Shown here one piece after another: positions 1 to 64,000 of a stretch of DNA of 64,000 nucleotides. The position numbers were made by a program, and so were the translations under genes. Source of the stretch: Clostridia bacterium. Its GTDB lineage: Bacteria; Bacillota; DAOUPZ01. Below the pieces are notes generated by a model. It saw only the letters and a program-made list of their open reading frames with translations, had not been told where the DNA came from and ran no database searches. The stretch covers positions 1 through 64,000 of the forward strand of contig DAOUPZ010000014.1 in assembly GCA_030625885.1 (NCBI GenBank), read 5' to 3'. Position 1 is the stretch's first letter. The number at the start of each line of letters is the position of its first letter.

Positions 1-1
1 G

Positions 2-124
2 GCAATGGAAGCTGTAAGAGAATTATTTAGGCAGGGGCGGTTTCCTTATACAACATCTGATAAAAATATAGCACCTGATGCCAACTATCACGGGGCGGAG
101 CTTTTAAGTGAAATTGAAAATTGA
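2..124 (+). CDS. C-terminal end of an unidentified protein (cut by window edge)
   Basis: An open frame enters from the left edge and stops at the TGA at 122-124, giving 40 residues that begin AMEAVRELFRQGRFPYTTSD and end LLSEIEN. The mixed, soluble composition and a terminator-like hairpin about 100 bases downstream suggest a real gene end. I do not recognise the family from this tail. The following gene has its own promoter, so it is probably a separate transcription unit. Confidence 0.5.
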   Translation, partial: AMEAVRELFRQGRFPYTTSDKNIAPDANYHGAELLSEIEN

Positions 125-227
125 AGATGTAAATAGGTGAAAGTTGGCAGTTATACTGGCTGAATGCTGAAAGCTAAAAGCTTAAGTCAAAAGACAAAAA
201 ACGACCAGATGGAGCGATCCACTTACT

Positions 228-250
228 GAAAAACAGCAATGCTGTTTTTC
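228..250 (+). terminator. Rho-independent terminator
   Basis: A 10-bp stem gaaaaacagc / gctgtttttc with an AAT loop and a T-rich 3' arm. It ends the transcript of the gene entering from the left and insulates bioY. Confidence 0.75.
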
Positions 251-287
251 TTATATGCTCTTATTGTTAACCACATATAAATAAACG

Positions 288-316
288 TTGACAATAAAAG
301 CAATCCAGTTTATAAT
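288..316 (+). promoter_or_regulatory. Sigma-A promoter of bioY
   Basis: TTGACA (288-293), a 17-nt spacer and TATAAT (311-316): a consensus housekeeping promoter. The predicted start of transcription near 323 lies inside the BirA-like operator, as expected for biotin repression. Confidence 0.85.
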
Positions 317-320
317 CAAA

Positions 321-354
321 TTGTAAACATAATGTTTGATATTAAGGTTAACAA
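321..354 (+). promoter_or_regulatory. BirA-type biotin operator
   Basis: TTGTAAACA (321-329), 16 nt, GGTTAACAA (346-354): an inverted repeat matching the Firmicutes BirA site (TTGTNAACC-N14-16-GGTTNACAA) with one mismatch. It covers the start of transcription and ends just before the bioY ribosome site. A weaker copy, ATTGTTAACC (263-272) / CGTTGACAAT (286-295), overlaps the -35 box. Confidence 0.8.
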
Positions 355-367
355 TGGAGGGAATAGC

Positions 368-1012
368 ATGGAAAGTACAGTGTTTTTTTTAGCGGGGATT
401 GTTATGATTGGTATTTTACTAGGAATGTTGACTTGGATTTTTAAAAAAAATAGGATAACAACGAAAGGACTTGTGTTGACAGCATTATTTGCAGCATTAT
501 CTGCTGTGGGAGCTTTTATGAAAATACCTTTGCCTATTGCGCCTTTTAGTTTTCAAGTTTTCTTTGTATGTATGGCGGGTTCGCTTTTAGGTAGTGAGCT
601 TGGTGCTTTAAGTCAAGTTTTGTATGTGCTTATTGGGTTAATAGGTATTCCTATTTTTACATATGGTGGAGGGCCGGGATATGTGATTCAACCTACTTTT
701 GGTTACCTGGTAGGTTTTATGGTTGCAGCCTATGCTATTGGGCGAATAATTGAAATGTCACCCCAGAAAAATTTTAAAACATTTATGACGGCAAATTTAG
801 TAGGATTAATGATTGCATATATTATTGGTGTACCTTATCTTTATATTAGTTTAAACTACTTTGTTGGAAAAGCTGTTTCTGTTGCTTATGTTGTTAAATA
901 TGGTTTTTTTGTTTTTCTGTTATGGGATATAATCAAGATATGTATTGTTTCGATTGTTGCTGTTCGTGTTCACAGTACTTCTTGTGTTGCTTTATCTAAA
1001 AATTATCATTAA
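368..1012 (+). CDS. bioY: BioY biotin transporter, substrate-binding membrane protein
   Basis: BioY is the S-component of ECF biotin transporters; it binds biotin in the membrane, alone or with shared EcfAAT modules. The 214-residue product is highly hydrophobic with about six membrane segments after an extra N-terminal helix (residues 4-24). Family signatures are MKIPLPIAPFSFQ (51-63) and GGGPGYVIQPTFGYLVGF (100-117). I place the start at ATG 368 because GGAGGG (356-361) sits 6 nt upstream; an upstream in-frame ATG at 332 falls inside the operator. No ECF ATPase genes are nearby, so it presumably shares modules encoded elsewhere. The BirA-like operator predicts repression by biotin. Confidence 0.93.
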   Translation: MESTVFFLAGIVMIGILLGMLTWIFKKNRITTKGLVLTALFAALSAVGAFMKIPLPIAPFSFQVFFVCMAGSLLGSELGALSQVLYVLIGLIGIPIFTYGGGPGYVIQPTFGYLVGFMVAAYAIGRIIEMSPQKNFKTFMTANLVGLMIAYIIGVPYLYISLNYFVGKAVSVAYVVKYGFFVFLLWDIIKICIVSIVAVRVHSTSCVALSKNYH

Positions 1013-1063
1013 GCAAATTATATATAACTTGCAAAAGAATTTATATCGTTGGGTTTGTGGGAG

Positions 1064-1121
1064 AATGCAATATGGAGACATTCCAGGAGGTACGAGTGGT
1101 GTGTCCCTATGTTGCATTTTC
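1064..1121 (+). terminator. Long-stem terminator after bioY
   Basis: Arms 1064-1080 and 1102-1118 pair over 17 positions (15 pairs including two G-T) around a 21-nt loop, followed by TTTT. Nothing else is seen between bioY and the next gene. Confidence 0.65.
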
Positions 1122-1261
1122 AATATATAATAGAAGACTAGAAACGTTCTTTTTCTATTTATGTTTGAAAAAATTATAAATAATCCTTATGATGTTGTTC
1201 TCTTTAGTGTATAATATTAATAATTGAAACTTTTTTGAATAAGAATATATGGAGTGAAAAA

Positions 1262-1969
1262 ATGGAACGTTTACAAAAATATATGGCTCATGCTGGTATT
1301 GCTTCAAGAAGGAAGAGTGAAGAATTAATTCAAGATGGAAAAGTTAAAGTGAACGGTCAAGTAATACGAGAATTAGGTGTTAAAATTGACCCATTAAAGG
1401 ATAAAATTGAAGTAGAAGGAAAACAATTAAAGCCTGAGAAGAATGTTTATATCCTTTTACACAAACCGGTTGGTTATGTTACAACTTTAGATGATCCGCA
1501 AGGGCGCCCTATTGTTACTGATCTCATAAAAGGCGTGAAAGAAAGAATCTATCCAGTTGGACGTTTAGATCTAGATACCTCTGGGCTTTTAATTTTAACC
1601 AATGATGGAGAGATGACTAATCGTTTGATGCATCCTAAACATGAAATAGTAAAAACATATGTTGCGCTTGTAAAAGGAAAACCAACAAAAGTATCATTAC
1701 AAGCTTTTGCTTCTGGTTTGGAATTAGAAGATGGTATGACTGCACCGGCTACAGTGGGGATTTTAGGGAATAAGGGTAAGAATACGACTCTGAAGATTCA
1801 AATACATGAAGGAAGAAATCGCCAAGTACGGCGTATGTGCCAGACCCTTGGGCATCCTGTGGTGAAATTAAAAAGAGTATCCCTTGGCTTTCTTTCTTTG
1901 GATGGACTAACGGTTGGGAAATGGCGGTTCTTAAGGCGAGATGAAATCAAACAATTAAAGACATATTAG
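1262..1969 (+). CDS. rluB: rRNA pseudouridine synthase, RsuA/RluB family
   Basis: A 235-residue protein with an N-terminal S4 RNA-binding domain (about 1-60, MERLQKYMAHAGIASRRKSE) and a catalytic domain with the family signature GRLDLDTSGLLILTNDG, whose first Asp is the catalytic residue. EGRNRQVRRM follows near the C-terminus. These enzymes convert a uridine in 23S or 16S rRNA to pseudouridine; RluB (23S U2605) is the usual ortholog in Firmicutes. The start is ATG 1262, with GGAGTG at 1251-1256; an upstream ATG at 1235 lacks a ribosome site. It appears monocistronic or co-transcribed with the small membrane protein that follows. Confidence 0.92.
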   Translation: MERLQKYMAHAGIASRRKSEELIQDGKVKVNGQVIRELGVKIDPLKDKIEVEGKQLKPEKNVYILLHKPVGYVTTLDDPQGRPIVTDLIKGVKERIYPVGRLDLDTSGLLILTNDGEMTNRLMHPKHEIVKTYVALVKGKPTKVSLQAFASGLELEDGMTAPATVGILGNKGKNTTLKIQIHEGRNRQVRRMCQTLGHPVVKLKRVSLGFLSLDGLTVGKWRFLRRDEIKQLKTY

Positions 1970-2072
1970 GCATATGAAGAAATTGCTCGAAAAAAGAAGG
2001 AATTTGAAAGATGAATATTGAATTTATTTCGTAGGTTCGATGTTATGCTTACAAGCATGGGGGGTGGATAAT

Positions 2073-2318
2073 TTGCATGCTAATTATATAAAAGCAGCTG
2101 CTGTTTTATCATTAATGGGTTCATTTATTGTTTTTGTGGTTTATATATTTAATATCTTTCGGCTGGGACGTAAATATAAAAAGTTCAATGTAAAGTGGAA
2201 TCAATTAGAACGGGAGGATGCGTCTCTTTTAAAACGATTACAGGTTTGGATGACGGCTTTGATCGGAATCACTTTCCTTTTGTCATTTTATATGCGCGTT
2301 GTACTAAAATTAGGATAA
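2073..2318 (+). CDS. Small membrane protein of unknown function
   Basis: An 81-residue protein with two membrane segments (roughly residues 8-30 and 59-77) joined by a basic, charged linker (RKYKKFNVKWNQLERED). I do not recognise a family. The best start is TTG 2073, because GGGGTGG (2061-2067) lies 5 nt upstream; an ATG at 2040 has no ribosome site. It follows rluB by about 100 bases and ends at a strong terminator, so it could be the last gene of that unit. Confidence 0.55.
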   Translation: MHANYIKAAAVLSLMGSFIVFVVYIFNIFRLGRKYKKFNVKWNQLEREDASLLKRLQVWMTALIGITFLLSFYMRVVLKLG

Positions 2319-2326
2319 TAAAGTTT

Positions 2327-2353
2327 AAGAACTCTTTTATGAGTTCTTTTTTA
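2327..2353 (+). terminator. Rho-independent terminator
   Basis: AAGAACTC (2327-2334), 6-nt loop, GAGTTCTT (2341-2348), then T-run. It closes the rluB/small-membrane-protein unit. Confidence 0.85.
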
Positions 2354-2386
2354 ATATGTAACCTGACAATTGTCAATTAAAAGACG

Positions 2387-2422
2387 GCGAAGACGTTTTT
2401 CTTAGATCTTGTCTTCGCTTTT
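2387..2422 (+). terminator. Second hairpin with T-run
   Basis: GCGAAGAC (2387-2394) and GTCTTCGC (2411-2418) flank a 16-nt loop, followed by TTTT. Its 3' arm overlaps the start of a dispersed repeat also present near 55.55 kb. Confidence 0.55.
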
Positions 2423-2464
2423 CCTGCAAACCCGCAAAGTAAATTATTTATTATATTATATATA
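2413..2464 (+). repeat. Dispersed intergenic repeat, copy 1
   Basis: CTTCGCTTTTCCTGCAAAC is identical to 55553-55571 and similarity continues for about 30 more bases (GCAA.GTAA.TT.TTTATT..ATTA). Both copies lie in noncoding DNA upstream of a gene on the same strand. Function unknown. Confidence 0.6.
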
Positions 2465-2568
2465 ATTCTGATGGTGAGTAGAGGCCTGATATTTTTTCTA
2501 TAGGCAGGAACTTAAAATTTTAATCTCGAATAGTAGATGACGAGGTTGTAAATTAGAGGGGGATTTTT

Positions 2569-3030
2569 ATGGTTAGAGTAAAAGCTGGAGAAGAAGTTAT
2601 TCAAAACGACTTACGATTAAAAGTTAGGTTTGATTATAAAAGCAATTATAGGAAAAGGGGTTTGTTTAATAATAAAAACCCTGAAAAATATGCGATTGAA
2701 AATCGTGATCAACAAGTCGCTTTGTTACGTAATGTTCCTGTTCAAGGGATTCGGATAGAGGATATTAATATGGATGGTGAGATTTATACAACCTTAGATC
2801 TAACAACGAATGAGGAAATGACTTATGCCCCTGTAGACTTTACCATTAGCTCTGACTCTATAGAAGATATACTACGATTTATTATGCGAGAGGAATTTCG
2901 GTGTATTCAAGTTATTGAACCGGAACAGATGATTTTATCAAGACAGGAGTTAGAGAGAATTTTATTTAAAATGAATGAGGAAATGAAGTTGAATTTTCTT
3001 GCGCTTTGGCGTAAAATGAATGGTAAGTAA
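2569..3030 (+). CDS. Conserved-looking protein of unknown function
   Basis: A 153-residue soluble protein, rich in charged residues, with no signal peptide or membrane segment. The N-terminal part is basic (KVRFDYKSNYRKRG); the C-terminal part is acidic and helical. I do not recognise a family. AGAGGGGG upstream of ATG 2569 is a good ribosome site and codon use matches the neighbours, so it is very likely a real gene. It precedes a HutP-like RNA-binding gene and the first aromatic block, but a terminator at 3084-3113 separates it from them. Confidence 0.7.
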   Translation: MVRVKAGEEVIQNDLRLKVRFDYKSNYRKRGLFNNKNPEKYAIENRDQQVALLRNVPVQGIRIEDINMDGEIYTTLDLTTNEEMTYAPVDFTISSDSIEDILRFIMREEFRCIQVIEPEQMILSRQELERILFKMNEEMKLNFLALWRKMNGK

Positions 3031-3083
3031 ATTTTTGCGGTAGAACGGTAGAACAGGAGAGAAATAATTTTGCCATGTAAATG

Positions 3084-3113
3084 GACACTCCTAGCCGGAG
3101 TGTCTTCTTTTTT
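3084..3113 (+). terminator. Terminator / possible attenuator hairpin
   Basis: GACACTCC (3084-3091), loop TAGCC, GGAGTGTC (3097-3104), then TTCTTTTTT. It sits only 18 nt before the GTG start of the HutP-like gene, so any read-through control here would also set that gene's expression. Confidence 0.75.
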
Positions 3114-3131
3114 AAATGTGAGGTGAAAAAA

Positions 3132-3545
3132 GTGGATCGTGGAAGTAAGTTAGTAGCAAAATCTGCAATTAAGATGGCCTTAAGTGAAGACCGCATAGAG
3201 GAAGAACATTTAAAACATGAGTTAGAAAAAATTGAAATTCATGCAGCAGCTGTAGATTATGGTGGAGAATTCATTTCATCTGTCAAAAAAATTGTGGAAC
3301 GGGCTGTTGTAGCTGCCAAAAGAGAAGGCGTGATTAAAGAAACGCATACAGATGAAGGCGCTATCGCAGGTGCTACCCGAGAAGCACTATCGCAAATTGT
3401 CAATAAGGCAATTGGATTAAATGTGGGAGGGAAAATAGGTATTGCTCGTAAGGGGGACCATATTAGTGTTGCTATTTTCTTTGGAATAGGGTTGTTGCAT
3501 TTAGATGAAGTCGCGATTGGACTAGGTCATAGAGCAGCACCATAG
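3132..3545 (+). CDS. HutP-family RNA-binding antiterminator-like protein
   Basis: A 137-residue protein resembling HutP, the hexameric histidine- and metal-dependent antiterminator of Bacillus hut operons (148 residues there). Recognisable parts are SAIKMALSEDRIEEEHLKHE near the N-terminus and the glycine-rich end GKIGIARKGDHISVAIFFGIGLLHLDEVAIGLGHRA. The start is GTG 3132 with GAGGTG at 3120; an in-frame ATG at 3081 lies inside the terminator hairpin. No hut catabolic genes are nearby; the gene is followed 15 nt later by aroH. The RNA target in this organism is unknown; its position between a terminator and aromatic genes suggests, but does not prove, a regulatory role here. Confidence 0.8.
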   Translation: MDRGSKLVAKSAIKMALSEDRIEEEHLKHELEKIEIHAAAVDYGGEFISSVKKIVERAVVAAKREGVIKETHTDEGAIAGATREALSQIVNKAIGLNVGGKIGIARKGDHISVAIFFGIGLLHLDEVAIGLGHRAAP

Positions 3546-3560
3546 AAGGGATGGTAAGAT

Positions 3561-3929
3561 ATGATACGTGGCGTAAGAGGCGCTATAACCGTGAAAAAAA
3601 ATGAGGTAAAAGAGATAAAACAGGCAACGCAGTACTTGATATCAGATATGTTGCGTAAGAATGATATTCAAGTAGACGATATTGCTAGTGCCTTTTTTTC
3701 ACTTTCCCCTGATTTAGATGCTGCTTTTCCTGCAATGGCTGTTCGGGAAATGGGCTGGGAATTTGTGCCTATGTTGTGCTTTCATGAGATATCAGTTCCC
3801 GGGAGTTTGGAAAGATGTATTCGTGTGTTACTTCATTGGGAAACACAAAAACACCCTAAAGAAATTATTCACGTCTATTTAAAAGAAGCGGCTCAATTGA
3901 GACCAGATTTTGTACCAAGGGAGTGTTGA
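3561..3929 (+). CDS. aroH: Chorismate mutase, AroH (monofunctional) class
   Basis: Converts chorismate to prephenate, the branch step towards Phe and Tyr. The 122-residue length and the motifs MIRGVRGAITV, AAFPAMAVREMGWEFVPMLC and ERCIRVLLHW followed by HVYLKEAAQLRPD match the trimeric Bacillus AroH fold rather than the helical AroQ class. The active-site Arg near residue 6, the Arg in AVRE, the Cys in PMLC and the Arg in CIRV are all present. A ribosome site (GGGATGG) precedes ATG 3561. It is tightly packed with hisC (5 nt), so both are probably co-translated. Confidence 0.95.
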   Translation: MIRGVRGAITVKKNEVKEIKQATQYLISDMLRKNDIQVDDIASAFFSLSPDLDAAFPAMAVREMGWEFVPMLCFHEISVPGSLERCIRVLLHWETQKHPKEIIHVYLKEAAQLRPDFVPREC

Positions 3930-3934
3930 AATAA

Positions 3935-5029
3935 TTGAATAAAATAGTTAGAAAAAGCATATTGGATTTGGATCCTTATATTCCTGGAAAACCGATAGAT
4001 GAAGTGAAACGTGAGTATGGCATCGAAAAAGTAACCAAATTAGCTTCAAATGAAAGTCCTTTTGCGCCATCAGCAAAAGTTATAGAGGCATTAAAGGAAA
4101 GTCTTGATCATTTGAACCTCTATCCTGACGGGAATTGTTATGAGCTAAAAGAAGCATTATCGACTTATTGGCAAATAGATACCAATCAGTTGATCATTGG
4201 TAATGGCTCTGATGAGATCATTACCATGATTTCACAGATATTTATTAATCCAGAAGATGAGTGTATTATTGCTGAACCAACATTTTCTGCCTATGAATCA
4301 GGCGTCAAATTAATGGGGGGAAAATGTATACACGTTCAATTAAAAGATTATACTTTAGACCTAGAAGGTATGGTAGCAGCCATTACACCTAAAACAAAAA
4401 TTATCTTTATTTGCAATCCAAATAATCCGACAGGAACGCTTGTCACACAAGAGCAGCTTGACTGCTTCATGGCAAAAGTGCCGGATAACGTTTTGGTGGT
4501 ATTTGATGAAGCATATTATGAATTTGTTCTGGAAGAACAGTACGGTAAAGGATTGAAATATCTCAAACAAGGCAGAAAAGTAATCGTTTTACATACGTTT
4601 TCAAAGATATATAGTTTGGCTGGTTTAAGGATTGGTTATGGGATTACGTCTCCTGAAATTATTTCTTATATAGAACGCATGCGAGATCCTTTTAATGTCA
4701 ATCAATTGGCTCAGGTTGCTGCTGTAGCCAGCTTGCAGGATGCAACACATATTCAAAAGAGTATTAAAAATAATGAAGCGGGAAAAACTTATTTATATGA
4801 AGAATTATCAAATTTGGGATTATCATATATTTTTACGCATACCAGTTTTCTTCTAGTTGAAGTAGGGGAAAAAGCTCAAGAAATATATATTGCTTTACTA
4901 GAAAGGGGGGTGATTACAAGACCTGGGAAGGCTTTTGGATTACCATTGCATTTAAGGGTGTCCATTGGTAGTATGGAAGAGAATGAAAGGTTTGTTGTGT
5001 GCTTGAAAGAAGTGCTTGCAAATCTGTAA
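3935..5029 (+). CDS. hisC: Histidinol-phosphate aminotransferase HisC (probable aromatic aminotransferase role)
   Basis: A 364-residue fold-type I PLP aminotransferase. Visible signatures: KLASNESPF near 35-43, CNPNNPTGT, FDEAYYEF and the PLP lysine in TFSKIYSLAGLRIGYG. The start is TTG 3935 behind AAGGGAGTG. HisC homologs in Firmicutes often also transaminate prephenate-derived phenylpyruvate and hydroxyphenylpyruvate. Location between aroH and aroF, with no his genes around, makes the Phe/Tyr step the likely task here, though a role in histidine synthesis cannot be excluded. Confidence 0.92.
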   Translation: MNKIVRKSILDLDPYIPGKPIDEVKREYGIEKVTKLASNESPFAPSAKVIEALKESLDHLNLYPDGNCYELKEALSTYWQIDTNQLIIGNGSDEIITMISQIFINPEDECIIAEPTFSAYESGVKLMGGKCIHVQLKDYTLDLEGMVAAITPKTKIIFICNPNNPTGTLVTQEQLDCFMAKVPDNVLVVFDEAYYEFVLEEQYGKGLKYLKQGRKVIVLHTFSKIYSLAGLRIGYGITSPEIISYIERMRDPFNVNQLAQVAAVASLQDATHIQKSIKNNEAGKTYLYEELSNLGLSYIFTHTSFLLVEVGEKAQEIYIALLERGVITRPGKAFGLPLHLRVSIGSMEENERFVVCLKEVLANL

Positions 5030-5076
5030 GAGAACAAAAAACGGTAGGATGGTATGACGGAAAGGAGAGATTTTAA

Positions 5077-6138
5077 ATGATTATTATTATGTCCACAAAA
5101 GCAACAACCACTGAAATTGATGGGGTCGTAAAACGACTGGAGGATCGCAAGGTAGGGGTTCATATGTCTCAAGGTGCTGAACGTACCATTATTGGTGTTA
5201 TTGGTGATCGAGAATTGGTATCTCGTCTGGAAATAGAAGGGATGGAGGGAGTGGAAAGAACCGTTTCCATTTTACAACCGTTCAAGCTAGTCAGTAGAGA
5301 GTTTCACCCGGAGAATACGATTATCGATGTTGGCGGCGTAAAAATCGGTGGAGAAGAGATTGTTGTCATCGCGGGTCCTTGTGCAGTTGAAAATGAAAAA
5401 CAGCTAATCGAAAGTGCCTGGATTGCCAAAACCAGAGGTGCAAAAATTCTGCGAGGTGGTGCTTTTAAGCCTCGTACTTCACCGTACAGTTTTCAAGGCC
5501 TAGAAGAAGAAGGGCTTAAACTCTTATCTAAAGCAAGAGAAGAAACAGGATTGAAAGTGATTTCAGAAGTTGTTAATCCTCGGGATGTAGATTTGGTTGC
5601 AAGTTATGTGGATATTATACAAATAGGGGCACGAAACATGCAGAATTTTACCTTGCTGCGTGAAGTAGGTAAACTGGATAAACCCGTAATGCTTAAACGG
5701 GGTATGTCAGCGACAATTGAAGAATGGTTGATGGCAGCTGAATACATTTTAGCAGAAGGTAATCATCAAGTGATGTTTTGTGAAAGGGGAATTCGCACGT
5801 TTGAGACATACACCCGTAACACAATGGATATTAGTGCTGTGCCATTGGTGAAACGGCTTAGTCATTTGCCTGTTATTGTCGATCCTAGTCATGGTACAGG
5901 GAAATGGTCTTTAGTAAGTCCTATGTCTAAAGCAGCTGTTGCTGCAGGTGCGGACGGGTTGATGATTGAAGTGCATAATAATCCCCAAAAAGCATTATCT
6001 GATGGTCCCCAGTCTCTTAATGATGATAATTTTGCTTCACTTATGCAAGAGTTAGTATCCGTTATTCATGCCATAGGACGAACCTGTGACTTTGGCGATT
6101 TCTTAGAGAAAGAAAAAGGTTTCTGCTGTGAAGAATAA
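5077..6138 (+). CDS. aroF: DAHP synthase (3-deoxy-7-phosphoheptulonate synthase), copy 1
   Basis: First step of the shikimate pathway: PEP + erythrose-4-phosphate to DAHP. The 353-residue protein has a ferredoxin-like N-terminal regulatory domain (about 1-70) followed by the class I-beta barrel, with [41 protein letters not shown] and [11 protein letters not shown] 5077 has AAAGGAG 9 nt upstream. A paralog with the same architecture begins at 7799; this copy has a longer C-terminal tail ([15 protein letters not shown]). It overlaps tyrA by 11 nt, so the two are translationally linked. Confidence 0.96.
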
Positions 6139-6985
6139 CTTTAATAAAATTGTTATCGTTGGGGTGGGATTAATTGGGGGTTCTATTGGGCTGAAGTTAA
6201 AAGCAAAAAAATGTGATGCTGAGATTATTGGTATTGATATTGAAAATGACTTGTTAGATCGGGCAAGAGAATTAGGTGCTATTGATCATGGAACACTTTC
6301 TTTTGCTGAAGGACTTGTGGATGCAGACTTACTGATATTGGCGACGCCAGTAGGAAGCATGCGTGCTTTAGTTTCTGCAGCACTGCCTTATTTACCAATA
6401 AATTGCATTATTACCGATGTAGGGAGTAGTAAGGTGGAAATCAATCAAATCATGGAGGAATTGCTCCCAGAAGAGATGGTTTTTGTCGGAGGACATCCGA
6501 TGGCAGGTTCAGAAAAAGCAGGGATTCAAGCTGCTCGAGATAACTTATTACATGATGCGATTTATATTTTTACGCCAGGTGTCCGTACAACACCTGAAGC
6601 GTTAGAGCAGCTTAAGCAATTTTCAATGATGCTTGGAGCCAAGCCGCTTGTGTTGTCTCCTCAAGAGCATGACGATATGGTGGCGACGATTAGTCATTTG
6701 CCTCATTTAATGGCCGCTTCCTTGGTTAATACGGTGACCCATATGGGTCATGAAGAAGCATTATCATTAGCTGCCGGAGGGTTTAAGGATACGACGCGTA
6801 TTGCAGGAAGCCAACCAGATATGTGGGTTGATATCTGTTTTGCAAATCGGGATGCAATCATTGCTGGTTTAGATAAATTATCGGATGAAATTGAAATGCT
6901 AAAAGATTTACTATATGCAGGGAAACGTGTCGAATTTAGAGAAAAACTAGCTAAAGCGAAGGAATTGAGAGATAAAATATCATAA
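6128..6985 (+). CDS. tyrA: Prephenate dehydrogenase TyrA
   Basis: Oxidatively decarboxylates prephenate to 4-hydroxyphenylpyruvate with NAD. The 285-residue protein opens with a Rossmann motif VGVGLIGGS (residues 11-19) and carries [12 protein letters not shown] and [13 protein letters not shown], typical of the family. It lacks the C-terminal ACT domain seen in many longer Firmicutes versions (about 370 residues), so direct tyrosine feedback through ACT is not expected. The start is GTG 6128, inside the end of aroF. It is the last gene of the first aromatic block; a new promoter and T-box follow. Confidence 0.95.
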
Positions 6986-7000
6986 TTGTATTAATCTCTA

Positions 7001-7029
7001 TTGACAATGCTTTTTATTAATGCTAAAAT
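7001..7029 (+). promoter_or_regulatory. Sigma-A promoter of the second aromatic operon
   Basis: TTGACA (7001-7006), 17-nt spacer, TAAAAT (7024-7029). The predicted transcript begins near 7036, immediately before T-box Stem I. Confidence 0.8.
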
Positions 7030-7050
7030 ATGTTTTAATATTATATACAA

Positions 7051-7338
7051 AAGCAATGACTGAGGAAAGTAGATTAGGGAAGCTTTTCAGGGAGAAAATG
7101 TCATAGACTGGAAGCGTTTTCAAAGTGGAAATAATTGAAGTTCCCTCAGGAGCTGCAAGCTGAAACCAGCAATGGTAAGTAGGCGAGGACGGAAACCTCT
7201 ACCGTTAAAAAGAGGGACGTATCGGGTGTTATTATACCCAGTATGTAAAGTGGGTTTGCAGAGAGATTTGTAAGCTAACCAAGGTGGTACAACGGGAAAT
7301 ATGCTTCTCGTCCTTTAGAGGATGAGAAGCTTTTTTTA
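7051..7338 (+). promoter_or_regulatory. T-box leader (complete), probable Phe specifier
   Basis: A T-box senses uncharged tRNA and prevents termination. Stem I base CTGAGG (7060-7065) pairs with CCTCAG (7144-7149); an AGTA element follows the 5' strand and AGGGAGA fits the AG-bulge region. The specifier side reads TGAAGTTC (7136-7143), most sensibly TTC (Phe) at 7141-7143; GTT is the alternative phase. The T-box core AACCAAGGTGGTAC is at 7277-7290, followed by the terminator GCTTCTC / GAGAAGC with T-run (7304-7338). It should control the downstream aroF copy and the genes behind it. Confidence 0.88.
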
Positions 7339-7390
7339 TTATTTATGTCCTGATTGCCATGCATACGAGTATCATTTAATCCTGTACGGT

Positions 7391-7489
7391 AAGAGAGGGC
7401 TTATGGGAAAACTGTAAGTCAATCAAGGTGGTACCGCGGAGAATCAAAAGCACTTCGTCCTTAGGATATAAGGATGAGGTGCTTTTTTT
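7391..7489 (+). promoter_or_regulatory. Second, Stem I-less T-box core with terminator
   Basis: AATCAAGGTGGTACCGCGGA (7421-7440) is a textbook T-box/antiterminator sequence, and 7445-7489 forms a terminator whose arms carry AAAGCAC and GTGCTTT, followed by a T-run. Only about 80 nt separate it from the first terminator, too little for a normal Stem I, and no specifier loop is visible. It may be a remnant of a tandem T-box or may borrow tRNA recognition from the first unit. Confidence 0.75.
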
Positions 7490-7531
7490 AATAGAGTTAA
7501 ATAATATAACCTTTTTGTAAGGTTTGTACTA

Positions 7532-7675
7532 AGGTATGGTTATGCTTTCAGCCACTTTCTAAGCTAAAGAAGGTCGTGCGATATAGGAAGTTGCTACTCT
7601 TGAAGTATGGTAGGTAATAATTGATAGGATTGAAGCCATCGACGCAATAAGCTGTCTTCCAGCATAACCATACCT
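7532..7675 (+). repeat. 144-nt element closed by a 15-bp perfect inverted repeat
   Basis: AGGTATGGTTATGCT (7532-7546) and AGCATAACCATACCT (7661-7675) are exact reverse complements enclosing 114 nt. Inside, ACTTTCT / AGAAGGT can form a further hairpin. There is no T-run after it and no plausible ORF inside. It could be a structured leader RNA or a small MITE-like insertion; I do not recognise it. Confidence 0.6.
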
Positions 7676-7798
7676 AATGTCATGTTTTTAATTAAGGTTT
7701 TGTATTTTCAAAATCTTTTCCTACTTGCTACCTGCTGGTTGCTAACTGCTTAAAGATAGCGAAACTGTCTTTCAAAAAACAAATGAGGAGGTTTTAAA

Positions 7799-8812
7799 AT
7801 GATTGTTGTGATGAAGTTGAAATCTGCAAAAGAAGAAATTAATGATGTGCAAGAAAGATTGGAAGGAATGGGGTTTAGAATTCATCCCATTATTGGAACG
7901 GATCGAATTGTGATTGGGGCCATTGGGGATAGGCAGGCAATCCTAAATTCCGGTATTGAAGTTATGCCTGGGGTTGAACAAGTGATTCCTATTATGAAGC
8001 CTTATAAGTTGGCGAGTAGAGAACTGAATCAAGAGGATACGATTGTTGAGGTAGAGGATGTTAAAATTGGTGGAAAAGATCTGGTTGTAATGGCGGGACC
8101 TTGTGCTGTGGAAGGTATGGAACAATTATTAGAGATTGCACATATGGTTAAAGATGCAGGTGCGAAAATTTTACGTGGGGGTGCATTCAAACCCCGTACC
8201 TCGCCTTATAGTTTTCAGGGGTTGGGTGAGGAAGGTTTGAAGATGATGGCAGAGGCCAAAAAACAAACTGGGTTAAAAATCGTAACGGAAATAATGGATG
8301 TTAAGCATATTGATTTGGTTTCTCATTATGCTGATATTTTGCAGATTGGTGCACGTAATATGCATAACTTTTCTTTACTGCGAGAAGTAGGTCAAAGCAG
8401 GAAGCCGGTTCTTTTGAAACGGGGTATGTCAGCCACAATTGAAGAATGGTTAATGGCAGCAGAGTATATTATGTCTGAAGGGAATCATAAAGTTATTTTA
8501 TGTGAACGTGGTATTCGAACCTATGAAACACATACACGTAATACACTAGATATTAGTGCCGTTCCGGTTATCAAACAACTGAGTCATTTGCCCATTATTG
8601 TTGATCCCAGTCATGGCAGCGGGCAATGGCGATTGGTTAATCCATTGTCAAAGGCAGCAGTGATAGCAGGGGCTGATGGGTTGATGATTGAGGTTCATCC
8701 TAACCCCAGTCAAGCACTTTCTGATGGGGCACAATCCTTGACGCCCAAAAATTTTCGCTGCTTAATGAAAGAATTAGAAGGGGTAGGAAAATTGTTGAAT
8801 AAATCCATATAA
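7799..8812 (+). CDS. aroF: DAHP synthase, copy 2 (T-box controlled)
   Basis: Same architecture as the copy at 5077: N-terminal ferredoxin-like domain (about 1-68) and class I-beta catalytic barrel with [40 protein letters not shown] and VDPSHGSG. At 337 residues it ends at LLNKSI without the C-terminal tail of copy 1. GAGGAGG precedes ATG 7799. Being behind a probable Phe-specific T-box, it is likely induced when charged tRNA falls, giving the cell one conditional and one differently controlled entry enzyme. It leads an operon with pheA, aroA, aroC, aroK and aroB. Confidence 0.96.
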   Translation: MIVVMKLKSAKEEINDVQERLEGMGFRIHPIIGTDRIVIGAIGDRQAILNSGIEVMPGVEQVIPIMKPYKLASRELNQEDTIVEVEDVKIGGKDLVVMAGPCAVEGMEQLLEIAHMVKDAGAKILRGGAFKPRTSPYSFQGLGEEGLKMMAEAKKQTGLKIVTEIMDVKHIDLVSHYADILQIGARNMHNFSLLREVGQSRKPVLLKRGMSATIEEWLMAAEYIMSEGNHKVILCERGIRTYETHTRNTLDISAVPVIKQLSHLPIIVDPSHGSGQWRLVNPLSKAAVIAGADGLMIEVHPNPSQALSDGAQSLTPKNFRCLMKELEGVGKLLNKSI

Positions 8813-8826
8813 AGGTGGGGATGGTA

Positions 8827-9666
8827 ATGAATAAAGTATTAGGTTATCTTGGTCCTAAAGGAACTTTTTCCGAAGAAGCAGCACATGTCTATAAAAATAG
8901 CATGGATGAGAACTTGATTCTAAAACCCTGTCGTAGTATAGAACAAGTTTTATATGAAGTTGAACAGGGATTAATCAGTGAGGGTATTGTTCCGATAGAG
9001 AATTCTATTGAAGGATCTTTAGGACTGGTACTGGATATGTTAGTACATGATGTTAATCTCTTTATAACAAAAGAAATTATCAGTCCGATATCGCATCATT
9101 TAATGACTAAAAAAGGAATTAAACTGTTGGATATCGAATTAATACTATCACATCCTCAAGCTATTGCACAGAGCAGAAAATTTATTGGGACTTATCTGCC
9201 TAATGCTGAAGTGCTTTATACCAGCAGTACGGCTGAAGCAGCAGCTATGGTTGCAGAGAGCGAAAAACCTTATGCTGTTATTGGCAATCGATATGCTGGT
9301 GAAGTTTTTGGTTTGGAGGTATTAAACGCCAATATTCAGGATGTATTATTGAATCATACGCGCTTTATTGTTGTAACCAGAGAAAAAAGTGATATGAAAG
9401 GTATTCAAAAAGATAATAAGATTTCTATAGCCTTTGGCCTTCGCGATTATCCAGGTAGCTTGGTTGAGGTGTTACAAGAATTTAGTGCACATCAAGTTAA
9501 TTTAACTCGGATCGAATCACGACCTTCTAAAAGCAAATTAGGAGAGTATCATTTTTACGTTGATTTTATCTGGCACCATGATACGGAAATGCCAACCGAT
9601 TTTATAGAGACTATCGGAATGAAAACAACATTTTTAAAACCATTAGGTTTTTATAAGGTATCATAA
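8827..9666 (+). CDS. pheA: Prephenate dehydratase PheA
   Basis: Converts prephenate to phenylpyruvate. The 279-residue protein has the two-lobed catalytic domain beginning GYLGPKGTFSEEA, with PIENSIEGSLG and a Thr in NHTRFIVV, then a C-terminal ACT domain (about 198-275) with LRDYPGSL and the phenylalanine-binding ESRP motif, so feedback inhibition by Phe is expected. I take ATG 8827 as start: AAAGGTGGGG (8811-8820) is correctly spaced for it, whereas the upstream GTG 8815 and ATG 8821 lie within or against that site. It follows aroF copy 2 by 14 nt. Confidence 0.95.
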   Translation: MNKVLGYLGPKGTFSEEAAHVYKNSMDENLILKPCRSIEQVLYEVEQGLISEGIVPIENSIEGSLGLVLDMLVHDVNLFITKEIISPISHHLMTKKGIKLLDIELILSHPQAIAQSRKFIGTYLPNAEVLYTSSTAEAAAMVAESEKPYAVIGNRYAGEVFGLEVLNANIQDVLLNHTRFIVVTREKSDMKGIQKDNKISIAFGLRDYPGSLVEVLQEFSAHQVNLTRIESRPSKSKLGEYHFYVDFIWHHDTEMPTDFIETIGMKTTFLKPLGFYKVS

Positions 9667-9687
9667 AGAAAATAACTAGTCAAAGTG

Positions 9688-9720
9688 AGTTTTGCCTGGG
9701 TTGATCTAGGCAAAACTTTA
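9688..9720 (+). terminator. Intra-operon hairpin, weak terminator
   Basis: AGTTTTGCCT (9688-9697), 10-nt loop, AGGCAAAACT (9708-9717), followed by TTA only. The stem is strong, the T-run poor; it may attenuate transcription or protect mRNA between pheA and aroA rather than end the transcript. Confidence 0.5.
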
Positions 9721-9741
9721 TTCGTAAAGAGGGGGGATATC

Positions 9742-11040
9742 ATGATTCAGAAGATTATACCTGTCAAAGGGTTAAGTGGTACGATCAAGATTCCAGGCGA
9801 TAAATCAATTTCTCATCGTTCCATTATGTTGGGAGCTATTGCAGAAGGGGTAACAGAAGTTGAAGGTTTCTTAATGGGGGCAGATTGTTTAAGTACCGTA
9901 TCATGCTTTCAGCAACTGGGAATCAATATTCAGGAAACCGCAAATCAGTCTCTTACGATAGAGGGCAGAGGCTTAATGGGCTTAAGTGAACCGAAAGATG
10001 TATTAAATGTAGGTAATTCCGGAACGACAATGAGACTGATGTTAGGATTACTCTCGGGACAGTCCTTTTATGCCACGTTGACGGGGGATGAATCCATTCG
10101 ACAAAGACCCATGAAAAGAGTGACACAACCTTTGTCCAATATGGGAGCTAAAATATTTGGTAGGAAAAGTGGTACGTTGGCACCGCTGTCTGTTGTGGGG
10201 CAAACACTTAAACCGATTACTTATCATTCGCCTGTCGCGAGTGCGCAAGTGAAGTCTGCCATATTATTAGCAGGGTTATATGCTAATGGAGAAACAACCG
10301 TGATTGAGCCAGCTTTATCTCGAGATCATTCGGAACGAATGCTGTCATACTTTGGCGCTCGAGTGAAGCGTGATGGACTCATAGTATCTATTCAAGGGCA
10401 GCCACATTTAGTGGGTAAAAAGATCAGCGTTCCTGGAGATATATCGTCAGCTGCTTTCTTTATGGTAGCAGGTTCAATTTTGCCGGACTCAGAACTTGTG
10501 ATTGAAAATGTGGGAATTAACCCTACGCGTAATGGTGTTATTACAGTTTTGCAAGAAATGGGGGCAAAAATCTCTTTGCAGAACGAGCGGGAGGAAACAG
10601 GGGAACCCGTTGCAGATATTCATGTTAAAACCAGCCAATTAAAAGGGATTAAAATAGGTGGAGATATGATTCCAACTTTAATTGATGAAATTCCGATTAT
10701 TGCCGTAGCGGCAGCTTTAGCTGAAGGAAAGACAGAAATACGTGATGCTGCGGAGCTTAAGGTCAAAGAAACGAATCGGATTGAAGTGATGGCAAAGAAC
10801 CTTACACGTATGGGTGTGCGGGTAGAAGAATTGCCCGATGGTTTGATCATTTATGGTTCTCCGCGAATAAAAGGTGCAGAAGTCAATAGCTTTGGTGACC
10901 ATCGTATTGCCATGTCTTTGGCTATAGCAGGTCTTGCTGCAAGTGGAGAAACACTTATTAATGAAGCTGAATGTGCTACAATATCATATCCGAGATTTTT
11001 TGAAGATATCAAGAAATTATCGGTGCAAGGGGGAAAATAG
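9742..11040 (+). CDS. aroA: EPSP synthase (3-phosphoshikimate 1-carboxyvinyltransferase)
   Basis: Joins shikimate-3-phosphate and PEP to form EPSP. The 432-residue length is normal. Signatures: PGDKSISHRSIMLGAIAEG near the N-terminus, LNVGNSGTTMRLM, GDESIRQRPM and, later, DEIPIIAVAAALAEG and SFGDHRIAMSLAIAG. The Gly/Ala pattern in the NSGTTMR loop is that of ordinary bacterial enzymes. Start ATG 9742 has GAGGGGGG just upstream; the reading frame continues back to 9685 through the hairpin but without a ribosome site. The stop codon abuts the aroC start with no gap. Confidence 0.97.
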   Translation: MIQKIIPVKGLSGTIKIPGDKSISHRSIMLGAIAEGVTEVEGFLMGADCLSTVSCFQQLGINIQETANQSLTIEGRGLMGLSEPKDVLNVGNSGTTMRLMLGLLSGQSFYATLTGDESIRQRPMKRVTQPLSNMGAKIFGRKSGTLAPLSVVGQTLKPITYHSPVASAQVKSAILLAGLYANGETTVIEPALSRDHSERMLSYFGARVKRDGLIVSIQGQPHLVGKKISVPGDISSAAFFMVAGSILPDSELVIENVGINPTRNGVITVLQEMGAKISLQNEREETGEPVADIHVKTSQLKGIKIGGDMIPTLIDEIPIIAVAAALAEGKTEIRDAAELKVKETNRIEVMAKNLTRMGVRVEELPDGLIIYGSPRIKGAEVNSFGDHRIAMSLAIAGLAASGETLINEAECATISYPRFFEDIKKLSVQGGK

Positions 11041-12246
11041 ATGCTGCGTTTTTTAAATGCGGGTGAATCTCATGGAAAATCTTTGGTTACCATTATAGAA
11101 GGCATGCCAGCAGGACTATCTTTATCAGCTGGAAATATTAATCTTCAATTGGCAAGGCGGCAGAGGGGATATGGCCGCGGGGGGAGAATGAAAATTGAAA
11201 CCGATAAGGTAGAAATTCTTTCCGGCGTTCGGGATGGGAAAACGTTAGGGACGCCTATCGCACTTCAGATTGAAAATAAGGATTGGGAGAATTGGCAGAA
11301 GGTTATGAACGTGGAGGAAATACCTGATAAACCTGAAGTTATTCGCATTGAAAAAGATGGACGATTGCGGCAGGTTGAAGGAACCGTTTCCTGTCCACGA
11401 CCTGGTCATGCTGATTTGGGAGGCATTCTAAAATATAATCATCAGGATGTGCGTAATGTGTTGGAGCGGGCTAGTGCGCGAGAAACAGCAACACGGGTTG
11501 CTGTGGGAGCGGTAGCTCGTACCCTATTAGAATCATTTGGCATTGGGATTTACAGTCATGTTCAAGAAATTGGCTGTGTAAAATCTTCCTTTAATGCGAC
11601 AGATTGTTGTAACTGCTATGAAGAGGTAGAAGCGTCATTACTTCGTTGCGGAGATAAAAAGGCGGAAACGAAGATGGTGGCGGAAATAGATCATGCGAAA
11701 GAGATGGGGGATTCACTAGGCGGTGTTTTCGAAGTGATCATGACACAATTACCTCCAGGTTTAGGTAGTTTTGCCCATTGGGATCGACGTTTGGATGGCC
11801 TTTTAGCACAGGCGTTAATGAGTATTCAAGCCATCAAGGGAGTAGAAATAGGCGATGGATTTGCTTCTGCCCGCATTAAGGGTTCTGAAGTTCATGATGG
11901 GATCGCGTATGAACCACAGAAAGGTTATTTCCATCTTTCTAATCGAGCTGGAGGGCTTGAGGGAGGCATGTCCAATGGAGAAATGATTGTACTCAGGTGT
12001 GCGATGAAACCCATTCCTACTTTATATCATCCATTGGAAACGGTAGATATCAAGACAAAAGAAAAGAAAATGGCCAGTGTAGAACGCTCTGATGTCTGTG
12101 CTGTTCCTGCTGCTGCTGTTGTGGGGGAAGCTATGGTTGCTTTTGTTATGGCTCGTGCTTTTTTAGATCAATTTTCCGGAGATTGTATCGGAGATATTAA
12201 GCAGCAATTTACCCATTATAGTGAACGTATTAGGGGTGAGCATTAG
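11041..12246 (+). CDS. aroC: Chorismate synthase
   Basis: Eliminates phosphate from EPSP to make chorismate, using reduced FMN. The 401-residue protein starts MLRFLNAGESHGKSL and contains RRQRGYGRGGRMKIE, RPGHADLGG, RASARETATRVAVGAVAR, and NRAGGLEGGMSNG, all hallmark motifs with the FMN- and substrate-binding Arg and His residues. It begins directly after the aroA stop codon and ends directly before aroK, showing strict operon packing. No flavin reductase domain is fused, so it must use a reductant from elsewhere. Confidence 0.97.
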   Translation: MLRFLNAGESHGKSLVTIIEGMPAGLSLSAGNINLQLARRQRGYGRGGRMKIETDKVEILSGVRDGKTLGTPIALQIENKDWENWQKVMNVEEIPDKPEVIRIEKDGRLRQVEGTVSCPRPGHADLGGILKYNHQDVRNVLERASARETATRVAVGAVARTLLESFGIGIYSHVQEIGCVKSSFNATDCCNCYEEVEASLLRCGDKKAETKMVAEIDHAKEMGDSLGGVFEVIMTQLPPGLGSFAHWDRRLDGLLAQALMSIQAIKGVEIGDGFASARIKGSEVHDGIAYEPQKGYFHLSNRAGGLEGGMSNGEMIVLRCAMKPIPTLYHPLETVDIKTKEKKMASVERSDVCAVPAAAVVGEAMVAFVMARAFLDQFSGDCIGDIKQQFTHYSERIRGEH

Positions 12247-12816
12247 ATGTCAAACATCATTTTAATTGGTATGATGGGTACTGGGAAATCCACGCTTGGT
12301 AAAATATTAGCACAGGAATTAAAAAAGAAATTTTATGATTTAGATGAAATGATTGAAAGGGAAGCTGGTATTGTTATTCCAGAAATATTTAAACAAGAAG
12401 GAGAGAGGGGATTTCGTAAGAGGGAGACAGAAATAATTCAAAGCTTGTCAGATTACGGTGATTTCGTTCTTGCTACTGGAGGAGGTGCTGTTCTTTCTGA
12501 AGTGAATCAGTGTACTTTAAAGGAATTAGGATGGATTGTGTGGTTGATGGCAGATCCTCATGAGCTAATGACTCGCATGGAGGTACAAGATGGGAAACGC
12601 CCCCTTTTAGCTGTTGAAAATCCCTTAGAAGTTATTGAAAATATTTATCAAAAGCGCAAATCAATTTATAATAATAGTGCGGATTTTATGATAGATACGA
12701 CAGGAAAAACGGTTACTGAAATGGTACGTTCGATTATCAAAGCATTTCTAATGAGGGAGACACGTAAACCTTCTCAAACACGCACTGAAAAGTGTCACTT
12801 TTACAAGGAGAGATGA
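12247..12816 (+). CDS. aroK: Shikimate kinase
   Basis: Phosphorylates shikimate at the 3-OH using ATP. The 189-residue protein has a P-loop GMMGTGKST (8-16), the shikimate-binding DLDEMIE, the GFRKRE motif and TGGGAV, and the lid RPLL. The C-terminus (RKPSQTRTEKCHFYKER) is longer and more basic than usual, and it runs into the start of aroB. ATG 12247 follows the aroC stop directly. Confidence 0.95.
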   Translation: MSNIILIGMMGTGKSTLGKILAQELKKKFYDLDEMIEREAGIVIPEIFKQEGERGFRKRETEIIQSLSDYGDFVLATGGGAVLSEVNQCTLKELGWIVWLMADPHELMTRMEVQDGKRPLLAVENPLEVIENIYQKRKSIYNNSADFMIDTTGKTVTEMVRSIIKAFLMRETRKPSQTRTEKCHFYKER

Positions 12817-12818
12817 AA

Positions 12819-13913
12819 TTGAAAACGTTAAATGTTAATTTAAATGATAGGTCATATCCTATTAATATAGGTTCGGGTATTTTACAGAATTTAGGTGTAT
12901 GCTTGCGTTCATTTTCTTTGGACTCTACAGTTATGCTTGTTTCAAATACGACTGTATTTCCTTTGTATGGGAAGCAAGTCTTTGAAAGCTTAAAAGATGC
13001 TGGATTTCAAACACATATTGCAGTTGTACCCGATGGAGAAAGGTATAAATCTTTAAAAGTGGCGAGTTATCTATATGATGAAGCAATAAAAGGGAAATTA
13101 AGTCGTTATAGTCCTATTATTGCTCTTGGCGGGGGTGTAATTGGTGACTTGGCAGGGTTTGTTGCTGCCACATACATGCGGGGTGTTCCTTTCGTTCAGG
13201 TACCCACAACGCTTCTGGCTCAGGTTGACAGTAGTGTGGGGGGCAAAGTAGCGGTCAATCATGATCAAGGGAAAAATTTGATTGGTGCTTTTTATCAACC
13301 CTTGATGGTATTAGCAGACGTGGAAGTTTTAAAATCACTGGAGAAAAGAGAGATTCGAGCCGGGATGGCAGAAGTAATTAAATATGGGTTTAGTATGGAT
13401 CAGGCATTTGTTGAAATGTTAGGACAAAATGCTGTTGATATACTAAATTTAAAGCAAGAAAAAATGATAGACATGATTTTTCGCTGTTGTCAGTTAAAAG
13501 GAGATATTGTTCAAAGAGATGAAAAAGAAGAGGATTTACGAATGATTCTAAATTTTGGTCATACGGTTGGTCATGCTTTAGAATCCGTTACGCATTATCA
13601 GCAATTCCGTCATGGAGAAGCAGTGGCTTTAGGAATGATGTTTGCTGCTTACTTAGCAGTGGAATTAGATCTTATCCCCATTGAGTATGTTTATGATCAA
13701 GAAACGCTGTTAGAACAGTATGGATTGGCAACGAGAATGCCTCTCTTGGACATTGATGCGATTATGAGTGCTATGGTAAAAGATAAGAAAGTAAAAGATA
13801 ATAAGGTGCGATTTATATTACCTACAGAATTAGGGAAAACTGTTATTCGAGATGATATTTCCTGGGATTTGGTAAGACATGTTTTAATTAAGATGATGGG
13901 GAAAGAATATTAG
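12819..13913 (+). CDS. aroB: 3-dehydroquinate synthase
   Basis: Cyclises DAHP to 3-dehydroquinate with catalytic NAD and a divalent metal. The 364-residue protein shows PDGERYKSL, ALGGGVIGDLAGFVAATYMRG, PTTLLAQVDSSVGGK and the metal-binding NFGHTVGHALE plus HGEAVALGM. I prefer TTG 12819 because AAGGAG (12805-12810) is 8 nt upstream, while ATG 12813 would leave only 2 nt; the resulting N-terminus MKTLNV resembles Bacillus AroB. It ends the operon; aroD and aroE are not in the window. Confidence 0.95.
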   Translation: MKTLNVNLNDRSYPINIGSGILQNLGVCLRSFSLDSTVMLVSNTTVFPLYGKQVFESLKDAGFQTHIAVVPDGERYKSLKVASYLYDEAIKGKLSRYSPIIALGGGVIGDLAGFVAATYMRGVPFVQVPTTLLAQVDSSVGGKVAVNHDQGKNLIGAFYQPLMVLADVEVLKSLEKREIRAGMAEVIKYGFSMDQAFVEMLGQNAVDILNLKQEKMIDMIFRCCQLKGDIVQRDEKEEDLRMILNFGHTVGHALESVTHYQQFRHGEAVALGMMFAAYLAVELDLIPIEYVYDQETLLEQYGLATRMPLLDIDAIMSAMVKDKKVKDNKVRFILPTELGKTVIRDDISWDLVRHVLIKMMGKEY

Positions 13914-14407
13914 CTTTTGGTAATAATACGTTAACAAATGAATAATAATTCAAAGGAATAAACTTTTAAAAAATGATTTATATTGATTTTTTAGATAAAT
14001 AATCCATTGAATCCATATATTATAATAATAACGAGAACTAAGAAAACACTTTTGGTAATATAAGGGCATAATTTTATTTATTTAGGATTGACTTAGTAAT
14101 TTTATTCATTTTTTAGTATAAATATTAAAGCCTATTATTTTCCTAGAGCGTTGAATATGTAACATATGTAAGGAAACATATGAAATTCATCGGCAATTAT
14201 ACGTGTTTAGCATTCATATTGAATTATGGGTAAAAACCATGGTATTAAATTAAATTTGCATTTTTTATATGGTTATAGTAAAATTTATATTGGTTAATTA
14301 ATACATAAAGGATACTTATATCATTATAAAAAAACATTAATATACCTATATATTTCTATAGATCAAGCAATATCATAAGTATTTATAAGTTCAGGGGAGG
14401 GAACAAT
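13914..14407 (+). other. AT-rich intergenic region with leader of the nifV-like gene
   Basis: No credible ORF on either strand. There is no clear terminator after aroB. CATATG-N8-CATATG occurs near 14162-14182. Downstream of a candidate promoter the 5' leader holds ATACTTAT (14312-14319) and ATAAGTAT (14375-14382), which could pair and close a loop of about 55 nt. I do not recognise a known riboswitch. Confidence 0.5.
14256..14284 (+). promoter_or_regulatory. Candidate sigma-A promoter of the nifV-like gene
   Basis: TTGCAT (14256-14261), 17-nt spacer, TAAAAT (14279-14284). It would give a leader of about 115 nt before ATG 14408. Confidence 0.5.
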
Positions 14408-15532
14408 ATGGAAAGAAAAATCAAAGTAGTTGATGTTACGTTGCGTGATGGTGAACAAACAGCAGGTGTAGTATTCGCGAATCCAGAAAAAATTCGTATT
14501 GCTAAGTTGCTAGATGCTGTAGGTGTTGACCAAATTGAAGCAGGTATTCCTACCATGGGTGGGGATGAAAAGGAAGTTATTAAGCAAATTGTTGATTTGG
14601 GACTTAAAGCGGATATTATTGGTTGGAGTCGGGCAGTGGTCAGCGATGTTCAAGCATCTATCGATTGTGGGGTTGATGCTGCAGCTATTTCAATATCCAC
14701 ATCCGATATTCATATTAAAAATAAGCTTAAAAAAGACCGCCAGTGGGTATTATCTAATATGGCTAAGGCAGTTGAATTTGCTAAGAAGAATCAGTTATAC
14801 GTATCTGTTAATGCTGAAGATGCATCTCGGACAGACATGGATTTCTTGATTGAATTTGCTCGTATAGGTAGAGAAGCAGGTGCAGATCGTATTCGTTATT
14901 GTGATACAGTGGGTGTTCTTGATCCATTAACAATGTATGATAATGTAAAGACATTGATTGAAGCAACGGGTATGGCAGTTGAAACACATACTCATAATGA
15001 TTTTGGAATGGCAACAGCCAATGCATTAGCGGGGGCTAAAGCCGGTGCGACATATATGGGTGTGACTGTAAATGGTCTTGGCGAAAGAGCGGGTAATGCT
15101 TCTTTAGAAGAAGTAATCATGACACTAGAACAGCTTTGGGATATGAAATTAGGGTACGATACGACTTTGCTGAAGCAGTTATCTGAATATGTTGCTAAAG
15201 CGTCTGGAAGACAACTTCCTGTTAATAAAGCAATTGTTGGGGATAATGTATTCAAACACGAATCTGGAATTCATGCAGATGGAATATTAAAGTGTGCTGC
15301 TACGTATGAAGCTTTTTTGCCTGAACAAGTGGGGTTAACCAGAGGTATCATTATTGGAAAACATTCTGGATCTCATGCTGTATTGGCTAAACTTGCAGAG
15401 CATGGTTATGAAACTGATCATGATACAGCAGAACAAGTATTAAAACGTGTTCGTCATATGTCTATTGAAATGAAACGTTCTTTACTCGATACAGAATTAA
15501 TTGATGTTTATAAGGAATATATGAAATTATAA
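14408..15532 (+). CDS. Homocitrate synthase-like (NifV/AksA-type) enzyme of the DRE-TIM family
   Basis: A 374-residue acyl-CoA/2-oxoacid condensing enzyme without the C-terminal LeuA regulatory domain. Signatures: VDVTLRDGEQTAGV near the N-terminus, metal-binding HTHNDFGMA, and GLGERAGNASLEEV, then the second domain motif HESGIHADG. This is closest in form to NifV homocitrate synthase. No nif genes are in the window; the neighbour is an isocitrate/homoisocitrate dehydrogenase. Therefore the true substrate (2-oxoglutarate for homocitrate, or oxaloacetate as in the related clostridial Re-citrate synthase) is open. GGGGAGGG precedes ATG 14408. Confidence 0.85.
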   Translation: MERKIKVVDVTLRDGEQTAGVVFANPEKIRIAKLLDAVGVDQIEAGIPTMGGDEKEVIKQIVDLGLKADIIGWSRAVVSDVQASIDCGVDAAAISISTSDIHIKNKLKKDRQWVLSNMAKAVEFAKKNQLYVSVNAEDASRTDMDFLIEFARIGREAGADRIRYCDTVGVLDPLTMYDNVKTLIEATGMAVETHTHNDFGMATANALAGAKAGATYMGVTVNGLGERAGNASLEEVIMTLEQLWDMKLGYDTTLLKQLSEYVAKASGRQLPVNKAIVGDNVFKHESGIHADGILKCAATYEAFLPEQVGLTRGIIIGKHSGSHAVLAKLAEHGYETDHDTAEQVLKRVRHMSIEMKRSLLDTELIDVYKEYMKL

Positions 15533-15533
15533 G

Positions 15534-15554
15534 AAAACCCCCTTTGGGGTTTTT
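15534..15554 (+). terminator. Rho-independent terminator
   Basis: AAAACCCC / GGGGTTTT stem with a short CTTT-type loop and T-run directly after the stop codon. It implies that the dehydrogenase downstream is at least partly transcribed separately. Confidence 0.85.
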
Positions 15555-15708
15555 CCGCCGAAAGGGGAACGTAAAATATTAATATTTTCTGGTATTATTT
15601 ACAGAAAAGCAGGAAGAATGAATAGTAAAGATTAATTATAATTTTTGCTATCACTAAGGAGTAAGAAAAGAATATTTTTTTATTATTCCTAAAAAGGAGA
15701 TGTCGCAA

Positions 15709-16710
15709 ATGTATAATATAACACTTGTTTTAGGAGATGGAATTGGACCAGAAGTCAGTAAGGCTGCGGCGCGTGTTGTTGATGCAACGGGTGTATCTGT
15801 ACAGTGGGATGTTGTAGAAGCGGGTGCAGATGTAATGGATGAATATGGTACGCCCCTTCCAGAACATGTACTAGATTCTATTAGAAAGAATAAAGTGGCT
15901 TTAAAAGGGCCAATTACAACACCCATCGGCTGTGGTTTTCGTAGTGTTAATGTTGCTTTAAGAAAAGAGCTAGATCTATATACAAATTTACGACCAGCTC
16001 ATTCTTATGAAGGTATTTCATCTCGATATCAAGATGTTGATTTAGTCATTGTTCGTGAAAATACAGAAGGTTTATATTCTGGGATAGAACATTGGGTTGG
16101 TAATGATGCAGCAGAAACCATCAAGATTATTACACGTAAAGCTTCAGAACGAATTGTTCGATTTGCTTTTGATTATGCGCGTGAGAATGGACGAAAAAAA
16201 GTTACTGCTGTTCATAAAGCTAATATTCAAAAATATACCGATGGATTATTTCTTGAATGCGCTCGCAAAGTAGCTGAAGAATATAATGATATTGAGTTGG
16301 AAGATGTTATTATTGATGCAATGTGTATGAATTTAGTTATAAATCCGCATCAATTTGGAGTTATGGTAATGCCTAATTTTTATGGAGATATTCTCTCTGA
16401 CTTATGTGCCGGAATGGTTGGTGGCTTAGGAGTAGCGCCAGGTGCAAATATTGGTAAGGAAATTGCTGTGTTTGAACCTGTTCATGGAAGTGCGCCTACT
16501 ATTGCTGGCCAAAATAAAGCTAATCCAGTGGCGTGTATGTTATCGGCGGTGATGATGTTGCACCATATTGGTGAACATGAGGCCGCAAAACGAATGCATG
16601 ATGCAATTGCTGCTGTTTTGGCTGATGGAAAAAATGTAACTGCTGATTTAGGAGGAAATGCAGGTACATCTGACATCACAGATGCTATTATTGCTAAACT
16701 ACAAAAATAA
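15709..16710 (+). CDS. NAD-dependent isocitrate/homoisocitrate dehydrogenase family protein
   Basis: A 333-residue beta-decarboxylating dehydrogenase: [11 protein letters not shown] near the N-terminus, [22 protein letters not shown] (the substrate Arg/Lys region), [29 protein letters not shown] with metal-binding Asp residues and [13 protein letters not shown]. The short length and sequence fit NAD-type IDH3/homoisocitrate enzymes, not the longer [15 protein letters not shown] favours isocitrate or homoisocitrate over isopropylmalate. Start ATG 15709 has AAAGGAG 9 nt upstream; ATG 15700 would overlap that site. With the preceding gene it could supply 2-oxoglutarate for glutamate synthesis in an incomplete anaerobic TCA branch. 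Confidence 0.88.
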
Positions 16711-16717
16711 TAAAAAT

Positions 16718-16749
16718 AAAACCTTCTTCAATAAGAAGAAGGTTTTTTG
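16718..16749 (+). terminator. Rho-independent terminator, bidirectional
   Basis: AAACCTTCTTC / GAAGAAGGTTT stem with an AATAA loop and a T-run; the A-run on the left could let it serve the opposite-strand gene as well. Confidence 0.85.
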
Positions 16750-16771
16750 TTTTACCCCACGAATGTTATAA

Positions 16772-16978
16772 TTATATTTCATTAACTAAACATTCGTATT
16801 CTCTTGCTTTTTTTAGATAATAGCAATACTTTTTTTCAATTGCTTTGATATAATAAATTGAATATTCTATAAGATCGGGATCTGTAATATTATTAAAGTA
16901 TTTCTCCATATCATCCCGTTCTTGAAGGGTTTTTCTTATTTGACGCAAGATGAATTCTTTTTCCATTCCATTAGTCAT
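16772..16978 (-). CDS. DUF2508 (YaaL-like) small protein
   Basis: A 68-residue protein on the minus strand with the DUF2508 signature: YFNNITDPDLIEYSIYYIKAIEKKYCYYLKKARE, a tandem of short helices. Function is unknown; YaaL-type genes often sit near recR and bofA in spore-formers, but not here. The complement of AAGGAG lies 8 nt before the start codon. It converges with the dehydrogenase and is divergent from the HDOD gene. Confidence 0.8.
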   Translation of the reverse strand: MTNGMEKEFILRQIRKTLQERDDMEKYFNNITDPDLIEYSIYYIKAIEKKYCYYLKKAREYECLVNEI

Positions 16979-17187
16979 CTTACATGCTCCTTTATATTTG
17001 ATGTTTTCTCAATACATGTATATGTTGTGAATTGTATTATAGAACCTTTTTTAATAAATTGGATCATATATATAGAATGTACTAAATATGTTTCATTCTC
17101 CAGTATTATTTTTGTTATGAACTAATGTAATATATTTAGTGTGTTTCATATAATAGTGATGAAATGGAAGAATTTTAAGGAGGGATA

Positions 17188-18039
17188 ATGATGATAAATA
17201 AAATGGATGAAATACTTCAAAAAGTGGATACTTTGCCCCTCTTACCATCTATTACGGCTGAAATTATTAAACTAACTGATGATCCTGATACGACAGTTAT
17301 TTCTTTAGAACAGGCAATTTGTAAAGATCAAGCACTGACGGGGCAAGTGCTGAAATTGGCTAATTCGGCATATTATGGATTTCCAAGGCGAATTACCACT
17401 ATATCAAAAGCAGTGTTAATATTGGGTTTTAATACCATTCGTGGGATTGTTATTGCAGCTTCTACATATCCTTTTCTGAAAAAACAGGTAGATGGCTATG
17501 AACTAGAAAAAGGGGAACTATGGAAGCATTCGATGGCTGTTGCTATTTGTGCTCGCTTTATTTCTAAAAAATATAGACATGGAGACCCGAATGAAGCTTT
17601 TATCGCAGGTTTACTTCATGATATTGGGAAGACGCTGTTAAATGTATATGTAAAAGAGGATTACCAGAGAATTTTATATAAAATTGAGAAGGAACAAGTT
17701 TCTTTTATACAAGCTGAAAAAGAAATTCTGGGATTTAATCATGCAGAAATTGGAGGTAAAGTAGCAGAAAAATGGAATTTACCGCCTGAATTTGTACATG
17801 CGATTGCATATCATCATGAACCTACCCAAGAAAATGAATGTCATCAACTAACTTATATTGTTCATTTGGCAGACATCATTTGCTCTATGTTAGGGATCGG
17901 CTTAGGAAATGACGGATTACTTTATGCCGTATCTGGGGAAGCTATTGAAGCTCTAAATTTTAAAGAAAATGATATTGACAGTATTATGAGTGAAATGAAA
18001 GAAATTTTGGTAGATATGGATAACTTTACGGATATGTAA
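17188..18039 (+). CDS. HDOD-domain signalling protein
   Basis: A 283-residue single-domain HDOD protein. The N-terminal part LPLLPSITAEIIKLTDDPDT and DQALTGQVLKLANSAYYGFPRRI (about 15-75) are typical, and unusually for HDOD it retains an intact HD pair in LLHDIGKTLLN plus YHHEP, so hydrolase activity on a nucleotide cannot be excluded. Such proteins commonly act in signal transduction and chemotaxis-linked regulation. AAGGAGGG precedes ATG 17188/17191. It stands alone before a flavoprotein gene 56 nt downstream. Confidence 0.85.
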   Translation: MMINKMDEILQKVDTLPLLPSITAEIIKLTDDPDTTVISLEQAICKDQALTGQVLKLANSAYYGFPRRITTISKAVLILGFNTIRGIVIAASTYPFLKKQVDGYELEKGELWKHSMAVAICARFISKKYRHGDPNEAFIAGLLHDIGKTLLNVYVKEDYQRILYKIEKEQVSFIQAEKEILGFNHAEIGGKVAEKWNLPPEFVHAIAYHHEPTQENECHQLTYIVHLADIICSMLGIGLGNDGLLYAVSGEAIEALNFKENDIDSIMSEMKEILVDMDNFTDM

Positions 18040-18095
18040 GATACTAGAAAACAAGGTAGTAGGAAGGATCTTTAAGAATTGAGAGGTAATTATAT

Positions 18096-19337
18096 ATGGG
18101 AAGAAAAGTGCTAGTTATTGGGGGCGGCCCTGCTGGGATGATGGCTGCTGGGAAAGCAGCAGAATCAGGTGCTGATGTTACACTTCTAGAAAAAAATGAA
18201 CGATTAGGCAAAAAATTAGCTATCACTGGAAAAGGTCGAGGAAACTTAACAAATACAAGGGACATTCATGATTTTATGCAGCAAATTCCAGGAAATAGCT
18301 CGTTTTTATATGGGGCTTTTAATCAGTTTTCAAATGAAATGACCATTCGTTTTTTTGAGGATTTGGGTGTTGCCACAAAGGAAGAAAGAGGGGGGCGTAT
18401 TTTCCCTCAGTCCAATCGAGCCATAGATGTTGTAAAGGCTTTTGAAAAGTATCTTTCTACTTATCATGTTAATATTAAATATGGTGCTAAAGTAAAACGA
18501 ATTTTATTAGATAATAATATAGCGATAGGTGTTGAAACGGAAGAAGGACAAACGTATTTAGCAGATCGAGTTATTGTTGCTACAGGCGGTATTTCTTATC
18601 CTTCTACAGGATCGACAGGAGAAGGATATCAATGGGCACGAGATGTAGGACATCAAGTATCAGATCTTTATCCTTCTTTAATTCCTATAGAAATCAAAGA
18701 AGATTGGGTTAAAGCGCTTCAAGGTTTGACTTTGAAAAATGTAAACCTATCTTTATATGTAGAAGATATACTAGTAGATGAAGCGTTTGGGGAAATGATT
18801 TTTACCCATTTTGGTATTTCTGGACCTGTTGTATTAACCTTAAGTCGTCAAGCTGTTTTGGCTTTTGCAGCAGGGAAACGGAACATACGTTTTGAATTAA
18901 ATTTAAAACCTGCTTTGTCATTACAACAATTAGATAATAGATTACAACGGGATTTTGTAAAATTTCAACGCAAGCAACTTAAAAATGCATGTGATGAATT
19001 ACTACCGAAAACGCTTATTCCTGTTTTTATTCACTTGACGGGGATTCCAGAAACGAAACCCGTGCATCAAATTACACGTGAAGAACGCCAACGAATCATT
19101 CATCTTTTAACCAAAATGACAATGACACTAAAAAAGCCTAGAACGATTCAGGAAGCCATTATCACTATGGGTGGAATTAACGTCAAAGAAATTAACCCTA
19201 AAACAATGGAATCCAAAAAAATTCATGGTTTGTTTTGGGCTGGAGAAATTATTGATGTAGATGCTTATACGGGAGGATATAATCTTCAAATCGCTTTTTC
19301 TACTGGTTTTACAGCCGGAATGTGGGCGGCTAATTAG
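18096..19337 (+). CDS. NAD(P)/FAD-dependent oxidoreductase, BaiN/HI0933 family
   Basis: A 413-residue flavoprotein. The N-terminus VLVIGGGPAGMMAAGKAAESG is the ADP-binding fold, followed by GKKLAITGKGRGNLTN, typical of the HI0933/YhiN group. VIVATGGISYPSTGSTGEGY and the C-terminal GLFWAGEIIDVDAYTGGYNLQIAFSTG complete the FAD domain. BaiN in gut clostridia reduces bile acid intermediates, but most family members have no known substrate, so the physiological role is open. Ribosome site GAGAGGT upstream of ATG 18096. Confidence 0.88.
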   Translation: MGRKVLVIGGGPAGMMAAGKAAESGADVTLLEKNERLGKKLAITGKGRGNLTNTRDIHDFMQQIPGNSSFLYGAFNQFSNEMTIRFFEDLGVATKEERGGRIFPQSNRAIDVVKAFEKYLSTYHVNIKYGAKVKRILLDNNIAIGVETEEGQTYLADRVIVATGGISYPSTGSTGEGYQWARDVGHQVSDLYPSLIPIEIKEDWVKALQGLTLKNVNLSLYVEDILVDEAFGEMIFTHFGISGPVVLTLSRQAVLAFAAGKRNIRFELNLKPALSLQQLDNRLQRDFVKFQRKQLKNACDELLPKTLIPVFIHLTGIPETKPVHQITREERQRIIHLLTKMTMTLKKPRTIQEAIITMGGINVKEINPKTMESKKIHGLFWAGEIIDVDAYTGGYNLQIAFSTGFTAGMWAAN

Positions 19338-19339
19338 TT

Positions 19340-19372
19340 CAGTTGACAGTTGATAGTGGACAGTTGACAGTT
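19340..19372 (+). repeat. Short direct repeats
   Basis: CAGTTGACAGTT occurs at 19340-19351 and 19361-19372 with GATAGTGGA-like filler between. Such low-complexity blocks are scattered through this genome's intergenic DNA; no function is evident. Confidence 0.45.
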
Positions 19373-19611
19373 AAAAGACAAAATAGTAAAGAAAAATTGG
19401 AAAAAAACGTATACGTTTATATTATAAGAAAAATTGCAATTTTCGGCTATTAAAAGAAGAATAATATTAGTTCAAATCTTAAAGCTAAGGGCTAAAAGAA
19501 ATAAAATTGGCCATTTTCACTTTCATATGGATAATGTAAGAGGGAACAACATATCATAAATATGAGTGAGGCATTTCCTTATATTTGTTCATATTGGGAG
19601 TGATGTGGTGA

Positions 19612-20178
19612 ATGGCAAATTTTTTGGTTAAACACTTTAAACAAATATTTAATTATATGGAAAAGATGATGATGCGCTTAGTATTTATTAGTGTCATCTT
19701 AGTTGTTTTATCTCAAATTATACTCATCAATGATGAAGCGCGTCGTTACTTGAATTTTGCCAGTTATTTGGAAGGTACTGATTTTGAAATCTTGGCGTTT
19801 TCTGAATCAAAAAATCAGACTGTTTTTCAGGGTAATGATTCCTATTTAGATCCTTATATGGCTTCGAGATGTGGAGAAGGGCAGAAATTGGGAACAATAA
19901 TAATCAAGTTATTGGGTTATCCTACTCTGGATTATGCCAAAATTTTAATTAACGGTGAGGTTGAATCGGTATTTGACCAAAACCCTCAAATGATTCAAGT
20001 TCATGATCAGGATTTCATTGAAATTGATATTAGCGAATATAATTTTCCCTTATCTTTTGAGATTATTGAAACTTCTCAAGGAATTATTTCGCCAAGAGCG
20101 GGAACTGTTTTAAAAGGTGAAAGTGGGAAAATTATACTGGATAAAGTGGTATATGATGTAAATACCCCAGAAAACTAA
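19612..20178 (+). CDS. Membrane-anchored protein of unknown function
   Basis: A 188-residue protein with one N-terminal membrane segment (about 21-41, RLVFISVILVVLSQIILI) and a soluble domain that should lie outside the cell. The domain is mixed beta, with KLGTIIIKLLGYPTLDYAKILING and a C-terminal GTVLKGESGKIILDKVVYDV, and looks like a small extracytoplasmic ligand or wall domain. I do not recognise the family. A ribosome-like GGGAGTGATGTGGTG precedes ATG 19612. It ends at a terminator just before cmk. Confidence 0.65.
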   Translation: MANFLVKHFKQIFNYMEKMMMRLVFISVILVVLSQIILINDEARRYLNFASYLEGTDFEILAFSESKNQTVFQGNDSYLDPYMASRCGEGQKLGTIIIKLLGYPTLDYAKILINGEVESVFDQNPQMIQVHDQDFIEIDISEYNFPLSFEIIETSQGIISPRAGTVLKGESGKIILDKVVYDVNTPEN

Positions 20179-20187
20179 ATGAATTGC

Positions 20188-20214
20188 AAAAAAGCAGGGT
20201 TCAGCCTGCTTTTT
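20188..20214 (+). terminator. Rho-independent terminator
   Basis: AAAAAGCAGG / CCTGCTTTTT stem around GTTCAG, followed by GT and mixed sequence. Separates the preceding membrane-protein gene from cmk. Confidence 0.8.
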
Positions 20215-20300
20215 GTCTGAATTTTGTCAAGAATAAGAGGGAAAGTAAATTTAACGTCGAATATGATTGTCATTATACTTTAAAAGGATGGTTGAATTTT

Positions 20301-20978
20301 GTGAAGAGAAGACTGAAGATTGCAATTGATGGACCTGCGGGAGCAGGGAAGAGTACTGTTGCTAAAGAAGTTGCCAAGCAGTTGTCGTATGTTTATATTG
20401 ATACAGGTGCCATGTATCGTGCACTGACCTTAAAGGTGATTCGTCAAGGAATTAATTTTACGGATGAATATGAGGTGGGGCAATTAGCACGGGAAACTAT
20501 AATTTCTATTGGGCATATTTCTTCCCAAGATGGGCTTTACAGTGTTTTTTTGGATGGAGAAGATGTGACAGATGCTATTCGTGCGCCTAAAGTCAATCAG
20601 AATGTTTCTAAAGCGGCCAAGATCATAGAAGTAAGGAAACATATGGTATATCTGCAACGTCAAATGGGTGAGCAAGGCGGCATTGTGATGGATGGGCGAG
20701 ATATTGGTACAGTCGTACTTCCTAATGCTGAATTAAAGATTTTTTTAACAGCTTCCCTAGAGATGAGAGCACGTAGAAGATATGAAGAACTAAAAGAAAA
20801 AGGATATGATGTTAATTTCGAAAATCTCATTCAAGAAATTAAACAAAGGGATGAAATGGATTCAAACCGGAAGGTATCACCTCTATCTCAAGCCGACGAT
20901 GCCATATTAATTGACACAACAGATTTATCTATACAGGAAGTAGTGCAGTTAATCATTGTGCACTCTGAAGGGAGATAG
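20301..20978 (+). CDS. cmk: Cytidylate kinase
   Basis: Phosphorylates CMP and dCMP with ATP. The 225-residue protein has the P-loop IDGPAGAGKSTVAKEVA, the substrate motif YIDTGAMYRALTL, and DGRDIGTVVLPNA with SNRKVSPLSQADDAILIDTT at the end, all normal for Cmk. The frame extends upstream to 20184 through a terminator; GTG 20301 and TTG 20292 are the realistic starts, with AAAAGGATGG just upstream. In many Firmicutes cmk, plsC, ispH and rpsA lie in this order, exactly as here. Confidence 0.95.
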   Translation: MKRRLKIAIDGPAGAGKSTVAKEVAKQLSYVYIDTGAMYRALTLKVIRQGINFTDEYEVGQLARETIISIGHISSQDGLYSVFLDGEDVTDAIRAPKVNQNVSKAAKIIEVRKHMVYLQRQMGEQGGIVMDGRDIGTVVLPNAELKIFLTASLEMRARRRYEELKEKGYDVNFENLIQEIKQRDEMDSNRKVSPLSQADDAILIDTTDLSIQEVVQLIIVHSEGR

Positions 20979-20982
20979 AAAG

Positions 20983-21582
20983 GTGTTATATGCTTTTGCA
21001 AGAAAAATTATCTACCTTATTTATAAAATGTTTTACAATTTGGAAGTAGAAGGAAGAGAAAATATTTCTAATTCAGGAGCCGTTATTATAGCGTCTAATC
21101 ATGTCAGCAATCTAGATCCCCCTGCTGTAGGGGCAGCCATAAAAAGAAATATCTACTTTATGGCGAAAGTTGATCTTTTTAAAAATCATATATTAGGAAC
21201 GCTTCTAAGACGTTTGGGGGCTTTTCCAATAAGACGTGATATTGCTGATCGGGGAGCGATTCGTTATTCGCTTGAAATATTAAAGTCTGGAAATGCATTG
21301 GGAATTTTTCCTGAAGGACGTCGTAATCAATCTGATGAGTTGGGAACACCTCAATTGGGTACTGCGATGATTGCAGCTCGCAGCGGAGCACCTGTTGTTC
21401 CTGTAGCAGTTATGGGTACCAGAACCTACGAAAAACTAAAAGGAAAACGAAGGATTAAAGTCGTAATCGGGAAACCGATACGATTATCAGAAAAAAGGGC
21501 TAATAAAGAAGAATTAAAGCAATTTAGTGTTGAAATTATGAAGGAAATAAGCATTCTTTTAGAGAAAAACAGTAAAGGATAG
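20983..21582 (+). CDS. plsC: 1-acyl-sn-glycerol-3-phosphate acyltransferase
   Basis: Acylates lysophosphatidic acid to phosphatidic acid at the membrane. The 199-residue protein carries the HX4D catalytic motif in SNHVSNLDPPAVG and the FPEGRRN substrate motif, plus AARSGAPVVPVAVMG. A hydrophobic amphipathic N-terminus (YAFARKIIYLIYKMFY) fits membrane association. Start GTG 20983 with GAAGGGAG upstream, 4 nt after cmk. It pairs functionally with plsY and gpsA encoded 10 kb downstream. Confidence 0.93.
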   Translation: MLYAFARKIIYLIYKMFYNLEVEGRENISNSGAVIIASNHVSNLDPPAVGAAIKRNIYFMAKVDLFKNHILGTLLRRLGAFPIRRDIADRGAIRYSLEILKSGNALGIFPEGRRNQSDELGTPQLGTAMIAARSGAPVVPVAVMGTRTYEKLKGKRRIKVVIGKPIRLSEKRANKEELKQFSVEIMKEISILLEKNSKG

Positions 21583-21588
21583 ATAAAG

Positions 21589-23631
21589 ATGAAAAAGGAT
21601 ATATATATTGCAAAGCATGCAGGGTTTTGTGCAGGAGTGAAACGGGCATATATTTTAACACAACAGGCCTTAGAGCAAAAGAATAAAGTGGCTATGTTAG
21701 GACCTCTAGTACATAATCCACAAGTTGTTCAGTCTCTTAATAATCAAGGTGTTTGTGTTATTGATACTGTTGAAAATGCATGTAACGAAACGGTTGTTAT
21801 TAGAAGCCATGGGGTTGGACCCTTGGTTTATGAGTTAGCAGCTAAAAAAAACATAAAAATTATTGATGCAACCTGTCCTTTTGTGAAAAACTTGCAGGAA
21901 AAAGCAAAACTTTTACAGAATAATGATTACCAGGTATTTATTGTTGGAGAACGAAACCATCCTGAGGTAAAAGCTGTTTCTAAGCACCTTCAGGATTGTG
22001 TTACGATTGTCGCAAATGCATCAGAAATAGAAGATTTTTCTCATCAGCTCCAGAAGGTTGGTGTTGTTGTTCAAACAACTCAATCAAGGGATAATTTAAT
22101 AAATGTGTTAAATCAATTAGTGCCACAGGCTAAAGAAATACGCGTATTTAATACGATTTGCACAGCAACACAATTGCGGCAGGAATCAGCAAAGGATTTA
22201 GCGGGAAAAGTTGATATAATGCTAGTTATTGGCGGCAAAAACAGCGGAAATACGAAAAGATTATATGAGATATGCTTAAAAGAAAATATCAATACTTTTC
22301 ATATCGAACATAGTGGTGAAATTGATTTTAATTGGTTTAATAAATCTAAAAAAGTTGGTATTACAGCAGGTGCTTCTACACCTGCATGGATTATAAAGGA
22401 GGTTGTTGATCAGGTGAGCGAAGAAATTAATGGACACATTCAGGAAACTGAGAAAATGGAAGACATGTTAAAAAAATACGATGAAACTATGCGTGAATTT
22501 AGTACGGGGGACATTATAAAAGGTACCATTATACAAATAAATGATGATGGTGTTCTTGTCGATGTTGGTTATAAATCCGAAGGATTTATTCCTAATAAAG
22601 AACTTTCTGTTCAACCTGTGCAGAATGTGAATGAATTATTTAATATAGGAGATGAAGTTGAAGTCCTTGTATTAAAGAAAGAAAATAAAGAAGGAGAGGT
22701 TCTTTTATCTAAAAAGCGTGTAGATGCGCAAAAGATTTGGGACGAACTTGAGCAGGCTATTGAAGATGGTAAAATCATGTCGGCTCATGTGCTAGAAGTG
22801 GTCAAGGGTGGTTTGGTTGCTGATATTGGGGTAAGAGGATTTATTCCTGCTTCTCAGATTTCTAATTATTATGTAGAGGATTTGGGAGAATATACGGATC
22901 AAAAATTACCCGTAAAGGTACTTGAAGTTAATAGAAGACGTAATAAAGTTATTCTTTCTCATCGAGTTATTCTTGAACAGGAATTAGCAGAAAAGAAAGT
23001 GAAATTGTGGGAAGAAATTGAAGTGGGTCAAAAGCGTGAAGGAATTGTACGCAATGTGACTGATTTTGGGGCATTTATAGACATTGGTGGTATCGAAGGA
23101 TTGCTTCATATCTCTGAAATATCTTGGTCTCATATTAAACATCCTTCTGAGGTCATTAATAAAGGCGATAAAGTTGAGGTTGTTATCTTAGAGATTAATA
23201 AAGAAAAACAAAAAATATCTTTAGGCTTAAAGCAAGTAAAAGGTGATCCATGGGATAATATTACCGTAAAATATGCTGTGGGTGAAGTCGCTGAAGGGAC
23301 GATAACCAAAATCCTTGCCTTTGGAGCATTTGTTAAATTGGAAGATGGTGTGGAAGGATTAGTTCATATTTCTCAACTATCGCCGCGGCGCGTTGCTAAA
23401 GTGGAAGATATTGTACAAATAGGCGAAAATGTTCGAGTGAAAATTATTGATATCAATCCTGAAGAACGTAAAATCGCTCTTAGTATGAAAGAAGTGATTT
23501 TGGATGAAGAACGTTCTGAATATGAAGCGTACCTCCAAAAAGAAGAAGGGTTAACAGCTCCGGCTTCTGAAACAGCTCATGATGAAACGGTAGCGGTTGA
23601 TGATTCTGAAAAAGAAACAGAGGAAGAATAA
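21589..23631 (+). CDS. ispH: Bifunctional IspH (HMBPP reductase) - ribosomal protein S1 fusion
   Basis: A 680-residue fusion. Residues 1 to about 280 are IspH, the [4Fe-4S] enzyme that makes IPP and DMAPP in the non-mevalonate pathway: Cys14 in AGFCAGVKRA, and Cys in DATCPFV and NTICTATQ are the cluster ligands, with TAGASTPAW near the end. Then come four S1 RNA-binding repeats starting near 304, 393, 478 and 563 (FGAFIDIGG..EGLLHISEIS and FGAFVKLEDGVEGLVHIS are clearest) and an acidic tail. The same fusion is known in many Clostridia and Negativicutes. Its neighbour fni acts on the IspH product. Confidence 0.95.
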   Translation: MKKDIYIAKHAGFCAGVKRAYILTQQALEQKNKVAMLGPLVHNPQVVQSLNNQGVCVIDTVENACNETVVIRSHGVGPLVYELAAKKNIKIIDATCPFVKNLQEKAKLLQNNDYQVFIVGERNHPEVKAVSKHLQDCVTIVANASEIEDFSHQLQKVGVVVQTTQSRDNLINVLNQLVPQAKEIRVFNTICTATQLRQESAKDLAGKVDIMLVIGGKNSGNTKRLYEICLKENINTFHIEHSGEIDFNWFNKSKKVGITAGASTPAWIIKEVVDQVSEEINGHIQETEKMEDMLKKYDETMREFSTGDIIKGTIIQINDDGVLVDVGYKSEGFIPNKELSVQPVQNVNELFNIGDEVEVLVLKKENKEGEVLLSKKRVDAQKIWDELEQAIEDGKIMSAHVLEVVKGGLVADIGVRGFIPASQISNYYVEDLGEYTDQKLPVKVLEVNRRRNKVILSHRVILEQELAEKKVKLWEEIEVGQKREGIVRNVTDFGAFIDIGGIEGLLHISEISWSHIKHPSEVINKGDKVEVVILEINKEKQKISLGLKQVKGDPWDNITVKYAVGEVAEGTITKILAFGAFVKLEDGVEGLVHISQLSPRRVAKVEDIVQIGENVRVKIIDINPEERKIALSMKEVILDEERSEYEAYLQKEEGLTAPASETAHDETVAVDDSEKETEEE

Positions 23632-23648
23632 ATTATAAGAGTTGACGG

Positions 23649-23681
23649 ATAATGGGGCTGTAGGTAGTCCCATTATTTTTA
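23649..23681 (+). terminator. Terminator between ispH-S1 and fni
   Basis: ATAATGGG (23649-23656) pairs with CCCATTAT (23669-23676), followed by TTTTT. The stem is short, so read-through into fni is likely. Confidence 0.55.
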
Positions 23682-23698
23682 ATAGAGGAGCATTTATT

Positions 23699-24757
23699 AT
23701 GACACGACAGTCAAGAAAACTAGATCATATTCAATATTTCTTAGAAACAACAAATTATGAAATGAATACAGATACGACAGATATTTATTTAATGCATTGT
23801 TGTCTACCTGAAATAAATTTTGATGATATCTCAATGAAGACAGAATTAATGGGATTTTCACTTGATTATCCTATTTTTATCAATGCGATAACCGGAGGTG
23901 CATCAGATGTAACAGCCATTAATGGGGCCTTGGCCCGTGTTGCTAAAGGTTACAAAATACCGATGGCAGTGGGATCACAAATGGCTGCACTTGAAGATCC
24001 AACCCTGGCGGATAGTTATAAGATTGTTCGTAAGGAAAATCCCGAGGGGGTTGTTTTTGCTAATATAGGCGCTTATGCGACAGTAAAAATGGCGCAAAAG
24101 GCAGCTAATATGATTGATGCAAATGCGATTCAAATTCATTTGAATGTAGCTCAGGAACTTTTGATGCCTGAAGGTGACCGGGAATTTTCTCAGTGGTTAT
24201 TTCATATTGAGGAAATTGTGAAAGCATTATCTATCCCAGTTATTGTTAAAGAAGTAGGATTCGGAATTAGAAAAGAAGATGCTCAGAAGCTTTTAAAAAC
24301 AGGTGTTCATGCTATTGATATCGGGGGAACAGGTGGAACGAATTTTATTTCAATTGAATCATTGCGTCGTAAAGATTTTTTTGCAAAAAATTTCACGGAA
24401 TGGGGTATCCCCACACCGGTTAGCCTGATAGAAGTAAGTGAGGTATTATCAGAAAGGTGTTCTTTGATTGCGTCTGGTGGTATTTCAAATGGATTAGATG
24501 TAGTTAAGATGGTGGCTTTAGGTGCTGGTGCTGTGGGAATGAGCGGTATTTTCTTAAGAGAATTGCTTACAAAAGATGAGCTTGCATTGGAAAAATGTGT
24601 TTTAAGAATCATTGATGAGATCAGAACAACAATGGCATTAGTAGGGGCTAAAGATATTGCTTCCTTAAATCAAATTCCGGTTGTAGTAATGGGTAAAATG
24701 GCAGAATGGTTAACAGGACGCGGGATAGATATAAGAAAATATGGGATGAGGGAATAA
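23699..24757 (+). CDS. fni: Type 2 isopentenyl-diphosphate delta-isomerase
   Basis: Interconverts IPP and DMAPP using FMN and NADPH. The 352-residue TIM-barrel protein has PIFINAITGGA, VGSQMAAL, GGTGGTNFISIES and the phosphate-binding ASGGISNGLDVVKMVALGAG, all typical of Fni/Idi-2. Start ATG 23699 has GAGGAG 9 nt upstream; the frame continues back to 23642 without a ribosome site. Location immediately behind ispH places two consecutive isoprenoid steps together. Confidence 0.93.
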   Translation: MTRQSRKLDHIQYFLETTNYEMNTDTTDIYLMHCCLPEINFDDISMKTELMGFSLDYPIFINAITGGASDVTAINGALARVAKGYKIPMAVGSQMAALEDPTLADSYKIVRKENPEGVVFANIGAYATVKMAQKAANMIDANAIQIHLNVAQELLMPEGDREFSQWLFHIEEIVKALSIPVIVKEVGFGIRKEDAQKLLKTGVHAIDIGGTGGTNFISIESLRRKDFFAKNFTEWGIPTPVSLIEVSEVLSERCSLIASGGISNGLDVVKMVALGAGAVGMSGIFLRELLTKDELALEKCVLRIIDEIRTTMALVGAKDIASLNQIPVVVMGKMAEWLTGRGIDIRKYGMRE

Positions 24758-24761
24758 TTTT

Positions 24762-25604
24762 ATGAATAAGATTGCTATTGTAACAGATTCAACTTGTGAT
24801 TTACCCGATGATGTTATTGAAAAATTTGATATTAAAATGCTTCCACTTCGCGTTATTTATTCACATGGTGAATTCAGAGATAGAATAGAAATTTCACCTC
24901 GTGAAGTTTATGAGAATCTATCAAATGAAATTCCTAAAACGTCATTGCCTGTACCTGCTGATGTAATAGCCTTATTCCAAGAATTAGAAGATCAGGGCTA
25001 TACTCATATTTTGGCCATTTTAATTTCTAGTGGTTTGAGTGGTACATATAATATGGTAAAAAAAATTTCGGACGATTTTAATAAATTTAAAATTGAATTA
25101 TTGGATTCAAAATCTCTAACAATGGGATTGGGATTTCCTGTAATTGAAGCAGCGAGGGAATTAATTAAATATAATGATTTTCAAAAAGTTATTGATAAAG
25201 CTTACGAAGTAATTAATAAAACACATACTTATTATGTGTTAAAGACACTAGAATACTTGCGTAAAGGTGGAAGAATTGGAGCTGTTGAAGGAACTGTAGG
25301 AGAATTTTTGGGTATAAAGCCTATAATATCCATAGATGATGAAGGCAAATATTATACTTATTGCAAGGTAAGGGGAAGAAAGAAATCAATAAATGAACTT
25401 TACAAGATTGTAAGAGAGAAAGTAGAAGGTAAAATGATTAATGTAGCAATTATGCACGGAAATGATGAGAAGGAAGCGACAAGACTTTTAGAAAGAATTA
25501 AGGAAATTGGAAATGTAAATGAAATTTTTGTTGGTCAGATTAGTCCTGTATTGGGCATTCATACTGGTCCTGGCTTGATGGGAGTAGTAACCTATGAGGT
25601 TTAA
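24762..25604 (+). CDS. DegV family fatty-acid-binding protein
   Basis: A 280-residue DegV protein: IVTDSTCDLPDDVI at the N-terminus, LPLRVIYSHGEFRD, TSLPVPADV, ISSGLSGTYNMVK and, at the end, SPVLGIHTGPGLMGVV. The family binds long-chain fatty acids, and in FakB members presents them to the kinase FakA; no fakA (DAK-type) gene lies next to it, so the partner is unknown. Only 4 nt separate it from fni, so they share an operon that ends in the strong terminator at 25627. Confidence 0.9.
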   Translation: MNKIAIVTDSTCDLPDDVIEKFDIKMLPLRVIYSHGEFRDRIEISPREVYENLSNEIPKTSLPVPADVIALFQELEDQGYTHILAILISSGLSGTYNMVKKISDDFNKFKIELLDSKSLTMGLGFPVIEAARELIKYNDFQKVIDKAYEVINKTHTYYVLKTLEYLRKGGRIGAVEGTVGEFLGIKPIISIDDEGKYYTYCKVRGRKKSINELYKIVREKVEGKMINVAIMHGNDEKEATRLLERIKEIGNVNEIFVGQISPVLGIHTGPGLMGVVTYEV

Positions 25605-25626
25605 GAAAAACGATGCGTATTCCTTT

Positions 25627-25670
25627 AAAAAGAACGTTAATGACAATTTTGTCATTAACGTTCTTTTTTT
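25627..25670 (+). terminator. Strong Rho-independent terminator
   Basis: A near-perfect stem of about 18 bp (AAGAACGTTAATGACA / TGTCATTAACGTTCTT) with a TTT-type loop and long T-run ends the cmk-degV gene group. Confidence 0.95.
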
Positions 25671-25761
25671 AACTATTTTGCGAAATTTTCCACTGAATAA
25701 ACTATTTTTTCCTAGGGAAAGCTAAATAGCAGACAAAACTATTTTATGGAGGCGGATGGGC

Positions 25762-26535
25762 ATGTCCCTGGGCAGTATTTTACTGATGATAATAGCTTGC
25801 TTAATTTTTTTTGGAATGGGTCATCGTGTGTTAGATCGGATGCATTTAACGGATAAACAGGCTCTAATTTTTATAGTTTTGTTAATTATAGGAAGCTTTT
25901 TTGATATTACTTTATCAAGACCACCGCGAGAAGTACTTATTAATGTTGGTGGGGGGCTTATTCCAATAATTCTAGCTATATATGTATTAATTAAAGCGGA
26001 CACAAAGCGTGAATGGATGAGGGCGATACTAGCTACAATGGTGACAACAGGGGTTATCTACGGTATTGTAAAAACGGTTAATTTTGAACCAGATTTAGAG
26101 AATATAATGATTTTAGACCCTACTTATATATTTGCAATCGTAGCAGGTATCGTTGGGTATTTATCAGGACGTTCCCGCCGTAGCGCTTTTGTTGCTGCAA
26201 TATTAAGTCTCGTATTGATGCAGATTATTACGTTAATAGAGTTATATGCTCAAAATTTAAATGGGCGTATTCATATCGGTGGTGCTGGTGCCATTGATTC
26301 AATTGTTATTGCAGCTGTTCTTGCTGTGATTCTGGCTGAGTTTATCGGAGAGATCCGGGAAAGGATGCAGGGAGCAGCCAAGCAGGGAAAAGATCAACCG
26401 GATGAATTAAAAGAGGTTGAGTATGCCAATGCACTTTTAAATGACCAACAGGGTTCTAGCAATAAAGAGCAATTATTGCAAAGAAGTGTTGAAAAGGGAG
26501 CAAGGGAGGAGGTTTTTGAGAAACATGAAGAATAG
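25762..26535 (+). CDS. DUF1614 family membrane protein
   Basis: A 257-residue membrane protein with about seven hydrophobic segments in the first 200 residues (for example ILLMIIACLIFFGMG, ALIFIVLLIIGSFF, IPIILAIYVLI), with RPPREVLINVGGGLIP typical of DUF1614, and a charged, poorly structured tail. Function is unknown, but the gene overlaps spoIIP by 20 nt and precedes the YIEGIA pair, so a sporulation-linked membrane role is plausible. Start ATG 25762 has TGGAGG 9 nt upstream. Confidence 0.75.
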   Translation: MSLGSILLMIIACLIFFGMGHRVLDRMHLTDKQALIFIVLLIIGSFFDITLSRPPREVLINVGGGLIPIILAIYVLIKADTKREWMRAILATMVTTGVIYGIVKTVNFEPDLENIMILDPTYIFAIVAGIVGYLSGRSRRSAFVAAILSLVLMQIITLIELYAQNLNGRIHIGGAGAIDSIVIAAVLAVILAEFIGEIRERMQGAAKQGKDQPDELKEVEYANALLNDQQGSSNKEQLLQRSVEKGAREEVFEKHEE

Positions 26536-27700
26536 AGGTACCACTATTATTTTTACCTCTTTCCTTGTTTTTATCTTTATATTAACTTTGCCTGCTTTTA
26601 GTGCAGGAGACATGGAGAGAGGAGCCGGATATTATACAGTATTAGATGAGCAAGGGCGTGAGCTTTTGGCCACTTCTCAACACTTACAACCTGGGGATCG
26701 ATTTATTTCTGCGGACAATTATGAATACCGTATCATAAAAATTAAAGGTGAAGAAGTTTATACAAAAAAATTAGGCAGCGTTAAATTAATCGATAAAAAA
26801 GCAAAATCTTTTTTAGATAGAATAAGGGGATTTTTTAAAAATAAATCCAGTGAAGAACTGGCAATTCAAGGGGTTAGTAAAAGACCCATATGTATCTATC
26901 ATACCCATAATGATGAATCTTATATTCCTTCAGATGGGGCGGATAGTATCCTTGATAAAGGTGGAATTGTTAAAGTAGGGGAAGTCATGGTGAATGCTTT
27001 CGAAAAAAATGGGGTAGCTGCAATTCACAGTAAGGTCAGCCATGCCCCCCATGATGGCATGGCATATGAGCGCTCACGTGCAACAGCAGCACAATTATTG
27101 AAAAAGATACCCATTGCCCTTATAGATGTACACCGTGATGCTGCGCCTGGTAGTAACTATGCAAAGGTTATTGAAGGAAAATCGTATACGCAAATGATGA
27201 TGGTTATGGGTAATCAAAATCCAAATTATAAATCCAATGTTGCATTTGCGAAGAAAGTAAAAGCAAGTATTGATAAAGTGTATCCTGGTTTAACGAAAGG
27301 TATTTTGATAAAAAGTGGTAAATATAATCAAGACTTATCGACTCATGCCTTTTTATTAGAAGTTGGCAGCCAGTATAATACAAGAGAATCAGCTGAACGG
27401 ACTGCAAATGCTTTTGCTGCTGCAACCAGCAGTATGATGACCGGAACAGGTGCAGAATCAGCTCAGGGGACAAATGGTGAAGAAGTAAGAGCAAATATCT
27501 CTTCAGGATTGATTTGGATTGTTATCATTGGGTTAGGGGGGAGTACGGCTTTCTTATTTTTAAATGAAGATAGAATAAGGGGCATAAAACGTAAATTACG
27601 TCAGATTAAGCGAACAGAGTTTGTTAATGCACTAAAAAATGAACCAGATATTGAAGAAGAAAGTGAAAATTTTAATCATGATGAGAAAGATATAAAATAG
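26516..27700 (+). CDS. spoIIP: Stage II sporulation protein P
   Basis: SpoIIP is an amidase/endopeptidase that digests peptidoglycan during engulfment of the forespore with SpoIID and SpoIIM. The 394-residue protein has an N-terminal membrane segment (about 10-28), the catalytic part beginning PICIYHTHNDESYIPSDG with its zinc His and Glu residues, LIDVHRDAAP and LLEVGSQYNTRESAE, and a second membrane segment near 347-365. Start TTG 26516 follows GGGAGG; an ATG at 26525 is the alternative. It overlaps the DUF1614 gene. Confidence 0.92.
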   Translation: MRNMKNRGTTIIFTSFLVFIFILTLPAFSAGDMERGAGYYTVLDEQGRELLATSQHLQPGDRFISADNYEYRIIKIKGEEVYTKKLGSVKLIDKKAKSFLDRIRGFFKNKSSEELAIQGVSKRPICIYHTHNDESYIPSDGADSILDKGGIVKVGEVMVNAFEKNGVAAIHSKVSHAPHDGMAYERSRATAAQLLKKIPIALIDVHRDAAPGSNYAKVIEGKSYTQMMMVMGNQNPNYKSNVAFAKKVKASIDKVYPGLTKGILIKSGKYNQDLSTHAFLLEVGSQYNTRESAERTANAFAAATSSMMTGTGAESAQGTNGEEVRANISSGLIWIVIIGLGGSTAFLFLNEDRIRGIKRKLRQIKRTEFVNALKNEPDIEEESENFNHDEKDIK

Positions 27701-27722
27701 AAATCTATAAGGAGGGCGATGT

Positions 27723-28613
27723 ATGGCACAGTTTTTTCAGCCTATTGTTCTAGGTATATCTTTGGGATTTGTTGCTCGGTTTTATATGCTGCGCGTTGAT
27801 TATCGTATGTATCCTACTTTTCCTCATGGGTACCAAATTCATCTATCTTTAGGGTTAATAGCAGCTGCATTGGGTGCAGTTGCTATTCCCGCTTTAAAAA
27901 CTAAAGATTATGCGGCTGTTACCTTTTTGGCTTTGGCAGCCCAACAATTTAGAGATATTCGTAATATGGAGCGGGATAGTTTGGTGAGTTTGGAACCACT
28001 GGAATTAGTGGGGCGTGGTGCTGCTTATATTGACGGAATTGCGAAGGTATTTGAAGCCCGGAATTATTTAGCAATGCTGACCGCGTTAATAACAAGTGGG
28101 ACTGCTTTATATATCAATGGATGGATAGCACTCCTGATCGGTATTGCGGCAATTATTCTATCCAGTAAGCTCATGAAAGGGGAGGTTGTAGGGAATATTG
28201 CTAAGGTAGAATCAGGAGAATTATATTTTGAGGGTGCGGATCTATTTGTTTCAGGGGTTCAAATTATGAATGTAGGACTCAAAGCCAGTCGAGAAATGAT
28301 TAGGGAAAATGGTCTGGGTGTGGTCATTGAGCCTAAAGATGATAATGCACGGGAAACATTAGGAATGATCGGACAACGTCAAGCGATTGCTCATACGGCA
28401 GCATCTGTTTTAGGTATAAGGAAAGATACGGATACCCAGGAATTTACGCCTTTGATTAGGCGAAATATTAACACAGGAAGAATTGTGATGGCAATTGTTC
28501 CCGTAGAAAAGGATACTGAAGCTTTGATTGAAGCTGTTAATAGGACACCGGTGTTGGAAAATAATAAGCGTTGTCCTTTAAAAACGCAGGCAGGACGTAT
28601 TGCCGAAGATTAG
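27723..28613 (+). CDS. YIEGIA family membrane protein
   Basis: A 296-residue protein with membrane segments in the first half (GISLGFVARFYML, LGLIAAALGAVAIPAL, LAMLTALITSGTALYI, IALLIGIAAIIL) and the family signature as YIDGIAKVFEARNYL. The C-terminal half is cytosolic and mixed alpha/beta. The family is restricted to spore-forming bacteria and is always found with the small partner that follows; the biochemical role is not established. AAGGAGGG precedes ATG 27723. Confidence 0.85.
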   Translation: MAQFFQPIVLGISLGFVARFYMLRVDYRMYPTFPHGYQIHLSLGLIAAALGAVAIPALKTKDYAAVTFLALAAQQFRDIRNMERDSLVSLEPLELVGRGAAYIDGIAKVFEARNYLAMLTALITSGTALYINGWIALLIGIAAIILSSKLMKGEVVGNIAKVESGELYFEGADLFVSGVQIMNVGLKASREMIRENGLGVVIEPKDDNARETLGMIGQRQAIAHTAASVLGIRKDTDTQEFTPLIRRNINTGRIVMAIVPVEKDTEALIEAVNRTPVLENNKRCPLKTQAGRIAED

Positions 28614-28624
28614 GAGGGGCGATT

Positions 28625-28816
28625 ATGGATACGCGATTGGCGGATACAATACTAGCAGTCGTTACGACAGATAGAGATAAAGTAGGGGGAGGGGCACCCA
28701 TTTTTTATACGGAAAATGAATATGAATTGGAAAAGGTAGCAAATATTTTACAACGTGCAACAACCAGTATGGCTCATGACTTAGGAAATGGCGTCTATAT
28801 TTTAGTAAAACATTAA
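28625..28816 (+). CDS. Small capping-complex partner of the YIEGIA protein
   Basis: A 63-residue soluble protein (MDTRLADTILAVVTTDRD...). It matches, in size, position and sequence character, the small subunit annotated alongside YIEGIA proteins in spore-formers. TAGGAGGGG lies just before ATG 28625; the frame extends upstream inside the YIEGIA gene but without that site. Function not established. Confidence 0.75.
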   Translation: MDTRLADTILAVVTTDRDKVGGGAPIFYTENEYELEKVANILQRATTSMAHDLGNGVYILVKH

Positions 28817-28886
28817 ATTAGGCATATCTTGACGAGCGAGTGATAATGGGGGATAATAGGAATATCATGGACAGGAGGGAAATCTT

Positions 28887-30257
28887 TTGCAAAAGGATCA
28901 AGGCGCATTAGTAGCAAACGTTGTAGTTGACAGCATTGCGGAAGAAGTAGAGTTGGAAAAGGGTGATAAAATAGTATCTATAAACGGATTTCCTCTCGTT
29001 GATTGGATTGATTATTGTTATTTCATTAATGAATCAGAGATTACGATGGATGTAGAAAAGCAAAATGGAGAAATGTGGGAAATAGAGATTGAAAAAGATG
29101 TTGATGAAGACCTGGGAATTGAATTTCAATTTCCTATTTTTGATGGGCTGAAAAATTGTCATAATCAATGTGTATTTTGTTTCGTTGACCAAATGCCCTC
29201 GGGCTTAAGAGAAACCCTATATATGAAAGACGATGATTACCGTTTATCATTTTTACACGGTAATTATATGACGTTAACAAACTTATCAGAAAAAGAAATT
29301 GATCGTATTATTGAGCTGAGATTGAGTCCGCTTTATATTTCTGTTCATGTGACTGATCCCCAGGTACGTTGTAAAATGATGAATAATAAACAGGCAGGTA
29401 AAATATTAAGAACATTGCAACGTTTAGCAGATGGGGGTATTTCGTTTCATACGCAGATTGTTCTTTGTCCTGATATTAATGATGGGATATTTTTAGAACA
29501 ATCCATAAAAGAATTAAGTGGTTTGTGGCCTCATATTTTATCGCTTGCAATTGTACCAGTTGGGTTAACGCGTTATCGGGAAGATTTATTTCCACTTAAA
29601 ACAGTGGATAAACGGAAGGCCCAAGAGATCATCAATCAGATACAGCCTTATCAGGAGAAATTTGAAAAAATGTGGGGATGCACGTGGGTTTATCTCTCTG
29701 ATGAATTTTATTTAATGGCTGAAGAAACGATTCCACCCAGAGATAATTATGATGATTTTCCCCAAACGGAAAATGGGGTGGGTCTTGTTCGGCTATTTTT
29801 AGATGAATTTGCTGATTATGAACCTCTTATCCCTAAAACGTTAAAAAATCCACGAGAAGTTACGCTGGTTACGGGTGTTTCAGCGGGGAAATTTTTGAGA
29901 CCTATAGTGGAAAAGCTAAAAATGATTAAAGGTTTAATGATTAATTTAGAAATTATTAAAAATAATTTTTTTGGTGATACAGTTACTGTTGCCGGTTTAA
30001 TAACAGGTGGTGATATTATCAAAGCGCTCAAGGATAAAAAACTAGGGGATGCCGTTCTGATTCCTTGGGTTATGTTAAAGGATAATCAACCTGTATTTAT
30101 AGATGATTTATCTGTATCTGAGGTTGAAAAAAGTTTAAACGTTAATATCCAGGTCATTGAAGAAACGGTGAATGATTTTTTGGATAAAATAATGGGTACC
30201 AAGGATTGGAGGAACGAGGATGTCAAAACCTGTTGTAACGATTGTAGGAAGACCTAA
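28887..30257 (+). CDS. PDZ - radical SAM-like - DUF512 protein
   Basis: A 456-residue protein with an N-terminal PDZ-like domain (about 6-60, EEVELEKGDKIVSINGFPLVDW), a central radical-SAM-like part with the cluster motif CHNQCVFCFVDQMP (C-x3-C-x2-C, about 91-104) and a C-terminal DUF512 domain (TLVTGVSAGKFLRP...). The reaction is unknown. It is conserved next to der in many Firmicutes. Start TTG 28887 behind AGGAGGG. Its last 38 nt overlap the start of der, so the two are translationally coupled. Confidence 0.88.
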   Translation: MQKDQGALVANVVVDSIAEEVELEKGDKIVSINGFPLVDWIDYCYFINESEITMDVEKQNGEMWEIEIEKDVDEDLGIEFQFPIFDGLKNCHNQCVFCFVDQMPSGLRETLYMKDDDYRLSFLHGNYMTLTNLSEKEIDRIIELRLSPLYISVHVTDPQVRCKMMNNKQAGKILRTLQRLADGGISFHTQIVLCPDINDGIFLEQSIKELSGLWPHILSLAIVPVGLTRYREDLFPLKTVDKRKAQEIINQIQPYQEKFEKMWGCTWVYLSDEFYLMAEETIPPRDNYDDFPQTENGVGLVRLFLDEFADYEPLIPKTLKNPREVTLVTGVSAGKFLRPIVEKLKMIKGLMINLEIIKNNFFGDTVTVAGLITGGDIIKALKDKKLGDAVLIPWVMLKDNQPVFIDDLSVSEVEKSLNVNIQVIEETVNDFLDKIMGTKDWRNEDVKTCCNDCRKT

Positions 30258-31548
30258 TGTAGGAAAGTCAACGCTCTTGAATCGAATTGCGCAAAAGCGC
30301 ATTGCAATCGTAGAAAATTTATCAGGTATTACAAGAGATCGGGTTTATGCTGATGGTGAATGGTTAGGAAGAGCGTTTCGTGTGGTTGATACAGGCGGTA
30401 TAGAGTTTGAGGATGATGAGCATCCAATGATGCCACAAATTATTAGGCAGGTCAATCAGGCAATTTCTGAAGCAAATGTTTTGGTGTTTGTGGTGGATGG
30501 ACGTGATGGATTAACATCTACAGATATGGAAGTCGCTGGATTATTACGGCGGTCTGGAAAACCGATTGTTCTTGCCGTTAATAAAGTTGAAAATCCGGAT
30601 AAAATAGATTTATATGAATTTTATAGGTTAGGAATAGGTGAACCGATTGCTGTTTCTGCAGAACATGGGAAGAATACGGGTGATTTACTAGATGAAATTA
30701 TTGCATATTTTCCCAAGCAACAGGAAAAAGTGGAAGAACCAGAGGATATCATTCGAATTGCTGTTGTTGGAAAGCCAAATGTGGGAAAATCATCTCTCGT
30801 TAATAAAATTTTGGGGGAAGAAAGGGTTATTGTAAGTAATATTCCCGGTACAACTCGAGATGCAATTGATGTCTATTTTGAGAAAGATGAGAATAATTAT
30901 GTATTAATAGATACAGCCGGAATGAGAAGAAAGAAGAAAGTTGAAGATCCAGTTGAATATTACAGTGTACTCCGTTCACTAAATGCTATTGAAGGTTCAG
31001 ATGTTGTTCTGATGCTAATTGATGCTGCGAGTGGTGTTACAGAGCAAGATAAAAAAATTGCTGGGTATGCACATGAAGCAGGACGCGGGATGTTGATTAT
31101 TGTTAATAAATGGGATCTGATTACAAAAGATAATGATACGACCAAGGCGTTTATTAAAAGTATTCGTGAGGAGTTAAGTTTTTTATCTTATGCACCTATT
31201 TTATTTATATCTGCTAAGACAGGGCAGCGAGTGAATAAGATTTTTGAATTGGTTAATTTTGTTGCCAATCAGCATGCCCAACGGATTAGTACGGGTTTAT
31301 TGAATGAAGTGATTCAAGAAGCGATTGTTATGAATCGGCCGCCAAGTCGTAAAGGCCAGTCACTAAAAATTCTGTATGCTACCCAGGTTGGTGTAAAGCC
31401 GCCTAAAATTGTTGTTTTTGTCAATGATCCTGAACGGCTGCACTTTTCTTATGAACGCTATTTAGAGAATAAGATTAGGGAAGCATTTGGGTTTGAGGGG
31501 ACGCCCGTTTGGTTCAGTATTAAAAAAAGGGAGAAAGAGGAGAAGTAG
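30220..31548 (+). CDS. der: Ribosome biogenesis GTPase Der (EngA)
   Basis: Essential 50S assembly factor with two tandem GTPase domains. In the 442 residues, the first P-loop is GRPNVGKST (about 8-16) with DTGG and NKVE; the second is GKPNVGKSS near residue 184 with DTAGMRRK and NKWD; the C-terminus is a KH-like RNA-binding domain (about 350-435, NRPPSRKGQSLKILYATQV). GGAGGAACG precedes ATG 30220, within the end of the DUF512 gene. plsY begins right after its stop. Confidence 0.97.
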   Translation: MSKPVVTIVGRPNVGKSTLLNRIAQKRIAIVENLSGITRDRVYADGEWLGRAFRVVDTGGIEFEDDEHPMMPQIIRQVNQAISEANVLVFVVDGRDGLTSTDMEVAGLLRRSGKPIVLAVNKVENPDKIDLYEFYRLGIGEPIAVSAEHGKNTGDLLDEIIAYFPKQQEKVEEPEDIIRIAVVGKPNVGKSSLVNKILGEERVIVSNIPGTTRDAIDVYFEKDENNYVLIDTAGMRRKKKVEDPVEYYSVLRSLNAIEGSDVVLMLIDAASGVTEQDKKIAGYAHEAGRGMLIIVNKWDLITKDNDTTKAFIKSIREELSFLSYAPILFISAKTGQRVNKIFELVNFVANQHAQRISTGLLNEVIQEAIVMNRPPSRKGQSLKILYATQVGVKPPKIVVFVNDPERLHFSYERYLENKIREAFGFEGTPVWFSIKKREKEEK

Positions 31549-31549
31549 G

Positions 31550-32158
31550 ATGGTAAAATATTTACTCTTATTTCTTATGAGTTACTTATTAGGCGCCATT
31601 CCAACTGCTTTTATTGTTGGAAAGATGGCAAAGGGAATTGATATTCGGCAACATGGGAGTGGTAATATTGGTACGACCAACGCATTTCGGGTATTAGGTA
31701 TCAAACCCGCATTGATGGTTTTAGTGGTTGATATTATTAAAGGTTTTCTAGGGGTAAAATTAGGATTCTTATTGATAGGAACTGAATGGGCAGCTATTTT
31801 TGGGGGGATATCTGCCGTTGCAGGGCATAATTGGCCCATTTATTTGAGATTTAAAGGCGGAAAAGGTGTTGCTACTGCTTGTGGTGTTATTATAGCACTT
31901 GCACCTAAAGTTATTTTGCTACTTATATTAATATGGGTTGTAATCATTTGGATTACAAAATATGTTTCACTTGCCTCTGTTATTGCTGCTTTTTCAGCCC
32001 CTATTGCCTTCTTGCTTTTTAAGCAACCTGTACCGTATGTCATTTTCTCATTTATTGTAGCTGCTTTTGTAATATATCGTCATCGCACGAATATTCAAAG
32101 ATTGCTAAAAGGACAAGAAGCAAAGGTAACCGATAAAATTAATGGGATAAGAAGGTGA
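31550..32158 (+). CDS. plsY: Acyl-phosphate:glycerol-3-phosphate acyltransferase PlsY
   Basis: First acylation of glycerol-3-phosphate at the membrane, using acyl-phosphate from PlsX. The 202-residue protein has five membrane segments and the loops SYLLGAIPTAFIVGK, HGSGNIGTTNAFRVLG and GHNWPIYLRFKGGKGVATACG that form the active site. Start ATG 31550 with GAGGAGAAG; the frame extends upstream into der. Product feeds plsC; gpsA 9 nt downstream makes its substrate. Confidence 0.95.
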   Translation: MVKYLLLFLMSYLLGAIPTAFIVGKMAKGIDIRQHGSGNIGTTNAFRVLGIKPALMVLVVDIIKGFLGVKLGFLLIGTEWAAIFGGISAVAGHNWPIYLRFKGGKGVATACGVIIALAPKVILLLILIWVVIIWITKYVSLASVIAAFSAPIAFLLFKQPVPYVIFSFIVAAFVIYRHRTNIQRLLKGQEAKVTDKINGIRR

Positions 32159-32167
32159 CAGAAATTG

Positions 32168-33211
32168 ATGAAGGAAAAAATTGCCGTGATCGGTGCTGGG
32201 AGTTGGGGAACTGCATTAGCTGTTTTATTAGCTGAAAAACAATTTTCAGTTAACCTATGGACCCGTTTTCCTGATGATGTTAAACAATTAGTTCATAATC
32301 GGGAGAATATGGATTTTCTTCCTGGAATTCACTTGCCTGATCATATTGTGCCTACATGTGATTTACAGGAAGCTGTTGCAGAAGCAGAAATTGTTTTCGT
32401 AGTTATTCCCTCTCATGCTGTTCGAGGCGTAGTCAAAAATATGGTTCCTCATTTAAATGAGAATCATATTATTGTGAGTGCAGCTAAAGGGATTGAAAAC
32501 GGTAGTTTGCTTTGTATGACACAGGTTATAAAAAGTGAATTACCGCAAAGTTTAGAACGAAATGTAGGTGCTTTATCAGGACCTAATTTAGCAAAAGAAG
32601 TCAGCATTAAATTGCCAACAACAACTGCTATTGCTTTTGACCATCTTCCTTATGCACGGCGTGTACAAGAAATTTTAATGAGTCCTTATTTTCGAGTTTA
32701 TACGAACCCTGATGTACGAGGGGTAGAATTAGGCGGTGCTTTAAAAAACATCATTGCTCTAGCAGTAGGTATTACAGATGGTCTAGGGTTTGGTGATAAT
32801 ACAAAAGCTGCTTTAATGACTCGGGGATTGGCAGAAATTTCTCGTTTGGGTATAGCGTTGGGGGCGCAGCCACTAACATTTGCTGGTTTAGCAGGTATTG
32901 GTGATTTAATTGCGACGTGTAGCAGTCCATTTAGTCGAAATCATCGTGCTGGAATAGGGTTGGGTCAAGGTAAAACGCTGGACCAAGTTTTGTCAGAGAC
33001 TAACATGGTGGTAGAAGGTGTGAGGACTACTGCTGCTGCTAGAGAGTTAGGTAAGAAAAATTCTGTAGAAATGCCAATCACGAATCAATTATATAAAGTG
33101 CTTTATGAAGATAAGCCTGCTAAAGAGGCCGTATTGGATCTTATGTTGCGAGAGGCTAAAGAAGAGATGAAAGAAATTATTGAAATGGATGTATGGTTTA
33201 AGAATAACTGA
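32168..33211 (+). CDS. gpsA: NAD(P)-dependent glycerol-3-phosphate dehydrogenase
   Basis: Reduces dihydroxyacetone phosphate to sn-glycerol-3-phosphate for phospholipids. The 347-residue protein has the Rossmann motif IGAGSWGTALAVLLAE (about 7-22), SGPNLAKEV, the catalytic Lys in ELGGALKNIIALAVGITDGLGFGDN and GLAGIGDLIATC. Start ATG 32168 lies 9 nt behind plsY, with AGAAGG upstream; TTG 32165 is adjacent but less likely. The terminator at 33211 ends the group DUF512-der-plsY-gpsA. Confidence 0.95.
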   Translation: MKEKIAVIGAGSWGTALAVLLAEKQFSVNLWTRFPDDVKQLVHNRENMDFLPGIHLPDHIVPTCDLQEAVAEAEIVFVVIPSHAVRGVVKNMVPHLNENHIIVSAAKGIENGSLLCMTQVIKSELPQSLERNVGALSGPNLAKEVSIKLPTTTAIAFDHLPYARRVQEILMSPYFRVYTNPDVRGVELGGALKNIIALAVGITDGLGFGDNTKAALMTRGLAEISRLGIALGAQPLTFAGLAGIGDLIATCSSPFSRNHRAGIGLGQGKTLDQVLSETNMVVEGVRTTAAARELGKKNSVEMPITNQLYKVLYEDKPAKEAVLDLMLREAKEEMKEIIEMDVWFKNN

Positions 33212-33238
33212 AAAACAGCCGCAGGCTGTTTTTTTTTG
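33211..33238 (+). terminator. Rho-independent terminator
   Basis: AAAAACAGCC / GGCTGTTTTT with a GCA loop and long T-run, starting at the gpsA stop codon. Confidence 0.9.
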
Positions 33239-33421
33239 TAATATTTGTCATAATGTTTCCGCTCGGACATATATATTATATTGTCATATTCTTGTTTATT
33301 GAAATTAGGAATATCTAAAATAATTTGATTTTAAAGTGATTAAAATTTAAAAAAGCTTGAAGGAGGGATGGAAAAACTTTCTTGATTTATGAATCAGATT
33401 ATATTATAGGGAGGGAATATT

Positions 33422-34900
33422 ATGGAGGAATATAATATCTTTGAGGATATTGCGAAGCGTACTGGTGGGGACATTTACATAGGGGTTGTGGGGCCTGTAA
33501 GAACTGGAAAATCAACCTTTATAAAAAGGTTTATGGATTTGACCGTATTACCACGTATTCAGGATGTTTATGATCGAGAAAGAGCTAAAGATGAATTACC
33601 CCAAAGTGGTGGTGGGCGGACAATTATGACAACCGAGCCTAAATTCATACCAAATGAAGCGGTAGCAATCGATATTGATGATAATATTAATGTAAAAGTA
33701 CGTTTGGTTGATTGTGTTGGATATACGGTGGAAGGTGCTTTAGGATATGTAGAAGATGATGGGCCTAGAATGGTTGTAACACCCTGGTTTGAAGAAGAAA
33801 TTCCATTTCAGGAAGCAGCTGAAATTGGTACTAGAAAAGTAATATCCGATCATTCTACCATTGGCATTGTTATTATTACAGATGGAAGCATTACTGAACT
33901 ACCCCGGAGTAATTATTTAGATGCTGAAGAGAGAGTGATTCGGGAGCTTCAGGAGATTAATAAACCTTATCTAGTTCTTTTAAATTCAGTTAATCCAAAT
34001 GCTAAAGATACCCAAAATTTAGCGAGTGTGCTCGCTGAAAAATATGATGTGCCAGTATTACCGGTAGATTGTGCAGAAATGTCACAAGATGATATTAACG
34101 TTATTTTAAGAGAAGTTTTATATGAATTCCCTGTTCAAGAAGTTAATATTAATTTACCAAAATGGATTGAAAAATTAGATCGTAATCATTGGTGTCGTAA
34201 ACAATTTGAAGATTCTATTAAAGAAGCAATTGGTAAAGTAAAACGGATCCGTGATGTAGAAAAGGCAGTAAAAGAGTTAGGAGAAAAAGATTTTGTTTCT
34301 GATGTCGCATTGACAACATTAAATTTAGGGCAAGGGATTTCTAATATTGAAATGTTTGCGGATAAGTCATTATTCTTTACAATTTTAGAAGAAGTCAGTG
34401 GGTTTACTATTGATGGCGAGCATCGCTTATTGGAATTGATGCGAGATCTTTCTGTTGCTAAGAAAGAATATGATAAATTTGCAACTGCCTTAAAAACAGT
34501 TAATGATACTGGATATGGTATTGTTCCACCTAGTATCGATGATATGACTTTTGAAGAGCCTGAACTTTATAAACGGGGTGGGCATTTCGGTGTAAAATTG
34601 AAAGCGAATGCACCTTCAATTCACTTAATTAAAACGGATGTAAATACTGAAGTGACACCATTTATGGGTTCAGCACGACAAAGTGAAGAACTTATTCAAT
34701 ATCTTACTGAAAAATTCGAAGCAAATCCCGAAAAATTGTGGGGAACTGAATTCTTAGGGCGTTCACTTTATGATCTGGTACGTGATGGTTTGCAGAATAA
34801 ACTATATCATATGCCTGAAAATACACAGCATAAAATTCAGAGAACGTTGCAAAAAATTGTTAATGATGGCAGCAGTAATTTAATATGCATTATATTTTAG
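33422..34900 (+). CDS. spoIVA: Stage IV sporulation protein A (spore coat ATPase)
   Basis: SpoIVA polymerises by ATP hydrolysis on the forespore surface to form the coat base layer. The 492-residue length is exactly that of the family. Walker A is GPVRTGKST (24-32); VRLVDCVGYTVEGALGYVEDDGPRMV, TPWFEEEIPFQEAAEIGTRKVI and the C-terminal ending DGSSNLICIIF are hallmark sequences, the last being the membrane-contacting tail. GGGAGGG precedes ATG 33422. The gene stands alone between terminators, fitting sporulation-specific transcription, though I could not assign a clear sigma-E promoter. Confidence 0.97.
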   Translation: MEEYNIFEDIAKRTGGDIYIGVVGPVRTGKSTFIKRFMDLTVLPRIQDVYDRERAKDELPQSGGGRTIMTTEPKFIPNEAVAIDIDDNINVKVRLVDCVGYTVEGALGYVEDDGPRMVVTPWFEEEIPFQEAAEIGTRKVISDHSTIGIVIITDGSITELPRSNYLDAEERVIRELQEINKPYLVLLNSVNPNAKDTQNLASVLAEKYDVPVLPVDCAEMSQDDINVILREVLYEFPVQEVNINLPKWIEKLDRNHWCRKQFEDSIKEAIGKVKRIRDVEKAVKELGEKDFVSDVALTTLNLGQGISNIEMFADKSLFFTILEEVSGFTIDGEHRLLELMRDLSVAKKEYDKFATALKTVNDTGYGIVPPSIDDMTFEEPELYKRGGHFGVKLKANAPSIHLIKTDVNTEVTPFMGSARQSEELIQYLTEKFEANPEKLWGTEFLGRSLYDLVRDGLQNKLYHMPENTQHKIQRTLQKIVNDGSSNLICIIF

Positions 34901-34935
34901 AAATGGGCCGCCTTTTAAGGCCCATTAAAATAGAT

Positions 34936-34969
34936 GGAGGGGAAAGCGTTTGCTTTCCCCTCCCTTTTT
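34936..34969 (+). terminator. Strong terminator after spoIVA
   Basis: GGAGGGGAAAGC / GCTTTCCCCTCC stem (12 bp) with a GTTT loop and CTTTTTG. A second hairpin, ATGGGCC / GGCCCAT (34903-34925), lies just upstream without a T-run. Confidence 0.92.
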
Positions 34970-35137
34970 GTACCATTATGTTACAATTTTAGTAATTAAA
35001 GTTTGCTTTAGGCGGTATAGGGTATAAATTTTACAAATATACTCAAGTTTAATAACTTCTGTTCTATAATTTAAAATTTTATAATAAGGTATATAAAAGA
35101 TTGAACGAAAAATTGCTGTGTATAAAGGATGATACGT

Positions 35138-35449
35138 ATGGAACAAATCATTAATAGAATTTTAAAAGGGGAGCAAGACGCTAAAGATATTCTCATTCGT
35201 GCTAAGGAAGAGCAGAAAGAGATCATAAAGAAAGCTAAAGAACAACGAGAAGTTGTTCATAAACAAATGACAGATGAAGCAGAACTAAAAGCAAATGAGA
35301 TTGTCAATGAAGCTAAAAAAAAATCGCAAGCCATTATGGATGAATATTCAAACTATCATCCTGAAAATTTTTCCTATAATGAACAAGCTTTTATTCAGAT
35401 CGTAGACGAAATCTTTGAATTGATATGGGGGATAAACAGTGATCATTAA
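35138..35449 (+). CDS. V-type ATPase subunit G/H-like peripheral stalk protein
   Basis: A 103-residue, highly charged helical protein (EQIINRILKGEQDAKDILIRAKEEQKEIIKKAKEQREVV...), with heptad-like spacing over residues 5-75 that fits the coiled-coil stalk partner of subunit E. In the prokaryotic V/A-ATPase this pair connects V1 and Vo. Being the first gene in an otherwise complete operon supports the call. Start ATG 35138; AAAGGATG lies 9 nt upstream. It overlaps subunit C by 11 nt. Confidence 0.8.
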   Translation: MEQIINRILKGEQDAKDILIRAKEEQKEIIKKAKEQREVVHKQMTDEAELKANEIVNEAKKKSQAIMDEYSNYHPENFSYNEQAFIQIVDEIFELIWGINSDH

Positions 35450-36503
35450 TGCGGCACGCTATTCATTTTCAAATTCTTTAATTAGGGGAATGATTGGAGA
35501 ATTATTTACTAAAAAGAATTATGATGAATTGTTATGTGCAAAATCGATTAATGAAATATACCATTATCTTTGCAATACATCTTACAAAGAATCTCTTCTG
35601 AACGGGGATAACATCACAACTGTAACCATTTCATCTATTGAAATTGCTGTTATTGATCATATGATTGAAATATTTGAAAAGCTTATCCGCTTCACACCCA
35701 ATAAAGTTAAAAACGTCATTCTTATTCTCTTGCGCGAATATGAAGTTGAGAACATCAAGATTCTGATTCCTTATATTGTTCGAGGGGAAATACCCCAAAA
35801 AGAGGATTTCATGGATATTCATAGATGCAGTATTATCAAAATGAAAGATTTACTTTCTGTGGCCCAATTCAGTGAACTAAATGAAGTGTTAAAAAAAACA
35901 GATTATTACGAAGCGTTCCAACATGCGTATAAATCATATATATTAACAAAAAGCCAATTTATTTTTGATACTCAGATGGATATTTATTACTATAAAATGC
36001 TTTGTAATTCTCTTAAGGGATTAGGGGTAACGGATCGTCAAAGAGCTGAGGAACTGATCGGTTTTCGGATTGATTTACTTAATTTAGCATGGCTTTGTCG
36101 ATTAAAATTAAATTTTCATATGCCTGAGGAGGAGATTCTTTCACTATTGTTACCTGGTGGGAAGTTTTTAAGGAATGAAGATGTAAAAAGATTACTAAAA
36201 GGAAATGATCTTAAAGCTATTTTAGAATTTTTACCTTCGTGTTTTCCTTGGAAATGTGCTTCAGACTTACAACCGTCAAAAAAATTTAACATTACACAGC
36301 TTGAAAATGAGTTGGATAAAAGTTTTAATGTCTATTGCTGGCAGATATTAAATGGGATGCCTTTCCATATAGGCATTGTCATGGCCTATTTGTTCCTTAA
36401 ACAAAGTGAAGTTCGAAATATTAATATTATTCTTAATGCAAAACGATATCAATTATCAGCTAAGGAGATTATTCCTTATTTAACACTTTATGATGTTAAA
36501 TAA
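35439..36503 (+). CDS. ntpC: V-type ATPase subunit C (Vo-V1 socket, d-like)
   Basis: A 354-residue helical protein of the AC39 (subunit d / bacterial C) family, which links the central rotor to the membrane ring. The pattern NAARYSFSNSLIRGMIGELF at the N-terminus, three repeated helical blocks and NGMPFHIGIVMAYLFLKQSEVRNINIILNAKRYQLS at the C-terminus are characteristic. Start GTG 35439 within the end of the previous gene, implying coupling. Confidence 0.9.
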   Translation: MIINAARYSFSNSLIRGMIGELFTKKNYDELLCAKSINEIYHYLCNTSYKESLLNGDNITTVTISSIEIAVIDHMIEIFEKLIRFTPNKVKNVILILLREYEVENIKILIPYIVRGEIPQKEDFMDIHRCSIIKMKDLLSVAQFSELNEVLKKTDYYEAFQHAYKSYILTKSQFIFDTQMDIYYYKMLCNSLKGLGVTDRQRAEELIGFRIDLLNLAWLCRLKLNFHMPEEEILSLLLPGGKFLRNEDVKRLLKGNDLKAILEFLPSCFPWKCASDLQPSKKFNITQLENELDKSFNVYCWQILNGMPFHIGIVMAYLFLKQSEVRNINIILNAKRYQLSAKEIIPYLTLYDVK

Positions 36504-36545
36504 ATTAAAGTTAAGGCTAAAAGTAAATTCAAATATGAGGTGGGT

Positions 36546-38504
36546 ATGATGTTTAAATTAACACCTATGCGTAAAATTGAATTAGTTTTTCCACGGGAAT
36601 ATCAGCATGAGGTCACGCTGGCTTTAGGACGTGATGGTTATTTTGAAATGATTAATATGCAGGAAATGAGAAAATGGAAAGATATCATTGCCTTTAATAA
36701 TAATAATGAGAAAATTAATGATGTGGATTTATTTACAAATAAAGTACTCCATTTTATGAGATCATTGGAGGGTAAATTTATATCTGATGATAAAGTGATT
36801 AAAAATTTTCAGTATGAAGAAGGGATGCTAAAGCAACTCCAAAAGGAATTAGAGGATTTGGAGAAAGGTTATAGTAATTTGGAGCAAGAAATTATCTTGA
36901 AAAACCATTATTTGGATATTTTTGACAAGATGGTAGCGTTTTTAAAATTCTATAATGATGAAGATTTAATTGAAATGAAAGAGTTCTGTCTGCAAAACGA
37001 ATGTTATTTTATTTCTCAGGGCATTAAAAAAGAAAAACAAAAAGCGTTTAACAGCTTGTTTTCTTCAATAGATTATATGTTACCACGTCCTACCTTATCC
37101 AATTGTGGGATTCCACTTATATTTTTTGATAAAACTGCTTTGTATAAGGTGAAAAATAATGAAGGATTTTTAAGTTATATGGCATTGGAGAATCCAGGAG
37201 GCACCTTTTATCAAAAACGTGCGCTTCTAACAGAAATTGAAAAAGTTAAAGAAAAAGTAAAGATTAGGCTACAAAAATTAACCGATCAAATTAAAACATT
37301 TTCCTTCCATGCGACTAAAAAATTAAACATCCTTTACTATAAAGGAATGATTATTAAAAAAATGTTAGAGCAAGAATGCATGTATGGTCTGACAGAAAAA
37401 ACGGTTATTGTTTGTGGTTGGGTACCATTTTATCATGTGCAATCGTTGTCAAAAAATCTTTGCGAAGTAACTGAAGGTGCACTTTTTTATCAATCTTCCT
37501 TACCAAGCAATAAATTAGATCGTCATCAGTTTCCGCCTACTCAATTTAATAATCCTCTTATAGTAAAGCCGTTTGAAAGAATTATTACGACTTATGCTGT
37601 TCCTACTTATTCAGAAATTGATCCTACGTTTTTGGTGGCGTTATCTTTTGTGATTATGTTTGGCATGATGTTTGGTGACCTTGGGCAAGGATTAGTTTTT
37701 ATGATAAGTGGATTAATATTGTATTTTAATAAAAAAGCGAATGAGATTGGAATAAATGATGTTGGTATCATTGTGATCAGTTTAGGACTATCAGCTTCAT
37801 TTTTTGGGATATGTTATGGAAGTGTTTTTGGAGTCGAAGAATGGATCAGGCCCATATTATATTCGCCCATGCATAATATTAATCAGTTTTTGGAATTAGC
37901 CATCATATATGGTGTCATTTTTATTACAATTGGTATTGCACTCAATATGATTAATGCATTTCATGAAAAGGATTATAAAAATTTCTTTCTATCTAGTAAC
38001 GGGTTAGTAGGATTGTGGTTTTATTGGGGTTCATTATTGGTTATCGTTCCCCTTATAAAATCTAAAAGTACAGATTCTCTTTTTATAAAAATGATCCTTC
38101 TTATTATTATGCCACTCATATTGATGGTTTTTATTGGGCCATTGGGGAAAGTGCTTAATAAAAACCATATTGAAGTTGAACATGAAGAAAGTTTTGTAGA
38201 ATCGTTTTTTGAAATGTTTGATACGATTCTGCGTTATTTGAGTAATAGTATATCTTTTGTAAGGTTAGGCGCTTTTGCTTTAACCCATATTGCTTTAATG
38301 AGTGCAATTTTCATTTTGTCAGAAATGATTCAGACTCATGTAGGGCAACTCATTACGATTATCGGTGGAAATATATTTGTCATTCTTTTTGAAGGTTTAA
38401 TTGTATCTATTCAAGTATTGCGATTAGAATATTACGAGTTCTTTACAAAGTTTTTTAGGGGCAAAGGGCATTTGTTTAAACCATTTAATCTGTATGAATT
38501 ATAG
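36546..38504 (+). CDS. ntpI: V-type ATPase subunit I (membrane stator, a-subunit)
   Basis: A 652-residue stator subunit: a cytosolic half with coiled coil (about 90-130 and 220-260) and a membrane half from about 355 with eight hydrophobic segments. IDPTFLVALSFVIMFGMMFGDLGQGL and NSISFVRLGAFALTHIALMS are family hallmarks; the Arg in SFVRLGAF corresponds to the essential ion-channel arginine, and the GLIVSIQVLRLEYYEFFTKFFRGKG end is typical. Starts at 36546 or 36549 behind GAGGTGGG. Confidence 0.95.
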   Translation: MMFKLTPMRKIELVFPREYQHEVTLALGRDGYFEMINMQEMRKWKDIIAFNNNNEKINDVDLFTNKVLHFMRSLEGKFISDDKVIKNFQYEEGMLKQLQKELEDLEKGYSNLEQEIILKNHYLDIFDKMVAFLKFYNDEDLIEMKEFCLQNECYFISQGIKKEKQKAFNSLFSSIDYMLPRPTLSNCGIPLIFFDKTALYKVKNNEGFLSYMALENPGGTFYQKRALLTEIEKVKEKVKIRLQKLTDQIKTFSFHATKKLNILYYKGMIIKKMLEQECMYGLTEKTVIVCGWVPFYHVQSLSKNLCEVTEGALFYQSSLPSNKLDRHQFPPTQFNNPLIVKPFERIITTYAVPTYSEIDPTFLVALSFVIMFGMMFGDLGQGLVFMISGLILYFNKKANEIGINDVGIIVISLGLSASFFGICYGSVFGVEEWIRPILYSPMHNINQFLELAIIYGVIFITIGIALNMINAFHEKDYKNFFLSSNGLVGLWFYWGSLLVIVPLIKSKSTDSLFIKMILLIIMPLILMVFIGPLGKVLNKNHIEVEHEESFVESFFEMFDTILRYLSNSISFVRLGAFALTHIALMSAIFILSEMIQTHVGQLITIIGGNIFVILFEGLIVSIQVLRLEYYEFFTKFFRGKGHLFKPFNLYEL

Positions 38505-38605
38505 GTTGCTGACAATTACACAGTATTCTTTGTATTTAAAGCATATTAAAAGAATAGCAAGTGAGTTATATATAAGCAGGCTAAATTAACTTAGGGGGGA
38601 CTAAT

Positions 38606-38965
38606 ATGGGTAAAAAAGCAATATTTAGTATGATTGGGTTGATTATTTTTAATTTCTTCTTCTTTAGCTTATCATCTATCTTAATCGCTAAACCGGAAAT
38701 CGATAATATGTTTTTAGCAGATCCTCAAACAGCTATTGCACTTGCGGGTTCTTCTAGTGGTCTGGGATTTATAGCAGCGGCCATTGCTGTTGGGTTGGGG
38801 GCTATTGCTGCTGGAATTGCTGTAGCAATAACAGGTTCAGCAGCGATTGGCGCCATTACTGAAAAGCCGGAACGATTAGGGCAAACACTGATTTTCGTTG
38901 GACTTGCTGAAGGGGTTGCAATTTATGGATTAATTATTGCTATTATGATATTAGGGAAGATTTAG
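38606..38965 (+). CDS. ntpK: V-type ATPase subunit K (rotor ring, c-subunit)
   Basis: A 119-residue protein with a leading hydrophobic helix (8-28) and a single c-type hairpin: GFIAAAIAVGLGAIAAGIAVAITGSAAIG and LIFVGLAEGVAIYGLIIAIMIL. The ion-carrying Glu lies in GLAEGVAIYGL. It is thus the short single-hairpin form, unlike the duplicated 16-kDa NtpK of Enterococcus. The residue after Glu is Gly rather than Thr/Ser and no Gln is seen in the first helix, which points to protons rather than sodium, but only as inference. GGGGGG site upstream. Confidence 0.92.
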   Translation: MGKKAIFSMIGLIIFNFFFFSLSSILIAKPEIDNMFLADPQTAIALAGSSSGLGFIAAAIAVGLGAIAAGIAVAITGSAAIGAITEKPERLGQTLIFVGLAEGVAIYGLIIAIMILGKI

Positions 38966-38976
38966 GGTGGTGCGTT

Positions 38977-39273
38977 ATGAAAATCCATGTTATTGGTAGT
39001 GAAACAGTTGTGGTTGGTTATTCGCTGGTTGGAATCAGAGGAACAGTATGCTTTTCTTCCCAGGAAGTTTATGCTGCTTTGGAAGCGTTAATTTCCAATA
39101 ATACTATTGGGTTAATATTTATTACCAGTAAGTTAGCTCAAATGGTAGCGGATAAAGTAGAAGAAATTAAATTTTCACGAGAATTTCCTTTGTTGATTGA
39201 AATACCAGATGAAAGAAATGATTATGATACGGGTAAAAGTGTAGAACAAATTATGAAACAAGTGATGGGTTAA
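38977..39273 (+). CDS. ntpG: V-type ATPase subunit F (central rotor)
   Basis: A 98-residue Rossmann-like subunit F, which binds the D subunit in the central shaft. The beginning KIHVIGSETVVVGYSLVGIRG, the middle GLIFITSKLAQMV and the LIEIPD motif fit the family. It follows subunit K by 11 nt and precedes subunit E by 9 nt. Confidence 0.9.
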   Translation: MKIHVIGSETVVVGYSLVGIRGTVCFSSQEVYAALEALISNNTIGLIFITSKLAQMVADKVEEIKFSREFPLLIEIPDERNDYDTGKSVEQIMKQVMG

Positions 39274-39282
39274 GGTGATTAT

Positions 39283-39918
39283 ATGGGAGAAATATTGGTT
39301 AATAATACAGAAAAAATAATTACTAATATCTTGGAGCAAGCGAGAAGGGAACGCAGCGTAATGCTTGAAATTGCTGAGCATCGGGCTGATGATATTCGCT
39401 CGGAATTTTTAAATAAGGCAAAACAAGAGGCTCAATATGTTATTCATGAAAGTGAAAATAAGGCGAAAAATATTATAAGAGTTGCTCAATCGCAAGTAGA
39501 ACTGTTAATCCGCAAGCAAGATGTGCAATTTCAAGAAGCGATATTTGAAAACCTTTTAAAGGCAATTAGAGAAAAAATTGATGTATGGATGCGTTCGCCA
39601 CAATATATAGATCAACTTAAAAAACTCATTGTTGATGGCGTATCCGTATTAGCAGGAGATCATTTTATTTTAAAAGTACGTCAGGAAGATTTATCATTAT
39701 TTGATGTACATCATTTACAAAATGTTATACATCAAATAAAAGAAAAAACCAATCGTAATGTTACTGTTGAACTTGTAGTATGTGATCTAGAAATAATGGG
39801 TGGTGTCATTATTTATCAAGGGGATCAACATGTTTTAATAGATAATTCATTTGATAAACGTTTATTACGTTCGACGGACGAAATAAGAATGAGGATTGCG
39901 CGGAATTTGTTAAAATGA
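39283..39918 (+). CDS. ntpE: V-type ATPase subunit E (peripheral stalk)
   Basis: A 211-residue stalk subunit. The N-terminal 85 residues form a long charged helix (ILEQARRERSVMLEIAEHRADDIRSEF...) to pair with the G/H-like subunit, and the C-terminal part is a globular domain with VDGVSVLAGDHFILKVRQED and a GGVIIYQGDQHVLIDNSFDKRL motif common to subunit E. GGTGATT precedes ATG 39283. Confidence 0.9.
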   Translation: MGEILVNNTEKIITNILEQARRERSVMLEIAEHRADDIRSEFLNKAKQEAQYVIHESENKAKNIIRVAQSQVELLIRKQDVQFQEAIFENLLKAIREKIDVWMRSPQYIDQLKKLIVDGVSVLAGDHFILKVRQEDLSLFDVHHLQNVIHQIKEKTNRNVTVELVVCDLEIMGGVIIYQGDQHVLIDNSFDKRLLRSTDEIRMRIARNLLK

Positions 39919-39955
39919 CTAATATTTTTAAAATGGAAAGTTGTGGGTGGTAACC

Positions 39956-41722
39956 ATGCTAAAACAAGTTGGCAAGATCATAATGATTAATGGATCCATT
40001 ATTCATACGACAGGTGCTGATACGCTTTCTATGATGGAGATTGTTGAAGTAGGTCAATCACACCTTATAGGAGAAGTCATTAAAATTATAGATGAAAAAG
40101 TAGTGATTCAGGTATATGAAGATACAAGCGGCATAAAACCCGAAGAACCCATTTATGGGACCGGTATGCCTTTGTCGGTGGAATTAGGACCGGGTTTAAT
40201 TGGTAGTATTTTTGATGGGATACAGCGCCCATTACAAAAGTTATGGGAAAAAACAGGGTCATTTATTCAAAAAGGCGTACAAGTGAATGCACTGGATCAA
40301 AAGCGCAAATGGCATTTTGTTCCCCAAAAAACGGATGGTGACTCTATAAAAAGTGGTGAAGCAATAGGGTGGGTATGGGAAACAACATCAATCAAGCACT
40401 TTATTTTGTGCCCTCCAAGTATTGAAGGCAAGCTAGAAAATGTCGTTGCTGAAGGTGATTATACAATTTCACAAACCATTGCTAAGATTCGAGTAGGTGA
40501 AAGATATCATAAACTGACGATGGTACAGAAATGGCCTGTTCGTATTGAGCGGCCGATCTACAAAAGACAACTTCCTAAAAGTCCACTGATTACGGGTCAA
40601 CGGGTGATTGATTTATTATTTCCACTTGCTAAAGGCAGTACTGCGGCTTTGCCGGGTGGTTTCGGTACGGGAAAAACAATTCTACAACATCAAATTGCCA
40701 AATGGTGTGATGCTGATATTATTATTTATATTGGATGTGGGGAACGGGGCAATGAAATGACGGAAGTACTCGTAGAATTTCCCGAATTGCAGGATCCTCG
40801 CAGCGGACGCTCGCTTATGGAGCGTACGATCTTGGTTGCTAACACATCTAACATGCCAGTTACAGCCCGAGAAGCTAGTATTTATACAGGTATCACAATG
40901 GCGGAATACTATCGAGATATGGGTTATGATGTAGCTCTTTTAGCTGATTCTACTTCGCGGTGGGCTGAGGCATTACGGGAATTATCGGGTCGTATGGAGG
41001 AAATGCCTGCCGAAGAAGGATTTCCTGCATATTTAGCAACACGTTTGGCTCAATTTTATGAGCGTGCCGGGGTTGTAGAAACAGTAGAAGGAACAAAAGG
41101 TTCTATTAGTGTTATTGGTGCTGTGTCTCCCCCAAGCGGGGATTTTTCAGAACCTGTAACCATGCATACGAAACGATTTATTAGCACATTTTGGGGGCTG
41201 GATAAAGATTTGGCCAATGAAAGGCATTATCCTTCTGTCAACTGGTTAAACAGTTATAGTGATAATTTAGATGATATTCAAGAGTGGTGGCAAGAACATG
41301 TTGATCATACGTGGCGCAGTATGCGAGATCGTGTGGTTGAAATTCTCAGTCAAGAAGATGAATTACAAAAGATTGTAAAGTTAGTGGGATCAGATGCGCT
41401 CCCTGACAATCAACGACTGGTATTGTTAATTGCTCGCATTATTAGAGAATCGTTCTTACAGCAAAATGCATATCACGATATTGATAAATATGCTTCTCCA
41501 CAGAAACAAATAGCAATGCTTCGGGTTATTCTCTTTTTCTACGATGAAGCTAAAAAAATTATTAAACGAAGTATTCCTATTTCTCGTATTCAGGGGTTAG
41601 CTGTTCTTGGAGATGTTTTTCGCATGAAAGAAGACATAAAAGAAAATCAATTAGATCAATTTAGAGGCTTGGAGGATAAAATTTATCAAGAAATTACCTG
41701 TCTCGTTGAAAGTTATAAGTGA
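39956..41722 (+). CDS. ntpA: V-type ATPase catalytic subunit A
   Basis: The 588-residue catalytic subunit. Walker A is GGFGTGKT (234-241), with [24 protein letters not shown] (Walker B region) and [12 protein letters not shown]. The characteristic non-homologous region, [30 protein letters not shown] (about 168-196), distinguishes it from F-type beta. GTGGGTGG precedes ATG 39956; an upstream GTG-type frame to 39941 is less likely. Confidence 0.97.
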
Positions 41723-41748
41723 AAATAATTCAAAGCAGGTGATCGTGT

Positions 41749-43143
41749 ATGACATTAATTAATAAAGAATATACAAATCTCAAAAAAATTCTAGGCCCTC
41801 TTATTGTAGTAGAAGGCGTTGAAGGTGCTGGATATGGCGAAATGGTAGAAATTGCTCTAAAAGGACATCCTTTGCGTCATGGCCGTGTTCTTCAAGTGGA
41901 TGAACAACGTGCAGTTATTGAAGTATATCAAGGAACAATTAATATTGCTAAGAAAAATTGTAAGGTTCATTTTAAAGGAAAGCCTATGGTTGTACGTGTT
42001 TCAAAAGAGATGTTAGGGCGTATGTTTAATGGTATGGGGGAGCCAACTGATGGAATGCCATCTCCTATGGATGGTGATCAACGAGATATTAATGGATTGC
42101 CTTTAAACCCAATTTGTCGTACTTATCCTAGGGATTATATTGAAACAGGCATATCTATTATAGATTTAATGACGACGTTAATTAGAGGGCAAAAACTACC
42201 TATTTTTTCTGGAAATGGGTTACCACATAATAAATTAGTAGCACAAATTATTCGTCAAGCTAATATTTCTGAACAGGGAAATGAAAATTTTGCGATTGTA
42301 TTAGCAGCTATGGGATTGAAAAATAATGAAGCAGAGTTTTTTAAACAGAACTTTGAAACGATGGGTGCTGCTAAAAATGTAGCCATGTTTTTAAACCTAG
42401 CAGATGATCCCTCTATTGAACGACTTGTAACGCCTCGGGTTGCTTTGACGGCAGCAGAGTATTTAGCTTTTGATTTGGGGATGCACGTACTTGTCATTTT
42501 AACAGATATGGCTAATTATGCTGAAGCTTTACGTGAAGTATCCTCGGCGCGCGAAGAAGTTCCAAGCCGTAAAGGTTACCCAGGATATTTTTATAGTGAT
42601 TTGGCTTCTTTATATGAACGAGCAGGTCGTATAAAAGGACATAAGGGATCTATTACACAATTACCTATATTATCTATGCCAAATGATGATATTACACATC
42701 CTATTCCTGATTTAACGGGTTTTATTACAGAAGGACAAATTATTTTGGAGCGGGAACTGACAGTACGTAACGTTTATCCACCCGTTAATGTTTTTCCTTC
42801 ATTATCTCGTTTAATGAAAAATGGTATTGGTAAAGGAATGACTCGTGATGATCATCCTGCCTTAGCCAGTCAATTATACGCTGCATATTCTCATGTCAAG
42901 AATATCCGTTCTCTTGTACAAGTAATCGGTGAAGATGAAATATCTGAGCTCGATAAATGTTACCTCCATTTTGGAGAAATATTAGAAAAAAAACTGATTA
43001 ACCAGGGATATTATGAAAAACGTACCATGGAAGAAACCTTGGATTTGGCATGGCAAGTTCTGTCCATTTTGCCTGAAGAGGTACTGAATCGCGTAAGTCG
43101 TGAGCAGTTAGAGAAGCATTATGGAAATAAAAATAGCAGGTAG
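41749..43143 (+). CDS. ntpB: V-type ATPase regulatory subunit B
   Basis: A 464-residue non-catalytic subunit B: GRVLQVDEQRAVIEVYQGT, SKEMLGRMFNGMGEPTDG, TGISIIDLMTTLIRGQKLPIFSGNGLPHNKLVAQI (a degenerate P-loop that binds nucleotide without catalysis) and SREEVPSRKGYPGYFYSDLASLYERAGR. Pairs with subunit A in the V1 hexamer. AGCAGGTGATC precedes ATG 41749. Confidence 0.97.
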   Translation: MTLINKEYTNLKKILGPLIVVEGVEGAGYGEMVEIALKGHPLRHGRVLQVDEQRAVIEVYQGTINIAKKNCKVHFKGKPMVVRVSKEMLGRMFNGMGEPTDGMPSPMDGDQRDINGLPLNPICRTYPRDYIETGISIIDLMTTLIRGQKLPIFSGNGLPHNKLVAQIIRQANISEQGNENFAIVLAAMGLKNNEAEFFKQNFETMGAAKNVAMFLNLADDPSIERLVTPRVALTAAEYLAFDLGMHVLVILTDMANYAEALREVSSAREEVPSRKGYPGYFYSDLASLYERAGRIKGHKGSITQLPILSMPNDDITHPIPDLTGFITEGQIILERELTVRNVYPPVNVFPSLSRLMKNGIGKGMTRDDHPALASQLYAAYSHVKNIRSLVQVIGEDEISELDKCYLHFGEILEKKLINQGYYEKRTMEETLDLAWQVLSILPEEVLNRVSREQLEKHYGNKNSR

Positions 43144-43224
43144 GAAAAGGTTAATATACGATACCTTTATATTAGATATCGGTTTAGAGATTGAACGATT
43201 CTTGGCAAAAGGAGAAAGATGATT

Positions 43225-43842
43225 ATGTCCAAGTTAAAAGTATCTCCAACTAAAACCAATCTCTTGAAAGTAAAAGAAAGTTTAATTATTGCAGAGCAGG
43301 GATATGGGTTGCTAAAGGAAAAGAAGGATGTATTGGTTAATGAATTAATGAAAATGCTGCAAGAATATAAAGAGATACAAGAAGAAACAGCTGGTCAATT
43401 AAAACATGCCTATCGGAACTTAGAATTTGCAATTATTTCTAATGGTATTTTAGAAGTTCATTGGATTGCAGAAGGCATAACAGATGAAGTAGAAATCAAC
43501 ATTCGAGATCGAAGTGTTATGGGTGTTCCTCTTCCTATTATAGATTATAAATCGATAGATATAGAACTAAATTATGGTTTCAAGCATACTGTTTCGGCAT
43601 TAGATGAAGCGATTGGACAGTTAGCGGATATACTACAAACATTATGTCATTTAGCAGAAATTCAAACGGCAATTTATCAGATTGTACGGGAAATTAAAAA
43701 AACGCAGCGACGAGTCAATGCTTTGAGTAATGTATTTATCCCATCTTATGATCAAACAGTAAAATTTATTGAAGAAACATTAGAAGAAGGAGAAAGAGAA
43801 AGTTTGTTTCGTGTTAAAATGGTTAAACGTAAGTTAAGGTGA
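43225..43842 (+). CDS. ntpD: V-type ATPase subunit D (central shaft)
   Basis: A 205-residue shaft subunit with the conserved opening KVSPTKTNLLKVKESLIIAEQGYGLLKEKKDVLVNEL and long N- and C-terminal helices forming the coiled-coil rotor, ending with RRVNALSNVFIPSYDQTVKFIEETLEEGERESLFRVKMVK. I favour ATG 43225 since the family begins close to the KVSPT motif; ATG 43219 is also possible with AAAAGGAG upstream. Confidence 0.95.
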   Translation: MSKLKVSPTKTNLLKVKESLIIAEQGYGLLKEKKDVLVNELMKMLQEYKEIQEETAGQLKHAYRNLEFAIISNGILEVHWIAEGITDEVEINIRDRSVMGVPLPIIDYKSIDIELNYGFKHTVSALDEAIGQLADILQTLCHLAEIQTAIYQIVREIKKTQRRVNALSNVFIPSYDQTVKFIEETLEEGERESLFRVKMVKRKLR

Positions 43843-43860
43843 TAATGGGGGGAGGACGCC

Positions 43861-44325
43861 ATGGAAGGAAAGTTAAACATTGAAAGGATTTTGGTTTTAA
43901 CAGATGGTGCTCAAATTTCCTTAAAAGCAGCTGAAATAGCCATGGATATTGCAAGGCAAAATCATGCTAAACTATATGTCCTTCATGTCGTTAATTTACG
44001 TATGATGGAATTGATGGAAAACTATTATCCTAAAACGAAAGAAGAGCTTAAAGAAGATTTAGAGGAAAATGGTTATCTTTATTTAGCAACAGTTGAAAAA
44101 GAAGCAAAAAAAGAGCATATCCCGATAGAAAAGATTTTACGCTTTGGTGTTCCACTTACAGAAATAATGCATTGTGCAAAAGAAAAAAATATTGACTTGA
44201 TCGTATTAGGAAAAGAAAAGACATTAAAAGGTACACGCAGACGGCTGCATGATAGTGTTGCCCTTAAAATCGTAGAAATGCTCCCTTGTTCTGTACACGT
44301 GGTGGCGGATAAGAGAAAGATATAA
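43861..44325 (+). CDS. Universal stress protein (UspA family)
   Basis: A 154-residue Usp protein, starting RILVLTDGAQISLKAAEIAMDIARQNHAKLYVLHVV. The nucleotide-binding signature G-x2-G-x9-G-(S/T) is not intact: the corresponding stretch reads LGKEKTLKGTRRRLHDSVA, so ATP binding is doubtful. It lies 18 nt behind subunit D under a strong GGGGGAGG site, so it is the last gene of the ATPase operon; a regulatory role toward the pump is conjecture. Confidence 0.85.
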   Translation: MEGKLNIERILVLTDGAQISLKAAEIAMDIARQNHAKLYVLHVVNLRMMELMENYYPKTKEELKEDLEENGYLYLATVEKEAKKEHIPIEKILRFGVPLTEIMHCAKEKNIDLIVLGKEKTLKGTRRRLHDSVALKIVEMLPCSVHVVADKRKI

Positions 44326-44335
44326 AAATGAGAGT

Positions 44336-44380
44336 GTTGACTTTATGGTAGAAATTTGATAAGTTATAGTCAACCATTTT
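44336..44380 (+). terminator. Probable terminator of the V-ATPase operon
   Basis: GTTGACT (44336-44342) pairs with AGTCAAC (44368-44374) around a 25-nt loop, followed by CATTTTTA. A moderate-quality terminator. The next 250 bases up to selA hold no ORF; an extended -10 element TGTTATACT (44494-44502) may belong to the selA promoter. Confidence 0.5.
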
Positions 44381-44633
44381 TAGCGTAGTGTAATTATAGG
44401 GTGTACGATTTATGGATAAGTCTCCAGCGATTGGGATAATATTATATAAGGTATATTCGAAAAAATAACAAGTCAGTATGCTAGTCTATTTTGTGTTATA
44501 CTGCATCAACAGAACCCGCTGATAGAACTAACGATCAACGGAATCTTTTTCTTTGTCTGACACGAAATATCCGTCGTATCTTTGACATGTTATTTTTTTC
44601 ATAAGCCTATTAGAAAGGTAGAAAGGATTTATT

Positions 44634-46061
44634 ATGGATAATAAAGCAAAATTGTTTAGCTGTTTGCCTAAAGTTGACGATCTATTAGCGCAAGAAAATA
44701 TTATTATGTTGTTAGAATCTATACCAAGGGGCATTGTAGTAGAGAGTATTCGAGAAGTAATAGACGACTTAAGAAGAAGAATTATTGCAAATCGTATGCA
44801 AGTAGATGAATTGACTTCAAAAATTGAACAAATAGATGTGCTGGTAACCCGGCGGTCTCAGGATAAGATAAGGCTGAAATTGAGGCGTGTTATCAATGCA
44901 ACCGGAACGGTTCTCCATACGAACTTGGGAAGAGCTTTGATTAGTAAAAAAGTTATGGAACATGCTATCGAGGTTGGGACACACTATTCTAACTTAGAAT
45001 ATGATTTAGAAGCTGGAAAAAGAGGTTCAAGATATAGTCATATTGAAGAGATTGTAGCTCGAATTACTGGCGCAGAGGCTGCTCTAGTGGTTAACAATAA
45101 TGCAGCTGCTGTGATGCTGGTATTGAGTACTATGGCTGAAGACAAAGAGGTTGTTGTTTCTAGAGGAGAATTAGTAGAAATCGGCGGGTCTTTCCGAGTA
45201 CCGGATGTTATGGAACAGAGTGGTGCAAAATTAGTTGATGTAGGTACGACGAATAAAACCCATCCTCATGATTATATAAAAGCCATAGGGGATGATACGG
45301 CTGCACTTTTAAAGGTACATACCAGCAATTATAGAATTTTGGGATTTACTGAAGAAGTATCTTTAGAGGAACTAGTGAGAATAGGGAGAGAAAACTCAGT
45401 TCCTGTTATTGAGGATATAGGTAGTGGTGTATTGATAGATATGGAAAAATATGGTTTGGAGCATGAACCCACGGTTCAGGAATCCTTGAATGCTGGGGTA
45501 GATATTGTTACTTTTAGCGGGGACAAGCTTTTGGGTGGGCCACAGGCTGGTATTATTGTAGGTAAAAAAGAATATATTGAATCCATGAAAAAAAATCCGC
45601 TGACTCGTGCTATACGAGTAGATAAATTTATTATTTCTATTTTAGAGGGTACCTTGAACCTATATTTGGATCAAGTTAAGGCTATTCAAGAAATACCAAC
45701 TTTAAGAATGTTAACGATATCATTAGAAGTATTGCAATCTAAAGCAGAGCAGCTTCAAACGATGATAAAGGCAAAGCTCGGAAATCAGTTGAGCCTGTCC
45801 ATTAAAAATGAGATGTCACAGGTTGGAGGGGGATCTCTACCATTAACTGAGATACCTACGAAAGCGCTTCAGATTGAAACTGAAACACCTTCTATTTCTG
45901 CGTTGGAGCGAAGGTTAAGGTATTTAGAACGTCCGATTATTACACGAATCTATAAAGAAAAAATGGTTATGGATTTAAGAACGATTCAAGAGGATGATTA
46001 CGAAGACATTGTTAACGGATTAGTAATTGCATTGAATGATTTAAAAAATAACGATAATTAA
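44634..46061 (+). CDS. selA: L-seryl-tRNA(Sec) selenium transferase SelA
   Basis: PLP enzyme converting Ser-tRNA(Sec) to Sec-tRNA(Sec) with selenophosphate. The 475-residue decameric-type protein has RRVINATGTVLHTNLGRALIS, NNNAAAVMLVLSTMA, SRGELVEIGGSFRVPDVM and the PLP lysine Lys298 in TFSGDKLLGGPQAG. AAAGG sites precede ATG 44634. It forms a selenium locus with the LysR gene and selD; selB and the selC tRNA are not in the window. Confidence 0.97.
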   Translation: MDNKAKLFSCLPKVDDLLAQENIIMLLESIPRGIVVESIREVIDDLRRRIIANRMQVDELTSKIEQIDVLVTRRSQDKIRLKLRRVINATGTVLHTNLGRALISKKVMEHAIEVGTHYSNLEYDLEAGKRGSRYSHIEEIVARITGAEAALVVNNNAAAVMLVLSTMAEDKEVVVSRGELVEIGGSFRVPDVMEQSGAKLVDVGTTNKTHPHDYIKAIGDDTAALLKVHTSNYRILGFTEEVSLEELVRIGRENSVPVIEDIGSGVLIDMEKYGLEHEPTVQESLNAGVDIVTFSGDKLLGGPQAGIIVGKKEYIESMKKNPLTRAIRVDKFIISILEGTLNLYLDQVKAIQEIPTLRMLTISLEVLQSKAEQLQTMIKAKLGNQLSLSIKNEMSQVGGGSLPLTEIPTKALQIETETPSISALERRLRYLERPIITRIYKEKMVMDLRTIQEDDYEDIVNGLVIALNDLKNNDN

Positions 46062-46085
46062 TGAAACAATTATCGTTATTTTTAT
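46046..46085 (+). terminator. Rho-independent terminator after selA
   Basis: AAATAACGATAATT / AATTATCGTTATTT stem overlapping the selA stop codon, with a T-rich tail. Confidence 0.85.
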
Positions 46086-46327
46086 TATAAATATCTAATA
46101 TTTTGCAACTTACTGATCATTAATAGGGGAAAAGTTAAAGGGGAAAGGCCGCTTCCTTAGGCCTTAAGCCTTCAGCCAATATAGATAATGAAAAATTTTT
46201 ATCGCAAATCATATATTGATTTTATGTAAAATATTATATCCCTTATTTACTTGATTGAGTAACAAGTGTAAGATATAATCTAGATTAGAAAGTGATGAAA
46301 TAATAATATTAGAAGTGGTGATATTCT

Positions 46328-47254
46328 TTGGAATTTAAGCAATTGGAAACGTTTATTGAGGTAGTCAATTTAAAGAGTTTTTCTAAAGCTGCGGAAAAGA
46401 TGTTTTTGACGCAACCAACAATTACAAATCATATCCAATCTCTGGAAGAAGAATTGGGTACCTTGCTCATCAATAGATCAGGAAAAAGGATTTCAGTAAC
46501 GGATGCTGGAAGTATATTATACCGCTATGCTTTAGAGATTGTTAATATGCGTGATTTGGCGCAATTTAACTTAAATGAATACGAAGGGAAAATAGAAGGT
46601 CATTTAGAAATAAGTACCAGTTCAATTCCAGAACAATATGTCATACCTCATATTTTAAAAGAATTTATTGAGCAATACCCTAATGTTACTTTTACGATTA
46701 ATCACGAAGACTCTAAACGTGTTGTAGAAGATATTACTAATGGATATATTAATTATGGGATTGTAGGGGCAAAATATGACTCAGATGCTTTAGAATATAT
46801 TGATTTTTTCGAAGATCATCTTATTGTTGTCGTACCTAATAATGAAAATTATGTTTGGAAACCCTATGAGACTTTGGATATTGGTTTTTTACTTAAGCAA
46901 AAAATTATTTTACGTGAAAAAGGGTCAGGTACGAGACTTTTAGTTGAAAAAGCATTAAAAGAAAAAAATCTAAAAATAGATAGCTTAGATATTATTTCAT
47001 GTATAGAGGATAATGAAACAATAAAAAAATTAGTTGAGCTGGGGTTAGGAATTAGCTTTATTTCTGAAATAGCAGTTCAAAAAGAAATTAAATTAGGCTT
47101 AATAAAACCATACTACATCAAGGATCTTGAATTAAAAAGGAAGTTTTATTTTGTATATCATAAAAATAGATATTTATCCCCATTGGCGCAAGAATTTAAA
47201 AATTTTGTAATTGAATATACAAATAATTTCGAATTAAATTCTATTAATTGTTAA
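46328..47254 (+). CDS. LysR-family regulator of the selenium-metabolism-associated type
   Basis: A 308-residue LysR regulator: winged-helix N-terminus FKQLETFIEVVNLKSFSKAAEKMFLTQPTITNHIQSLEEELG (2-44) and a substrate-binding domain with EISTSSIPEQYVIPHILKEF. Its location directly before selD (12 nt) and after selA, the usual place of the selenium-metabolism-associated LysR group, supports that label; the effector is unknown. Start TTG 46328 with GTGGTGAT upstream. Confidence 0.85.
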   Translation: MEFKQLETFIEVVNLKSFSKAAEKMFLTQPTITNHIQSLEEELGTLLINRSGKRISVTDAGSILYRYALEIVNMRDLAQFNLNEYEGKIEGHLEISTSSIPEQYVIPHILKEFIEQYPNVTFTINHEDSKRVVEDITNGYINYGIVGAKYDSDALEYIDFFEDHLIVVVPNNENYVWKPYETLDIGFLLKQKIILREKGSGTRLLVEKALKEKNLKIDSLDIISCIEDNETIKKLVELGLGISFISEIAVQKEIKLGLIKPYYIKDLELKRKFYFVYHKNRYLSPLAQEFKNFVIEYTNNFELNSINC

Positions 47255-47266
47255 GGATGTGAGAAT

Positions 47267-48307
47267 ATGTATCAAAAAGAGAAGAAATTAACAGAAATGA
47301 CTAAAAGTGCTGGTTGAGCAGCGAAAATAGGACCTGATGTCCTCGCACAAGTTTTGTGTGAATTACCTGTAGAACGTGATGAAAACTTAATAGTTGGGAT
47401 AGAAACTTCTGATGATGCTGCAGTATATAAGATTAATGATACCACCGCTATTATTCAAACGGTCGATTTTTTTACTCCGGTTGTTGATGATCCTTATATT
47501 TTTGGGCAGATTGCTGCTGCAAATTCGTTAAGCGATGTTTATGCTATGGGTGCTGATCCTAAATTGGCTATGAATATTGTCTGTTTTCCTAAGAATTTAT
47601 CACAGGAAAAGATTAAGGGTATTTTAAAAGGTGGTTATGATAAAGTTAAAGAAGCAGGGGCGTTAATTGTAGGTGGTCATACCATAGAAGATGATGAGCC
47701 AAAATTTGGCTTAACTGTAACTGGTTTTATGCATCCGGACGATGTTGTGACCAACTGTAATGCAAAAGTGGGCGATGTGTTAATATTAACTAAACCTTTG
47801 GGTGTGGGAATTATTAATACAGCAATTAAAGCGGATATGGTGGATGATGAAACATATAAAAAAGCAATAAAAATTATGATGACATTAAATAAATTTGCAA
47901 AAGATGCTATGATGAAGGTTGGGATTCATAGTTGCACGGATGTTACAGGGTTTGGCTTACTAGGTCATGGGCTGGAAATGGCTGAAGGTAGTGATGTAAC
48001 ATTAAAGTTTAATTCTCAAGATATCCCAATTATAAAAGAAGCATTATCATTAGCAGATATGGGAATTATACCAGCAGGCGCATATTCTAACAGATGTTTT
48101 ATTGGTACTAAAGTATCTTTTGGTGAAAATGTGTCTCAACAATTATCAGATTGTTTATATGATCCGCAGACTTCCGGGGGGCTTTTAATTTCTGTTGCGA
48201 AAGAAAAAGAAGATGTATTGTTAAAAGCGCTTGCAGGTAGTTCAACAGAGTATGCTGTAATAGGAGAAGTCATACAAAAACAAAAGCATATGATTATTGT
48301 AGAGTAA
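47267..48307 (+). CDS. selD: Selenophosphate synthase SelD (selenoprotein, in-frame TGA)
   Basis: Makes selenophosphate from selenide and ATP. ATG 47267 opens TKSAGU-AAKIGPDVLAQVL, where TGA 47315-47317 (residue 17) is read as selenocysteine, replacing the catalytic Cys of other SelDs. The frame is then open to 48307, giving 346 residues with GIETSDDAAVYK, ADPKLAMNIV, GGHTIEDDEPKFGLTVTG and DPQTSGGLLIS. AAGGATGTGAG precedes the start. Reading only from 47354 would drop the catalytic N-terminus. Confidence 0.96.
47318..47346 (+). promoter_or_regulatory. SECIS element in selD
   Basis: Directly after the TGA, GCG (47321-47323) and AGGAC (47329-47333) pair with GTCCT (47339-47343) and CGC (47344-47346) around the loop CTGAT. 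Position and form fit a bacterial SECIS recognised by SelB. Confidence 0.8.
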
Positions 48308-48330
48308 GGGAAAAGAAAAATTTAAAGCTA

Positions 48331-48361
48331 AAAGCAGCCATAAGATAGGCTGCTTTTTTTA
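48331..48361 (+). terminator. Rho-independent terminator after selD
   Basis: AAAGCAGCC / GGCTGCTTT stem with an ATAAGATA loop and T-run. Confidence 0.9.
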
Positions 48362-48957
48362 TGTCAAGCGCATTGAAATGATTGCTAAACATGATCTTTG
48401 TTATAAACTGGAGCATCAGGATTAAAACGTATAATTTTAATAATTATTCCATATATGAATATTTAATAATAAATTATATTTAAAATTATTTTTTTGTAAA
48501 AAACAAAATCAATAATAATTCAAATACTTACAGAAATTGCGCTATTATTGAGACGAAAAATTACTATTATACCATATAGTAGTTTAATAGTAATTATATG
48601 TATAATAATAATAATTAATAATTTACGTATAATTATTCAAAGACATTCATTTATCTATAAAAAATATATTTTTTATAGATAAATATCTGTATTTTTCTTA
48701 TTTTTATGCTATTATATAAACTATAAGTACGATGTAACGATGGTTAGTATTCAAAAAAATGAATATCCAATGAATATACTCATAAATCATTAAAAAATTT
48801 AAATTTTTATTTTTCTTGAAGGAAATTAACACTTTATATAGAATGTTACTATAGTGCTATAACATATATTTATAGACATATATTCATAATTTAATACATA
48901 TGTATTAAATATATATATGGTTAGATTGTCTACTTATAATGAAAGGAGGTGGAATGA
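48362..48957 (+). other. Very AT-rich upstream region of the formate dehydrogenase operon with several palindromes
   Basis: No credible ORF. Inverted repeats: AATTACTATTA / TAATAGTAATT (48559-48595), a perfect 36-nt palindrome at 48649-48684 and a perfect 18-nt palindrome TTAATACATATGTATTAA at 48891-48908, 34 nt before the ribosome site. I could not assign a clean sigma-A promoter. The palindromes may be operators or a terminator/attenuator. Confidence 0.6.
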
Positions 48958-49419
48958 ATGGGTTGCTGTCAGCCAATAGATAAAGTTACTGCAATTGTTG
49001 AACAATATAAAGGGGAAAAAGGTGCATTAATTCCTGTATTGCATGCTGTGCAAAAGGAGTTAGGCTATCTTCCTAAGGATGCATTGGAAACAATCGCTGC
49101 AGGGTTGAATATTCCTGCTAGTGAAGTTTACGGTACAACTACTTTCTATACTTTATTCTCAACTAAGGAAAAAGCTGAAAATATAATCCGTGTGTGTGAA
49201 AGTGGGCCATGCCATGTAAGTGGTTATCAAAAAGTATTAGAAGCGATTAAAGAAGAACTTAATATTGAAGTAGGGGAAGCAACAGAAGATAAGAAATTTT
49301 ATTTAGAAATGACTGCATGTTTGGGCGTTTGTGCAGAAGCACCTGCTATCATGATTAATGATAAAACATATGTAAACTTAACGCCTGAAAAAGTTAAAGC
49401 ATTATTAGCAAGCTTTTAA
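48958..49419 (+). CDS. NuoE-like [2Fe-2S] subunit of NAD-linked formate dehydrogenase
   Basis: A 153-residue thioredoxin-fold ferredoxin subunit of the NuoE/HydA-gamma type. The [2Fe-2S] ligands are in CESGPCHVSG and CLGVCAEAP; KGALIPVLHAVQKELGYLP is the usual N-terminal helical part. It passes electrons between the NuoF-like flavoprotein and the catalytic subunit. AAAGGAGGTGG precedes ATG 48958. First gene of a three-gene FDH operon. Confidence 0.93.
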   Translation: MGCCQPIDKVTAIVEQYKGEKGALIPVLHAVQKELGYLPKDALETIAAGLNIPASEVYGTTTFYTLFSTKEKAENIIRVCESGPCHVSGYQKVLEAIKEELNIEVGEATEDKKFYLEMTACLGVCAEAPAIMINDKTYVNLTPEKVKALLASF

Positions 49420-49448
49420 AACTCTGTGAAAAAGGAGGGTTGAAATTT

Positions 49449-50795
49449 ATGAACTACATCGAAACTGATGGTGTTAAGATTGTCCTAAGAAACTTTGGGA
49501 AAATAGACCCCTTAAAAGTTGAAGAATATGTTGCGCGTGGTGGATATGAATCCTTAAAGAAAGCGCTTACAGCAATGACACCTGAAGCTGTTATTGAAGA
49601 AGTAAAAGCATCAGGTCTTCGTGGTAGAGGGGGAGCTGGTTTCCCTACTGGTTTGAAATGGAGTTTTACTAAAAAAGACGCTGATCAAAAGTATATTGTA
49701 TGTAATGCAGACGAAGGAGAGCCTGGAACAGCGAAAGACCGATTAATCATGACAGGTGACCCACATGGCCTTATTGAAGGGATGGCAATTGCTGGTTATG
49801 CCATTGGTGCTACTAAGGGCTTTATTTACTGCCGTGGTGAATATACCACTTCAATTAATACATTGAATCATGCCATTAATCAGGCAAGAGAAAATGGGTT
49901 TTTGGGGGAAAACCTTTTTGGTACAGATTTTACGTTTAACTTAGAAGTTCGCTCCGGTGCTGGTGCTTATGTTTGTGGTGAAGAAACAGCATTGATTGAA
50001 TCTATTGAAGGACATCGTGGTATGCCGCGTTTCAAACCACCATTCCCTGGTGGAGCTGGTTTATGGGGAAAACCAACTGTTGTTAATAACGTGGAAACCT
50101 TGGCTAATGTTCCAGTTATTTTAGATAAAGGAGCTGACTGGTACAAGTCTATTGGAACAGAGAAATCTGCGGGGACAAAAATCTTTATTCTGTGTGGTAA
50201 CTTAAGAAATACTGGTGCTTTGGAATTGCCGTTTGGTATGACCGTAAGAGAAGTTATGGAAACTTATGGTGGGGGATTACTTACAGGTCGTGATCTTCAA
50301 ATGGTTCATTTAGGCGGTGCTGCTAGTGGTATCATGCCTCCAGCATTAATTGATACACCGTTAACTTATGAGGATCTTCAGGCTGTAGGTCAAGGTTTAG
50401 GTTCCGGTGTTATCTTGGCAATTGATGACCAAAAAGACTTCATGAGCTATATTTGCTCAAATACACATTTCTTTGAACATGAATCCTGTGGAAAATGTAC
50501 ACCTTGTCGCGAAGGAACTGCAAGAATAAATGAAATCTTGCATCGTATCGCTGCAGGAGATGGTACTTTAGAAGATTTAGATAATTTAAAAGACTTAGGG
50601 GAAATGATGCAGATTAGTGCATTATGTGGTTTGGGGCAGGCGGCTCCCACACCAGTACTTACTTCCTTAGAACACTTCATGGATAAGTATGTAGAAGCAG
50701 TTTCTGGGAAAAAAAATGAAGTAAATGAAGAAGCGGTAGCTACTGAGGCGATTCACAAAAGCTACTATGAAGCTGCACCAATCAAATTAGATTAA
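49449..50795 (+). CDS. NuoF-like NAD/FMN subunit of formate dehydrogenase
   Basis: A 448-residue flavoprotein: FMN-binding GLRGRGGAGFPTGLKWSF, NADEGEPGTAKDR, EVRSGAGAYVCGEETALIESIEG and the [4Fe-4S] motif HESCGKCTPCREGT. It lacks the N-terminal thioredoxin-like and C-terminal two-cluster ferredoxin extensions found in the larger HydB-type subunits of bifurcating hydrogenases, so a simple NAD-linked enzyme is the first hypothesis. Start ATG 49449 (AAAGGAGG 10 nt upstream); a TTG at 49440 abuts that site and is rejected. Confidence 0.93.
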   Translation: MNYIETDGVKIVLRNFGKIDPLKVEEYVARGGYESLKKALTAMTPEAVIEEVKASGLRGRGGAGFPTGLKWSFTKKDADQKYIVCNADEGEPGTAKDRLIMTGDPHGLIEGMAIAGYAIGATKGFIYCRGEYTTSINTLNHAINQARENGFLGENLFGTDFTFNLEVRSGAGAYVCGEETALIESIEGHRGMPRFKPPFPGGAGLWGKPTVVNNVETLANVPVILDKGADWYKSIGTEKSAGTKIFILCGNLRNTGALELPFGMTVREVMETYGGGLLTGRDLQMVHLGGAASGIMPPALIDTPLTYEDLQAVGQGLGSGVILAIDDQKDFMSYICSNTHFFEHESCGKCTPCREGTARINEILHRIAAGDGTLEDLDNLKDLGEMMQISALCGLGQAAPTPVLTSLEHFMDKYVEAVSGKKNEVNEEAVATEAIHKSYYEAAPIKLD

Positions 50796-50859
50796 TAAAT
50801 AACTGATATTGTCATAATAAATCTATTGATAAAACATCCGTAAAGGAGGGTAATGCTGA

Positions 50860-53565
50860 ATGATCAATTTAACGATTGACGGTAAGCAAGTTCAAGCAGA
50901 ATCTGGCATGACCATCCTTCAGGCTGCAAAAGCCAATGGCATAGAGATACCAACTTTTTGTTACGATCCAGCATTGAGTAAAGCTGGTGCATGTCGTATC
51001 TGTGTTGTTGAGGTAGAAGGCGCTCGTCTTTTAGCTGCTGCTTGTGTAGCACCTATATATGAAGGTATGGTAGTACACACTAATAGTGAAAAAGTACAAA
51101 AATCTCGCCGGATTAATCTGGAACTTCTTTGGGCGAATCATAACCAGGATTGCTTAACTTGTGAAAAAGCCGGTGAATGTAAATTACAAGAATTATGTTA
51201 TAAATATGGTGTTACCGAATCCCGTTTTGAAGGCAAGAAACGCAACTTACCAATCTTTGATGATAATCCTTTCTACATTAGAGATTATAATAAATGTATC
51301 AACTGTGGAAAATGTATTCGTGCTTGTCAGGAAATTCAGATCAATGAAACCTATGATTTCGTAGATCGTGGTTTTAACACACATCCTGATACGGCTTATC
51401 GTGTTGATTTAATGGCAAAAGAGTCTCCCTGTGTATTCTGTGGGAACTGTGTTGCTGTTTGTCCGACAGGTGCTTTAACTTCCAAGATTAATAGAGGTAC
51501 GTTCCGTACATGGGAAGTTGAAAAGAAAGTTAAAACAACCTGTACATACTGTGGTTGTGGCTGTGGATTGGAACTTAATGTTATAGGTAATAAGGTTGTT
51601 CGAGTGACACCTGATCTTTCAGGAACGACACCTAATGAACATGGCGCACTTTGTACGAAAGGGCGTTTTGGATTTGACTTCATCAATCGTGAAGATCGTT
51701 TAACAAATCCATTAATTAAAGAAAATGGTAAATTCCGTAAAGCATCTTGGGAAGAAGCTTTGGACTTAATTGCTTCAAAACTAAAAGGTATTGCTGATGT
51801 AAATGGCGGAAATTCGTTAATGTTCTTGAGTTCTGCAAGAACAACGAATGAAGAAAACTATTTGATGCAAAAACTATCTCGTGCAGTGTTTAAGACAAAC
51901 AATGTCGATCACTGCGCCCGCTTGTGACATAGTGCTACTGTGGCTGGTCTAGCCGCTTCATTTGGTAGTGGTGCTATGACGAATTCAATTAGTGAATTCT
52001 CAAAAGCAAAGTGTATTTTTGTTATAGGTTCTAACACAACTGAAACTCATCCTATTATTAGTTTGCAAATCAAAAAAGCTGTTAAATATAACGGTGCTAA
52101 ATTAATTGTTGCTGATCCAAGAAGAATTGATTTAATTGATTTTGCAGATGTTTGGATGCGTCATAAATCAGGTACTGATGTTGCATTATTTAATGGTATG
52201 ATGCATGTGATTTTAAAAGAAGGATTAGCTGATGAAGAATTTATTAAAGAAAGAACGGAAAAATTTGATGAATTGAAAGCTGTTGTTGATAAATATACAC
52301 CTGAATATGCATCAGAGATTACTGGTGTTCCTGCTGAGGATATCATTGAAGCAGCACGTATTTATGCTTCTGCTGAAAATTCATCTATCGCTTATGCAAT
52401 GGGTATTACTCAACATACCTGTGGTGTAGATAATGTTCGTTCTTCCGCTAATTTAGCCATGGTTACAGGTAATATGGGTAAAGAAGGAACAGGGGTTAAT
52501 CCATTACGTGGACAAAATAACGTTCAAGGTGCTTGCGATATGGGGGCACTAAATGCTGTATATACTGGTTATCAAAAAGTAACTTTACCAGCAGTTAAAG
52601 AGAAATTTGAAAAGGCTTGGGGCGTTGAAGGCTTAAGTGATAAACCGGGTTATACAGTAACCAGTTCATTTGCTGCTGTAGAAGAAGGTAAAGTAAAAGG
52701 GATGTTTATCATGGGTGAAAATCCAATGGTATCTGATCCCAATACAGGCCATATTGAACATTGTTTGAAAGCATTAGACTTCTTAGTTGTCCAAGATATT
52801 TTCTTGACACCAACTGCGCAATTAGCCGATGTTGTATTGCCGGCAGCTACCTTTGCGGAAAAAGAAGGTACCTTTACTAATACAGAACGTCGTGTACTAA
52901 AAGTTCGTCAGGCAATCAATCCAATAGGGAATTCTAAGCCTGATTGGAAGATATTATGTGAAATAGCTACATGTTGTGGTTATCCGATGGACTATGCAAA
53001 TGCAGAGGAAATCTTTGAAGAAATTGCCTCTGTTACACCTTCATACGGTGGTATTTCTTATGATCGTATAGAAGAAACAGGTGGCTTGGCTTGGCCGTGT
53101 CCGACTAAAGATCATCCGGGTACCAAGTTTCTTCATAAAGGAAAATTTGCTCGTGGCTTAGGTGAATTCAAAGGTATTGAATGGAAAGCACCTGCTGAGA
53201 ATCCTGACGATGCATATCCATTGATTCTCTCTACAGGTCGTAGTTTATTCCATTATCATACAGGTTCGATGACTCGTCGTGCTAAAGCACTTGATGAGTA
53301 TTTACCTAAAAATCGAGTTGAAATTAATCCAGCTAAAGCAGCCGAATTAGGCATTGCAAACGGTGAGCAAGTAAAAATATCTACTCGGCGTGGTGAAGTG
53401 GTTACAGAAGCGTATGTTACAGAAAGAGTTCCGGAACATACCATCTTCCTGTTATTCCATTTTGAAGAAGCTGCTGCTAACCGTTTAACTAATAATGCGC
53501 TTGATCCAGTTTGTGGTATACCTGAATATAAGGCTTGTGCTGCAAAAATTGAAAAAATTTCATAG
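50860..53565 (+). CDS. fdhA: Formate dehydrogenase catalytic subunit FdhA (selenoprotein, in-frame TGA)
   Basis: A 901-residue molybdenum or tungsten enzyme oxidising formate or reducing CO2. N-terminal NuoG-like part: [2Fe-2S] Cys34/45/48/62, a His94-Cys98-Cys101-Cys107 cluster, and two [4Fe-4S] motifs (Cys146-156, Cys191-201); then the catalytic part with CTYCGCGCG (228-236). TGA 51925-51927 encodes residue 356 in CARL-U-HSATVAGLA, the active-site selenocysteine. The frame resumes immediately and ends at 53565 with a molybdopterin-binding C-terminal domain (STGRSLFHYHTG). Treating it as two genes (50860-51927 and 51940-53565) would be an error. Confidence 0.97.
51928..51960 (+). promoter_or_regulatory. 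SECIS element in fdhA
   Basis: Twelve nt after the TGA, GTGGCT (51940-51945) pairs with AGCCGC (51951-51956) around the loop GGTCT. The GGTCT loop is the same as in the well-known E. coli fdhF SECIS. Confidence 0.85.
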
Positions 53566-53581
53566 TTAGTCCCTACCTTCC

Positions 53582-53621
53582 ATCTACAACCCCAATTCCT
53601 TTGGGGATTGGGGTTGTAGAT
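53582..53621 (+). terminator. Strong hairpin after fdhA
   Basis: ATCTACAACCCCAATTCC pairs with its complement across a TTTG loop for about 18 bp. There is no clean T-run after the 3' arm, so it may act as an mRNA 3' stabiliser as much as a terminator. Confidence 0.6.
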
Positions 53622-53767
53622 ATAATTTATATTAATAAAGGGTATTAATACTAATGATACATACCGTTAATGTAGATGTATCCTTAGATGAGGTAAGCTT
53701 AAAAAGCTATTTTCCGCATTGTAAAAAATCAAAAAATTTATTCCGAAACAAAGGGGTGTTTTTTATA

Positions 53768-54631
53768 ATGGCGATTAAAAGTCCTAAGGAAACTGCACAA
53801 GCTTTTGTTGGTGTAGGAAAAGCAAAAGCTAATCTTTCTTCAACTAATATGATCCTTTTAGGAATCTTAGCTGGTGCGTACATCGGTTTTGGTTCTGAGT
53901 TAGCTACGATGGTAGGTCATGATGCATCTAAGTTTGTAGGTGTTGGTTTATCTAAATTTATGTTTGGTGCTGTATTCTCTATCGGTCTCATGTTAGTTAT
54001 TATTGCTGGAGCAGAATTATTTACTGGAAATAACTTAATATTCCTTGGCGTATGTGAAGGTAGTGTTCCTGCTTCTAAGATGCTTAAAAACTGGGTACTT
54101 GTTTATATTGGTAACTTCATTGGTTCTATTTTAGTGGCTTGGTTAATGTACAATACAGGCCTTTGGAAAACAGCTAATTTGGCTGTTGGTGCAAAAGCAT
54201 TAAATATTGCAGTAGGAAAAGTTAATTTGGATTTCAGTACAGCATTCTTTAGAGCTATTATGTGTAACTGGTTTGTATGTTTGGCTGTCTGGATGGCAAT
54301 TGCTGCTCAAGATGCAACTGGTAAAATTTTCTCTTGCTTCTTTATTATCATGGCTTTCGTTGCCAGCGGATTTGAGCACTGTGTAGCCAATATGTATTTC
54401 ATTCCTGCTGGGATGTTCTTAAAAGGAAATGCTGATGTAGTTGCTACTTCTGGCGCTGCAGCAGAAAAACTAGCTAACTTAAACTTTGGTGGATTTATGG
54501 GTAACTTAATTCCTGTTACATTGGGCAATATTGTTGGGGGTGCCCTTTTAGTAGGTGGAATTTACTATTTAATATTCATTAAACCTGACAAAGCTCAAGC
54601 TGCTAGTCAATCAACAAATATAAAAGCTTAG
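53768..54631 (+). CDS. focA: Formate/nitrite transporter FocA family channel
   Basis: A 287-residue FNT channel with six membrane segments. Signatures: KAKANLSSTNMILLGILAGAYIGFGSELATMV, AGAELFTGNNLIF, NFIGSILVAWLMYNTG and GNIVGGALLVGGIYYL; the FTGNN sequence is the conserved omega-loop region. Its position behind fdhA indicates formate import or export. Start ATG 53768 follows AAAGGGGTG; the frame extends to 53654 through sequence without a ribosome site. Confidence 0.93.
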   Translation: MAIKSPKETAQAFVGVGKAKANLSSTNMILLGILAGAYIGFGSELATMVGHDASKFVGVGLSKFMFGAVFSIGLMLVIIAGAELFTGNNLIFLGVCEGSVPASKMLKNWVLVYIGNFIGSILVAWLMYNTGLWKTANLAVGAKALNIAVGKVNLDFSTAFFRAIMCNWFVCLAVWMAIAAQDATGKIFSCFFIIMAFVASGFEHCVANMYFIPAGMFLKGNADVVATSGAAAEKLANLNFGGFMGNLIPVTLGNIVGGALLVGGIYYLIFIKPDKAQAASQSTNIKA

Positions 54632-54661
54632 TAAAACTTTTTTAGCGGAAAATAGCTTTTT

Positions 54662-54698
54662 AACCTTGCCTTCTCTAAGTGGGGGTAAGGTTTTTATT
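54662..54698 (+). terminator. Terminator after focA
   Basis: AACCTTGCC and GGGTAAGGTT arms around TTCTCTAAGTG-type loop, followed by TTTTATTTT. Confidence 0.75.
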
Positions 54699-54767
54699 TT
54701 AATAAGATAAATTATAACATTTTATAAAATTATGCTATAATAATTGCGAATCAAAGGAGTGAGTGCC

Positions 54768-55361
54768 TTGCATGCTATCATACTAGCTGGTGGGAAAAGC
54801 TCTCGTATGAAACGTAATAAATCTTTTGTGAGGTTAAATAATCAACCCCTTATAGAAATCATTATTAATCGGCTTAAACCTGTATTCAATGACAACATTA
54901 CTATTATTACCAATGAACCTGAACTTTATCAATATTTAAATGTTAATACACAAAGTGATCTTATTAAAAATAGAGGCCCTTTAGGGGGAATTTATACCGG
55001 ACTTATTATTTCTGATTTTATGTATAATTTTTTCTTGCCCTGTGATACACCTTTCATTAATATGGAAGCGATAAATTATATGGTAAAAGAAAAGGAAGAT
55101 TATGATGTTATTGTCCCAATCATTCGTGGATATATTGAGCCTTTATACGGTATTTATTCTAAAAGCTGTATTGAACCTATTCACAAATGTTTATTAGAAG
55201 ATAAATTAAAGGCAAAAAGTTTTTTTGATAAAGTAAAAGTAAAAACGATCTCAGAAAGCATATTTAAAGCGATAGATCCTCAACTAAAAATGTTTACTAA
55301 TATAAATACACCAGAGCACTTAGAAACGGCTCAAGAAATTCTAGGAAATGATATGATTTGA
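54768..55361 (+). CDS. mobA: Molybdenum cofactor guanylyltransferase MobA
   Basis: Attaches GMP to molybdopterin to form MGD, the cofactor form needed by FdhA. The 197-residue nucleotidyltransferase begins HAIILAGGKSSRMKRNKSFVRL, the canonical nucleotide-binding opening, with PLGGIYTGL and LPCDTPFI (metal-binding Asp). Start TTG 54768 has AAAGGAG 8 nt upstream; an upstream ATG at 54744 precedes that site. TATAAT at 54736-54741 could be its -10 box. It fits functionally with fdhA and focA. Confidence 0.92.
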   Translation: MHAIILAGGKSSRMKRNKSFVRLNNQPLIEIIINRLKPVFNDNITIITNEPELYQYLNVNTQSDLIKNRGPLGGIYTGLIISDFMYNFFLPCDTPFINMEAINYMVKEKEDYDVIVPIIRGYIEPLYGIYSKSCIEPIHKCLLEDKLKAKSFFDKVKVKTISESIFKAIDPQLKMFTNINTPEHLETAQEILGNDMI

Positions 55362-55552
55362 GGTTGTTTTATTAGAAGATGTTTTGTATTGAAGTTCTAT
55401 ATTATTTAAGTTTAAAATAAAAAATGACTTTATGGGATATTATAATTTAAGGTAAAGTATAGTTTTATGAAATATAAGTGTTAATCTCGAAAAAAATTCT
55501 TTTACTTTACTAATTGTATTAAAGTTTTACATTTAGAATTGCCCCATCTTTC

Positions 55553-55604
55553 CTTCGCTTTTCCTGCAAACTTGCAATGTAAGTTCTTTATTGCATTACA
55601 TGTA
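55553..55604 (+). repeat. Dispersed intergenic repeat, copy 2
   Basis: Matches 2413-2464 (19 identical bases, then about 70 percent over the next 30). This copy contains ATGTAA / TTACAT arms 13 nt apart. The rest of the 315-bp gap before glnA holds no ORF. Confidence 0.6.
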
Positions 55605-55676
55605 GAAAGATATATTTTTTATGGTGTTATTAAAAAATCTTATTTAAATTAATAAGGCGTTGAAAGGAGCAAAATG

Positions 55677-57014
55677 ATGGCAAATATGACTAAAGATGAT
55701 GTTTTGAAAAAAGCAGAAGAGTTAGGTATAAAATTCATTCGGTTACAATTTACCGATATTTTTGGAACAGTAAAAAACGTAGAAATTACAGTAGAACAAT
55801 TACCTAAAGCTTTAGATGGAGAACTTATGTTTGATGGTTCTTCTATAGAAGGTTTTGTGCGTATTGAAGAATCTGATATGTATTTAAAGCCTGATCCAGC
55901 TACTTTTACAATACTACCATGGACAGTACACGAAGGCACACCTATTGCTGGTCGATTGATTTGTGATGTTTATACGGCTGATAACCAGCCTTTTGAGGGT
56001 TGCCCGCGTTGTGCTCTAAAAAAAGTTATAGCAGAAGCAGAAGAAATGGGTTATTCAATGAATGCAGGACCAGAACCTGAATTTTTTCTCTTTCAGAAAG
56101 ATGAAAAAGGTTTTCCCACTACAAAAACATTTGATAAGGGTGGGTATTTTGATCTTTCTCCAATCGATTTGGGAGAAGAAGCACGGAGGGATATGGTTCT
56201 TGCTTTAAAAGAAATGGGATTTGAAATTGAAGCTGCACATCATGAAGTGGCTCAAGGACAGCACGAAATAGATTTCAAATATGCAGACGCGCTTACTACG
56301 GCTGATAACATTGTAACATTCAAATTTGTTGTTCGTGCTATTGCGTTAAAATTAGGGTTGCATGCTGCCTTTATGCCTAAACCCATATTTGGAATAGCCG
56401 GTAATGGGATGCATATTCATCAATCTCTTTTTAAGGGTGAACAAAATATTTTCTTCGATGTTGATGCACCTTCCCAATTAAGCCAAACAGCTTTGTATTA
56501 TATTGGTGGCATCTTAAAGCATGCTGAGGGGATAACGCCTATTACCAATCCATTAGTTAATTCTTATAAACGTTTGGTTCCTGATTTTGAAGCACCTGTA
56601 TATATTGCCTGGTCAGAAAGAAATAGAAGTCCATTGATACGTATTCCAGCACGTCGAGGAGTGGGGACTCGAATTGAAATACGTAATCCTGATCCTGCTT
56701 GTAATCCATATTTAGCATTGGCTGTTACGTTAAAAGCAGGCTTAGAAGGTATTAGAAATAAAATTGAACCCCCAATACCTGTTTCTGGAAACATTTATCA
56801 GATGAGTGAAGAAGAACTGAAAAAACATTATATACGCAAACTTCCCAGTGATTTAGGACAAGCGATGGAAGCGATGCAAAAAGATGAATTGATTAGGGAA
56901 GCATTAGGAGATCATACGTATTATCGATTCCTTAATGCTAAGGAATTAGAATGGAAAGATTATCTTACTCAAGTTCATCAGTGGGAGATAAATGAATATT
57001 TAGCTAAGGTCTAA
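55677..57014 (+). CDS. glnA: Glutamine synthetase type I (GSI-alpha)
   Basis: Makes glutamine from glutamate, ammonia and ATP. The 445-residue length and the opening [64 protein letters not shown] and NRSPLIRIP are those of the dodecameric GSI-alpha class of Firmicutes, which lacks the adenylylation tyrosine of GSI-beta. I take ATG 55677 (AAAGGAG 7 nt upstream); ATG 55674 is equally in frame. A terminator shared with lexA follows. Confidence 0.97.
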
Positions 57015-57046
57015 AAAGAGCACCTGCTTAAGCAGGTGCTCTTTTT
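57013..57046. terminator. Bidirectional terminator between glnA and lexA
   Basis: AAAAAGAGCACCTGC / GCAGGTGCTCTTTTT stem of about 15 bp with a TTAA centre; A-run and T-run on either side let it serve both converging genes. Confidence 0.95.
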
Positions 57047-57668
57047 ACATTTTTCTTATCAAACTAACAACCTTACCAATGATATTAGCATCCTTTGTAA
57101 TAATGGGTTCCATATAAGCATTCTGTGGTTGTAAGCGAATATAGTGTTTTTCTCGGTAAAATGTTTTTACAGTTGCTTCGTCGTTTATAAGAGCAACCAC
57201 AATTTCACCGTTATTAGCAATATTTTGCTTACGGACGATAATATAATCACCATCTAGGATTCCGGCATCAATCATACTTTCTCCTTTAACCTTCAGCATA
57301 AATACTTCATCTTTACCTGTAAAATAAAGGGGAATTGGAAAAGTATTCTCAATATTTTCTTCTGCCAGAATAGGTTGGCCTGCAGCAACATGGCCAATAA
57401 GTTGAATATCAACGACTTCTTCCTGATTTTTTTCTTGTCTAGATAAAAAATCAAATCCAACGACCTCAATCGCTCTTGTTTTAGATGAAGACCGACGAAT
57501 AAACCCTTTTTGTTCTAATTTAGCTAAATGACTATGAACGGTTGAACTAGAACTCAGTCCAACTGCTTCACCAATTTCCCGTACAGTAGGTGGATATCCT
57601 TTTTGAGAAATTTGTTTTTTAATAAATATAAGAATTTGTTCCTGTCTAGGGGTTAAGTCATTAACCAT
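57045..57668 (-). CDS. lexA: LexA SOS repressor
   Basis: A 207-residue repressor: winged-helix N-terminus (TPRQEQILIFIKKQISQKGYPPTVREIGEAVGLSSSSTVHSHLAKLEQKGFI), autocleavage site Ala96-Gly97 in HVAAGQP and the Ser131/Lys168 catalytic dyad (KGESMID and EATVKTFY). Transcribed divergently from yneA, as in Bacillus, with three operator-like boxes between them, so autorepression is expected. Confidence 0.97.
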   Translation of the reverse strand: MVNDLTPRQEQILIFIKKQISQKGYPPTVREIGEAVGLSSSSTVHSHLAKLEQKGFIRRSSSKTRAIEVVGFDFLSRQEKNQEEVVDIQLIGHVAAGQPILAEENIENTFPIPLYFTGKDEVFMLKVKGESMIDAGILDGDYIIVRKQNIANNGEIVVALINDEATVKTFYREKHYIRLQPQNAYMEPIITKDANIIGKVVSLIRKM

Positions 57669-57706
57669 ATTTTCACCTCACAAAGTTATCTAGCTGCCTT
57701 TACTTA

Positions 57707-57734
57707 ATTATAGCATACTTGATTATGAAAGCAA
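57707..57734 (-). promoter_or_regulatory. lexA promoter
   Basis: On the minus strand TTGCTT, 16-nt spacer, and an extended -10 TGCTATAAT (complement of 57707-57712). The -35 overlaps a LexA box. Confidence 0.65.
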
Positions 57735-57745
57735 ACAATTGTTCG
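57732..57745. promoter_or_regulatory. LexA box (lexA side)
   Basis: CAAACAATTGTTCG, matching the Firmicutes SOS box CGAACNNNNGTTCG with one mismatch in the left half. It overlaps the -35 of lexA. Confidence 0.75.
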
Positions 57746-57784
57746 CTCTTTGTATGAAAACTTAACTTTAATATAGATAAATGA

Positions 57785-57813
57785 TTGACACGAACATATG
57801 TTCGTGATATATT
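57785..57813 (+). promoter_or_regulatory. yneA promoter
   Basis: TTGACA (57785-57790), exactly 17-nt spacer, TATATT (57808-57813). The spacer is almost filled by the perfect LexA box. Confidence 0.85.
57791..57804. promoter_or_regulatory. LexA box (perfect)
   Basis: CGAACATATGTTCG, a perfect 14-bp palindrome in the spacer of the yneA promoter. Confidence 0.93.
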
Positions 57814-57820
57814 TGTAGTA

Positions 57821-57834
57821 CAAACATATGTTCG
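57821..57834. promoter_or_regulatory. LexA box (downstream of yneA promoter)
   Basis: CAAACATATGTTCG, one mismatch, centred 30 bp from the perfect box. Covers the start of transcription and abuts the ribosome site of yneA. Confidence 0.85.
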
Positions 57835-57846
57835 GGGGGCGAAGAA

Positions 57847-58149
57847 GTGATCAAACAGAGAAGTTATAGAATTAATAACAAAAAGCGTTTGATGATTTTT
57901 ATTTGTACGGTATGTATTTTAGGATTGACTTGTTTTTCTATGGTTTTTTCAAGTAGAGCATTAGGGCGGCAAGAGCTTAATTTTAAGGAAGTTGTGATTC
58001 ATACTGGAGATACACTTTGGGCTATTGCCGAAGAATATGCACCACATCTTGACCCGCGAATTTTTATACATGAAGTCAAGCAAATTAATCATATCGATAC
58101 AGCCTCTATTTACCCAGGACAAATTATTTTTGTTCCAATAAATCCATAA
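57847..58149 (+). CDS. yneA: YneA-type SOS cell division inhibitor (LysM protein)
   Basis: A 100-residue protein with a basic N-terminus, one membrane helix (about 15-37) and an extracellular LysM domain (about 47-97, VVIHTGDTLWAIAEEYAP and IYPGQIIFVPI). Architecture, size and position opposite lexA behind LexA boxes match YneA, which delays septation after DNA damage. Start GTG 57847 with GGGGGG-CGAAG upstream. Confidence 0.88.
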   Translation: MIKQRSYRINNKKRLMIFICTVCILGLTCFSMVFSSRALGRQELNFKEVVIHTGDTLWAIAEEYAPHLDPRIFIHEVKQINHIDTASIYPGQIIFVPINP

Positions 58150-58158
58150 TGTTTATTT

Positions 58159-58187
58159 CGTATCCTGAAAGGGATACGTTTTTTATT
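58159..58187 (+). terminator. Rho-independent terminator after yneA
   Basis: CGTATCC / GGGATACG stem with a TGAAA loop and T-run. Confidence 0.9.
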
Positions 58188-58347
58188 GTTTTTTGTTTGT
58201 AATTAATAGAAAAGGGTATAAAAACTATGTAGTGTTATTATTAATAGTAAATCATATAAAATTTTATTAAGTAAGGCATATTCAAAAAATGAGCCTAGTC
58301 TTTTTGCTTGATAAAACGATTTTATTCATAAATATGGGGGTGTCTTT

Positions 58348-58689
58348 ATGACAAATGAAAACATTGTTGCTTTAACACAAGAAAATTTTGAAACAGAAGT
58401 TATTCAATCATCAAAACCAGTATTAGTTGATTTTTATGCGTCTTGGTGCAGACCGTGTCAAATGTTAAGACCGGTAATTGAAGAACTGGCAAAGGAATAT
58501 CAGGGTCGCATAAAGTTTTGTAAAGTAGATATTGATAATAATAAGGATCTAGCAAGTGCACATGCTGTAATGAGTGTTCCGACTCTAATGATTTTCAAAG
58601 AAGGAAAAAAAATCGAAAAATTAATTGGATTTAATCCTCGGAGAAAAATTGCCCAACGACTCAATAGCTTGTTTGGATGGTTTGAATAA
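58348..58689 (+). CDS. Thioredoxin-family protein with a WCRPC active site
   Basis: A 113-residue thioredoxin fold: VLVDFYASWCRPCQMLRPVIEELAKEYQGRIKFCKVDIDNN and the cis-Pro loop MSVPTLMIFKEG. The active site is C-R-P-C instead of the usual C-G-P-C, which shifts redox potential in other proteins. It stands alone between terminators and lacks a signal peptide, so it is cytosolic. A second, Grd-type thioredoxin (CEPC) lies at the right edge. Confidence 0.9.
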   Translation: MTNENIVALTQENFETEVIQSSKPVLVDFYASWCRPCQMLRPVIEELAKEYQGRIKFCKVDIDNNKDLASAHAVMSVPTLMIFKEGKKIEKLIGFNPRRKIAQRLNSLFGWFE

Positions 58690-58691
58690 TT

Positions 58692-58723
58692 AAACTAAAA
58701 GCCAATTAATTGGCTTTTAGTTT
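58692..58723 (+). terminator. Rho-independent terminator
   Basis: AAACTAAAAGCCAA / TTGGCTTTTAGTTT, a perfect 14-bp stem with a TTAA centre. Confidence 0.85.
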
Positions 58724-58739
58724 AATAAAAAAGATTGAA

Positions 58740-58765
58740 GGCCGAACATTTTCGAATGTTCGGCC
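58740..58765. terminator. Second hairpin (GGCCGAACATT arms)
   Basis: GGCCGAACATT (58740-58750), loop TTCG, AATGTTCGGCC (58755-58765). Perfect stem with a stable TTCG loop; T-run poor. May serve the converging tetR gene. Confidence 0.65.
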
Positions 58766-58888
58766 TATTAGTAGTATGGTTTCATTTAAAATCTTTTCGT
58801 AAATAAATGAATACTTTAATTTTTATGTGGAATTTTAATATCATAATCATATATTGTATTCAAAAGAAAATAATATATTGTCATTAAT

Positions 58889-59563
58889 TTATAGTGGTAA
58901 TTGGTCTGGGTTGATAAGATAAGCTCGATAAACAATTTTTATATATTTTATCGTCCGTTTGATTAAGATATTAACTGGATCATTAATTTCTTTATTTATA
59001 ACCTTTGAAAGCATTCCATTATAAATAATCATCGTCATTTCATTGATCTCGAGAATATCTTCTCTATGTATGAAACCCTCATCTGCACACTTGTTTAGTA
59101 ATGTAGTAGCAGGGTCATAAATATTACTTTTTAGGAACATAGTAGAGATATCTTCATCTGAGTGCATTAATTCATCAGGGTAGATTTCATAATATTCCTT
59201 CACATAATCATTTATGGGTTTGTCTAATTTAGCAAAGAAAATTGCATTAGCAATATCTATATTATTAAATATATAATCACAGAAACACTCCGTTACAATG
59301 AATTTTCTTTCTAAGGCGTTTTTGGCGGTTTTAATATAAGTTGGTAAAGTTTCACCATATTTGCGAATGGATTTCATTGCTGCTAAAAATACGAGATGAT
59401 CCAAATTTTCAAAATAATTATAAAGGGTCGCAGCATTGTATCCTGCAATGTCTGCAATTTTCCGCACAGTAATGGTATCAATACCTTCTTGATCAATAAC
59501 TTGAGCAGTAGCATCAATAAAATAAGTTAATATTCTTTGTCTTTGAATTTCCTTTTTAGTCAT
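58889..59563 (-). CDS. TetR family regulator, copy 1
   Basis: A 224-residue TetR protein with an N-terminal helix-turn-helix (GIDTITVRKIADIAGYNAATLYNYFENLDHLVFLAAMK, about 24-61) and a helical ligand domain ending RAYLINPDQLPL. About half its residues match copy 2 at 60001. The complement of TGGTGGG gives the ribosome site. Upstream on the coding side TCATAA-GGGA-TTATGA (59607-59622) could be its operator. Ligand unknown; nearness to the grd genes suggests control of amine or amino acid use. Confidence 0.88.
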   Translation of the reverse strand: MTKKEIQRQRILTYFIDATAQVIDQEGIDTITVRKIADIAGYNAATLYNYFENLDHLVFLAAMKSIRKYGETLPTYIKTAKNALERKFIVTECFCDYIFNNIDIANAIFFAKLDKPINDYVKEYYEIYPDELMHSDEDISTMFLKSNIYDPATTLLNKCADEGFIHREDILEINEMTMIIYNGMLSKVINKEINDPVNILIKRTIKYIKIVYRAYLINPDQLPL

Positions 59564-59805
59564 AAATTATCCCACCATTTCCAGTAAAATCTATAGGCAC
59601 ATTATATCATAAGGGATTATGAAAATCAAAAAGAAGCAGATATCATATGATGAGTAATAACCCGCTGTCGCATAAAAAAGCAATAATATGTTAGCATTCA
59701 GCATAGTGAATATTATACCCAAATTAGTGATTATGATTCAAATATTTAACATATGTAATTTGATTTTTTATCGTTATTCTATGCAAAAAAGTAAAAGTAT
59801 TTTTG

Positions 59806-59869
59806 AACATAATGTAAATATAAAGGCAGAACATATATATATGTTCTGCCTTTATATTTACATTATGTT
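59806..59869. repeat. 64-nt perfect palindrome
   Basis: Positions 59806-59837 are the exact reverse complement of 59838-59869 (32 bp, no loop); arms begin AACATAATGTAAATATAAAG. It lies between the two tetR genes. Such a perfect cruciform is more than a terminator needs. Any ORF across it is fortuitous. Confidence 0.9.
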
Positions 59870-60000
59870 TGGTCTAATATTACAAAATAGCAACAATTTA
59901 TGTTGAATACTTTTGAAAATTTAGGGTAACTTAAGATCTAGATTTGCAACCCATATGTTAAGTTTTAGGGAACAAATTTACCAAGGATTGATTAGCTTTC

Positions 60001-60675
60001 TTATAAGGATAATGGGTTGGGATCTTTGAGATAACCCTGAAAACATATTTTTATATATTTAGTGGTTCTTTCGACTAAAATGTTAACAGGATCATCAATT
60101 TCTTTATTTATGATCTTAGAAAGCATCCCCTTAAAAACTAGCATAATCATCTCATTAAGTTCAGCGAAATATTCTGAGGCAATTAAATCTTCAGCAACAC
60201 ATTCCTCTAATAAAACAGCATTACGATCATAAAGATTACTCTTTAAAAGCATGGTATTAATATGTTCATCTGAATTCAATAATTCTTCTGGATAGGTTTC
60301 ATAATATTCTTTGATATAGTCATGAAAAGGATTATTTAGCTTAGCAAAGAAAATAGCATAATATATCTTGGGATTATTAAATGAATGATTTAAAAAACAT
60401 TCCCATATGAGTAAATTCCTTTCATATGCATTTTTAGCATCTGAAATATAACCTGGCAAATCTTCAGCATAAGATCGAATAAATTTCATGGCTGCAAGAA
60501 ATTTTAAATGATCTACACTTTCAAAATAATTATAGAGGGTTGCACTATTGTACCCAGCAATATCACCAACCTTCCTTATGGTAATAGCATCAATATCTTC
60601 TTCCTGAATGATTTGTGCTGCAGCATCAATAAAATATGTTAACATTCGTTTCCTTTGTATTTCTTTTTTTGTCAT
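60001..60675 (-). CDS. TetR family regulator, copy 2 (next to grd)
   Basis: A 224-residue paralog of the preceding gene: same length, same opening MTKKEIQR, HTH with DIDAITIRKVGDIAGYNSATLYNYFESVDHLKFLAAMK and a helical C-terminal domain ending QGYLKDPNPLSL. It is divergent from the grd operon, and both intergenic sides contain the motif ATAAT-N4-ATTAT, making it the prime candidate for the grd regulator with autoregulation. The two copies look like an old tandem duplication. Confidence 0.88.
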   Translation of the reverse strand: MTKKEIQRKRMLTYFIDAAAQIIQEEDIDAITIRKVGDIAGYNSATLYNYFESVDHLKFLAAMKFIRSYAEDLPGYISDAKNAYERNLLIWECFLNHSFNNPKIYYAIFFAKLNNPFHDYIKEYYETYPEELLNSDEHINTMLLKSNLYDRNAVLLEECVAEDLIASEYFAELNEMIMLVFKGMLSKIINKEIDDPVNILVERTTKYIKICFQGYLKDPNPLSL

Positions 60676-60721
60676 GTATTATCCCACCATTTCCATTATT
60701 TTTTATAAGTACAATTTTAAC

Positions 60722-60755
60722 ATAATAAGTATTATATTAACATAATAAGTATTAT
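60722..60755. promoter_or_regulatory. Two tandem operator-like sites upstream of tetR copy 2
   Basis: ATAATAAGTATTAT occurs at 60722-60735 and 60742-60755, within a 20-bp direct repeat beginning TTAACATAATAAG. The same half-sites occur in the grd promoter. Confidence 0.6.
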
Positions 60756-60900
60756 TTTACCAGTATAAATCATAAAGCGTAAATCCTTCATGATTTAGCG
60801 TGAACATTATAGCTTATTAGAAATAAATTTGTCAAGTTTATGATGTATAGATAATTGTTATTAAGGATAAAATTTTAATAATAAACATTTATAATCTCTA

Positions 60901-60929
60901 TTGCAATATAATCATGATTATGTTATACT
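60901..60929 (+). promoter_or_regulatory. grd promoter with embedded operator
   Basis: TTGCAA (60901-60906), 17-nt spacer, extended -10 TGTTATACT (TATACT 60924-60929). The spacer contains the perfect palindrome ATAATCATGATTAT (60908-60921), matching the tetR-side sites in its ATAAT/ATTAT arms. Confidence 0.75.
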
Positions 60930-61055
60930 CATGGTAGTTAATTAATCAACTGTTAAAAGTAATAATAAATTGTTTAATTTGGAAATGATTTTTTATTGCG
61001 CTTTTAACCGATCCAATTAATTCCTAATCATTTAAATCTGAAAGGAGTGTAAAGT

Positions 61056-62381
61056 GTGAAGTTAGAGGTTGGTAATTTTTATGTTAAAGACGTTGTCTTT
61101 GGGGATGAAACGAAGTATGAAAATGGTATTTTGACAATCAACAAACAAGAAGCTATTGATTACGTAAAAGAAGATGAACACATCACAGACATCGACATCG
61201 TCATTGCAAAACCAGGAGACAGTATCCGTATTGTGCCTGTTAAGGAAGCGATTGAGCCAAGATGTAGAGTGGCAGGTGGACCGGTATTTCCCGGTGTAAC
61301 TGGGGATTTACAGCAAGCAGGAAATGGTAGAACTCACGCGTTGAAAAACACAAGTGTTTTAGCAGTAGGTAAACACTGGGGGAGTTTTGGTGATGGGCTC
61401 ATTGATATGAGTGGTGAAGGGGCAAAATACACTTACTACTCTCAATTAATGAATATCTGCTTGGTAGTAGATACGGATGAAGAATTTGAAAGATATGAAC
61501 AACAAAAGAAAAACCGTGCATTAAGATGGGGTGCAATGCGTTTATCTGAATATATTGGAAATTGTACTAAAGACTTACAACCTGAAGAAATTGAAACATA
61601 TGAATTAGAGCCAGTAACAAAACGTTCTAAAGAAGTAAATGACTTACCTTCCGTTGTTGTCGTATTACAACCACAATCACAAATGGAAGAATTGGGATAC
61701 AATGACTTAAATTATGGGTGGGATTGCAACCGTATGTTACCTACCTTCATGCATCCAAATGAAGTATTAGATGGTGCTATGATTTCCGGTAGTTTCATGC
61801 CATGTTCTTCAAAATGGTCAACTTACGATTTTCAAAACTTCCCAATTATTAAGAGATTATACAAGGAACACGGTAAAACAGTTAATTTCTTGGGTGTTAT
61901 CATGTCCAACTTGAATGTTGCATTGGAGCAAAAAGAAAGAGCAGCAATCTTTGTAGCACAAATGGCAAAATCATTAGGTGCGGATAGTGCTATCCTAGCA
62001 GAAGAGGGATACGGTAATCCGGATGCGGACTTTATCGGTTGTTTCGTAGCACTAGAAGATGCAGGTGTTAAAACGATAGGATGTACCAATGAATGTACAG
62101 GTAGAGATGGTAATTCTCAACCACTTGTTACTTTAGATGAAAAAGCAAATGCTATTGTATCTTGTGGTAACGTTTCCGAACTCATCGAATTACCTCCTAT
62201 GGATACGGTAGTTGGTGAATTACAAGCGTTAGCAAGAGACGGTTTATCCGGAGGATGGGCTGGCGATGAAATATTAGGACCTTCTGTTAGAGAAGATGGT
62301 TCAATTATCTTGGAAAATAACTCAATGTTTTCAGGTGATCAGGTAGTAGGATGGTCACCGAAGACAATGAAAGAATTTTAA
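61056..62381 (+). CDS. grdI: Betaine/sarcosine/glycine reductase component B, alpha/beta precursor (GrdI/GrdG/GrdE type)
   Basis: The 441-residue proprotein is cleaved to two subunits, one with an N-terminal pyruvoyl group that binds the amine substrate. Signatures: KLEVGNFYVKDVVFG, AGGPVFPGVTG, GRTHALKNTSVLAVGKHWGSFGDGLIDMSGEGA. Cys250 (MPCSSKWSTYDFQN) is my candidate for the pyruvoyl precursor. The YYSQLMNICLVVDTDEEFERYEQQKKN stretch resembles the betaine/sarcosine branch more than glycine GrdE, but substrate specificity needs comparison. Start GTG 61056, AAAGGAG 8 nt upstream. Confidence 0.85.
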   Translation: MKLEVGNFYVKDVVFGDETKYENGILTINKQEAIDYVKEDEHITDIDIVIAKPGDSIRIVPVKEAIEPRCRVAGGPVFPGVTGDLQQAGNGRTHALKNTSVLAVGKHWGSFGDGLIDMSGEGAKYTYYSQLMNICLVVDTDEEFERYEQQKKNRALRWGAMRLSEYIGNCTKDLQPEEIETYELEPVTKRSKEVNDLPSVVVVLQPQSQMEELGYNDLNYGWDCNRMLPTFMHPNEVLDGAMISGSFMPCSSKWSTYDFQNFPIIKRLYKEHGKTVNFLGVIMSNLNVALEQKERAAIFVAQMAKSLGADSAILAEEGYGNPDADFIGCFVALEDAGVKTIGCTNECTGRDGNSQPLVTLDEKANAIVSCGNVSELIELPPMDTVVGELQALARDGLSGGWAGDEILGPSVREDGSIILENNSMFSGDQVVGWSPKTMKEF

Positions 62382-62395
62382 GGGGGGTGCGATAA

Positions 62396-63709
62396 ATGAA
62401 AAAAGCTATTCTATATATCAACCAGTTTTTCGCAGGAATCGGTGGAGAAGATAAAGCTGATTACGCGCCTGAAATAAGAGCAGAATTAGTTGGTCCGGCA
62501 ATGGAACTCGATAAAAGATTACAAAATGCTGAAGTAACACATACAATTATCTGCGGGGACAACTTCATGGGTTCAAAGACAGAAGAAGCAGTTGAAGAAA
62601 TCCTTGGATTCTTAGCAGATAAAGAATTTGATATCTTCTTTGCAGGTCCAGCTTTCCAGGCAGGTCGATACGGTAGTGCGTGTGGTCATATTTGTAAAGC
62701 TGTAAAAGAAAAATTTGGTGTACCTATTATTTCTTCCATGCATGAAGAAAACCCTGGAGTAGATATGTTCAAGAAAGATATGATTATCTTCCCAAGTGGT
62801 AAAAGTGCAGCAGCAATGAGAAAAGATGTAAAGAAAATTGCTGCATATGGGGACAAGGTATTGGCTGGTGAAAAACTTGGCAATGCAGAAGAAGAAGGAT
62901 ATTTTGTAAGAGGCATCAGACATCAGGAATGGTTAGAAGATGCTACACCGGCAGCAGATCGTGTTATCGACATGTTGCTTAAAAAAATTAAGGGTGAATC
63001 CTTTAAAACTGAATTGCCTATTCCAAAATTGGACAGAGTACCGATTGCACCTGCAATTAAGGATTTAAGTAAAGCAACTGTTGCAATTGCTACTTCAGGT
63101 GGTATTGTTCCTGTGGACAATCCGGATAGAATTCAATCTGCTTCCGCTACTAGATGGGGAAGATACAGTGTCGAAGGTATGGAACGTTTGGAAGCTGGTG
63201 TATTTAAAACGATTCATGCAGGTTATGATCCGGCAGCAGCGGACGCAGATCCTAACGTATGTGTGCCGATTGATGCAATGAGAGCTTTTGAAAAAGAAGG
63301 AAAAATCGGTAGATTACATGAGTACTTCTATACGACTGTTGGAACAGGAACGACTCAAGCAGAAGCAGCTAGAATGGGTCAGGAAATGGTGGAATACTTC
63401 AAGAATGAAGGCGTTGACGCTGTTATTCTAACCTCTACCTGAGGTACCTGTACTCGTTGTGGAACAACGATCGTAAAAGAAATTGAGAAAGCTGGCATTA
63501 CAGTTGTCCAAATGGCTAACCTTATTCCGGTTGCTAAGACAGTAGGGGCGAACAGAATGGTACCAACCATTTCTATTCCATATCCATTAGGAGACCCTGG
63601 TACAAGCAAGGAAGAACAATGGAAGTTAAGATATCATAGAGTAGGCGTAGCATTGGATGCATTAGCTATTGATGTTAAAGAACAAACTGTATTTAAAGTA
63701 AAAATATAG
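62396..63709 (+). CDS. grdH: Betaine/sarcosine/glycine reductase selenoprotein B (in-frame TGA)
   Basis: The 437-residue gamma subunit of component B. TGA 63440-63442 encodes selenocysteine at residue 349 in LTST-U-GTCTRCGTT, the family active site, and the frame continues to 63709 (PYPLGDPGTSKEEQWKLRYHRVG). The N-terminus AILYINQFFAGIGGEDKADY and TSGGIVPVDNPDRIQSASATRWG favour the betaine/sarcosine type over glycine GrdB. It works with selenoprotein A and component C to make acetyl phosphate; those genes must lie beyond the window. GGGGGGTG upstream of ATG 62396. Confidence 0.9.
63443..63475 (+). promoter_or_regulatory. SECIS element in the grdH-like gene
   Basis: Twelve nt after the TGA, CGTTGT (63455-63460) pairs with ACAACG (63464-63469) around a GGA loop. 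Short stem; position is as expected for SelB recognition. Confidence 0.65.
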
Positions 63710-63817
63710 CTTAGAACATCTGTATTGATTGATTATTATTAATGGTAAAGAGCGGCGGGTATTAATCTGCCTGCCGCCTAAAATAAATATTTTTACTTAT
63801 AAAGGAGGCAGGTTAAC

Positions 63818-64000
63818 ATGTTAGCAGTAGACAAAAGCACATTTGAAGCAGAAGTATTACAAGCAGAAGGATATGTATTAGTAGACTTCTGGAGTGAAGG
63901 TTGTGAACCTTGTAAAGCATTGATGCCTGATGTTGTAGCACTTTCTGAAAAATACGAAGGCAAAATGAAATTCTGTAAATTAGATACAGGTAAAGCAAGA
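63818..64000 (+). CDS. trxA: Grd-associated thioredoxin (partial, cut by window edge)
   Basis: First 61 residues of a thioredoxin with [23 protein letters not shown]; the C-E-P-C active site is characteristic of the thioredoxin encoded in glycine/betaine reductase operons, which passes electrons from NADPH to selenoprotein A. AAAGGAGG precedes ATG 63818. A thioredoxin reductase gene (trxB) would be expected next, beyond the edge. Confidence 0.9.

Follow-up and report, generated by a model that had tools for sequence, protein, structure and literature searches.

What is the 144-nt element that lies between the T-box and aroF in this genome of a Clostridia bacterium: a third regulatory layer of the aro leader, a small non-coding RNA or a MITE? 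These were the options offered by the original prediction, made from the window (the whole stretch of 64,000 nt that was analysed), which described a unit at 7532–7675 with a perfect 15-bp closing stem, no ORF and no terminator. The description is accurate. The left arm of the closing stem, P1 (AGGTATGGTTATGCT, 7532–7546, plus strand), and its right arm (AGCATAACCATACCT, 7661–7675, plus strand) are exact reverse complements that enclose 114 nt in the window copy, and the pairing of the two arms is also seen as covariation. When the region 6987–7798 was shuffled 1000 times with a first-order Markov model, no inverted repeat of at least 15 bp with a spacer of up to 150 nt arose, and whichever strand is taken, the 144 nt fold better than their dinucleotide shuffles (z −3.1 for the plus strand, z −3.7 for the minus strand). 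The element contains no ORF of 60 aa or longer, and two terminator scans found no terminator 3′ of the window copy.

The predicted position also holds. The Rfam T-box (RF00230) spans 7047–7318, adjacent in the same leader and 5′ of the element, whilst an AroF-like ORF begins at 7799 on its 3′ side. A further unit intervenes at 7413–7493, between the Rfam T-box and the element: it is a second antiterminator/terminator-like structure with TGGTACCGCGG, so that the leader has two terminators in series. Between the element and aroF, at 7712–7752, lies a short repeat, CTACTTGCTACCTGCTGGTTGCTA, to which 40 or more places in the genome are similar. Far from this locus, the window holds a SECIS_4 selenocysteine insertion element at 63443–63480.

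The original prediction was to fall if the genome held no second copy and covariation was lacking; both copies and covariation are present. A DNA search of the element's own genome (3,097,855 bases in 39 contigs) returned 67 matches to the 144-nt element, many of them full-length copies of 142–145 nt with 71–84% identity. The best identity of the window copy to any other is 90%, over 119 of the 144 nt, and most values are lower. A covariance model was built from 30 aligned full-length copies, a set that omits one deleted copy (L002), one interrupted copy (L021), one truncated copy (L026) and a duplicate entry (L030). On the element strand it identified 41 places with a score of 45.8 bits or higher, 35 of them above 80 bits; matches on the opposite strand at the same places, which reflect the palindromic stem, were left out of this count. 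Below 45.8 bits there are remnants with internal deletions but intact ends, one of which is a bare stem, and two neighbouring copies follow one another on contig C34. The remnants and the C34 pair would fit an element that duplicates and decays. The copies are old and have diverged from one another, and they show no sign of recent movement. Some have more of the flank in common, to the left or to the right, and several continue into other short repeats. One copy (L145, C23:79272) is interrupted towards its right end by ~120 nt of inserted sequence, which may be a nested insertion.

This copy number bears directly on the idea of a regulatory layer specific to the aro operon, acting downstream of the T-box. 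In favour of such a layer, the element sits in the leader of aroF, with the T-box terminators on one side and the gene on the other; the ~40 copies elsewhere, however, adjoin genes that look unrelated and have no common theme (the genes were named by eye, without a family search), so that no association with aromatic amino acid genes is seen. We consider an aro-specific layer very improbable indeed: the claim of a third layer is contradicted by these further copies, and an aro-specific leader RNA is ruled out by copy number across the genome. The copy at the aro locus is probably a passenger that came to lie between the T-box terminators and aroF, and its effect there would go no further than adding a structured stretch to the leader transcript of aroF. 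What had been presumed to be an aro regulator becomes a member of a genome-wide family, and the annotation of the aroF leader changes accordingly.

The unit that is repeated is larger than the 144 nt first delimited. The whole dispersed repeat is found at 7521–7680 on the plus strand by covariance model R1 (167.7 bits). A leader of ~13 nt outside the stem (7519–7531, plus strand, consensus AAGTTTGTRCTTA) and a few 3′ bases are common to most copies; column information begins ~13 nt 5′ of P1 and fades a few bases 3′ of it. In the left flanks of 31 copies, a count in which L011 and L025 were mis-anchored and L008 and L026 unanchored, the information climbs from ~19 nt before GGTTATG. All copies share one architecture: P1 as the long closing stem, P2 as a second stem, a two-part core that is almost invariant, and a middle that drifts. 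In the window copy, all on the plus strand, the left side of P2 lies at 7550–7558 and the right side, supported by covariation in the copy alignment, at 7649–7657; seven P2 pairs were counted and 96.7% of P2 cells are paired. Core motif 1, AAGCTAAAGAA (7561–7571), is nearly invariant in the copy alignment, and core motif 2, CGACGC (7640–7645), falls in near-invariant columns. Between the two motifs lies the variable middle (7572–7635), which differs between subfamilies in the alignment.

In the 30-copy alignment, P1 and P2 together are paired in 96.7% of 660 cells. Double changes occur in 12 of the 22 pairs, comprising 10 of the 15 pairs of P1 and two of P2; one P2 pair, for example, is CG in 18 copies and UA in 11, and even the outermost P1 pair co-varies (AU in 15, GC in 7). 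None of 500 shuffles reached any of five pairing measures, although shuffling is no strict test of covariation where the copies come from one genome and are related. Sliding the partner by 1–3 columns lowers pairing to 27–42%, a control that leans towards the structure, which was drawn from the same 30 sequences. Less dependent on both the source of the structure and the kinship of the copies is a simulation of random changes in P1. The differences between 30 nearest-neighbour pairs comprise 35 double-compensated changes, 16 single changes that are still paired and 18 broken pairs, against 3.5, 27.9 and 68.9, respectively, expected from an equal number of randomly placed changes. Five distant copies (L110–L114) have different P1 and P2 sequences, and four of them have a complete P1; their subfamily retains only part of core motif 2, with CTCGCC in most members. 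The compensatory changes exceed chance. They were found among copies of one genome, and folded DNA would show the same pattern as RNA. Of the predicted structured RNA, the strong covariation stands, but what co-varies is a set of copies from a single genome, not a set of aro leaders.

These data speak for what we see as the main rival to the reading preferred below, namely that the copies are a large family of functional RNAs, or of parts of transcripts, selected at each locus, whose fold and core would bind a protein or another RNA. We regard this as unlikely. Among 38 copies (the 41 minus three that are deleted or interrupted), 26 retain all 14 inner P1 pairs, whilst the 38 carry 28 different left arms. 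Divergence from the nearest neighbour is 5.4% in the core (AAGCTAAAGAA and CGACGC) and 13.9% in P1, and the core stays almost fixed even though the divergence of the middle reaches 26%. That P1 and the core drift less than the middle points either to constraint acting on each copy in place or to descent from many constrained lineages. Arm-to-arm correction during replication could help to preserve the pairing of P1, but the core would not be held by it. A functional RNA would also be in keeping with a weak preference for G-U on the plus strand: with the outermost pair omitted, the non-Watson-Crick cells on the element strand comprise 16 G-U and 6 A-C (p 0.052), and P1 alone gives 12 G-U against 7 A-C in 38 copies. 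This excess leans towards a folded plus strand, but is borderline and no proof.

The genomic context is harder to reconcile with functional RNAs. Local G skew on the element strand is positive at all 41 copies, and the upstream gene runs in the same direction in 38 of the 41 and the downstream gene in 35, although gene contexts are approximate given crude ORF calling, and at least one antisense ‘gene’ (L128) may be spurious. That 38 copies are sense to the upstream gene would favour functional RNAs, but this proportion is no higher than the ~90% background: in the neighbourhoods of the copies, 603 of the 668 ORFs that reach 120 aa run the same way, so that gene direction confounds the orientation. 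Were the copies to follow the genes and nothing else, all 41 would take one orientation with p ~0.015, which for an orientation beyond gene-following is suggestive, not decisive. A terminator-like hairpin lies 5′ of the element in 22 of 41 copies, 3′ in 12 and on both sides in 5, which argues against a uniform transcription unit; the positions are inconsistent, so the copies occupy spacers without one fixed place in the transcript. In several copies the upstream terminator ends 9–18 nt before the start of the model, leaving no room for an ordinary promoter. The absence of a common theme among the flanking genes likewise tells against selection at each locus. A stand-alone sRNA gene with its own promoter and terminator was rejected, as terminators are found before, after, on both sides of or on neither side of the copies.

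The name MITE fits in part. The element is short, non-coding, multicopy and dispersed (~160 nt, 41 copies, no ORF of 60 aa or more), and it has terminal inverted repeats in the 15-bp P1, though the conserved leader lies outside them; what is lacking is a target-site duplication of 3 nt or more. A conventional MITE, with terminal inverted repeats and cut-and-paste movement by a DDE transposase (IS630-like, with a TA target), would account for the long inverted ends, the length of ~150 nt and the many intergenic copies, and 12 of 30 copies have GG...CC bordered by TA at either end. The outermost pair, however, co-varies (AU:15, GC:7), as expected of stem pairing and not of a fixed TA duplication; a duplicated 2-nt TA is thus neither supported nor contradicted by these copies. 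Across 34 copies there was no excess of duplications of 2–10 nt at any tested offset (the top z was 3.35 among ~30,000 tests), and a classic target-site duplication was rejected, none of 3 nt or more being present. A DDE mover should be blind to orientation, yet all 41 copies lie one way, and MITE copies decay once inserted, as most copies here do not. Nor did any unpaired end lead to a longer element, such ends being deletion remnants or chance matches. We consider the conventional MITE quite improbable.

With regard to other possible movers, the genome encodes two Y1 transposases and one reverse transcriptase. No end sequence matching the element was found in the flanks of these genes, and neither enzyme type is an obvious mover, the ends being unshared. 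At L149 (C23:745–1365) a reverse transcriptase ORF has one in-frame TGA in a frame of 466 codons. The genome also carries a second dispersed repeat of ~110 nt, a GGGGACA...TGTCCCC hairpin, seen at L128:4625–4735 and at L112 around 10100–10230, with more copies on contigs C3, C5, C8, C11, C12, C23, C24, C26, C27, C32 and C37. It is present in at least 14 places at 95–100% identity, a minimum count, as the scoring covered 14 of 134 candidates, and has no Rfam match. Two of its copies directly follow copies of the 7521–7680 element. This second repeat is probably structured, and it is possibly linked to the Y1 transposase on C10, whose flanks carry GGGGACAGTCCCC.

The reading that we favour, with a probability of roughly 0.6, is that 7521–7680 is one copy of a lineage-specific, non-coding, bcr1/ERIC-like dispersed repeat of ~160 nt. 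Such a repeat would have spread as a non-autonomous mobile element. The folded plus strand, either as RNA or as ssDNA on the lagging-strand template, would be what a mover encoded elsewhere recognises, and constraint on the fold would persist after insertion. We infer movement via a folded single strand from the lack of any duplication of at least 3 nt and from the single orientation of the copies. The small number of broken pairs per copy may be explained by a maintained function at least as well as by selfish spread. More speculatively, and in our view improbably, the ~40 elements may be a family confined to one deep lineage in which the plus-strand fold is kept in each copy and orientation is set by replication, the elements either moving as folded RNA or ssDNA without target duplication or serving as structural sites for replication or transcription. 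The family, some 40 diverged members of a single genome that combine a co-varying fold with a fixed core and a shared orientation, makes it possible to ask if small repeats in bacteria spread selfishly, are retained for a function or travel as folded single strands.

Beyond its own genome, a DNA search of 40 other genomes gave no match to the element, and neither did the covariance model, under stricter filters, in 397 other genomes of the phylum, which include none of the host order or class, for which the collection has no second genome. Plasmid and phage collections gave no match either. A pattern scan returned 6 genome-contig and 22 viral-contig loci, and these 28 were dismissed as coincidences since none matches the covariance model (best E 0.82). 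In Rfam, at gathering and relaxed thresholds, the window element and three further copies gave only chance-level matches, the best weak one being UCA1 (19.7 bits against a threshold of 80); as none of the four scored at the gathering threshold, a known RNA family was rejected. An integron attC site and self-cleaving ribozymes were also considered as candidates and set aside. The element is undescribed in the excerpts of literature returned by a text search, a type of search that cannot look up a sequence.

How does the element compare with known systems? The T-box leader (RF00230) is adjacent in the same leader, whereas the element itself matches no Rfam family. REP/RAYT systems and elements of IS200/IS605 type rely on recognition of a folded single strand, make no target duplication and show an orientation bias towards the lagging-strand template. 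The element differs from both in that the flanks of the two Y1 genes of its own genome lack its ends, and REP palindromes, in the excerpts of the literature consulted, measure 20–40 bp, compared with ~160 nt here. ERIC/RU-1, RUP and Correia/NEMIS are described, in the part of the source available, as intergenic repeats of 100–200 bp with inverted ends, whose transcripts are predicted to form long stem-loops, with ERIC having no known mover (PMC2229807). The element resembles them in size range, intergenic location and inverted ends. Table 1 of that source lists target-site duplications and a terminal 5′-TA-3′ for all three groups (PMC2229807), whereas here no duplication of 3 nt or more was found and just 12 of 30 copies have TA at each end. 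A co-varying 15-bp closing stem together with a fixed internal core is not mentioned in the portion of PMC2229807 that describes ERIC, RUP and Correia. The bcr1–bcr18 repeats of the Bacillus cereus group are reported, in excerpts from three sources, to be lineage-restricted intergenic repeats of 100–400 bp with tens of copies and conserved folds; bcr1 averages 39 copies per strain, bcr1–3 are called MITE-like, and bcr10 and bcr18 are predicted to be functional RNAs (PMC3446304, PMC6542083, PMC2267715). In the same excerpts bcr mobility is tied to a TTTAT motif, whereas no duplicated flank was seen in 34 copies of the element. Compared by description only, and within those excerpts, the element is like bcr1–bcr18 in being a short, lineage-restricted intergenic repeat that is present in tens of copies and conserves its fold.

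Follow-up and report, generated by a model that had tools for sequence, protein, structure and literature searches.

The window analysed here is a stretch of 64,000 nucleotides from a Clostridia bacterium, and one end of it holds two genes for TetR-type regulators and a betaine reductase operon. The tetR pair lies on the minus strand, and grdI-grdH-trxA is read divergently from tetR2. The genes of the locus are:

58889-59563, minus strand: tetR1 (TetR copy 1), sister of copy 2 (TetR_N domain; tree 99/87)
60001-60675, minus strand: tetR2 (TetR copy 2, 224 aa; Pfam TetR_N 31.2 bits, cut-off 24; structure model pLDDT 90.7)
61056-62381, plus strand: grdI, betaine reductase component B alpha (Pfam Gly_reductase 628 bits)
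62396-63709, plus strand: grdH, betaine reductase selenoprotein (NCBIfam betaine_GrdH; in-frame TGA; SECIS at 63443-63480, SECIS_4)
63818-64000, plus strand: trxA, cut off at the window end

Beyond the window, the contig continues after trxA with grdA and a gene for a BCCT-type transporter. Compared with GrdI proteins from other genomes, the window GrdI shows 79-80% identity, and GrdH, with its selenocysteine, passes the betaine-specific NCBIfam model NF040795 (849 bits, cut-off 775). Because GrdH passes this model and its gene has both the TGA and the SECIS element, we assign the operon to betaine reductase. An earlier, sequence-only reading of this DNA had named it betaine/sarcosine reductase; the betaine half of that name stands, whereas the sarcosine half does not, a sarcosine-type operon being located elsewhere in the genome. 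A search of the grd leader with Rfam gave no riboswitch match.

The paired TetR proteins and their relatives

TetR1 and TetR2 are 63% identical, and their recognition helices are nearly identical. In both copies the TetR_N DNA-binding domain scores above the gathering cut-off of 24 bits (37.1 and 31.2 bits, respectively). The AlphaFold2 model of TetR2 is all-helical, with eleven helices, an N-terminal helix-turn-helix and a pLDDT of 90.7, and its top Foldseek matches are exclusively TetR-type regulators (TM 0.4-0.7). The solved structures are of distant TetR relatives only and give no clue to the ligand. In the tree, the two copies are sisters (99/87) within a Tepidibacter-type, grd-linked TetR clade (100/96); the duplication therefore belongs to the lineage of the window.

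BetI, which represses the bet genes and responds to choline, shares with this pair the TetR family, a link to betaine-related metabolism and a resemblance over the N-terminal half (29-38 bits). However, TetR1 and TetR2 reach only 38.0 and 29.2 bits on NCBIfam TIGR03384, which has a cut-off of 201.3, and are thus not BetI. The window TetR is tied to anaerobic betaine breakdown, whereas BetI is tied to betaine synthesis from choline, and the operators differ.

Relatives of the TetR proteins were gathered from a phylum sample together with an alignment query of named genomes; an exact-peptide search had returned none. The closest, up to 62% identical, belong to Tepidibacter. Across 104 loci, grdI or grdH lies beside TetR in about 58 and a BCCT transporter adjoins it in 64, and the commonest layout among the relatives is a divergent grdI-tetR pair. 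True GrdI, defined by at least 69% identity and well apart from paralogues at 46% or less, is found in 13 of the 399 sampled genomes, and all 13 also encode this TetR. The hypergeometric probability of this co-occurrence, 2.8e-21, is not corrected for phylogeny and is too small, because related genomes are not independent. Many of the 30 GrdI loci gave no start codon when their upstream DNA was scored, and from that comparison the hypergeometric value alone was kept.

The same TetR subfamily also stands beside BCCT transporters in Bacilli (loci L105, L118, L126, L128 and L135). In most of these loci, genes for a large hydrolase and for a creatinase-like protein of the M24 type are also present, and the operator described below is kept in several. 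This BCCT/hydrolase/M24 locus of Bacilli is an uncharacterised solute-breakdown cluster.

Two features were observed around the tetR genes themselves. Between them, at 59814-59861, lies a perfect hairpin with a 20-bp stem, both strands of which are conserved and which has no long T tail. Rfam microRNA matches at 59805-59871 were rejected, as they correspond to this perfect A+T-rich hairpin. The predicted tetR1 promoter (TTGATT-N17-TATAAT, 59601-59629, minus strand) has a palindrome in its spacer, TCATAA-TCCC-TTATGA (59607-59622), which differs from the grd operator and is possibly a separate control site.

A conserved operator in the grd promoter spacer

We learned an operator motif by an unsupervised palindrome search in 98 upstream regions of TetR relatives, leaving out the window genome. 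The search, which was not supplied with the sites of the sequence-only reading, converged on AtATAATCATGATTATaT at a log-likelihood of 301, compared with 33-38 in four shuffled sets that were given fewer restarts. The sites considered in the window, and the promoters around them, are as follows:

60722-60735 and 60742-60755, no strand assigned: two tandem copies of ATAATAAGTATTAT, 20 bp apart, not the conserved operator
60835-60806, minus strand: predicted tetR2 promoter TTGACA-N18-TATAAT (12/12 matches in the promoter scan)
60889-60906, no strand assigned: weak companion site TTATAATCTCTATTGCAA, 17 bp upstream of the operator and overlapping the -35 (4.85 bits)
60901-60929, plus strand: grd promoter TTGCAA-N17-TATACT, with the operator as its spacer (from the sequence and the promoter scan)
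60908-60921, no strand assigned: operator ATAATCATGATTAT of the TetR subfamily, core of the 18-mer 60906-60923 (by profile score)
60923-60940, no strand assigned: weak companion site TTATACTCATGGTAGTTA, 17 bp downstream of the operator and overlapping the -10 (5.08 bits)

The grd palindrome and both tandem copies had been picked out in the sequence-only reading, and all three are present at these coordinates. Scored with the profile learned without the window genome, the site at 60908 reaches 21.57 of 21.98 bits and ranks first in the 64 kb, where the next best site has 10.6 bits. Because it matches an independently learned profile this closely, we take the grd palindrome to be the operator. 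In the subfamily operator test it shows the core, the arms and companions at 17 bp on both sides. Across the 380 bp between tetR2 and grdI, no positions other than 60889, 60906 and 60923 reach 4.8 bits, and these three form a 17-bp ladder. We infer that this ladder may represent neighbouring dimers over the -35, the spacer and the -10. The palindrome had further been said to fill the grd promoter spacer, and this is borne out: TTGCAA occupies 60901-60906 and TATACT 60924-60929, separated by a spacer of 17 bp.

This arrangement has counterparts among the relatives. TTGAAA-operator-TATTAT recurs there in many instances, and when the best site is read in the direction of the adjacent gene, the promoter hexamers flanking it score 7.06 of 12, compared with 4.06 at random positions. 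Of 52 regions, 32 have a second site above 5 bits at a distance of exactly 17 bp, compared with 0-2 regions for the other offsets from 13 to 22. The density of sites above 15 bits is 47 times higher in intergenic than in genic DNA, and these strong sites stand mostly before grdI, tetR, trxB, mttB and BCCT genes. In some grdI-linked regions (for example, L038 and L093), profile scoring gave no strong site upstream of tetR.

QacR-type operators, which are bound by two TetR dimers, offer a parallel in their closely spaced palindromic sites suggestive of dimer pairs. They differ in that the step here is 17 bp and the main site fills a promoter spacer, and here the pairing of dimers would be a prediction.

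Taking together the site, its conservation, its position in the spacer, the ladder of 17-bp steps and the link between TetR and betaine reductase across genomes, all computed here, we consider it about 85% probable that the TetR subfamily encoded next door has its operator at 60908, that TetR1, TetR2 or both repress grd until a betaine-like solute appears, and that the tandem repeats are a separate matter. A TetR dimer, of copy 2, copy 1 or both, would bind the grd promoter spacer, and the weaker sites one 17-bp step to each side would help it to bind. Bound TetR would exclude RNA polymerase and keep grdI-grdH silent, presumably together with the genes behind them. The operator would then be freed by an inducer, for which glycine betaine or a solute close to it is the most likely candidate. 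Betaine is the likely ligand because the neighbours are betaine reductase, the BCCT transporter and MttB-type methyltransferases. Some relatives of this TetR adjoin M24/M20-type enzymes instead, and the ligand may therefore be another compatible solute. Control of betaine reductase by TetR through the promoter palindrome, as originally put forward, thus has strong comparative support from the conserved motif, the gene coupling and the promoter position, with binding as its predicted step.

The sequence-only reading went further and joined tetR2 to grd through a shared motif, with the same TetR binding the grd palindrome and both tandem copies and so repressing both grd and its own gene. We regard this as improbable. 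The ATAAT and ATTAT arms are indeed common to the tandem copies and the grd palindrome, the exact tandem 14-mer is found again near tetR in one relative (L075), and autoregulation is frequent among TetR proteins. However, the L075 match includes a TATAAT hexamer and may be merely a promoter. At 60722 and 60742, AAGT stands in place of the CATG core, and only the A+T-rich arms are common with the operator; the two copies score 3.18 and 2.66 bits (ranks 65 and 74 in the 64 kb), against 21.57 bits at 60908. Their spacing is 20 bp and never 17, and with up to 2 mismatches they occur in 4 of the relatives' regions, compared with 4.2 in shuffles, which is no conservation above chance. The copies sit 47-80 bp upstream of the tetR2 ATG. 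Since the predicted tetR2 promoter, a consensus promoter, lies upstream of them, they would fall in the tetR2 leader and not over the promoter. Autoregulation through a shared site is unsupported because the tandem copies lack the core, score low, lie in the predicted leader and are not conserved. As operators they were rejected by profile score, spacing, position and absent conservation; the best explanation treats them as an A+T-rich repeat of its own within the predicted leader of tetR2. The original observation is right for the sequence, and its link is half right: a conserved operator lies at grd, and tetR2 has no shared operator.

Activation of grd by TetR from the spacer site, in place of repression, is more doubtful still. 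A few TetR-family proteins are activators and the -35 hexamer TTGCAA is imperfect, but the spacer has the normal length of 17 bp and the site lies between the -35 and the -10, a place from which a dimer would be expected to obstruct polymerase. Least credible of all is a chance palindrome in A+T-rich DNA: the intergenic region is very A+T-rich and the loose pattern ATAAT-N4-ATTAT is just modestly enriched in the window (4 matches, the fourth at 46839, versus 0.84 expected, with 2 of 100 shuffles reaching 4), but shuffles of the 380-bp region held a mean of 0.04 such matches and the full consensus in none of 5000, the grd site is a near-perfect match to an independently learned operator, and in loci that lack grd (L054, L121, L128 and L135) the operator still accompanies TetR.

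The proposed repression of grd by TetR1, TetR2 or both also appears to be new. The sequence-only reading had called this regulation undescribed, and in the open-access literature, with most subscription papers outside the search, we likewise found no TetR control of grd and no described regulator of betaine reductase. In Candidatus 'Betaina sedimentti', a tetR is drawn in the grdHI-opuD-trxAB neighbourhood, and the paper proposes no operator, role or regulation for it (PMC6716910). The TetR repressor subfamily predicted to use this operator across the Firmicutes is so far undescribed. The betaine reductase reaction yields trimethylamine and supplies Stickland fermentation in anaerobes from the gut, marine settings and digesters. 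The conserved operator provides a predictable switch in many Clostridia and some Bacilli and names the protein to test, and the grd operator-promoter is likely a betaine-responsive promoter, making the on-switch for the fermentation of betaine, an osmoprotectant, directly testable.

Further operators and a small-RNA-like family in the same genome

For the regulon within the genome, the analysis relied entirely on pattern searches. Exact copies of the composite promoter-operator occur at three places: in the window, at C8:67631 and at C23:101202 (minus strand). One-mismatch composites occur at C8:67408 and C16:2969, compared with a control of 1 per strand at up to 3 mismatches.

The C16 region (L154:2660-3013) contains a 47-bp perfect inverted repeat that lies some 310 bp ahead of grdX-grdG and holds two operators at a 17-bp spacing; these operators can form promoters in both directions. 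C16 GrdG is of the sarcosine reductase type by NCBIfam (830 bits, cut-off 780). A first impression of the operon as glycine reductase was rejected, as the alpha subunit is the sarcosine-type GrdG by NCBIfam. A sigma-54-like promoter, TTGGCAC-N5-TGCA, lies nearer grdX, with an NtrC-type regulator and a sensor kinase adjoining, and TetR control of grdX-grdG is uncertain because that promoter is nearer the gene. The C23:101202 site is flanked on one side by a DoeA-like gene, which with 489.7 bits falls short of the cut-off of 613, and on the other by a TRAP transporter operon, and the better promoter at this site points away from the TRAP genes. On C12, a 16.2-bit operator-like site is located over the promoter start before a gene for a CobW-like GTPase (L182:1507-2505), which is possibly a further regulon member.

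Each of the sites at C8:67408 and C8:67631 is followed by a unit of about 130 nt that lacks an open reading frame and contains an intrinsic terminator as well as a hairpin with a C5 loop; the folds have z-scores of -6.0 and -5.3. These units belong to a larger family:

L156:4914-5260 (C8:67408-67800), C8:66782, C25:50973, C9:51741, C23:98797 and C27:83761 (minus strand): seven-copy small-RNA-like family

Units of the family, about 130 nt long, combine the hairpin GTGGTAA..ACCCCC..TTACCAC, the conserved GATTCATGTTCAAAG and an intrinsic terminator. Two of the seven copies have the TetR operator in the promoter spacer; others have different inverted repeats upstream. One copy lies directly behind a glycine riboswitch aptamer and terminator on C23 (L153:3631-3888; aptamer L153:3631-3725), as if glycine controlled it. 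Against Rfam, the family gave chance-level matches only, none above a family's gathering score, and it was found in none of the 398 other genomes (399 including its own).

LhrC of Listeria, a set of multicopy small RNAs, resembles this family in its several similar small-RNA genes and pyrimidine-rich target-binding stretches (PMC4132741). The sequences are unrelated, however, and the family here comprises seven predicted C5-loop copies, two of which follow the TetR operator and one a glycine riboswitch.

A broader picture, which we offer tentatively and at somewhat under even odds, is that the TetR pair acts as a compatible-solute sensor with a regulon of betaine reductase, grdX-grdG, the DoeA-like/TRAP site and the two small RNAs. 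The supply of Stickland acceptors would then reach many mRNAs through paralogous small RNAs, each with its own metabolite sensor. If the two operator-linked small RNAs are real, metabolite supply would be tied to post-transcriptional control in a new way.

Apart from the TetR system, two LexA-box-like sites (CGAACATATGTTCG and AACATATGTTCG) lie in the window at 57790-57840, between lexA and a LysM gene, an ordinary SOS layout that resembles lexA-yneA.
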